Shown here: in pieces, positions 1 through 28,278 of the stretch
How positions within the stretch are numbered: the stretch's first letter is position 1
How the letters are laid out: each line of letters starts with the position of its first letter
Source: a virus
IMG/VR virus record: IMGVR_UViG_3300020347_000022
Location: 1-28,278 of that record
Direction: 5' to 3' (one strand)
Length of the DNA stretch: 28,278 nucleotides
Position numbers and translations under genes: made by a program
Notes under the pieces: generated by a model
What the model was told of the DNA's origin: nothing
Seen by the model: only the letters and a program-made list of their open reading frames with translations
The model's database searches: none

Positions 1-34
1 CTTTTCAAAAATTTCATGTCAAAATTGTAAATAT

Positions 35-42
35 TATAAATA
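35..42 (+). promoter_or_regulatory. T4-type late promoter before gene 22
   Basis: An exact TATAAATA, the T4 late -10 consensus recognised by the gp55 sigma factor, lies about 30 bases upstream of the scaffold gene. A second, weaker copy (ATATAAAT) follows at 44-51. As usual for late promoters there is no -35 element. The gp55 gene needed to read it is in this same window. Confidence 0.75.
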
Positions 43-73
43 AATATAAATTAAACTCGTAGGAGAAATAAAA

Positions 74-1120
74 ATGGAAAAAGTAGAAAATCAAGAGATT
101 ATCGAAGATACTGTTACCGATGAGACAACAGAAGTAGTAGAAGCAACTGAAGAAGTTGTAGAGACTGTAGAAACTGAAGAAGTTTCTGAAGAGACTGCTG
201 AAGCTGTTGAAGAAGAAGTAGAAGTATCCGAAGAAGTATCTGAGGAATCAGAAGAGTCTATGGAAGAAGCTAAGAAGGTTTCTGAAATGGATGATGAAGA
301 TGAAGAAGAAATGAATGCTTCTTACGATAAAAAGAAGAAGAAAATGAACGCTTCTTACAAAGTTAAAGCAGAAGACGTTGATGTTAAAGAAGACATCGAT
401 GCCATGCTACAAGGTCAAGACCTTTCCGAAGAATTCCAATCGCAAGTTACAACAATTTTTGAAGCAGCGGTAGTCACAAAAGTCAACGAAAAGTTGGAAG
501 AAATTTATGCTGATTACGAAACTGAGCTTCAAGAAAACGTTGCAGAAATTCGTCAAGAATTATCTGAAAAAGTTGATGAGTATTTGTCATACGTTGCAAA
601 AGAGTATGTTGCTGAAAACAAACTCGCAATTCAAACAGGTCTCAAACTAGATATCATGGAGAACTTTATGAATGGTCTGAAGAAGGTCTTTGAGGAAAAC
701 TATGTTGATGTTCCAGAAGAAAAAGTTGACTTGTATGGTGAAGCATTGACTTCATTAGACGAAAAAGAAAGCAAGTTAAACGAGCAATTTGAAAAGAACA
801 TTAAACTAACTAAAAAACTTGAAGAACTTGAGAAAGAAATTATCTTGAAAGATGTAACAGAAGGACTTACAGTTTCACAAAGTGAAAAAGTTCGTTCTTT
901 GAGCGAAAGCCTTGAGTATTCAACTCAAGAAGACATGATGAACAAAGTTACATTGATCAGAGACAACTATTTTCCATCTGAAACAATCGTAGAAAGCGTA
1001 GTACTTGATGAAAGTGCATTAGAAACTTCTGTAGAAGATTCGCCAGTGGTTCAAGAGGAAAATAAATTTCAATCTGTGATGGATATTTACGCTAAAGCAC
1101 TAAATAGACCTAAAGATTAA
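74..1120 (+). CDS. 22: Prohead core scaffolding protein gp22
   Basis: This is the internal scaffold around which the capsid shell is assembled; in T4 it is degraded by the gp21 protease during maturation. The 348-residue product begins with about 80 very acidic residues rich in Glu, Val and Thr, then a short Lys run flanked by two copies of MNASY (residues about 81-95). The rest is Glu/Lys-rich and looks helical to coiled-coil, with no enzyme motif. The call rests on composition and on position directly before gene 23, as in T4, where gp22 is 269 residues. AGGAG at 61-65 supports the start. Sequence alone would not prove the family. Confidence 0.8.
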   Translation: MEKVENQEIIEDTVTDETTEVVEATEEVVETVETEEVSEETAEAVEEEVEVSEEVSEESEESMEEAKKVSEMDDEDEEEMNASYDKKKKKMNASYKVKAEDVDVKEDIDAMLQGQDLSEEFQSQVTTIFEAAVVTKVNEKLEEIYADYETELQENVAEIRQELSEKVDEYLSYVAKEYVAENKLAIQTGLKLDIMENFMNGLKKVFEENYVDVPEEKVDLYGEALTSLDEKESKLNEQFEKNIKLTKKLEELEKEIILKDVTEGLTVSQSEKVRSLSESLEYSTQEDMMNKVTLIRDNYFPSETIVESVVLDESALETSVEDSPVVQEENKFQSVMDIYAKALNRPKD

Positions 1121-1125
1121 AATTT

Positions 1126-1133
1126 TATAAATA
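1126..1133 (+). promoter_or_regulatory. T4-type late promoter before gene 23
   Basis: An exact TATAAATA begins just after the gene 22 stop codon and about 40 bases before the capsid start, a spacing like that of the promoter before gene 22. It would allow strong separate late transcription of the capsid gene. Confidence 0.75.
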
Positions 1134-1174
1134 TAATAGAGATAACATAATTAAAATCTACTAAGGAGAAAAAA

Positions 1175-2524
1175 ATGCACGACTTTAATGAAAATCATAT
1201 TCAGGAGTTGAAAGAAAAGTGGAAGCCAGTGCTTGAGCATCCTGATCAAGCTGAAATTACTGATCCATACAGAAAAGCGGTAACTGCCGTTCTTTTGGAA
1301 AATACTGAAAACGCTACTCGTCAAGAAAACGCAATGGGCCGTGAGTCTATGAGTGTTCTTAACGAAGCACCAGCAAACGTTGCACCAACTGCAGCTGCAT
1401 CTGGAAATCTTCAGTATTCTGACCCTGTTGTAATCTCAATGATTCGCAGAACAATGCCACAATTGATGGCGTATGAACTCGTAGGCGTTCAGCCAATGAC
1501 TGGCCCAACAGGCTTGATCTTTGCAATGCGTTCACGTTATACATCACAAACTGGTACAGAAGCATTCTTCAACGAAGCTGACACAGTACATTCTGGTGAT
1601 GATGCTACATCACACGCTGGAACAGATCCATTTGCAGGCGCAGTTATTGCTTCTAACGCATTGGATGAGTCAGGTTCAACATATGCAACTGGTGGCCCAG
1701 GCTCAACAGCTGAGGGTGAAAAGTTGGGTGATGGTTCCGCAATGACTTCAGACGGACACTTCAACCAAATGGCATTCTCAATTGAGAGAGTTTCAGTAAC
1801 TGCAAAAACCAGAGCGTTGAAAGCAGAATACACAATGGAACTTTCACAAGACTTGAAAGCTGTCCATGGTCTAGATGCAGAATCAGAATTGTCAACAATT
1901 CTTTCTACAGAGATCACTGCAGAAATCAACCGCGAAGTTCTTAGAACTCTTTATGCACAAGCAAAACTTGGCGCACAATCACAAGTAACAAACACAGGTA
2001 TCTTTGACTTGACAACAGACGCAGACGGTCGTTGGTCAGTTGAGAAGTACAAAGGACTTATGTTCCACATCGAGCGTGAAGCAAACCTTATTGCTAAAGA
2101 AACACGTAGAGGAAAAGCGAACACAATCGTATGTTCTTCTGATGTTGCTTCAGCACTTGCAATGTCTGGTGTACTTGATTACAACCCACAAATGGATACA
2201 GCTTTGACTGTAGACGATACTGGTCAAACTTTCGCTGGTATACTTAACAAGAAATATAAAGTCTTCATCGACCCTTATTTCTCAGCAGCAGGCGCATATG
2301 ACTTTGCAATGGTTGGCTATCGTGGTAATTCACCATACGATGCTGGTTATTTCTATTGCCCATATGTACCAATGCAAATGGTACGCGCAGTTGGCGAAAA
2401 CACATTCCAACCAAAAATCGGTTTCAAAACACGCTACGGCATGGTTGCAAACCCATTTGCTGGTGGAGCACGTGCCAACCAGTATTACAGAATCTTTAGA
2501 GTGGACAACATCAACTCTATCTAA
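1175..2524 (+). CDS. 23: Major capsid protein gp23
   Basis: This HK97-fold shell protein forms the hexamers of the T4-type head. The 449-residue product aligns along its length with what I recall of T4 gp23: the delta domain at 1-64; the stretch containing YELVGVQPM and SPTG/GPTG (about residues 96-110); LSQDLKAVHG and the following INREV (about 220-255); and the C-terminal GFKTRYG motif (about 417-423). A likely gp21 cleavage site, L62-N63-E64 followed by Ala, sits almost exactly where T4 gp23 is cut (after residue 65). AAGGAG at 1162-1167 gives a strong ribosome binding site. It is shorter than the T4 protein (521 residues), as in marine relatives. Confidence 0.96.
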   Translation: MHDFNENHIQELKEKWKPVLEHPDQAEITDPYRKAVTAVLLENTENATRQENAMGRESMSVLNEAPANVAPTAAASGNLQYSDPVVISMIRRTMPQLMAYELVGVQPMTGPTGLIFAMRSRYTSQTGTEAFFNEADTVHSGDDATSHAGTDPFAGAVIASNALDESGSTYATGGPGSTAEGEKLGDGSAMTSDGHFNQMAFSIERVSVTAKTRALKAEYTMELSQDLKAVHGLDAESELSTILSTEITAEINREVLRTLYAQAKLGAQSQVTNTGIFDLTTDADGRWSVEKYKGLMFHIEREANLIAKETRRGKANTIVCSSDVASALAMSGVLDYNPQMDTALTVDDTGQTFAGILNKKYKVFIDPYFSAAGAYDFAMVGYRGNSPYDAGYFYCPYVPMQMVRAVGENTFQPKIGFKTRYGMVANPFAGGARANQYYRIFRVDNINSI

Positions 2525-2563
2525 TCTGCTAGATAACAATAATAATAAAAAACGCAGAAATTT

Positions 2564-2589
2564 GGGGGGTTTAATACCCCCCTTTTTTT
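2564..2589 (+). terminator. Rho-independent terminator after gene 23
   Basis: Six G residues (2564-2569) plus a T pair with A plus six C residues (2576-2582) across a five-base loop. Seven T residues (2583-2589) follow. This is a textbook intrinsic terminator and isolates the capsid transcript from the next gene. Confidence 0.93.
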
Positions 2590-2591
2590 AT

Positions 2592-2600
2592 GACTAAATA
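2592..2600 (+). promoter_or_regulatory. Variant late promoter GACTAAATA
   Basis: GACTAAATA lies directly after the gene 23 terminator and 24 bases before the next start codon. It differs from TATAAATA at its first bases but keeps the TAAATA core. Because the terminator should stop upstream transcription, a fresh promoter is expected here. Confidence 0.5.
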
Positions 2601-2623
2601 GTAGGTAACAAGGAGAATATATT

Positions 2624-3136
2624 GTGGACGTAAGTACTCAAAATCCAAATTATCTAAACACCCAGACGTTTAGTTTTTCTACTAATACATGCCCATCTCT
2701 TACAGATTATGTTCAGTCTGTAAGCATTCCTGGCGTGACATTGGGAGAAGCCGCAGTAGAGACACCATTTGTAAAAAGACCAGAGCCAGGCGATAAACTG
2801 ATATATTCAGTATTGTCTGTTGGATTTCTAGTAGACGAAGAAATGAAAAATTGGTTAGAAATTTACAATTGGCTTACTGCACTAGGATTTCCAGACAACT
2901 TTCAACAATATGGGAATTTTACCAATGCAAAACGCCTTGCATTGACGGATGTGTTTTCAGATTTGATTCTACTCATATATAATAATCAATCGACACCTAT
3001 CCTAAAATTTACATTTAAAGATGCATTTCCTATAGCAGTAGGAGATTTGCCTCTTTCTTCTGCAGAGACAGGAAGTGTCGCACCTCTTTCTACTGCTGAC
3101 TTTATGTACAGAAGTTATGATATTGAAACTTTATAA
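2624..3136 (+). CDS. 3: Tail tube-fold protein, probably gp3-like
   Basis: The 170-residue product resembles the T4 gp19/gp3 tail tube fold family: an N-terminal segment containing SIPGV followed by VKRPEPGD, then VGFLVDEEMKNW and EIYNWLTALG, and a closing beta-rich region. In T4-like marine phages the gene between 23 and uvsY is commonly called gp3, the tail tube terminator or completion protein. A gp19 paralogue or another tail tube protein is the alternative. The start is GTG, chosen because AAGGAG (2610-2615) lies eight bases before it and no in-frame ATG fits. It would act in the virion tail. Confidence 0.65.
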   Translation: MDVSTQNPNYLNTQTFSFSTNTCPSLTDYVQSVSIPGVTLGEAAVETPFVKRPEPGDKLIYSVLSVGFLVDEEMKNWLEIYNWLTALGFPDNFQQYGNFTNAKRLALTDVFSDLILLIYNNQSTPILKFTFKDAFPIAVGDLPLSSAETGSVAPLSTADFMYRSYDIETL

Positions 3137-3154
3137 TACTACGTGGAGAACATT

Positions 3155-3610
3155 ATGGACGAAAAGTATTCGGTTAAACTGGCTGAATTGACTCAAGAAT
3201 CTGAAAAAGATATAAAGATAGATTTTCTAAAATTAACAGAAGAGCTCGCTCACAATCAGAACTTGATTGGGAAATGGATGACTTATCAGCAGGTTTGGGA
3301 AACAAAATATCAATTCTTAGATTTAGAGTATAGACAGTTATTAGCATCTAAGACAAAATACTATACTGGTAAAATGTCAGAAGATGAAATTATTTCCAAG
3401 GGTTGGGGAATAGAAGGCACTAAAATACTCAAGGCAGATCTCAATATTTGGGTAGATGATGATAATGATATGATTAAAGCAAAGAAGAAAATGTTAATAT
3501 TGAAGCAAATCATTACTATAATTGATAAGACAATAGATATTCTGGTCGATCAGAAAAAATGGACAATCAAGAATTTCATAGACTATAAGAAGTGGCTTGA
3601 AGGAAATTAA
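3155..3610 (+). CDS. uvsY: Recombination mediator UvsY
   Basis: UvsY loads the UvsX recombinase onto single-stranded DNA covered with gp32. The 151-residue product matches the T4 UvsY plan: a Lys/Glu-rich helical N-terminus, KWMTYQQVWE, the conserved KTKYYTGK (T4 has LDYYSGR), then ILKADLNIWV and a C-terminal IKNFIDYKKW segment like the T4 IKHIQDM region. An in-frame GTG at 3143 would add four residues, but GGAG at 3145-3148 lies within that extension at the right distance from ATG 3155, so 3155 is preferred. The stop overlaps the uvsW start by one base (TAATG), so the two are probably translationally coupled. Confidence 0.9.
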   Translation: MDEKYSVKLAELTQESEKDIKIDFLKLTEELAHNQNLIGKWMTYQQVWETKYQFLDLEYRQLLASKTKYYTGKMSEDEIISKGWGIEGTKILKADLNIWVDDDNDMIKAKKKMLILKQIITIIDKTIDILVDQKKWTIKNFIDYKKWLEGN

Positions 3611-5100
3611 TGAGTAAATTTTATGTTTCTAAATTAAATGAAGTCTATGTGCAAGTAGACTCGCCAGAACTTTTTATGTTGAAAGAGCTTGTAGATTATT
3701 TTACATTCAAAGTGCCTGGCGCTGAATTTATGCCGTCGTATAAAAACAAATATTGGGATGGAAAGATTAGACTTTTCAATCCTATGAACTGCAAGTTATA
3801 TCTAGGGCTAGTAAGTCAGTTAAAATTCTTCTGTGAAAAAAATGATTATGAAATAGTATATGATGAAGATTTAAAAGACCAAGAATTTACTCCAAAAGAT
3901 TTAGAATCTTTGGCTAAGTACATAAACCCGCATAGTCAGGGGGCCCCGATCTCTTACAGAGATTATCAACTAGACGCCATATATCATGCCATCAAAAAGA
4001 ACAGAACTCTTTTGCTATCCCCAACAGCATCAGGCAAATCTTTGATCATATATACACTAGTTCGCTTTTATAATATGCACCCAGAAGTGAAAAACAAAAA
4101 AATATTAATAATCGTTCCTACAACATCTCTAGTTGCACAGATGTATGGCGACTTCAAAGATTATGGATGGAATGTAGAAAAGTACTGTCATAAGATTTTT
4201 GCCGGACAAGATAAACATTCAGACAAGAAAGTTATCATTTCTACTTGGCAGTCTATATACAAAATGCCAAGAGAATATTGGGATCAGTTTGGAGTAGTTA
4301 TTGGAGATGAGTGTCATTTATTCAAAGCAAACTCGCTCAATAAAATTATGGACAGATTAACTGACTGCAGATTTAGATTCGGAACAACTGGAACATTAGA
4401 TGGAACGAAGACGCACAAGCTTGTATTGACAGGAATGTTTGGCGAAGCGAAACAGGTTACATCTACTAGAAAGTTGATTGACAATAAAACTCTGGCCGAT
4501 TTTAAAATTCAATGTTTAGTTTTAAAATATTCTGAAGAAACTTGCAAAGAAATTAAAAAGATGAAATATGCTGATGAGGTAGAATATATCGTCACTAATC
4601 CAAGGAGAAATGAATTTATTAAAAACTTGACATTAGACTTAAAAGGTAATACACTAGTACTTTACAATTTTGTAGAGAAACATGGAATTCCATTACATAA
4701 GTTAATATCAGATCACGCACAAGAAGGTAGAAAAGTTTTCTTCGTATCGGGTGGAGTTGATACAGAAACCAGAGAGGCAATCCGAGCCACAACAGAAACC
4801 GAAGACAATGCAATTATTGTCGCTTCATATGGAACCTTTTCAACAGGCATAAATATAAGGAACTTGCATAATGTTGTATTCACTTCTCCTTCTAAAAGTA
4901 GAATAAGAAACTTACAGTCTATTGGTAGAGGATTAAGAAAGGGAAATAACAAAACTTCAGCTGTCTTATATGATATCGCAGATGATATGAGACATAAGAA
5001 TTATATGAATTTTGCTATACGGCATTTTTATGAACGCATAAATATTTACAATGAAGAGAAGTTTTCTTTTAAAATTAATGAACTCAAACTTTACGGTTAG
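3610..5100 (+). CDS. uvsW: Recombination DNA-RNA helicase UvsW
   Basis: UvsW is a superfamily 2 helicase that resolves R-loops and branched recombination intermediates and helps switch T4 from origin- to recombination-dependent replication. The 496 residues compare with about 503 in T4. An N-terminal domain with FMPSYKNKYWDGK precedes the helicase core: Walker A SPTASGKS (137-144), motif II DECH (233-236), motif III TTGT (about 257-260) and motif VI QSIGRGLRKG near residue 440. It follows uvsY directly, as in T4-like marine phages. The family assignment is secure. Confidence 0.95.
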   Translation: MSKFYVSKLNEVYVQVDSPELFMLKELVDYFTFKVPGAEFMPSYKNKYWDGKIRLFNPMNCKLYLGLVSQLKFFCEKNDYEIVYDEDLKDQEFTPKDLESLAKYINPHSQGAPISYRDYQLDAIYHAIKKNRTLLLSPTASGKSLIIYTLVRFYNMHPEVKNKKILIIVPTTSLVAQMYGDFKDYGWNVEKYCHKIFAGQDKHSDKKVIISTWQSIYKMPREYWDQFGVVIGDECHLFKANSLNKIMDRLTDCRFRFGTTGTLDGTKTHKLVLTGMFGEAKQVTSTRKLIDNKTLADFKIQCLVLKYSEETCKEIKKMKYADEVEYIVTNPRRNEFIKNLTLDLKGNTLVLYNFVEKHGIPLHKLISDHAQEGRKVFFVSGGVDTETREAIRATTETEDNAIIVASYGTFSTGINIRNLHNVVFTSPSKSRIRNLQSIGRGLRKGNNKTSAVLYDIADDMRHKNYMNFAIRHFYERINIYNEEKFSFKINELKLYG

Positions 5101-5108
5101 GAAAATAC

Positions 5109-5519
5109 ATGAACGACTTTAAACTTTTAAGACTTACAACAAAAGAAGTTATTATATGTAAAGCCTATGCGAATGAAAAAGATAAAAATAAAGTAGTATT
5201 GCACGACCCCTTTGAAATCAAATCGTTCATGAATCCCAGTACTGGAGATTTTAATTCTACACTAATAGATTGGTTGCAATATAGCGCAGACAGTTTCGTT
5301 GAAATCGAGGCGTTCAATGTCTTGACGATCAGTACTCCCGCTTCTGATATCGTAGATCATTACGAGATGATATTGAAAAGAAGAGAGGCCCTGCTCGAAG
5401 ATGGCGCAGAAGAAATCAATCAGACAAGCGCTCCAGCCGCAACAGACATAGAAGAAGACGGAGAGTATTCTATTGAAGACATGATGAAGATGTTAGGTAA
5501 TAATAAAGTATATCATTAA
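5109..5519 (+). CDS. Small Sm-like (LSM-like) phage protein, function unknown
   Basis: I cannot name a function. The 136-residue product starts with FKLLRLTTKEV, a short variable stretch, then KVVLHDPFEI, a strand pattern typical of Sm-like beta barrels found in T4-like marine phages. The C-terminal third is acidic and Ala/Glu-rich and ends in EYSIEDMMKML, which could be a short helix for protein contacts. The protein at 21912-22259 opens in the same way (KVLRLISGEEL, then NKVFIKNV), so the two may be distant paralogues. It begins eight bases after uvsW, suggesting one transcript. AGGA before the ATG is a modest ribosome binding site. Confidence 0.7.
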   Translation: MNDFKLLRLTTKEVIICKAYANEKDKNKVVLHDPFEIKSFMNPSTGDFNSTLIDWLQYSADSFVEIEAFNVLTISTPASDIVDHYEMILKRREALLEDGAEEINQTSAPAATDIEEDGEYSIEDMMKMLGNNKVYH

Positions 5520-5585
5520 GGGTCCACATACCCATTGTAACAAAAGATTCGCACGCTGTCAATAAGAAAAAATAATTATTTTGTA

Positions 5586-5614
5586 TTGACAGACAAATAT
5601 TTTTATGATATTAT
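5586..5614 (+). promoter_or_regulatory. Sigma70-type promoter for gene 55
   Basis: A perfect TTGACA (5586-5591) and TATTAT (5609-5614) are separated by 17 bases, about 26 bases before the gene 55 start. A 14-base AT palindrome (5569-5582) lies just upstream of the -35 box. The host RNA polymerase should read it without phage factors, which fits early or middle expression of the late sigma factor. Confidence 0.88.
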
Positions 5615-5640
5615 CTATGTAATTGAATTGAGGAATTAAT

Positions 5641-6186
5641 ATGGCTAAAAAACCAACAAGAAATCACTATGTAGACAACAAAAAGTTGTTAGTAGAGATG
5701 ACCAAGTATAAAGAGTCAGTAGAGACTGCAAAAGCATCAGATACAGAACGACCTAGAGTACCTAACTACATAGGGGAATGTATCATGAAGATTGCACAAC
5801 ATCTCTCATACAAACCCAATTTTATCAACTATACATATAAAGAAGAAATGATCTCAGATGGTATTGAGAATTGTCTTTTATACATTGATAATTTCAACCC
5901 AGAGAAGTCTAAGAATCCATTTGCATATTTTACGCAAATTATCTATTATGCCTTCATCCGAAGGATACAGAAAGAGAAAAAGCAGACATATGTTAAGTAT
6001 AAGGCCTTGGAGAATCAAGAACTGATTGACGAAATCATGCAAGGCCCCAATGGCACTCCTGTGAAGAATAATTTTATGGAATTCTTGCAGAGTAATATGG
6101 ATGATTTTCTTGCAGATTTTGAAGAGACTCAACGAAAGAAAAAAGAGAAAGCAAAAGAGAAAAGAGACAACAAGGAACCTTCATGA
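5641..6186 (+). CDS. 55: Late-transcription sigma factor gp55
   Basis: gp55 is a reduced sigma factor that redirects host RNA polymerase to TATAAATA late promoters, working with the gp45 sliding clamp. The 181-residue product follows T4 gp55 (185 residues): NHYVDNKKLL near the start, then YTYKEEMISDGIENC, the region-2-like NPFAYFTQIIYYAF and RRIQKEKK. The acidic/hydrophobic MDDFLADF (153-160) may be the clamp-binding motif, but in T4 this lies at the very C-terminus whereas here a basic tail of about 20 residues follows. GAGG precedes the ATG. The stop overlaps gene 47 by four bases (ATGA). Exact TATAAATA sites occur at 35, 1126 and 28237. Confidence 0.92.
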   Translation: MAKKPTRNHYVDNKKLLVEMTKYKESVETAKASDTERPRVPNYIGECIMKIAQHLSYKPNFINYTYKEEMISDGIENCLLYIDNFNPEKSKNPFAYFTQIIYYAFIRRIQKEKKQTYVKYKALENQELIDEIMQGPNGTPVKNNFMEFLQSNMDDFLADFEETQRKKKEKAKEKRDNKEPS

Positions 6187-7205
6187 AAATTGCCCTAATA
6201 ACTGACACTCATTTTGGGGCAAGGGGAGACTCTGCTTTATTTCATGAGTATTTTATGAAATTCTATGATAATATCTTTTTTCCATATCTAGAAGAAAATG
6301 AAATAACCACTGTAATTCATCTTGGAGATGTTACTGATCGACGCAAGTTTATCAATTATAACATTTTGGATGGATTGAAGATTGGCTTTATAGAGAAGAT
6401 GCGTAAGTATGACACTCATTTTATTGTTGGTAATCATGATGTGTATTATAAGAACACAAACCGTATTAACTCTATGGAACAGCTTTTCGGTGATGATTTC
6501 AAGGTTTATACAGAAGCCACTACTATTAATACTGGTGGGATTGATGTGTGTCTTGTTCCTTGGATAAATTCTGATAATTTAAACCAAACTACCAAACATC
6601 TGAAAAAAACAAAAGCAACTGTTGCTCTAGGACATCTGGAGTTGAATGGATTTGAAATGATGCGTGGTATCAAGTGTGAAGCTGGTATGGATATTAAATT
6701 GTTTAAGAAGTTTGATTTAACTTGTTCTGGACATTTTCATACAAAATCAAATCAAGGTAATATTCATTATTTGGGTTCTCCATATGAAATGTATTGGAAT
6801 GACTGTAATGATGCCAAAGGATTTCATATTTTAGATACAGAAACTTTAGAACTAGATTTTATCAAGAATCCTCATCAATTGTTTCATAAAATCTTTTATG
6901 ACGAAACTAGAGAATATAAACTTTCCTCATTTGCTAACAAATACATTAAAGTTGTCGTTACAAATAAAACAGATCAGTATAAGTTTGATGTGTTTGTGGA
7001 TTCTTTATATAAGGCCGGTGTAGCAGATTTGTCCATTGTGGATGAAACTGATTTTGAGTTTGAAGAGCAAAGTGATGTGGATACTACAAAGGATACTATG
7101 TCTTTACTTACTAGTTACATCGACAATTATGAAATTGATGTAGATAAAAATAAATTGAAAAGCATTATGCAAGACTTGTATGTCTCTGCTATGCGAGGTG
7201 AATAA
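6183..7205 (+). CDS. 47: Recombination nuclease subunit gp47 (Mre11/SbcD-like)
   Basis: This calcineurin-like phosphoesterase is the nuclease partner of gp46; the complex resects DNA ends for recombination-dependent replication. At 340 residues it matches T4 gp47 (339). The metal-binding motifs are complete: D8-T-H10, G48-D49, GNHD (83-86), GHLELNG (150-156) and GHFH (183-186). The C-terminal part is less conserved and would hold the gp46-binding region. It overlaps gene 55 by four bases and gene 46 by one base (TAATG). Confidence 0.96.
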   Translation: MKIALITDTHFGARGDSALFHEYFMKFYDNIFFPYLEENEITTVIHLGDVTDRRKFINYNILDGLKIGFIEKMRKYDTHFIVGNHDVYYKNTNRINSMEQLFGDDFKVYTEATTINTGGIDVCLVPWINSDNLNQTTKHLKKTKATVALGHLELNGFEMMRGIKCEAGMDIKLFKKFDLTCSGHFHTKSNQGNIHYLGSPYEMYWNDCNDAKGFHILDTETLELDFIKNPHQLFHKIFYDETREYKLSSFANKYIKVVVTNKTDQYKFDVFVDSLYKAGVADLSIVDETDFEFEEQSDVDTTKDTMSLLTSYIDNYEIDVDKNKLKSIMQDLYVSAMRGE

Positions 7206-8920
7206 TGATAGAATTTCAGACAATCAAGTGGAAGAATTTTCTTTCCACTGGTAATTACTTTACAGAAGTGCAGCTTAACAAATCATCATCTACATTGATT
7301 GTAGGTGAGAATGGTGCTGGTAAATCTACAATATTAGATGCATTGACATTTGGATTATTTGGAAAATCTTTTAGAAAGATCAACAAACCTCAGCTAGTCA
7401 ACTCTATCAACAGTAAAGATACGGTAATTGAAATTACTTTTACTATTGGTAAAAAGAACTATCTTGTCCGCCGCGGAATCAAACCAAATATTTTTGAAAT
7501 ATGGGTAGATGGTAAGATGTTGGATCAAGACTCTAAGATTAGAGATAGCCAATTATACCTAGAAGAGACTATTCTCAAACTGAATTACAAATCCTTCACT
7601 CAGACAGTAATATTAGGTAGTGCTACATTTGTTCCATTCATGCAACTATCTGCAAATGATAGAAGAGATATTATTGAAGATATTTTAGATATTAAAATCT
7701 TTTCATCGATGAATGAGATTCTAAAGGCCAAGATGGCAATGATGAAAGAATCAATGTCTGACAATGAAAAGAATAGAGAAGTGCAAGACTATAAAATAGA
7801 ATTGCAAGAAAGAAGTATTGAAGAGGCAAAATCTACCAAAAAAACTGCTATCAATACCTTTAAGAAAAAAATCAAAGAAAAGAAAGCAGAACAGTCTGGT
7901 TATTTAGATTCTAACAAAAAGTTACAAACTGAATTGGATGAATTGTTGGAGACTATTGTAGATGAAAGCAAACTCGTTACAAAACGAAAAAAGTTTGAAA
8001 AGTTGGAAAACAAGTTATCCAATAATATTGATAAAATTGATAATGATATTGATTGGTTTACAAATAATGATGTGTGTCCATCTTGTCAGCAGAATATAGG
8101 CTCAGATCATAAACACTGCATCGTTGAAGAAAAAGATGTCAAGAAGAATGAAATTCAAGAAGCAGTAAAACAATTATCTGCAGAATTGAATGGTGTGAAC
8201 GAAGACATTTCTAAAATTGAAGAAACTAAAACTTCCATTTTAAATTTACGAAATGTTATGAATAACAACACAAATAAGTTCGAATTCATTCAGAAGAGTA
8301 TTGAAGAGATTGAAACGGAGATGGAAGATGCAGAATCTAACAATAAAAGTGTCTCAAAACTAGAAAAAGAATTGAAGACTGCTCGTAAAGAGATGTCCAG
8401 ATTAGATGATGAACGAAAAGAGCTCACAGATACCAAAAATTATTATGTGGTTGCCTCTCAGTTTTTGAAGGATACAGGAGTAAAAACTTCTATCATTAAA
8501 TACTATCTACCGATCATGAATAAGCTAATTAACAAGTATCTACAGGAAATGGATTTTTATGTGAACTTCACCATGGATGAGCGTTTTCAAGAGAACATAA
8601 AATCTAGAGGGCGCGAAGGATTTACTTACTCATCATTTTCCGAAGGCGAGAAGATGCGAGTCGATCTTGCATTGCTGTTTACATGGAGAGAGATTGCGCG
8701 AATGAAGAACAGCGTCAACACCAACCTACTGATTCTTGATGAGGTGTTTGATAGTTCTTTGGATGCGACTGGTACAGATGAGTTTTTGAAGTTGTTGAAC
8801 ACACTAGGCGGCAACAATGTCTTTGTGATTTCACATAAGGGTGATATCCTGTTTGACAAGTTCAACGAAACGATAAAATTTGAAAAAGTAAAAAACTTTA
8901 GCCAAATTGAAAAAAATTGA
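7205..8920 (+). CDS. 46: Recombination nuclease subunit gp46 (Rad50/SbcC-like)
   Basis: This SMC-type ATPase powers the gp46/gp47 end-resection complex. Walker A is GENGAGKS (34-41). Two long Lys/Glu-rich coiled-coil arms flank a zinc hook CPSC (291-294). The ABC signature (SFSEGEK, about residue 479) and Walker B ILDE (510-513) follow, then the switch-type ISHKGD. The 571 residues are close to the T4 length (560). It ends the gene 55-47-46 unit; no terminator follows, but a new promoter starts 11 bases after the stop. Confidence 0.96.
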   Translation: MIEFQTIKWKNFLSTGNYFTEVQLNKSSSTLIVGENGAGKSTILDALTFGLFGKSFRKINKPQLVNSINSKDTVIEITFTIGKKNYLVRRGIKPNIFEIWVDGKMLDQDSKIRDSQLYLEETILKLNYKSFTQTVILGSATFVPFMQLSANDRRDIIEDILDIKIFSSMNEILKAKMAMMKESMSDNEKNREVQDYKIELQERSIEEAKSTKKTAINTFKKKIKEKKAEQSGYLDSNKKLQTELDELLETIVDESKLVTKRKKFEKLENKLSNNIDKIDNDIDWFTNNDVCPSCQQNIGSDHKHCIVEEKDVKKNEIQEAVKQLSAELNGVNEDISKIEETKTSILNLRNVMNNNTNKFEFIQKSIEEIETEMEDAESNNKSVSKLEKELKTARKEMSRLDDERKELTDTKNYYVVASQFLKDTGVKTSIIKYYLPIMNKLINKYLQEMDFYVNFTMDERFQENIKSRGREGFTYSSFSEGEKMRVDLALLFTWREIARMKNSVNTNLLILDEVFDSSLDATGTDEFLKLLNTLGGNNVFVISHKGDILFDKFNETIKFEKVKNFSQIEKN

Positions 8921-8930
8921 AAAAAAACTA

Positions 8931-8959
8931 TTGACTAACATGTCTTGATGTGCTATTAT
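8931..8959 (+). promoter_or_regulatory. Sigma70-type promoter for the DNA-modification cluster
   Basis: TTGACT (8931-8936) and TATTAT (8954-8959) are 17 bases apart. Two copies of the palindrome ACATGT lie at 8938-8943 and 8960-8965, exactly 22 bases apart, one inside the spacer and one directly after the -10 box. They could be an operator for a repressor. The five genes to 13198 follow with no other clear promoter. Confidence 0.83.
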
Positions 8960-8988
8960 ACATGTGAGATAATGACAGAGTATTAAAA

Positions 8989-9645
8989 ATGACAGAAGTT
9001 CAGATGCACGGCAATAAGTTTGAAGATCGAGTAATACAACAAGTAACTGGAATTGGCAAAAAAGATTATCAAAAACTCTTATCTGGTGGTTATACACATG
9101 TAATGGACATTGTTCAAGGAGTTCTAAGTGATTTTAATGCAAGTGTTAAAACAACCAGTGGCAATGGGGTTGGTTGCGGTGACTTTATAAGATTTATGAA
9201 GGAATGTAAAAATAATTCTTTTAAATTAATTATTGGTCAATGGAATCAAGTTGATAAATATAATAAAAAATTTGTTCTTGTCTATGAATTTAAGTGGACT
9301 CCTGAGTATTATAATAAAATGTTTGGCGACTTGAACGAAGAAGTTATGAATCCATTTGTTGATTATGTTAAATCTATTCCTTATGGAAAGCAAGCTCAGC
9401 AAGAAAATAAAAAACTTTGGAAAGATCGACGCAGTGAAATTTATAACAGTGTTAATTCTGGAATTGTTTCAATTGACGCAAAAATTGATAGTGACAAGCA
9501 GCGAAGAACTCAGGCTGGAATTAAAATCGATTCACTAATAAATATTGGCGTACCACACGCTGTTTACAAAACTAATTACAGAGGAATTGAACTACCATAT
9601 GAAGTCAAAAGTAAACCAAGAACTTTCAAAAGCAAAGCAGCTTGA
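8989..9645 (+). CDS. Putative restriction-type endonuclease
   Basis: The 218-residue product is not securely recognised. It looks nuclease-like: an N-terminal helix with KFEDRVIQQV (10-19), a central CGDFIRF (63-69) followed by VYEFKW (98-103), and a late SIDAKID...KQRRTQ segment (161-175) whose D-A-K could serve as the (D/E)xK of a PD-(D/E)xK site. Its 3' end overlaps an N6-adenine DNA methyltransferase by 47 bases, the usual layout of a type II restriction-modification pair. It is the first gene after the promoter at 8931, with a weak ribosome binding site. No signal peptide or membrane segment is seen. A non-catalytic DNA-binding protein is the main alternative. Confidence 0.5.
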   Translation: MTEVQMHGNKFEDRVIQQVTGIGKKDYQKLLSGGYTHVMDIVQGVLSDFNASVKTTSGNGVGCGDFIRFMKECKNNSFKLIIGQWNQVDKYNKKFVLVYEFKWTPEYYNKMFGDLNEEVMNPFVDYVKSIPYGKQAQQENKKLWKDRRSEIYNSVNSGIVSIDAKIDSDKQRRTQAGIKIDSLINIGVPHAVYKTNYRGIELPYEVKSKPRTFKSKAA

Positions 9646-10477
9646 TCAATTTTATACATCCCCAGACTATGCTGCAACTTTTTATGATACTATTCAACAG
9701 CATGTGGATCTGTCCGCCGCGGACATATTACTAGAGCCAAGTGCTGGTTCGGGAAACTTTTATAATCTAATGGATCCAGATAAAAGAATAGGATTAGATT
9801 TAGATCCAAAAGGCATTGGAATTATTCAACAAAACTTTTTTGAGTGGAAACCAAGCAACCCCAATAGTAAAATTCATACTATTGGAAATCCTCCTTTTGG
9901 AAAAAATTCACGCCTTGCTATTGATTTTTTTAATCATGCGGCCTCTTTTAGCGAGTCGATTAGTTTTGTTATTCCTAGAACTTTTAGAAAAACAAGTATA
10001 TTAAACAGGCTTAGTTTAGATTTTCATATGATTTATGATGAAACAGTACCAGATAATAGTTTTTTATTTAATAATAATAAATATGATGTTTGGTGCGCCG
10101 CGCAGATATGGGTTAGGAAAAAAGAAAAAAGAAAAATAATTCCAATTCATAAATTTTCACAATTTAAAGATTATTTTGAAATTGTAAATCCCGAAAAGGC
10201 AGATTTTGCTGTTCAACGAGTAGGTGCTGGTGCTGGAACCGTTAAAACTGGAAATATTCTTAAATACAGTCCATCAAGTCATTTTTTTATAAAACAACAC
10301 CAACCTAACATTGTAGATGAATTTAAAAATCTGGATTATGATAGTGTAAAATATAATACTGTGGGCAACCCAAGTGTATCTGCAAACGAGTTACTAGAGT
10401 TGTGGTTGTGTAGTAATAATGTCCTTAAAAAATCACAGCAACCCAAGAATATATTTGCTGAATTGTTTGAAAAGTAA
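9599..10477 (+). CDS. N6-adenine DNA methyltransferase
   Basis: The enzyme transfers a methyl group from SAM to adenine N6 in DNA. The 292-residue product has QLDQFYTSP (14-22), common in this family, SAM-binding motif I EPSAGSG (46-52) and catalytic motif IV NPPF (97-100), which marks amino-methyltransferases. The order motif I then IV suggests the gamma-type layout with target recognition in the C-terminal half. The frame is open from a TTG at 9545, but ATG 9599 is preferred because the reading upstream lies within the previous gene and does not resemble the family; GAGGA at 9581-9585 is rather distant. It probably protects phage DNA against the neighbouring nuclease or against host restriction. 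The target site is unknown. Confidence 0.85.
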   Translation: MKSKVNQELSKAKQLDQFYTSPDYAATFYDTIQQHVDLSAADILLEPSAGSGNFYNLMDPDKRIGLDLDPKGIGIIQQNFFEWKPSNPNSKIHTIGNPPFGKNSRLAIDFFNHAASFSESISFVIPRTFRKTSILNRLSLDFHMIYDETVPDNSFLFNNNKYDVWCAAQIWVRKKEKRKIIPIHKFSQFKDYFEIVNPEKADFAVQRVGAGAGTVKTGNILKYSPSSHFFIKQHQPNIVDEFKNLDYDSVKYNTVGNPSVSANELLELWLCSNNVLKKSQQPKNIFAELFEK

Positions 10478-10492
10478 TCAAAAAGAAAGCAT

Positions 10493-11311
10493 ATGATAAA
10501 AAATATATTATGTGAAGTTGTCGAAAGACGATCAAAAGATAATGAAGTTGCTGTGCTGCTGAGTGGGGGTGTTGACTCCCTCTCAGTGGCATTTGCTGCA
10601 TCTGATGTGGGTAAAAAAATTCATGCATATAGTTTTCATTTAGATACTCATGTTTCTTATGATTTTCAAAAGGCAAAAGAAGTATCAGAAATATTTGGTT
10701 GGAAATTTACTGGAGTAACTATTCCGACAAAAAATCTTATATCGGATTTTAAAAAACTATCACAACTTGGCTGCAAAAAGAAGACTGCATATGAATGCAC
10801 ATACCCATTTTTATATGTATATCCAGAAATAGAACAAACAGAAGTTCTTTCTGGTTGGGCAGCAGATGGGTATTATGGAATTTCTAAAAAAGCGATGATG
10901 CATTATCGTCATACTCAAGAGTTGTTTGATGAATTTAGAGAAGATTATTTTCGTCCAGACAAATGTGCGAATTATCCTTGGCATAAAGCAGTTTCTATGC
11001 AACACGATAAAAAACTTATTGTTCCATATCTAGATCAATCTGTAAAGGCATTCTTCTATATGCATACTTGGGAGCAATTGAACAAACCCTCTGAGAAACA
11101 CCATGTTCGAAATGCTTTCGAGCAATTTAAATTGATAGGAAATGTAAAAAAACACTTGAACTTACAGATAAATTCTGGTATAATAGAGCTATTCGAATCA
11201 TTAATCGATAACAATGAGATTAATTTTAGAAATAGGACAAGAGTTATGGATATTTGCCGCGATTGGTATGTGCTAAATAGTACACCAACATTAGAGGAAT
11301 TTTTAAGATGA
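10493..11311 (+). CDS. Asparagine-synthetase-like PP-loop ATPase (candidate DNA-base amidase-type ligase)
   Basis: The 272-residue product has the PP-loop SGGVDS (24-29) used to adenylate a carboxylate or carbonyl. Later features point to the asparagine synthetase C-terminal domain rather than QueC or MnmA: LSGWAADGYYG (119-129; AsnB has SGEGADELFGG) and a VPYLD segment with a following helix (about residue 180). There is no N-terminal glutaminase domain, so the amine donor would be ammonia or another amine. The gene overlaps the C5 methyltransferase by four bases (ATGA), which ties it to that pathway. My inference is that it activates the carboxyl of carboxymethylcytosine and forms an amide. 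Several residues of the second motif differ from AsnB, so free asparagine synthesis is unlikely. Confidence 0.7.
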   Translation: MIKNILCEVVERRSKDNEVAVLLSGGVDSLSVAFAASDVGKKIHAYSFHLDTHVSYDFQKAKEVSEIFGWKFTGVTIPTKNLISDFKKLSQLGCKKKTAYECTYPFLYVYPEIEQTEVLSGWAADGYYGISKKAMMHYRHTQELFDEFREDYFRPDKCANYPWHKAVSMQHDKKLIVPYLDQSVKAFFYMHTWEQLNKPSEKHHVRNAFEQFKLIGNVKKHLNLQINSGIIELFESLIDNNEINFRNRTRVMDICRDWYVLNSTPTLEEFLR

Positions 11312-12507
11312 TTTACAAACCATACAATTTACAAGATGTATATGATGCATCTGAACAGAACAAATTTAAAGTGATTTCAACTTTTGCCGGTGGTGGTGGA
11401 TCTTCCACTGGCTATCGTCTTGCTGGTGGTAAGGTTCTTGCAGTAAATGAGTTTGTAGAAGAGGCATGTAATACCTATAAAGAAAACTATCCAGAGACAC
11501 CTATTCTGCCTGGCGATATTAAAGAATTGACTGGGCAACATTTCTTGGATGCAGCTGGAGTAAAAGTCGGGGAGATAGATATTCTGGATGGTTCGCCACC
11601 ATGCTCTGCATTTTCTGTTGCAGGGAAACTATCTCACAACAGCATTGAAACGGAATATCTTGATTTTGATGGTAATGTAATGACACGCAAAGAAAGTGGT
11701 AAACATTCTGATGGGTGGGGGCAGACTAAAAAATATTCAGATGGAAAGATCGTAGAAAATATTGAAGACCTATTCTTTGATTTTTTGCGTATTGCAGATG
11801 ATATTCGCCCTAAAGTAATTATTGCAGAAAATGTAAAAGGATTGACTGTTGGAGAGGCAAAGAATTATCTTAATCAGATTTTAAATAAATTTGAAGAGAT
11901 TGGTTATAATGTTTCATATCAAGTATTAGATAGTAGATATTTTGGAGTATCTCAGACTCGAACCAGATGTATATTTGTTGGGGTAAGACAAGACATTGCC
12001 GATCAAGTCGGCTTAAATTTTATGACAATTCAAACTGTTTTTCCCCAACCTAGTTTAACAACTATTCCTTTGAAAGACGCACTAATAGATTTGGAGTATG
12101 ACGAAGATGAAGTTTCATATCTAACAGAAAAGTTTTCTAATACTGCATATTGGAAACAGACTGGTAGTATTATGCCCATCGATCCCGAAAAAGTTCTGAC
12201 TGGAGGCGACTATCATCCGAAAGGACATCACTTCAACCTCAAAAGGGTATCACAATATGCTCCAGCACCGACCTTAACCGCTATGGGGAGTGCTGATACT
12301 ACCGCCGGTGCATTCCATTGGGCAGAACCTAGAAAGTTGACCCTCGGCGAGTTAAAGCGTATTATGTCACTTCCAGATGACTTTAAACTTACTGGAAAAT
12401 GGAATCAAAAAGCAGAACGGATTGGTCGTATGGTTCCCCCAATAATGATGAAACAAATTGCAGAATCTGTATATAATAATGTATTGAAAGGATTGAATAA
12501 TGGCTGA
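11308..12507 (+). CDS. Cytosine-C5 DNA methyltransferase, likely carboxy-SAM-dependent (DNA carboxymethyltransferase)
   Basis: All core C5 motifs are present in 399 residues: motif I FAGGGGSSTG (26-35), motif IV GSPPC with catalytic Cys99, motif VI ENV (174-176), motif VIII QTRTR (216-220), a target-recognition region (about 230-355), motif IX near RKLTLGELKRI and motif X near the C-terminus. Motif X reads IGRMVPP, with Arg374 where the family has the Asn of GNxVP. From memory, changing this Asn to Lys in M.MpeI (N374K) lets that enzyme use carboxy-SAM and make 5-carboxymethylcytosine. The next gene is a CmoA homologue, the known source of carboxy-SAM, and overlaps by eight bases. C5-transferase activity is secure; carboxy-SAM use is inference from Arg374 plus context. 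Confidence 0.9.
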   Translation: MIYKPYNLQDVYDASEQNKFKVISTFAGGGGSSTGYRLAGGKVLAVNEFVEEACNTYKENYPETPILPGDIKELTGQHFLDAAGVKVGEIDILDGSPPCSAFSVAGKLSHNSIETEYLDFDGNVMTRKESGKHSDGWGQTKKYSDGKIVENIEDLFFDFLRIADDIRPKVIIAENVKGLTVGEAKNYLNQILNKFEEIGYNVSYQVLDSRYFGVSQTRTRCIFVGVRQDIADQVGLNFMTIQTVFPQPSLTTIPLKDALIDLEYDEDEVSYLTEKFSNTAYWKQTGSIMPIDPEKVLTGGDYHPKGHHFNLKRVSQYAPAPTLTAMGSADTTAGAFHWAEPRKLTLGELKRIMSLPDDFKLTGKWNQKAERIGRMVPPIMMKQIAESVYNNVLKGLNNG

Positions 12508-13198
12508 TTTTACATTCGCACATCGTGAAGAAGGTTTTGATGAACATATTGATAAAAGTATCAGAGGATATGGAGATTTACTTGATGATGTAATTTCTAT
12601 GTCTAGGTATTTTGTAGAAGACAATACCAATGTATATGATATTGGTTGTTCAACTGGTAAATTGACTCAACGAATGTTAGAGGCAAATCAAGATTTTTGC
12701 TGGGCAGCCAACTATATTGGAGTTGAGGTTGCAGATGGATTTGCTGAGGATATGCAAAAAAGACATGCCCATATTAATAGCGAATATCCTTGGGCTGCTG
12801 TAGACTTTCGACACATGGATGTTAGGGATACCGAATTCGCAAATGCCTCATTAATCACATCTATATTTACTCTACAGTTTATGTCTAAAATTGATCGAAG
12901 ATATACTATTCAAAGAATTCATAGTGGCCTGAATGAGGGTGGCGCTTTTATTTTTGCAGAAAAAACTGTATGTCAGAATGCAAACTTTCAAGATATGCTC
13001 ACTTTTAACTTTTATGACTATAAGAGAAAAACATTCTCTACTGATGATATTATGGATAAAGAGAGAACTCTTAGAAGTATGTTGAAACCAAACACTTGGA
13101 ATGAAATTGCTGATATGATGTTTGAGGCAGGGTTTGAAGAGGTGCAGCCATTCTGGCAGAATCATATGTTTATTGGCGCAATTGCTATAAAAAAATAG
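12500..13198 (+). CDS. cmoA: CmoA-like carboxy-SAM synthase
   Basis: CmoA converts SAM and prephenate to carboxy-S-adenosylmethionine, in bacteria for wobble-uridine tRNA modification with CmoB. The 232-residue product aligns along its length with E. coli CmoA: FDEH (13-16), SIRGY (20-24), YDIGCSTG (46-53), NASLI and FTLQFM, GLNEGGAF, then LRSML (191-195) and EAGFEEV. Tyr24 and Arg192 fall on E. coli Tyr39 and Arg199, which I recall as contacts of the carboxy-SAM carboxylate. No CmoB homologue is here; the partner is instead the C5 DNA methyltransferase, overlapped by eight bases, so the product probably feeds DNA modification. AAAGGA at 12487-12492 supports the start. Prephenate would come from the host shikimate pathway. 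Confidence 0.87.
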   Translation: MADFTFAHREEGFDEHIDKSIRGYGDLLDDVISMSRYFVEDNTNVYDIGCSTGKLTQRMLEANQDFCWAANYIGVEVADGFAEDMQKRHAHINSEYPWAAVDFRHMDVRDTEFANASLITSIFTLQFMSKIDRRYTIQRIHSGLNEGGAFIFAEKTVCQNANFQDMLTFNFYDYKRKTFSTDDIMDKERTLRSMLKPNTWNEIADMMFEAGFEEVQPFWQNHMFIGAIAIKK

Positions 13199-13206
13199 AA
13201 AAGCCC

Positions 13207-13235
13207 TTGACAAACCCGATTCTTTACTGTAGCAT
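13207..13235 (+). promoter_or_regulatory. Sigma70-type promoter for the CobT-like gene
   Basis: TTGACA (13207-13212) and TAGCAT (13230-13235) are 17 bases apart. Fourteen bases after the -10 box lies ATGATGATTC (13249-13258), also found after the promoter of the neighbouring CobS-like gene. The -10 box is weaker than those of genes 55 or 8989. Confidence 0.72.
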
Positions 13236-13277
13236 GTAAGTATAAATGATGATGATTCCTTATAAGGAAATATGTGA

Positions 13278-15599
13278 ATGACTAACGTACTATATACAAA
13301 GAATTCTAAAAGTCTTCTTGCCAAAATGATGGCCGAAGAAGACATTACAATCCAACATAAAAATATCGATACTGCGTATTTTGATATCAAGAACCGTATA
13401 TTGGCGGTTCCTATCTGGAAAGATATGTCTGATGACCTTTATGACCTTTTCATGGGTCATGAAGTCGGACATGCACTATATACTCCATCTGATACGGATG
13501 TTTTACAAGAGGCGTGTTCTCGTTCTACTAAAGATTTTATCAATGTGGTCGAGGATGCGCGTATTGAACGTGATGTAAAGAATAAATTTCCTGGCCTTCG
13601 GGGCCCTTTCTTTCGTGCATATCAAGAATTGATGAACAAAGATTTCTTTGGTATTCAAGGAAAAGAATTGTCTGGCCTTGCATTTATTGATCGTATCAAT
13701 ATTTTCTTTAAATCTTCTATGACAGATTTTGAAATGAAGAAAATCTTTTCAGATGAAGAAATTGTTCTTGTCAATAAAGTTGCTTCTACAAAAACATTTG
13801 CAGAAGTTGCTGATGTTTCAGAAGAAATTTTCAACTTTTTGAAAATGAAAAAAGAACAAAATCAGCAAAATCCAGAAGAAAATCAAACCGATGGTTCTGG
13901 TAATTCTAAATCAGATGGTTCTGGTGAAAACGAAGAAACTGACCAGACTGGAGATGAAAGTTCTCAAAGTCAATCAGACGAATCTTCTGATGAAACTGAT
14001 GATACATCTTCTGATTCTAGTGATACTGGTTCTGATGAAACTGATGAGTCTGGAAATTCTGATGCATCTGGAAATGGTGAAGAAGAAACTCAAGAAAAAG
14101 ACAATGGTTCTGGTGGCCCTACCGATTCAAAAGGTGCTGGTTTATCTGATGGTACTGAGACACAGGCACCTGTAGATGAATTTTCTTCTGAAACTGATAG
14201 TAGTATGTCTCAGAATATGAGTAGTATGGTAGATCATAATGCAAATGATATTAATTATTTGAGTATTCCTGATATCGATTTGAAAGATTATGTTATCGAC
14301 ATTGACCGTATTACTCGTTCAATCGAGACAATTAAATCTTCTGGTTTTGATGATAAACATAATATGTATAAACAGTTGCTGTCAGATCATAACAATACAA
14401 TTGGATATCTTGTAAAAGAATTCGAAATGAAAAAGTCTGCTCAAGAATATGCTCAGAGTTATGAGACAAAATCTGGAAATTTAAACACTAGTAAAATCTG
14501 GAGCTATAAATTAAATGATGATATCTTCAAGCGCAAATCTGTTTCGCCTGAAGGTAAAAATCATGGTATGGTTATGATGGTAGATTGGTCTGGTTCTATG
14601 CATGGAATGATCTACAAAACAGTAGTACAGACTATTGTTTTGGCAACATTTTGTCAGCGTGTAGGAATTCCTTTTGATGTTTATAATTTCTCCGATCAGA
14701 ATACCTCTCTAGATTCTCGTTTTGGCGAAAAGCGTTTATATGCAGAACGCGATAATCCATCTCTTGCTGGAAAAACATTTATTATGTCTGGTGTGCGTTT
14801 GCACCATATGTTAACCAGTAATATGAAAAAATCAGAATTCCAAAAAGCATGCAACAATTATTTGTTTATTGCTTGGATGATGGAGAATGCTTGGGGTTAT
14901 TGCCGCACCAGTGCTACTAATGATGTTGATTTAACTTTAGGTGGAACTCCACTAAATCATAGCTTAATAATTCTTGATAAAGTAATTGATGTATTCAAGA
15001 AAAAACACAATGTTGAAAAAATGAATTTCATTGTTTTGACAGATGGTAGTGCTGGAGACTCGCTTGATTATTGGGGCGAAGGTGGTAGTTCAAACTACAA
15101 TCGCAGCGTTGGTTCTGGATGGAGTAGTCGCCGCGAAAGCTTGAGTGTTATTAAGCATGAGCGTTCAAAGAAAACTTTTGTTCTAAAAACTGGTAGGCGC
15201 GATCAAGATAAAACTACTCAGAATGCAACTGAATTTCTTGTGACAATGATGAAAGAAATTCATGATGCAAAATCTGTAGGTTTCTTCATTGCAGATCGAA
15301 ACTATGAACTAAATCATGCAATTCGGGATTATGTGTTCCGCAATAAAGATGGTTGGATTGTGAGTAGTGATATTTCTAAACAGCGTTCAATCGCTCGGAA
15401 ACAAGGATATCTGTCGGCACCTGATTGTGGATATGATGATTACTATGTAGTTGATATGCGTACTCAGAATGAACAAGATGAATTGGCTGTAGATACTGAT
15501 ATGACAAAAGCAAAAATTGCAAAACAGTTTTCTAAGTTTCAATCTAAGAAAAAAACAAGTCGGCAATTGCTAAATAAATTTGTCGATATCGTAAAATAA
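13278..15599 (+). CDS. cobT: CobT-like protein: HExxH metallopeptidase-like domain plus VWA domain
   Basis: The 773-residue product has three parts. The N-terminal domain carries HEVGH (61-65) and VVEDARIER (90-98), the zinc ligand pattern of gluzincin peptidases. Residues about 195-305 are a low-complexity linker rich in Ser, Asp, Glu and Gly. The C-terminal half is a von Willebrand A domain with an intact MIDAS: D436-W-S438-G-S440, T557 and T588-D589. This layout is annotated as cobalamin protein CobT in phages because of similarity to the cobaltochelatase VWA subunit. The following gene encodes a MoxR/CobS-type ATPase, its natural partner. Whether the pair inserts cobalt or remodels and cleaves proteins is open; the intact HExxH favours a protease or remodeller. 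It would be cytoplasmic. Confidence 0.83.
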   Translation: MTNVLYTKNSKSLLAKMMAEEDITIQHKNIDTAYFDIKNRILAVPIWKDMSDDLYDLFMGHEVGHALYTPSDTDVLQEACSRSTKDFINVVEDARIERDVKNKFPGLRGPFFRAYQELMNKDFFGIQGKELSGLAFIDRINIFFKSSMTDFEMKKIFSDEEIVLVNKVASTKTFAEVADVSEEIFNFLKMKKEQNQQNPEENQTDGSGNSKSDGSGENEETDQTGDESSQSQSDESSDETDDTSSDSSDTGSDETDESGNSDASGNGEEETQEKDNGSGGPTDSKGAGLSDGTETQAPVDEFSSETDSSMSQNMSSMVDHNANDINYLSIPDIDLKDYVIDIDRITRSIETIKSSGFDDKHNMYKQLLSDHNNTIGYLVKEFEMKKSAQEYAQSYETKSGNLNTSKIWSYKLNDDIFKRKSVSPEGKNHGMVMMVDWSGSMHGMIYKTVVQTIVLATFCQRVGIPFDVYNFSDQNTSLDSRFGEKRLYAERDNPSLAGKTFIMSGVRLHHMLTSNMKKSEFQKACNNYLFIAWMMENAWGYCRTSATNDVDLTLGGTPLNHSLIILDKVIDVFKKKHNVEKMNFIVLTDGSAGDSLDYWGEGGSSNYNRSVGSGWSSRRESLSVIKHERSKKTFVLKTGRRDQDKTTQNATEFLVTMMKEIHDAKSVGFFIADRNYELNHAIRDYVFRNKDGWIVSSDISKQRSIARKQGYLSAPDCGYDDYYVVDMRTQNEQDELAVDTDMTKAKIAKQFSKFQSKKKTSRQLLNKFVDIVK

Positions 15600-15612
15600 T
15601 TGGCTAGGGCCA

Positions 15613-15641
15613 TTGACAAGTGGCCCACAATTTGATAGTAT
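15613..15641 (+). promoter_or_regulatory. Sigma70-type promoter for the CobS-like gene
   Basis: TTGACA (15613-15618) and TAGTAT (15636-15641) are 17 bases apart. ATGATGATTC follows at 15651-15660, nine bases after the -10 box and identical to the decamer after the promoter at 13207. AGGAG at 15677-15681 then serves the gene. Confidence 0.78.
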
Positions 15642-15688
15642 GTAATAGTAATGATGATTCGTGAAACTTCCTAATAGGAGAATATATA

Positions 15689-16849
15689 ATGTGGAATAAA
15701 GTGAAAAAAGTTGAGTTTCTTAACAAACTCATTCAAGAAAATGGTTCTGTTCTTTCAAAACAGTTAATCAAAAAATTGGCAACAGAATTTGGTGAGTCTA
15801 GTCCACAGTGGATGTGGAAACCAGAATTCCGCTCAGGACATGGTTCTTATGACCTGTCTGCCAGTCTGATGAAACTTTCTGGTAACAATGTAGTGCAAAT
15901 AAAACCTGTTCAACAGGAACAGACATTTGTAGCTCCTGCATTGCCTGCGCGTCATACCAATCAATCTCTGGTGCCTGAAAAAGATCCAAATTTTGTCAAG
16001 TTTGGTTTCTATAACGACTTGCGTAAAATCTTAACATCTAAAATGTTTTACCCTGTCTTTATTACTGGTTTGTCTGGTAATGGAAAAACCTATGGTTCTC
16101 AGCAGTTATGTGCTCACTTGAAACGTGAATGCATTACAGTTCCTATCACTATTGAAACAGATGAGTCTGACCTTTTAGGTGATAAAACTCTGATTGATGG
16201 AAACGTTGTGTTTTCTCAGGGGCCTGTAGTTGACGCGATGGAACGCGGCGCAGTTCTTATTCTTGATGAAGTTGACCTTGCATCAAATAAAATTATGTGC
16301 TTGCAATCTATTATTGACGGTAAAGGTGTTTACCTAAAGAAAGATAATCGTTTCGTGAAACCTGCCCCTGGCTTTACAGTGATTGCAACTGCAAACACAA
16401 AAGGTAAAGGTTCTGATGATGGACGGTTTATCGGTACAAACGTGATGAACGAGGCGTTTCTTGAGCGTTTCAAAATTACTTTTGAACAGGAATATCCTAG
16501 TCAGTCTGTTGAGAAAAAAATTCTCAACAATCACCTCACATCTCTTTTGAATGTGGAAAAACTTTCTCAATCAGATCAACAAAATGTTGAGGCACTTACC
16601 ATGTGGGCTGGTGCAATTCGGAAAACATTTGAAGAGGGTGGAATTGATGAAATCATTTCGACTCGTCGTTTGGTTCACATTGTAGAGACATATTCTATCT
16701 TCGAAGATGTAATGAAATCTATCGAATTGTGTACCAATCGTTTTGATGATGATACTAAGGCATCATTTGTTGACCTGTTTTCAAAAATCACAGGACAAGA
16801 AAAAGAAACAGTTTCAGAAGAAACTGATTCAGAAGAAATCCCATTTTAA
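15689..16849 (+). CDS. cobS: CobS-like MoxR-family AAA+ ATPase
   Basis: The 386-residue product is a single AAA+ module with Walker A GLSGNGKT (127-134), Walker B ILDEVD (191-196), sensor-1 ATANT (about 234-238) and the MoxR-type stretch DLLGDKTL between them. The N-terminal 90 residues look like a separate small domain, possibly for partner binding. Its relatives include CobS, the ATPase subunit of cobaltochelatase, widely carried by T4-like cyanophages, and MoxR chaperones that work with VWA proteins. The VWA gene directly upstream fits both. The acidic C-terminus (about 12 residues) ends in IPF. Actual cobalamin function is not shown by the sequence. Confidence 0.87.
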   Translation: MWNKVKKVEFLNKLIQENGSVLSKQLIKKLATEFGESSPQWMWKPEFRSGHGSYDLSASLMKLSGNNVVQIKPVQQEQTFVAPALPARHTNQSLVPEKDPNFVKFGFYNDLRKILTSKMFYPVFITGLSGNGKTYGSQQLCAHLKRECITVPITIETDESDLLGDKTLIDGNVVFSQGPVVDAMERGAVLILDEVDLASNKIMCLQSIIDGKGVYLKKDNRFVKPAPGFTVIATANTKGKGSDDGRFIGTNVMNEAFLERFKITFEQEYPSQSVEKKILNNHLTSLLNVEKLSQSDQQNVEALTMWAGAIRKTFEEGGIDEIISTRRLVHIVETYSIFEDVMKSIELCTNRFDDDTKASFVDLFSKITGQEKETVSEETDSEEIPF

Positions 16850-16858
16850 GGAGTGTTA

Positions 16859-17152
16859 ATGACTAACTACAAATTTAATGAAGATATATTGCTCGAAGAA
16901 ATTCGGGCATATATTGACAAAACATATGAAGGACATTATTCTGAAAATACTTTCCAGTCTACAGAAGTAATCATGGCCCGAGGGCACGGTGAAGGATTCT
17001 GTATGGGAAATATTGACAAATATTCCAATCGATATGGAAAAAAAGGCGAAACGCCAGAAGATTACAGAAAAGACTTGATGAAAATCATTCATTATGGTAT
17101 ACTGGCTTTATATAATCATGATAAAACATATGGAGAAAATTATGAGCATTAA
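16859..17152 (+). CDS. Small protein, DUF3310-like, function unknown
   Basis: The 97-residue product contains FCMGNIDKYSNRYGKKG followed by EDYRKDLMKIIHY, a pattern like the phage DUF3310 family (GN..KY..R...K....DL.KA..Y). No biochemical role is known to me. A GTG at 16853 is in frame two codons earlier, but AAGGAG at 16848-16853 is placed for ATG 16859. It overlaps the next small gene by 11 bases and lies between the CobS-like gene and the sliding clamp. Confidence 0.65.
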   Translation: MTNYKFNEDILLEEIRAYIDKTYEGHYSENTFQSTEVIMARGHGEGFCMGNIDKYSNRYGKKGETPEDYRKDLMKIIHYGILALYNHDKTYGENYEH

Positions 17153-17303
17153 TTTGAAGCATTCCGACAATTTGGATCGAGACTATAAAAAGTTAAGTTC
17201 CCCTAGAAAATCTTATGTTAAGGATCGGGCCAAGAACAATGGCCAAACAATATCACAATATTTAAATGAAAAGTATGGAGTAATTGAAAATGAAGTTGAG
17301 TGA
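17142..17303 (+). CDS. Hypothetical 53-residue basic protein
   Basis: I do not recognise the family. The product is Lys/Arg-rich and probably helical, with KLSSPRKSYVKDRAKNNG and ISQYLNEKYG. The frame is open further upstream, but GGAG at 17132-17135 is six bases before ATG 17142, which decides the start. It overlaps the preceding gene by 11 bases and gene 45 by 14 bases, so translation of the three is probably linked. Confidence 0.6.
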   Translation: MSINLKHSDNLDRDYKKLSSPRKSYVKDRAKNNGQTISQYLNEKYGVIENEVE

Positions 17304-17988
17304 ACAAACCCAAAATATTCTAAAAAACTATTCGACTATTAATCAGTCGATATATTTGCGTAAAGGTAGTAGACTTTCTACTATCTCTGTTATGCGTAAC
17401 ATCTTGGCTGCCACAGATGTATCAGAAACATTTCCAGTAGATTTTTGTATCTATGATCTAGGTAAGTTTCTAAACTTATTAAAGATATATCCAGAACTAG
17501 ACTTTCAAGAAAAGTATGTCATGATGTCTAACGGTGCAAAGACTTATAAATTTATGGCAGCAGAACCATCTATCATTGTATTTGTAGAAAATACATTTGC
17601 ATTAGAAGGTAGTGATAACAATCCAGAAGGATCGAAACCTTCGCCGGATTGGGATATCAATGTAAAGCTTCCAAATTCTACACTGCATACTATCAATCAA
17701 GTGGCATCCATTTCTGGACTTCCTGATTATTCATTGTCAACAAAAGACGATGGGGTTGTTTATTTCTGTGCATTGGATAAAAAAGATGATACATCCAATG
17801 TTGCTGAAGAACCAGTTGGTGAATCGAATGCAACATTTAATATGTACTTCCGTTCAGAAAACCTAAAGCTAATCGAAGGTGATTATGATGTAGGGATTTC
17901 TAAAAATAAAATCTCAACTTTCCGACATCAGAAGTTGCCAATTCAATATTGGATTACACTTGAACAAGACTCGACTTATGGGGAGTAA
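17290..17988 (+). CDS. 45: Sliding clamp gp45
   Basis: The trimeric gp45 ring holds polymerase gp43 on DNA and activates late transcription by contacting gp55. The 232-residue product (T4: 228) begins MKLSEQTQNILKNYSTIN, matching the T4 start MKLSKDT...LLKNFATIN, and ends WITLEQDSTYGE against T4 ALEADSTHDF. The frame extends two codons to a TTG at 17284, but the T4-like MKLS start and GGAG at 17277-17280 favour 17290. It overlaps the previous gene by 14 bases, and gene 44 follows two bases after its stop. Confidence 0.94.
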   Translation: MKLSEQTQNILKNYSTINQSIYLRKGSRLSTISVMRNILAATDVSETFPVDFCIYDLGKFLNLLKIYPELDFQEKYVMMSNGAKTYKFMAAEPSIIVFVENTFALEGSDNNPEGSKPSPDWDINVKLPNSTLHTINQVASISGLPDYSLSTKDDGVVYFCALDKKDDTSNVAEEPVGESNATFNMYFRSENLKLIEGDYDVGISKNKISTFRHQKLPIQYWITLEQDSTYGE

Positions 17989-17990
17989 GT

Positions 17991-18941
17991 ATGGACAATT
18001 TTTTATGGGTGGAAAAGTATCGCCCGAATGATATTGATAATTGTATCCTAACTGAAGACCTAAAGGCGACCTTCAAAGAGTTTGTGGAAACTGGTAGTCT
18101 TCCTAACTTATTATTGGCAGGCGGCCCAGGCGTTGGTAAAACAACCCTGGCCCGTGCCTTATGTAATGAGATGAAAATGGATTACATATTAATCAATGGT
18201 TCCGAAGACAGCGGTATTGATGTACTGCGTAATAAGATTAGAAATTACGCATCTACTGTGAGTTTTGACACTGGTAATAGTAATGAGTTTGGAAAGGTTA
18301 TTATTCTAGATGAGGCAGATTATCTAAACCCTCAATCGACACAACCAGCTCTTCGCGGTTTTATTGAAGAGTTTTCTGGTAATTGTCGTTTTATTCTTAC
18401 TTGTAATTTCAAAAATCGTATAATTGAACCATTACATAGTCGGTGTTCCATTGTAGAGTTTAAGATTAAAAAGTCTGATAAACCAAAACTCGCTGCATCT
18501 TTTTACAAAAGAGTTGTATCTATTCTTGGCAAAGAGAATATTAAGTATAAAGATAAAGTAGTTCAGCAAATGGTTATGAAACATTTTCCCGATTGGCGGA
18601 GAGTGTTAAATGAACTACAAAGATATTCTGTTGGGGGTGAAATCGATGAAGGATTGCTCACTGATGTAGGTGAGGTGAATGTCAATAAACTTGTGAAGGC
18701 AATGAAAGATAAGAACTTCACAGACTTGCGTGGCTGGGTTGCCCAAAACTTAGATAACGATCCTAATACTCTATATAGAAATATCTATGATGGTTTATAT
18801 GAACATGCAGAGGCATCTTCTATTCCACAAGCTGTTGTGACTATTGCTGATTATTCTTACAAATCTGCATTTGTTGCAGATCAGGAGATCAATCTTGTTG
18901 CTTGTCTTACTGAATTGATGATGGAATGTGACTGGAAATGA
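17991..18941 (+). CDS. 44: Clamp loader ATPase subunit gp44
   Basis: gp44 forms the ATPase part of the clamp loader that opens gp45. At 316 residues it matches T4 gp44 (319). It has EKYRPNDID (8-16), Walker A GGPGVGKTT (44-52), Walker B DEAD (107-110), the SRC arginine-finger motif (about residue 150) and the C-terminal ECDWK (T4: ECEMQWK). The stop overlaps the next start by four bases (ATGA). The ribosome binding site GGGGAGT lies in the end of gene 45. Confidence 0.96.
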   Translation: MDNFLWVEKYRPNDIDNCILTEDLKATFKEFVETGSLPNLLLAGGPGVGKTTLARALCNEMKMDYILINGSEDSGIDVLRNKIRNYASTVSFDTGNSNEFGKVIILDEADYLNPQSTQPALRGFIEEFSGNCRFILTCNFKNRIIEPLHSRCSIVEFKIKKSDKPKLAASFYKRVVSILGKENIKYKDKVVQQMVMKHFPDWRRVLNELQRYSVGGEIDEGLLTDVGEVNVNKLVKAMKDKNFTDLRGWVAQNLDNDPNTLYRNIYDGLYEHAEASSIPQAVVTIADYSYKSAFVADQEINLVACLTELMMECDWK

Positions 18942-19159
18942 ATAGTCCAAATACATCATTCAATTTAAATGTTCGGGATATTGAAATTATCGAACAGGCA
19001 CTTAGAGCGAAAGCAGGGCGTAGAGGCCTTGCTATTGCTCAGGGAGATACAAGCGAAAAATTTAGAGAAGAGATGCACGAAATTCAAGAATTATTGGGAA
19101 GAATTCATGAACAGAAAACATGGTATCGACCCAAAAAAGATGTATATGTGAGTGGATAA
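18938..19159 (+). CDS. Hypothetical 73-residue protein between genes 44 and 62
   Basis: No function is known to me. The product opens with FNLNVRDIEIIEQALRAK, continues with a basic helix (RRGLAIA, then a Glu-rich HEIQELLGRIH) and resembles small proteins found in the replication block of marine T4-like phages. It overlaps gene 44 by four bases and gene 62 by one base, so it is made with the clamp loader and may act with it. Confidence 0.7.
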   Translation: MNSPNTSFNLNVRDIEIIEQALRAKAGRRGLAIAQGDTSEKFREEMHEIQELLGRIHEQKTWYRPKKDVYVSG

Positions 19160-19545
19160 TGAGTTACGATTTATTTAAAGATTATGTTCCGGCAATTTCT
19201 CATACTAAAAAGAGATTGATGGATACTGAAGATGAACATTGGGAAAAAGCATATCAGGCTTTTCTTATTAATAAGAACTTTTCTAATTTTCATGACACGA
19301 TCTTATATGCAAATGAAATGAACATACATCATACCGCTGATAAAAAGTTGCAATTTGATTATTTACTAAATAGTGTGCGTCCAAGAAAAAGATTTTCACC
19401 TTGGCACAAAAAAACTATTCATAATGATTTCGAATATGTGAAAGAATATTATGGATATAATAATAAAAAAACAGAGGAAGCTCTTAAAATATTGTCGAAA
19501 GAACAAATAGGCATAATTAAGAGTAAACTGAACAAAGGCGGATAA
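19159..19545 (+). CDS. 62: Clamp loader small subunit gp62
   Basis: gp62 is the non-ATPase subunit of the gp44/62 clamp loader. The 128-residue product is shorter than T4 gp62 (187) and aligns best in its middle: KLQFDYLLNSVRPRKRFSPW here against T4 HFNYLMAAVPRGKRYGKW, followed by EALKILSKEQIG. The frame is open 13 codons further upstream, but ATG 19159 overlaps the previous stop (TAATG) and gives a normal N-terminus (MSYDLFKDY). Position between 44 and regA supports the call. Confidence 0.85.
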   Translation: MSYDLFKDYVPAISHTKKRLMDTEDEHWEKAYQAFLINKNFSNFHDTILYANEMNIHHTADKKLQFDYLLNSVRPRKRFSPWHKKTIHNDFEYVKEYYGYNNKKTEEALKILSKEQIGIIKSKLNKGG

Positions 19546-19547
19546 TT

Positions 19548-19937
19548 ATGTCACTATTAGAATCGTTAGTCGAAGTATCATTGGATGATCAAGAAGACTT
19601 TTTAAAAATTAGAGAAACACTCACTAGAATTGGAGTTGCCTCTAAAAAAGACAGGAAATTATATCAATCCTGTCACATTCTCCACAAGCAGGGTAAATAC
19701 TACATCGTTCACTTCAAGGAACTATTTAAACTTGATGGAAAGTCTTCTGATTTTTCTGAGAACGATAGAGCTAGAAGAAATACAATTGTAAACTTACTCA
19801 AGGAGTGGGGATTAATTGATATAGTAAAAGAAGATGTGTATGAAGATGCACCGATTTCTCAGATTAAAATTATCTCACATAAAGAGAAAAATGAATGGGA
19901 ATTAGTACCTAAATATAATATAGGTAGAAAAAGATAA
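19548..19937 (+). CDS. regA: Translational repressor RegA
   Basis: RegA binds the start regions of many early phage mRNAs, including those of replication proteins, and blocks their translation. The 129-residue product is very close to T4 RegA (122): VSLDDQEDFLKIRETLTRIG, the highly conserved LYQSCHIL and KYYIVHFKE, KEWGLIDIV, and the C-terminal KNEWELVPKYNIG. It starts two bases after gene 62, as in T4. Its mRNA targets cannot be read reliably from this sequence. Confidence 0.97.
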   Translation: MSLLESLVEVSLDDQEDFLKIRETLTRIGVASKKDRKLYQSCHILHKQGKYYIVHFKELFKLDGKSSDFSENDRARRNTIVNLLKEWGLIDIVKEDVYEDAPISQIKIISHKEKNEWELVPKYNIGRKR

Positions 19938-19952
19938 TACAGAGGATATATT

Positions 19953-20492
19953 ATGGCAAAGTGGGCAGAAATACCAGTATCACAAAAATCAACATCATTA
20001 AAATGTTATAAATTATTTGCGGAAGCACATCTTCCAGTTATGGGGTCAGAATGGGCAGCCTGTTTTGATCTCAGAGCATCATTACTTGGTAATGAACCAA
20101 TAAAATATTATGACGAATGGAATATAAAGAAAACTGCGACTGTCGAAGATGGAAATATCATACTCTATAGTGGACAAAGAATGTTAGTGCCTACTGGGCT
20201 AATATTTAATTTACCAGAAGATATGTCAATGAGAATACATCCACGTTCTGGATTGTCTTTAAAAAATGGAATTGTGATTGCTAATTGTGAAGGTGTTGTT
20301 GATTCTGATTACGTTGAGCAAACATATGTAATGTTGCATAACGTATCAATGAAAACTTTTCTTATTGAAGATGGAATGAGGATCGCCCAAGCAGAACTTG
20401 TATATAATGATCCAGTCAGAATAGAAGAAATTTTCGATAGACCAGAGCAAAAAACTTCAAGAAAAGGCGGCTTTGGTTCGACAGGACTGTAA
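19953..20492 (+). CDS. dut: dUTPase (deoxyuridine triphosphatase)
   Basis: This trimeric enzyme hydrolyses dUTP to dUMP, keeping uracil out of DNA and supplying the dTMP pathway. The 179-residue product shows all five motifs: ACFDLRA (36-42), HPRSGLSLKNG (96-106), VVDSDYVEQ (115-123), MRIAQAEL (142-149) and the C-terminal RKGGFGSTG (170-178). It is longer than many dUTPases (about 150) because of an insertion near 48-75. AGAGGA precedes the start by about ten bases. It ends the 45-44-62-regA-dut run; the hsp20 leader follows. Confidence 0.95.
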   Translation: MAKWAEIPVSQKSTSLKCYKLFAEAHLPVMGSEWAACFDLRASLLGNEPIKYYDEWNIKKTATVEDGNIILYSGQRMLVPTGLIFNLPEDMSMRIHPRSGLSLKNGIVIANCEGVVDSDYVEQTYVMLHNVSMKTFLIEDGMRIAQAELVYNDPVRIEEIFDRPEQKTSRKGGFGSTGL

Positions 20493-20519
20493 TTTTTATT
20501 ATATATAGTATTAGGATCG

Positions 20520-20605
20520 CCGATTCCTTCGCGCAATTGCGGTAAAATCGGTTTGGTACTCTAACGAGGCCTATTTCAAAACCTTGCTTAACAGGAGGAA
20601 AAAAC
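20520..20605 (+). promoter_or_regulatory. Structured hsp20 leader, candidate ROSE-like RNA thermometer
   Basis: The 113-base gap before hsp20 holds nested pairing. CCGATT (20520-20525) pairs with AATCGG (20546-20551) around the palindrome CGCAATTGCG (20532-20541). Directly before the start codon, TTGCT (20584-20588) faces the ribosome binding site AGGAGG (20593-20598) across a TAAC loop: T588-A593, C587-G594, G586 opposite G595, T585-A596, T584-G597, C583-G598. A U(U/C)GCU box with a G opposite a Shine-Dalgarno G is the mark of ROSE thermometers, which control small heat-shock genes. The pairing is seen in the sequence; temperature control is inference. Confidence 0.55.
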
Positions 20606-21067
20606 ATGGTTACGAAATTTAAAACTTTAGACCCTTTTATGCGTTATAGTGTTGGGTTTGATAGATTGTTTAATGAACTTGAGCTTCAGTCTCAAACAAC
20701 AACGCAAAACTATCCCCCATACAATGTAGTCAAAGGCACCGATAGTGATTATCGTATTGAAATTGCTGCATCTGGATTTTCAGAAGAAGAACTTGATGTT
20801 GAAGTTAAAGAAGATACCTTAACCGTTACTGGTACTAAAGACGATACAACAGATGTAAGAAATTATTTGCATAAGGGAATTTCGTCTAGAAACTTTGTAA
20901 GAACATTTACTCTCAACCCAGATGTTGTAGTGAATGGTGCTAAACTAGTGAATGGAATGCTTGTTGTAGAATTAGAGCATGTTATTCCAGAAGAGAAGCA
21001 GCCTAGAAAGATTGCTATCAATCAATCTAAAGGTAAAAAGTCAAAGAAAACTCTTTTGACTGAATAA
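20606..21067 (+). CDS. hsp20: Small heat-shock protein Hsp20 (IbpA-like)
   Basis: Small heat-shock proteins hold unfolding proteins without ATP. The 153-residue product has the IbpA-type N-terminus (DPFMRYSVGFDRLFNEL), the alpha-crystallin domain starting at NYPPYNVV, the strand motif GMLVVEL (117-123) and a C-terminal I-A-I (136-138) used for oligomer contacts. A basic tail follows. Hsp20 is common in T4-like marine phages. The strong AGGAGG lies in a possible thermometer hairpin. A G/C hairpin ends the unit. Confidence 0.95.
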   Translation: MVTKFKTLDPFMRYSVGFDRLFNELELQSQTTTQNYPPYNVVKGTDSDYRIEIAASGFSEEELDVEVKEDTLTVTGTKDDTTDVRNYLHKGISSRNFVRTFTLNPDVVVNGAKLVNGMLVVELEHVIPEEKQPRKIAINQSKGKKSKKTLLTE

Positions 21068-21074
21068 ATCATTA

Positions 21075-21092
21075 GGGGGGAGAAATCCCCCC
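21075..21092 (+). terminator. G6/C6 hairpin after hsp20
   Basis: Six G and six C residues pair across a six-base loop, eight bases after the hsp20 stop. It resembles the stem after gene 23 but only ATTCT follows, not a T tract. It may be a weak terminator or an mRNA-stabilising end, and lies about 20 bases before the next start codon. Confidence 0.55.
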
Positions 21093-21111
21093 ATTCTAAA
21101 AGGAAAATAAA

Positions 21112-21297
21112 ATGGAAACTCATGATCAATTAACCATTGAATTGGAACAGTATAAATTAGAAAACGAAAAATTTCAAGGCGGAAATAAATCTGCCGGCGT
21201 TCGAGCAAGAAAACACTTAAACGAATTGATGAAATTATGTAAGGCACGCCGAGGCGAAATCCAAGACGAAAAAGATTGGATTGTAAAAGGTTCTTAA
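21112..21297 (+). CDS. Small histone H1-like (Hc1-family-like) protein
   Basis: The 61-residue product contains NKSAGVRARKHLNELMKLCK followed by RRGEI, close to the core of bacterial histone H1-like proteins (typically K.AG.RARK.L.EL.KL.K..RKEI). These are small DNA-binding, nucleoid-associated proteins. The family's Lys/Ala-rich tail is missing, so DNA condensation is uncertain; a binding or architectural role is inference. AAGGA at 21099-21103 supports the start. Confidence 0.6.
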   Translation: METHDQLTIELEQYKLENEKFQGGNKSAGVRARKHLNELMKLCKARRGEIQDEKDWIVKGS

Positions 21298-21298
21298 T

Positions 21299-21634
21299 AT
21301 GTCAGAAGAATATGAAATGCATGTTGATGATAGTAATGTTTTATATAAAACAACAGGATCGGGAACCGATATAGAATTTTCTCCAGGCCTTCCACATGAT
21401 GGATTGATGCAAGAAATCCTTAACAATAAGGAAATTGTAACAAAAAGTCCACATGTAGTTCAAAAAATTCTTAATATGGAATGGAAATGGTTTGAAAGAA
21501 GAGTTATAAAATGGTTGGGTGATACTGAGTATTCTCGGCATCTTCAACAACAAATCAGAAATCATATTAAAAATGAAAAGAAGTGGATTCGTGAAGGTGC
21601 GAAAATGGAACAAGCAAAAGATTATCAAGGATAA
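21299..21634 (+). CDS. Hypothetical 111-residue protein
   Basis: I do not recognise this gene. The first half is polar with little motif content (SGTDIEFSPGLP); the second half looks helical and basic (KWFERRVIKWLGD, then NHIKNEKKWIREG). No signal peptide or membrane segment is seen. It starts one base after the stop of the histone-like gene, so both are probably on one transcript. There is no strong ribosome binding site, which suggests coupling to the gene before. Confidence 0.65.
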   Translation: MSEEYEMHVDDSNVLYKTTGSGTDIEFSPGLPHDGLMQEILNNKEIVTKSPHVVQKILNMEWKWFERRVIKWLGDTEYSRHLQQQIRNHIKNEKKWIREGAKMEQAKDYQG

Positions 21635-21649
21635 CATAGGAGTTATAAA

Positions 21650-21922
21650 ATGAAATTAGATTATTCACAAAGTTTAAAATTGAGAGCTTTAATCCGTAAA
21701 TATGAATATCAGCGAGATGAGGCGATTGCCAATCTTCAAGTATATTTTGAAAATGGAGTAGGCGTTGGAGAACATGGAGATGTGGTTGATGAAATGGATC
21801 GATTAGTCGGAAATCTAGAATACGCAGAAGGAAAACTAAAAACAGTTATTTCTTATTTTGCAAATATTCAACAACCAGCACCAGTAGAAGCGCCGACAGA
21901 AGAAGCTTCTGATGCCAGCTAA
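21650..21922 (+). CDS. Hypothetical 90-residue coiled-coil protein
   Basis: No family recognised. The product has a helical opening (SLKLRALIRKYEYQRDEAIANL), a Gly-rich turn, a second helix (DEMDRLVGNLEYAEGKLKTV) and a short Pro/Ala/Glu tail, suggesting a two-helix coiled coil. TAGGAG at 21637-21642 is a good ribosome binding site. It overlaps the Sm-like gene by 11 bases, so the two are likely co-translated. Confidence 0.68.
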   Translation: MKLDYSQSLKLRALIRKYEYQRDEAIANLQVYFENGVGVGEHGDVVDEMDRLVGNLEYAEGKLKTVISYFANIQQPAPVEAPTEEASDAS

Positions 21923-22259
21923 AGTTCTTAGACTTATTTCTGGCGAAGAACTGATGGGCGAAGTCGAAGAAAAAGAAGATAATAAAGTCTTCATCAAAAA
22001 TGTTTGTCAGATTGTAACATCATATGCCGACACAACCTCTGCTACTGCTAGGGTTGGGTTGGCACCCTTTATGCCATATACAAAATCGTCAGATGGCATT
22101 ACCGTTGAAAAATCTTATATTGGATTTATTACAGACCCAGTAAATGAATTAATCAACGAATATAATAAAGTATTTGGTAGCGGTTTAGTGATGCCACCAA
22201 GTAAACCAACACTCCAGACTTCTGCGCCAAGCGGAAATCATGGGTTCGTTAAAATTTGA
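21912..22259 (+). CDS. Sm-like (LSM-like) phage protein, function unknown
   Basis: The 115-residue product opens with AKVLRLISGEELMGEVEE and NKVFIKNVCQI, the strand-loop-strand pattern of a small Sm-like barrel (first strand LRL, conserved GEE, then a second pair of strands). A Pro-rich tail follows. The protein at 5109-5519 starts in the same way. Sm folds often bind RNA or form rings, but the partner here is unknown. The start overlaps the gene before by 11 bases; GAAGAAG upstream is a weak binding site. It ends just before the gene 43 promoter. Confidence 0.68.
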   Translation: MPAKVLRLISGEELMGEVEEKEDNKVFIKNVCQIVTSYADTTSATARVGLAPFMPYTKSSDGITVEKSYIGFITDPVNELINEYNKVFGSGLVMPPSKPTLQTSAPSGNHGFVKI

Positions 22260-22267
22260 TAAAAATC

Positions 22268-22296
22268 TTGACATATCGCAAAAGATGTGTTAAGAT
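22268..22296 (+). promoter_or_regulatory. Sigma70-type promoter for gene 43
   Basis: TTGACA (22268-22273) and TAAGAT (22291-22296) are 17 bases apart and sit about 28 bases before the DNA polymerase start. It would serve 43, uvsX, the zinc protein, 41 and the oxygenase, which follow almost without gaps. Confidence 0.8.
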
Positions 22297-22323
22297 TATC
22301 AAACAATTATATAATGAGGTATT

Positions 22324-24855
22324 ATGCGTTTTTACACGAATGTTCAAAACATTGGGAACAAGATTCTAGTCAGAGAAGTTCACAATGGCGAGCGAAAAAA
22401 ACTTAGACTAGATTACAAACCATCCCTATTTCACGAAACTAAAGAAAAAAACACCAAGTTTAAATCTTTAGATGGTAAAAATCTAAAGAAAGTTACATTT
22501 CCGACAATTGGAGAAGCCCGAAATAAGATAAGGGAAACCGAAGGATTGACTCCATTATATGGAATGTCTCCTTTTATATACCCATTTATATCTGATACAT
22601 ATCAGGATTTGGAATATGATGTTGAACAGATCAACACTGTAACTTTGGATATTGAAGTTGAGTGTGAGCAGGGATTTCCAGAACCTGCTGCAGCTGCAGA
22701 ACGTGTTAACGCAATCACTTTGAAATCTAATGGACTGTATACAGTTTTGGGATTGGGTGATTGGGAAGATATAACGCCAGAAGTGCAGCATCTTGATATT
22801 AAATACTACAAATGCACAAGCGAAATGGAACTATTGCGTTCTTTTTTGAATTTGTGGGAGGCCGCGGATATTGATATCGTCACAGGTTGGAATGTGAACT
22901 CTTTTGATATCCTCTATCTAGTGAATAGAATCACCAAGATACTGGGCGAGGAGCAGATGAAGAGACTGTCTCCATGGCGCTCGGTTAAAAAGATACAGAA
23001 AAATATCCGCGGCCAACTAGTAGAACAAATTCAACTTCTTGGATTGAACATTATTGATTATCTTGACTTGTATAAAAAGTTTACATATGTAACAAGAGAG
23101 AGTTATCGATTAGATCACATTGCATTTATAGAATTAGGGCAAAGAAAACTAGATCACTCTGAGTTTTCTGCTATGCATTTGTTTTATAAACACGACTATC
23201 AGAAATATATTGATTATAATATTATTGATGTTGAACTGGTTGATAGGCTTGAAGATAAATTGAAACTGTTGGAGTTGTTGGTGACAATTGCATATCAGGC
23301 GAAGGTTAATTATGATGAAGTATTTTCTCCAATTAAAACATGGGATTCTATCGCTTTCAATTTACTGAGAAAAGATAATATTGTAATTCCCCCGAAAACT
23401 TTTAGTACAAAAACAGAAGCATATGCTGGTGCATATGTAAAAGATCCTATTGTCGGTATGCATGATTGGGTGATGTCTTTTGATTTAAACAGTCTGTATC
23501 CGCATTTAATTATGCAGTACAATATCAGTCCAGAAACACTTATAGAAACTGATAGAGTAGATACTAGTGTGGAAAAACTTCTAGAGAAAAAAACTGATAC
23601 TGAAGCTTGTCAGCAACATGGTTATTCTTTAACTCCAAATGGAGTGTTATATGATAATGCTAAACGAGGGTTTTTGCCCAAGTTGATGCAAAATATGTAT
23701 GATGAACGTGTAATTTCTAAAAAAGAAATGCTAAAATGTAAACAGCGCAAGATTGATGGAGATGGTGATCCCATAGAATTGGATAAAAAGATTGCCCAGT
23801 TACATAACAAACAAATGGCTGCAAAGATTCTGCTGAACTCTGCTTATGGTGCATTAGGAAATCAGTACTTTAGATACTTTGATATTAGACAGGCAGAATC
23901 TATTACACTGTCTGGACAACTTTCTATTCGTTGGATTGAAAAACGAGTCAATGAATATATTAACAAAATTTTAGGGAATGAGGATGAGAAAGAGTATGTT
24001 ATTGCGAGCGATACGGATTCGATATACGTTGTTTTTGGTGACTTGGTACACAAGGTGTTTGGAGAAAAAATTTCGAGACCAGAGAGTGAGGGTGGTGTAT
24101 CGACGGACACAATTGTATCTTTTTTGGATAGAGTTGCTCAAGACAAACTTGAACCTTTTATTGATAAGGCTTATCAAGATCTTGCTTCGTATATGAATTC
24201 ATATGACCAGAAGATGGTAATGGCTAGAGAAGTCATCGCATCAAAAGGTTTGTGGACTGCAAAGAAGAGATATATTTTAAATGTCCATGATAATGAAGGT
24301 GTTCGATATAAAACTCCAGAACTCAAAATTATGGGCATTGAAGCAGTTCGATCTTCTACGCCTGCAGCATGTAGAGATAAACTCAGAGAATCTTTCAAAG
24401 TTATTATGAAAGGCGACAATAAAGAGTTAATAAGATATATTGAAAGTTTTAGAAAAGAATTCAAACAACTTGCGATAGATGAGATATCATTTCCACGAAG
24501 TGTGAATGGTTTGAAGAAGTATCATGATTCTAAAGACTTATTCACGAAAGGAACCCCAATCCACGTAAAGGGAGTAATGCACTACAATCAGCTAGTCAAG
24601 AAACATAAATTGGATATGACTTATCCAGTTATCAAAGAGGGCGAAAAGATTAAGTTCGCCTATCTAAAAGAACCCAATCCAATTGGAAACAATACAATTG
24701 CAATTCAAAATGTTCTACCAGAAGAATTTGATTTGCTAAGATTTATAGATTATAACAAACAATTCGAAAAGGCCTTCTTAGATCCAATCACCACCATCAC
24801 TGATGCAATTGGTTGGACAACAGAAGACCGTGTTTCGATAGATGACTTTTTTTAG
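22324..24855 (+). CDS. 43: Replicative DNA polymerase gp43 (family B)
   Basis: The 843-residue product (T4: 898) is a complete family B polymerase with proofreading. Exonuclease motifs are LDIEVE (108-113, Asp109 and Glu111), GWNVNSFD (about residue 193) and YNIIDVEL (about 298). Polymerase motifs are A DLNSLYP (387-393), B KILLNSAYG (501-509) and C SDTDS (562-566). The C-terminus ends VSIDDFF, a typical sliding-clamp-binding tail. No intein or frameshift is seen. ATGAGGT precedes the start. Confidence 0.97.
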   Translation: MRFYTNVQNIGNKILVREVHNGERKKLRLDYKPSLFHETKEKNTKFKSLDGKNLKKVTFPTIGEARNKIRETEGLTPLYGMSPFIYPFISDTYQDLEYDVEQINTVTLDIEVECEQGFPEPAAAAERVNAITLKSNGLYTVLGLGDWEDITPEVQHLDIKYYKCTSEMELLRSFLNLWEAADIDIVTGWNVNSFDILYLVNRITKILGEEQMKRLSPWRSVKKIQKNIRGQLVEQIQLLGLNIIDYLDLYKKFTYVTRESYRLDHIAFIELGQRKLDHSEFSAMHLFYKHDYQKYIDYNIIDVELVDRLEDKLKLLELLVTIAYQAKVNYDEVFSPIKTWDSIAFNLLRKDNIVIPPKTFSTKTEAYAGAYVKDPIVGMHDWVMSFDLNSLYPHLIMQYNISPETLIETDRVDTSVEKLLEKKTDTEACQQHGYSLTPNGVLYDNAKRGFLPKLMQNMYDERVISKKEMLKCKQRKIDGDGDPIELDKKIAQLHNKQMAAKILLNSAYGALGNQYFRYFDIRQAESITLSGQLSIRWIEKRVNEYINKILGNEDEKEYVIASDTDSIYVVFGDLVHKVFGEKISRPESEGGVSTDTIVSFLDRVAQDKLEPFIDKAYQDLASYMNSYDQKMVMAREVIASKGLWTAKKRYILNVHDNEGVRYKTPELKIMGIEAVRSSTPAACRDKLRESFKVIMKGDNKELIRYIESFRKEFKQLAIDEISFPRSVNGLKKYHDSKDLFTKGTPIHVKGVMHYNQLVKKHKLDMTYPVIKEGEKIKFAYLKEPNPIGNNTIAIQNVLPEEFDLLRFIDYNKQFEKAFLDPITTITDAIGWTTEDRVSIDDFF

Positions 24856-24864
24856 GAGAAAACG

Positions 24865-25881
24865 ATGTCAAAAGGATTAATGAGCAAACTTAGAAAAAAC
24901 TCTTCATTTAAAGATGGGAGAGTTAATGTGTTATCAGAATCAAAATACCTACATGAAAAAGACAGCACCCCGACTAATATTCCGGCGATGAATGTCGCAT
25001 TTTCTGGTTCTTTGAATGGTGGATATACATCAGGATTGACAATGATTGCAGGCCCATCTAAACATTTTAAAACTGCTTTCGGATTAATTATGATGAAAGC
25101 TTTCATGGATAAAAATCCAGAAGGTGTTGTCTTATTTTACGATTCGGAATTTGGTACTCCACAGGGATATTTTGATGTGTTTGATATTGACACAACAAGA
25201 ATTGTTCATGTTCCAGTCACTGATTTGGAAGAGCTAAAATTTGATATGGTTGCCCAGTTAAAAGAAATCGAAACTGATGATAAAGTGTTTATCATGGTAG
25301 ATTCTGTCGGTAACTTGGCATCCAAGAAAGAAGTGGATGATGCAGAGAGTCAAAAGTCTGCAGCCGATATGACTAGAGCAAAACAGTTCAAATCCTTATT
25401 CAGAATGATTACTCCACATCTTACGATGAAAGATATTCCAATGGTTGCTATCAATCATACATATGATTCTCAGGGGCTATATCCTACCAAAGTAGTCTCT
25501 GGTGGCACTGGAATGTATTATAGTGCTGACACTATTTGGATTGTTGGTAGACAGCAAGATAAGGTGGGTACGGAGATACAAGGATATCATTTTGTAATCA
25601 ATGTCGAGAAATCTAGGTTTGTCAAAGAAAAATCTAAAATACCGATTTCAGTTTCTTGGGAAAAAGGTGTAGATAAATTCTCAGGTCTTCTTGACATGGC
25701 CATGGATTATGGTGTAATATCAAGGTCAGGCGGCTGGTATCAGATGGTTGATGTGGAATCTGGTGAGGTTTCTGATAAAAAGTTTCGTGAGAAAGATACT
25801 CATAATAGTGAGTTTTGGCAACCAATTTTGGAAGATGTAAAGTTTGATGAATTTATCAGTAAGAAGTTTAGAGTTGGATAA
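24865..25881 (+). CDS. uvsX: RecA-like recombinase UvsX
   Basis: UvsX forms filaments on single-stranded DNA and drives strand exchange; UvsY (3155-3610) loads it. The 338-residue product (T4: 391) has the UvsX-type Walker A AGPSKHFKT (62-70), which differs from the bacterial RecA GPESSGKT, a Walker B VFIMVDSVG (about 144-152) and NHTYD (about 197). The C-terminus is shorter than in T4. TAGGAG lies ten bases before the start, and the stop overlaps the next gene by one base (TAATG). Confidence 0.95.
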   Translation: MSKGLMSKLRKNSSFKDGRVNVLSESKYLHEKDSTPTNIPAMNVAFSGSLNGGYTSGLTMIAGPSKHFKTAFGLIMMKAFMDKNPEGVVLFYDSEFGTPQGYFDVFDIDTTRIVHVPVTDLEELKFDMVAQLKEIETDDKVFIMVDSVGNLASKKEVDDAESQKSAADMTRAKQFKSLFRMITPHLTMKDIPMVAINHTYDSQGLYPTKVVSGGTGMYYSADTIWIVGRQQDKVGTEIQGYHFVINVEKSRFVKEKSKIPISVSWEKGVDKFSGLLDMAMDYGVISRSGGWYQMVDVESGEVSDKKFREKDTHNSEFWQPILEDVKFDEFISKKFRVG

Positions 25882-26207
25882 TGTCTAAGATATTTGCATC
25901 CAACTATATCTATCAGGAGCGCATGGCAACGTGTCGCTCCTGTGACCAGTTTCAGGCATCTATAAAGGTATGTAAATCTTGTGGTTGTTTTATGCCTGCG
26001 AAGGCAAAGATTGCACAGATTAGATGTCCAAAAGATAAATGGACAGAAGTGTACGGAACATCCGACGAAGAACCAAATACTATGTCTATGTTTAAGGGTA
26101 CAGACATAGATGGAAAACGAGAGGCGCTATTGCGTCAGGCTGAGCATTTGAAAAAAGAATCAGAAAAATTAATTGAAGAGGCAAAAAGGTTAAATGGAAT
26201 TAACTGA
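25881..26207 (+). CDS. Small zinc-finger protein between uvsX and 41
   Basis: The 108-residue product carries C18-x2-C21 and C31-x2-C34-x-C36 with C49-P, a zinc-ribbon pattern followed by KDKW, as in small proteins of marine T4-like phages. The C-terminal 30 residues form a charged helix (REALLRQAEHLKKESEKL). No function is known to me; a nucleic-acid or protein adaptor in the replisome is possible given its place between recombinase and helicase. It overlaps uvsX by one base and gene 41 by 14 bases. Confidence 0.75.
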   Translation: MSKIFASNYIYQERMATCRSCDQFQASIKVCKSCGCFMPAKAKIAQIRCPKDKWTEVYGTSDEEPNTMSMFKGTDIDGKREALLRQAEHLKKESEKLIEEAKRLNGIN

Positions 26208-27582
26208 ACAAGTTGTTATGAATTGTTTATTTGCGGATGATGCTTATGTGCGTAAAGCATTGCCATTTATAGATCGTGAATACTTTCAGAGTGAATCAAA
26301 TAAAACTGTATTTGATTTGATGAAAAATCATATTGAAAAGTATAATGAACTTCCGACTAAAGATTCGCTGATGATATCTTTAGAGGATGTTAATGTATCA
26401 GAAAACATTTATAAAGAATCTGTAGAGTTTATAGATTATCTTAATAATCAAAAAGAAGAACATAGAAATAGTCAGTGGCAACTTGATGCTACAGAAAAAT
26501 GGTGTCAGGATCGTGCTGTATATAATGCGGTAATGAAATCTATTAGTATTATTAATGACGATGGCCCAGATAAAGGTAATATGCCCAAGATACTGAGTGA
26601 AGCTCTCGCAGTTTCATTTGATAGTAATATTGGGCATGATTTTATTGACGATTGGGAATCTAGATTTGAATTCTATCAAAAAGTAGAAGAAAAGATACCA
26701 TTTCATTTGGATATGTTAAATCGTATTACTCAGGGTGGATTGCCAAAGAAAACTTTGAATGTTGCTCTTGCTGGTACTGGTGTTGGAAAATCACTGTTTA
26801 TGTGTGACTGTGCGGCAAATCATCTCTTAATGGGATATGATGTTTTGTATATTACTGCTGAGATGTCAGAGGAAAAAATTGCAGAGCGAATTGATGCAAA
26901 CTTATTGAATACTTCTATTCAAGATGTTTCTAGTATGGCTAGAAATACCTTTGATAAAAAGATTGACAAATTACAAAAGAAAACTACTGGAAAGATGATT
27001 ATTAAAGAATATCCTACAGCAGTTGCCAATGCAAACCACTTCAGACATTTGTTAAATGAGTTGTCATTAAAGAAGAATTTTCGTCCAAAAGTAATCTATA
27101 TTGATTACCTAAATATATGTTCATCGGCTCGTGTCAAACCTGGCGCTGGTGCAAACTCATATACATTGATAAAATCTATTGCAGAAGAACTACGAGGTCT
27201 TGCTGTTGAGAATGATGTTCCTATTGTGACTGCAACCCAAACGACCAGAGGTGGATATGGCAATAGTGATGTAGACTTGACAGATACATCAGAAAGCTTT
27301 GGTTTGCCCGCTACAGCGGACTTGATGTTTGCTTTGATTGCAACAGAAGAATTAGAAGAAATGGGGCAAATATTAATTAAACAATTGAAGAATAGATATA
27401 ACGACCCAAATGAATATAAGAGATTTGTTGTCGGCATTGACAGGCCTAAAATGAGATTGTATGATGTAGAAGAAGATGCACAAGACGAACTGATACAAGA
27501 AAAAACAGATAATAACTTTAGAGAAACATTCTCTAGTACAAAATCCAGTAAAAAGATAGGAAAAGTGGAGATTAAACTATGA
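26194..27582 (+). CDS. 41: Replicative helicase gp41 (DnaB-like)
   Basis: gp41 is the hexameric 5'-3' fork helicase that also partners the primase. The 462-residue product (T4: 475) has a DnaB-type N-terminal domain, Walker A AGTGVGKS (193-200), TAEMSEEKIAERID (about 228-241), Walker B VIYIDYLN (300-307), an ATQTTRGGY segment (about 348-356) and the C-terminal KNRYNDP arginine-finger region. The start lies within the end of the zinc-protein gene. The stop overlaps the oxygenase gene by four bases (ATGA). No primase gene 61 is in this window. Confidence 0.95.
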   Translation: MELTEQVVMNCLFADDAYVRKALPFIDREYFQSESNKTVFDLMKNHIEKYNELPTKDSLMISLEDVNVSENIYKESVEFIDYLNNQKEEHRNSQWQLDATEKWCQDRAVYNAVMKSISIINDDGPDKGNMPKILSEALAVSFDSNIGHDFIDDWESRFEFYQKVEEKIPFHLDMLNRITQGGLPKKTLNVALAGTGVGKSLFMCDCAANHLLMGYDVLYITAEMSEEKIAERIDANLLNTSIQDVSSMARNTFDKKIDKLQKKTTGKMIIKEYPTAVANANHFRHLLNELSLKKNFRPKVIYIDYLNICSSARVKPGAGANSYTLIKSIAEELRGLAVENDVPIVTATQTTRGGYGNSDVDLTDTSESFGLPATADLMFALIATEELEEMGQILIKQLKNRYNDPNEYKRFVVGIDRPKMRLYDVEEDAQDELIQEKTDNNFRETFSSTKSSKKIGKVEIKL

Positions 27583-28232
27583 CAGAAGAAACAAACACAG
27601 CAACTACAGAACAGGAAGTTGTAAATTTTGAAGTAGATCAAGATACCTTTGCGGTAAAGCCACCAGATGGAAATATGGCATATATTTCTGTTTGGGATAA
27701 TGTTTTATCAGCTGAGAAATGCGAGGAAATTATCGCAGAGTTTGAAAAGGCTCAAGAACATCATAAGAAAACTGAACATCCAGAGTATAGAAGTTTTACA
27801 GAAATAAACTTCTTTGACCCTGCCCTGTTGTCAGCTAATCCAAAATTTGAAGAGTTGTCAATGGAATTATTGGGTAAAGTTTCCGAATATGTTGAAAGTT
27901 ACCGTCAACATAATAATATTGCCTTTTTCCCAACACAATGTCATAATGAAGAAGTGCGGATGAAGAAGTATTTTGCTGGAACTGAGGATGATTTCAAATA
28001 TCATGCAGATGTTGGTGATTATGCTTCTGCTAGAAGATTCTTGGTATGTTTCTTTTACTTGAATACAGTAGAAGAAGGCGGAGAGACAGTATTTCCAGAT
28101 TATAATACAAGCATTAAGCCAGTTCAAGGCAGACTTGCAGTATTCCCGCCATTTTGGACACATCCACACCAGGCCCAACCAGCAGTTTCTAATGACAAAT
28201 ATATTGTAGGAACTTATTTACACTATATGTAA
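27579..28232 (+). CDS. 2-oxoglutarate/Fe(II) oxygenase (prolyl-4-hydroxylase-like)
   Basis: The 217-residue product is a double-stranded beta-helix dioxygenase with iron ligands H142-x-D144 (HAD) and a distal His, most likely H197 in THPHQAQP, plus K207 to hold 2-oxoglutarate. EGGETVFPDY (about 168-177) is typical of the P4H group. The first 25 residues are a flexible Thr/Glu-rich lead. These enzymes hydroxylate proteins; nothing here resembles the TET/JBP DNA-oxidising class. The substrate is unknown. It overlaps gene 41 by four bases and so is probably co-translated with the helicase. Confidence 0.9.
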   Translation: MTEETNTATTEQEVVNFEVDQDTFAVKPPDGNMAYISVWDNVLSAEKCEEIIAEFEKAQEHHKKTEHPEYRSFTEINFFDPALLSANPKFEELSMELLGKVSEYVESYRQHNNIAFFPTQCHNEEVRMKKYFAGTEDDFKYHADVGDYASARRFLVCFFYLNTVEEGGETVFPDYNTSIKPVQGRLAVFPPFWTHPHQAQPAVSNDKYIVGTYLHYM

Positions 28233-28236
28233 AAAT

Positions 28237-28244
28237 TATAAATA
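28237..28244 (+). promoter_or_regulatory. T4-type late promoter at the window end
   Basis: An exact TATAAATA lies just after the oxygenase stop, the third perfect copy in the window. It should start a late gene beyond the right edge; no start codon with a ribosome binding site is visible in the remaining 34 bases. Confidence 0.65.
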
Positions 28245-28278
28245 GTGGGTATTAACTGAATAAAAAGGTAATTCCATT

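Follow-up and report, generated by a model that had tools for sequence, protein, structure and literature searches.

According to a 2014 review, ROSE elements always accompany small heat-shock genes of bacteria (PMC4166951). In the short ROSE-like element of Pseudomonas ibpA (ROSE_3; PMC3669281) a stable hairpin I is followed by a hairpin II, in which a U(U/C)GCU box pairs with the Shine-Dalgarno (SD) sequence, 5' of an IbpA-type small heat-shock gene. When such Pseudomonas elements were tested hairpin I stayed folded and hairpin II melted, and deletions stabilizing hairpin II locked the element shut (PMC3669281). The enterobacterial ibpA element (ROSE_2) likewise has a UCGCU box over the SD, again in a small heat-shock gene leader. 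In the ROSE-like and ROSE-G elements of ABC transporter genes the SD faces UUGCU or CUGCU, one G staying unpaired, and stabilizing changes abolish regulation (PMC11342760, PMC12857270). Temperature-sensitive phage leader RNAs have been described for lambda cIII, SPbeta blyA and a gut Caudoviricetes sigma70 gene (PMC4166951, PMC11182007), the blyA thermometer being counted in 2024 as only the second known RNA thermometer of a phage genome (PMC11182007).

The window, the whole 28,278-nt stretch of DNA analyzed here, is a fragment of a marine T4-like phage with the gene order clamp-loader, RegA, dUTPase, hsp20, DNA polymerase, and its DNA polymerase is ~51% identical to cyanophage polymerases. 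A preliminary description had proposed a ROSE-like RNA thermometer preceding a small heat-shock gene, and the identity of that gene was confirmed: hsp20 (20606–21067, plus strand, ATG at 20606) encodes 153 amino acids with an alpha-crystallin domain (PF00011, E 6e-18), so that the leader lies upstream of a small heat-shock gene as ROSE-like elements do. Read 5' to 3' on the plus strand, the leader comprises a T4-like late-promoter-like motif, TATATATA (20500–20507), just upstream of the structured region, a nested hairpin (20519–20552), hairpin I (20555–20571) and the SD hairpin CCUUGCU-UAAC-AGGAGG (20582–20598), here termed hairpin II. ROSE-like elements have two to four 5' UTR hairpins including one or more stable upstream hairpins; this arrangement is present here, and both upstream hairpins covary.

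In hairpin II the anti-SD box CCUU[G]CU (20582–20588) is joined by the loop UAAC (20589–20592) to the SD AGGAGG (20593–20598). The box includes the UUGCU motif (TTGCT in the DNA, 20584–20588), and both motifs lie where they had been reported to lie; in the bulged-G register the pairing takes in all six SD bases, one pair being U-G, and leaves G20586 unpaired opposite the SD. The window therefore has the U(U/C)GCU box, the imperfect SD pairing and the unpaired G of ROSE-like elements. Scans with five phage Hsp20 proteins, together with annotated records, yielded 407 hsp20 leaders of at least 60 nt, which were clustered at about 72% identity into 71 non-redundant clusters. UYGCU was found at the expected place in 374 of the 407 leaders and UYGCA in 22 more, compared with UYGCU in 47 of 1081 other SD-bearing genes of the same loci, and 67 of the 71 clusters have a UYGCW box. 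Box-less clusters include the variants ACGCU and UUACU, and in L325, among the box-less leaders, the element is displaced upstream by one gene and precedes a phasin-like gene. Complete 6/6 pairing between box and SD was observed in 39/68 non-redundant phage hsp20 leaders and in 9/193 other genes of the same loci. Box and SD also change together, UGGAGG occurring with CCUUGCA, AAGGAC with GUCGCUU and AGGAGG with CCUUGCU, although CCUUGCA is a possible, not a fixed, partner of UGGAGG. At the second inner position U-A pairs occur in 47 cases, A-U in 10 and G-C in 2 (59/67 paired versus 40.8 expected); since the box U, Y, G and C were fixed by the regular expression used for selection, the evidence in these box/SD figures comes from the flanking and inner pairs alone.

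Hairpin I (20555–20571, plus strand) is deeply conserved and was absent from the preliminary description. Its sequence in the window is GG-U-A-CUC-UAAC-GAG-G-CC, with a bulged U, an A.G mismatch that is G.G in most relatives, and a UAAC loop between CUC and GAG, and it corresponds to the UGCC...GGG hairpin found in other phages, where the order is stem, bulged U, G.G, CC, loop, GG, stem and the loop is often UUCG, UAAC or GAAA. The hairpin takes the form 'UACUC/GAGG' in the window and the forms 'UGCUC/GAGG' (L008 and L014) and 'UACC/GGG' (L015) in sister lineages. Base pairing was assessed in two alignments. In A3, an 11-sequence seed aligned by sequence alone with rows picked for clean register, 94.5% of cells were paired versus 79.4% after shuffling. 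A4 contains 63 phage elements, with one Pseudomonas-type sequence (L089) among its 63 rows; as it was fitted to the model it leans towards structure, and it gave 92.0% of cells paired versus 71.7% shuffled, with 188 versus 51 two-sided cells. The observed covariation score was reached by 0/500 shuffles, and slid structures scored far lower (in A4 at most 0.168 versus 0.498). Hairpin I showed two-sided changes at 7/8 pairs in A4, with 90% of cells paired, and at 2/6 pairs in the window lineage. Absence of compensatory changes from related leaders had been named as grounds for rejecting the element; such changes are present in both hairpins.

The nested 5' hairpin (20519–20552, plus strand), which had been taken to add to the resemblance to ROSE elements, consists of an outer stem (20519–20525 with 20546–20552) and an inner stem (20532–20534 with 20539–20541). 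It is real, with 100% of cells paired in the window lineage and two-sided changes at 6/10 pairs among the sister phages (5/7 outer, 1/3 inner), but it was observed solely in the window phage's own lineage and is thus a lineage-specific addition rather than part of the ROSE core. Its stems vary, whilst its internal loop, UCCNUC/GUAAAA (20525–20530, 20542–20547), is almost invariant and is possibly a binding or tertiary-contact site.

Covariance models were then searched. The first model, R1, did not find the window, its seeds being mostly without the shorter 'UGCUC/GAGG' hairpin. A second model, R2, was derived from A4 with the window's lineage left out (neither the window nor L001–L029 was used), and found the sister leaders at E 2e-9 to 1e-7 (L015, 37.1 bits; L008, 36.3 bits; L014, 31.4 bits). 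At the window and its near-identical copies the R2 score was a weak 18.4 bits, below the 20.2 bits of a coding-region match at 20179–20218, so that this score by itself says little for the window, whose case rests on its position and on the sister phages. The match at 20179–20218 was rejected as an element, as it lies in the dUTPase frame over VPTG codons and is without a box; a hairpin-I look-alike there, UUAG-U-GCC-UACU-GGG-CUAA, was taken as chance. In each of S-RSM4, S-CAM8, Melnitz-3, S-N03, S-CREM1 and AG-345-P14 R2 gave exactly one match, at hsp20; all six leaders were in its training set and the result demonstrates specificity, not discovery. A search of 150 Pseudomonadota genomes yielded five matches at E<=1e-4, each immediately 5' of an IbpA-type small heat-shock gene whose product is 81–86% identical to a Pseudomonas-type protein, and a scan of genome contigs identified one alphaproteobacterial relative that itself carries a ROSE-type leader. 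Five phage-collection records (AGRM01000003.1, OR851202.1, MG065691.1, MG065686.1 and OQ572409.1) carry a bacterial-looking hsp20, similar to Salmonella or Pseudomonas ibpA, and probably represent host contamination or mislabelling.

The Rfam models RF02523, RF01832 and RF00435 gave no match to the window leader even at E<=10, the sole ROSE trace being a fragmentary match of 9.7 bits in another part of the window, which does not reach the gathering score. With ROSE_3 (RF02523), however, leaders of L032, L055, L059, L076, Melnitz-3 and C48C1 scored 26.8–38.6 bits, below the 43-bit cut-off but with per-genome E values of 5e-8 to 1e-4, with no match in the S-RSM4, S-CAM8, S-N03 and S-WAM2 records. 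ROSE_2 (RF01832) gave no significant phage-leader match (best L062, E 1.1). As positive controls, Salmonella ibpA scored 95.2 bits with ROSE_2 and the Pseudomonas phage Y7 record 69.2 bits with ROSE_3. The suggested comparison with Rfam thus gave no match for the window itself and sub-threshold matches for some of its relatives, and the leader is accordingly termed a ROSE-type phage variant rather than a member of an Rfam family. Taken with the conservation, the covarying hairpins and the model matches in sister phages, these sub-threshold ROSE_3 matches support the proposal of a ROSE-like element before a phage hsp20 gene. The accompanying remark that such an element would be unusual in a lytic phage does not hold, as it is the rule among the hsp20-bearing T4-like phages examined.

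Elements were also detected before other phage genes. R1 and R2 placed one before dnaK in L052 (982–1035), L076 (974–1027; Hsp70 E 2e-255) and L080 (968–1006), hsp20 then being under its own element. In L055 (795–990) the element precedes an apparent dnaK remnant followed by groES, groEL and hsp20, and in L059 (783–983) and L058 (255–451) a similar remnant followed by a groES-like gene; the tiny ORFs at these loci (MSKHIYVT, MSKQPFLT and MSKQSYLT) look like remnants of a dnaK start. Small phasin-like genes are preceded by the element in L429 (1487–1800), L316 (1186–1487), L325 (1177–1454), L444 and L445, and at some of these loci they seem to form an operon with hsp20; a Pfam phasin match was seen in L429 only and was weak (E 0.0036). 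These genes are possibly extra members of a phage stress regulon. Three such elements occur in one 317-kb phage. With similar switches before hsp20 in nearly all related phages examined and before other chaperone genes in some large phages, phages appear to have their own protein-stress control. A further reading, which seems to us rather unlikely, is that in marine T4-like and large phages shared ROSE-type leaders join the hsp20, dnaK and phasin-like genes of a genome in a small post-transcriptional regulon, with Hsp20 as a trans-acting repressor gauging unfolded virion protein, so that the thermometer would monitor protein folding during the lytic cycle. A glutamine riboswitch (RF01739, 54.7 bits) lies near the start of one hsp20-bearing phage locus (L051, 56–104, minus strand), and an annotated glnA riboswitch is also near hsp20 in S-CREM1 (L093).

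The motif TATAWATA, the core of T4-like late promoters, occurs 40–110 nt upstream of hsp20 in 32/71 non-redundant leaders versus 4/192 other gene starts. It is mostly at -64 to -72 from the start codon, just before hairpin I, and is near -106 in the window lineage owing to the extra 5' hairpin between motif and hairpin I. The motif presumably acts as a promoter, and its position directly before the structures suggests that the hsp20 mRNA probably begins at the structured element.

On melting of the SD hairpin with temperature, thermodynamic folding gave no clear signal. ViennaRNA gave an opening energy for the window SD at 15 °C of 5.4 kcal/mol when the folded leader ended at the start codon and of about 1.4 kcal/mol with 30 coding bases included. 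The proposed folding check thus found the SD closed, but weakly so and no more than in ordinary phage genes, the median at 15 °C being 3.9 kcal/mol for phage hsp20 SDs versus 3.4 for other genes (p 0.28); ViennaRNA gives no credit to G.G pairs, and opening energies were not used as support. An alternative pairing of AACC (20580–20583) with GGUU (20608–20611) competes in the window. A long stem of AUUUC..AACC with GGUU..GAAAU (20573–20583, 20608–20622), reaching the first codons, is possible, and in L015 GUAC..AACC could instead pair with GGUU..GUAC.

The window leader is very probably a cis-regulatory RNA of the ROSE type carried by the phage, which heat, the loss of bound Hsp20 or both would open. 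Its anatomy is that of the Pseudomonas elements, which suggests the same action, and by this analogy thermosensing is plausible but unproven. A late-type promoter would start the mRNA just upstream of a stable stem, made up in the window lineage of two stems (20519–20552 and the core hairpin I, 20555–20571), and the weak next hairpin would tie the SD to the UUGCU box with its unpaired G and U-G pair. Closed, hairpin II would load ribosomes poorly and little Hsp20 would be made; it would open because the weak helix melts on warming, and/or because repression by bound Hsp20 is lost when Hsp20 is busy with unfolded protein, supplying chaperone late in infection, during bulk virion protein synthesis. 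The comparisons show the structure, its conservation, its covariation and its position; we infer repression by the leader and its opening by heat, with autoregulation as a possible second control.

That second trigger is suggested by a conserved arginine. E. coli IbpA represses its own translation via the ibpA 5' UTR, Arg93 being required both for repression and for binding to the leader (PMC10474464), and IbpB, which is without self-repression activity, has Gln at this position. At the aligned position 69 of 72 phage Hsp20 clusters have Arg (Arg95 in the window) and 3 have Lys. The same RNA might therefore respond to a signal other than temperature, Hsp20 repressing its own leader until unfolded virion protein titrates it off, an aggregation sensor of the kind shown for E. 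coli IbpA. The late-promoter placement and the small variation of marine temperature during one infection favour such a sensor, whereas the sister lineage L015 has Lys at the Arg95 position, where Lys is no substitute for Arg in E. coli, and the arginine could be kept for chaperone reasons. We consider this account a serious contender, with a probability somewhat short of even, and heat opening and Hsp20 repression may both act.

It is improbable that the hairpins do no more than stabilize hsp20 mRNA at its 5' end and aid ribosome standby, the box/SD pairing being too weak to regulate. Stabilization of mRNA has been suggested for ROSE 5' hairpins (PMC3669281), and the predicted SD closure is as weak as in other phage genes; however, equally weak, G-interrupted pairing regulates in the tested Pseudomonas elements (PMC3669281), and stabilization leaves the near-universal UYGCU box and its compensatory changes with the SD unexplained. 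RegA, a phage translational repressor, acts at ribosome binding sites, and regA (19548–19937, PF01818) is just upstream of the leader in the window and also near hsp20 in several cyanophages. A RegA binding site nevertheless accounts neither for the compensatory changes in two hairpins and the bacterial ROSE model matches nor for the same element before phage dnaK and phasin-like genes, and is very unlikely. Least probable of all is chance resemblance with shared leader ancestry and no RNA structure, which the window's 18.4 bits, comparable to the coding-region match, would allow and which the shuffled and slid controls speak strongly against.

The ROSE-type reading of the leader can be set against the described systems. 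Enterobacterial ROSE_2 differs in being longer and multi-hairpin; a shared feature is GCCUGAUGGGUG, which the Salmonella leader also has upstream. The ABC transporter elements control other genes and were reported from bacteria only, phages being unmentioned in those reports. A literature search, outside which most subscription papers lay and which thus leaves priority uncertain, found no description of ROSE elements in cyanophages or T4-like phages, and the leader is not discussed in the cyanophage small heat-shock protein literature checked. Thermosensing and chaperone autoregulation should be separable in this system, in which temperature hardly varies during infection, and the leader offers a handle on the role and timing of phage Hsp20. 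In hairpin I the Pseudomonas-type leader L089 shares with the phages the U bulge, the G.G mismatch and a CCG/CGG cap; relative to Pseudomonas ROSE_3, hairpin II of the phage elements is AU-rich, the window lineage has an additional 5' hairpin, a T4-type late-promoter motif takes the place of a sigma32 promoter, and in some phages the elements are also used before dnaK and phasin-like genes. The lambda cIII, SPbeta blyA and sigma70 leaders are single cases, none before hsp20 and not described in those reports as ROSE-type, whereas a conserved ROSE-type leader on the hsp20 genes of several hundred sequenced phages, and on phage dnaK and phasin-like genes as well, would represent much the broadest use of such an RNA by phages.
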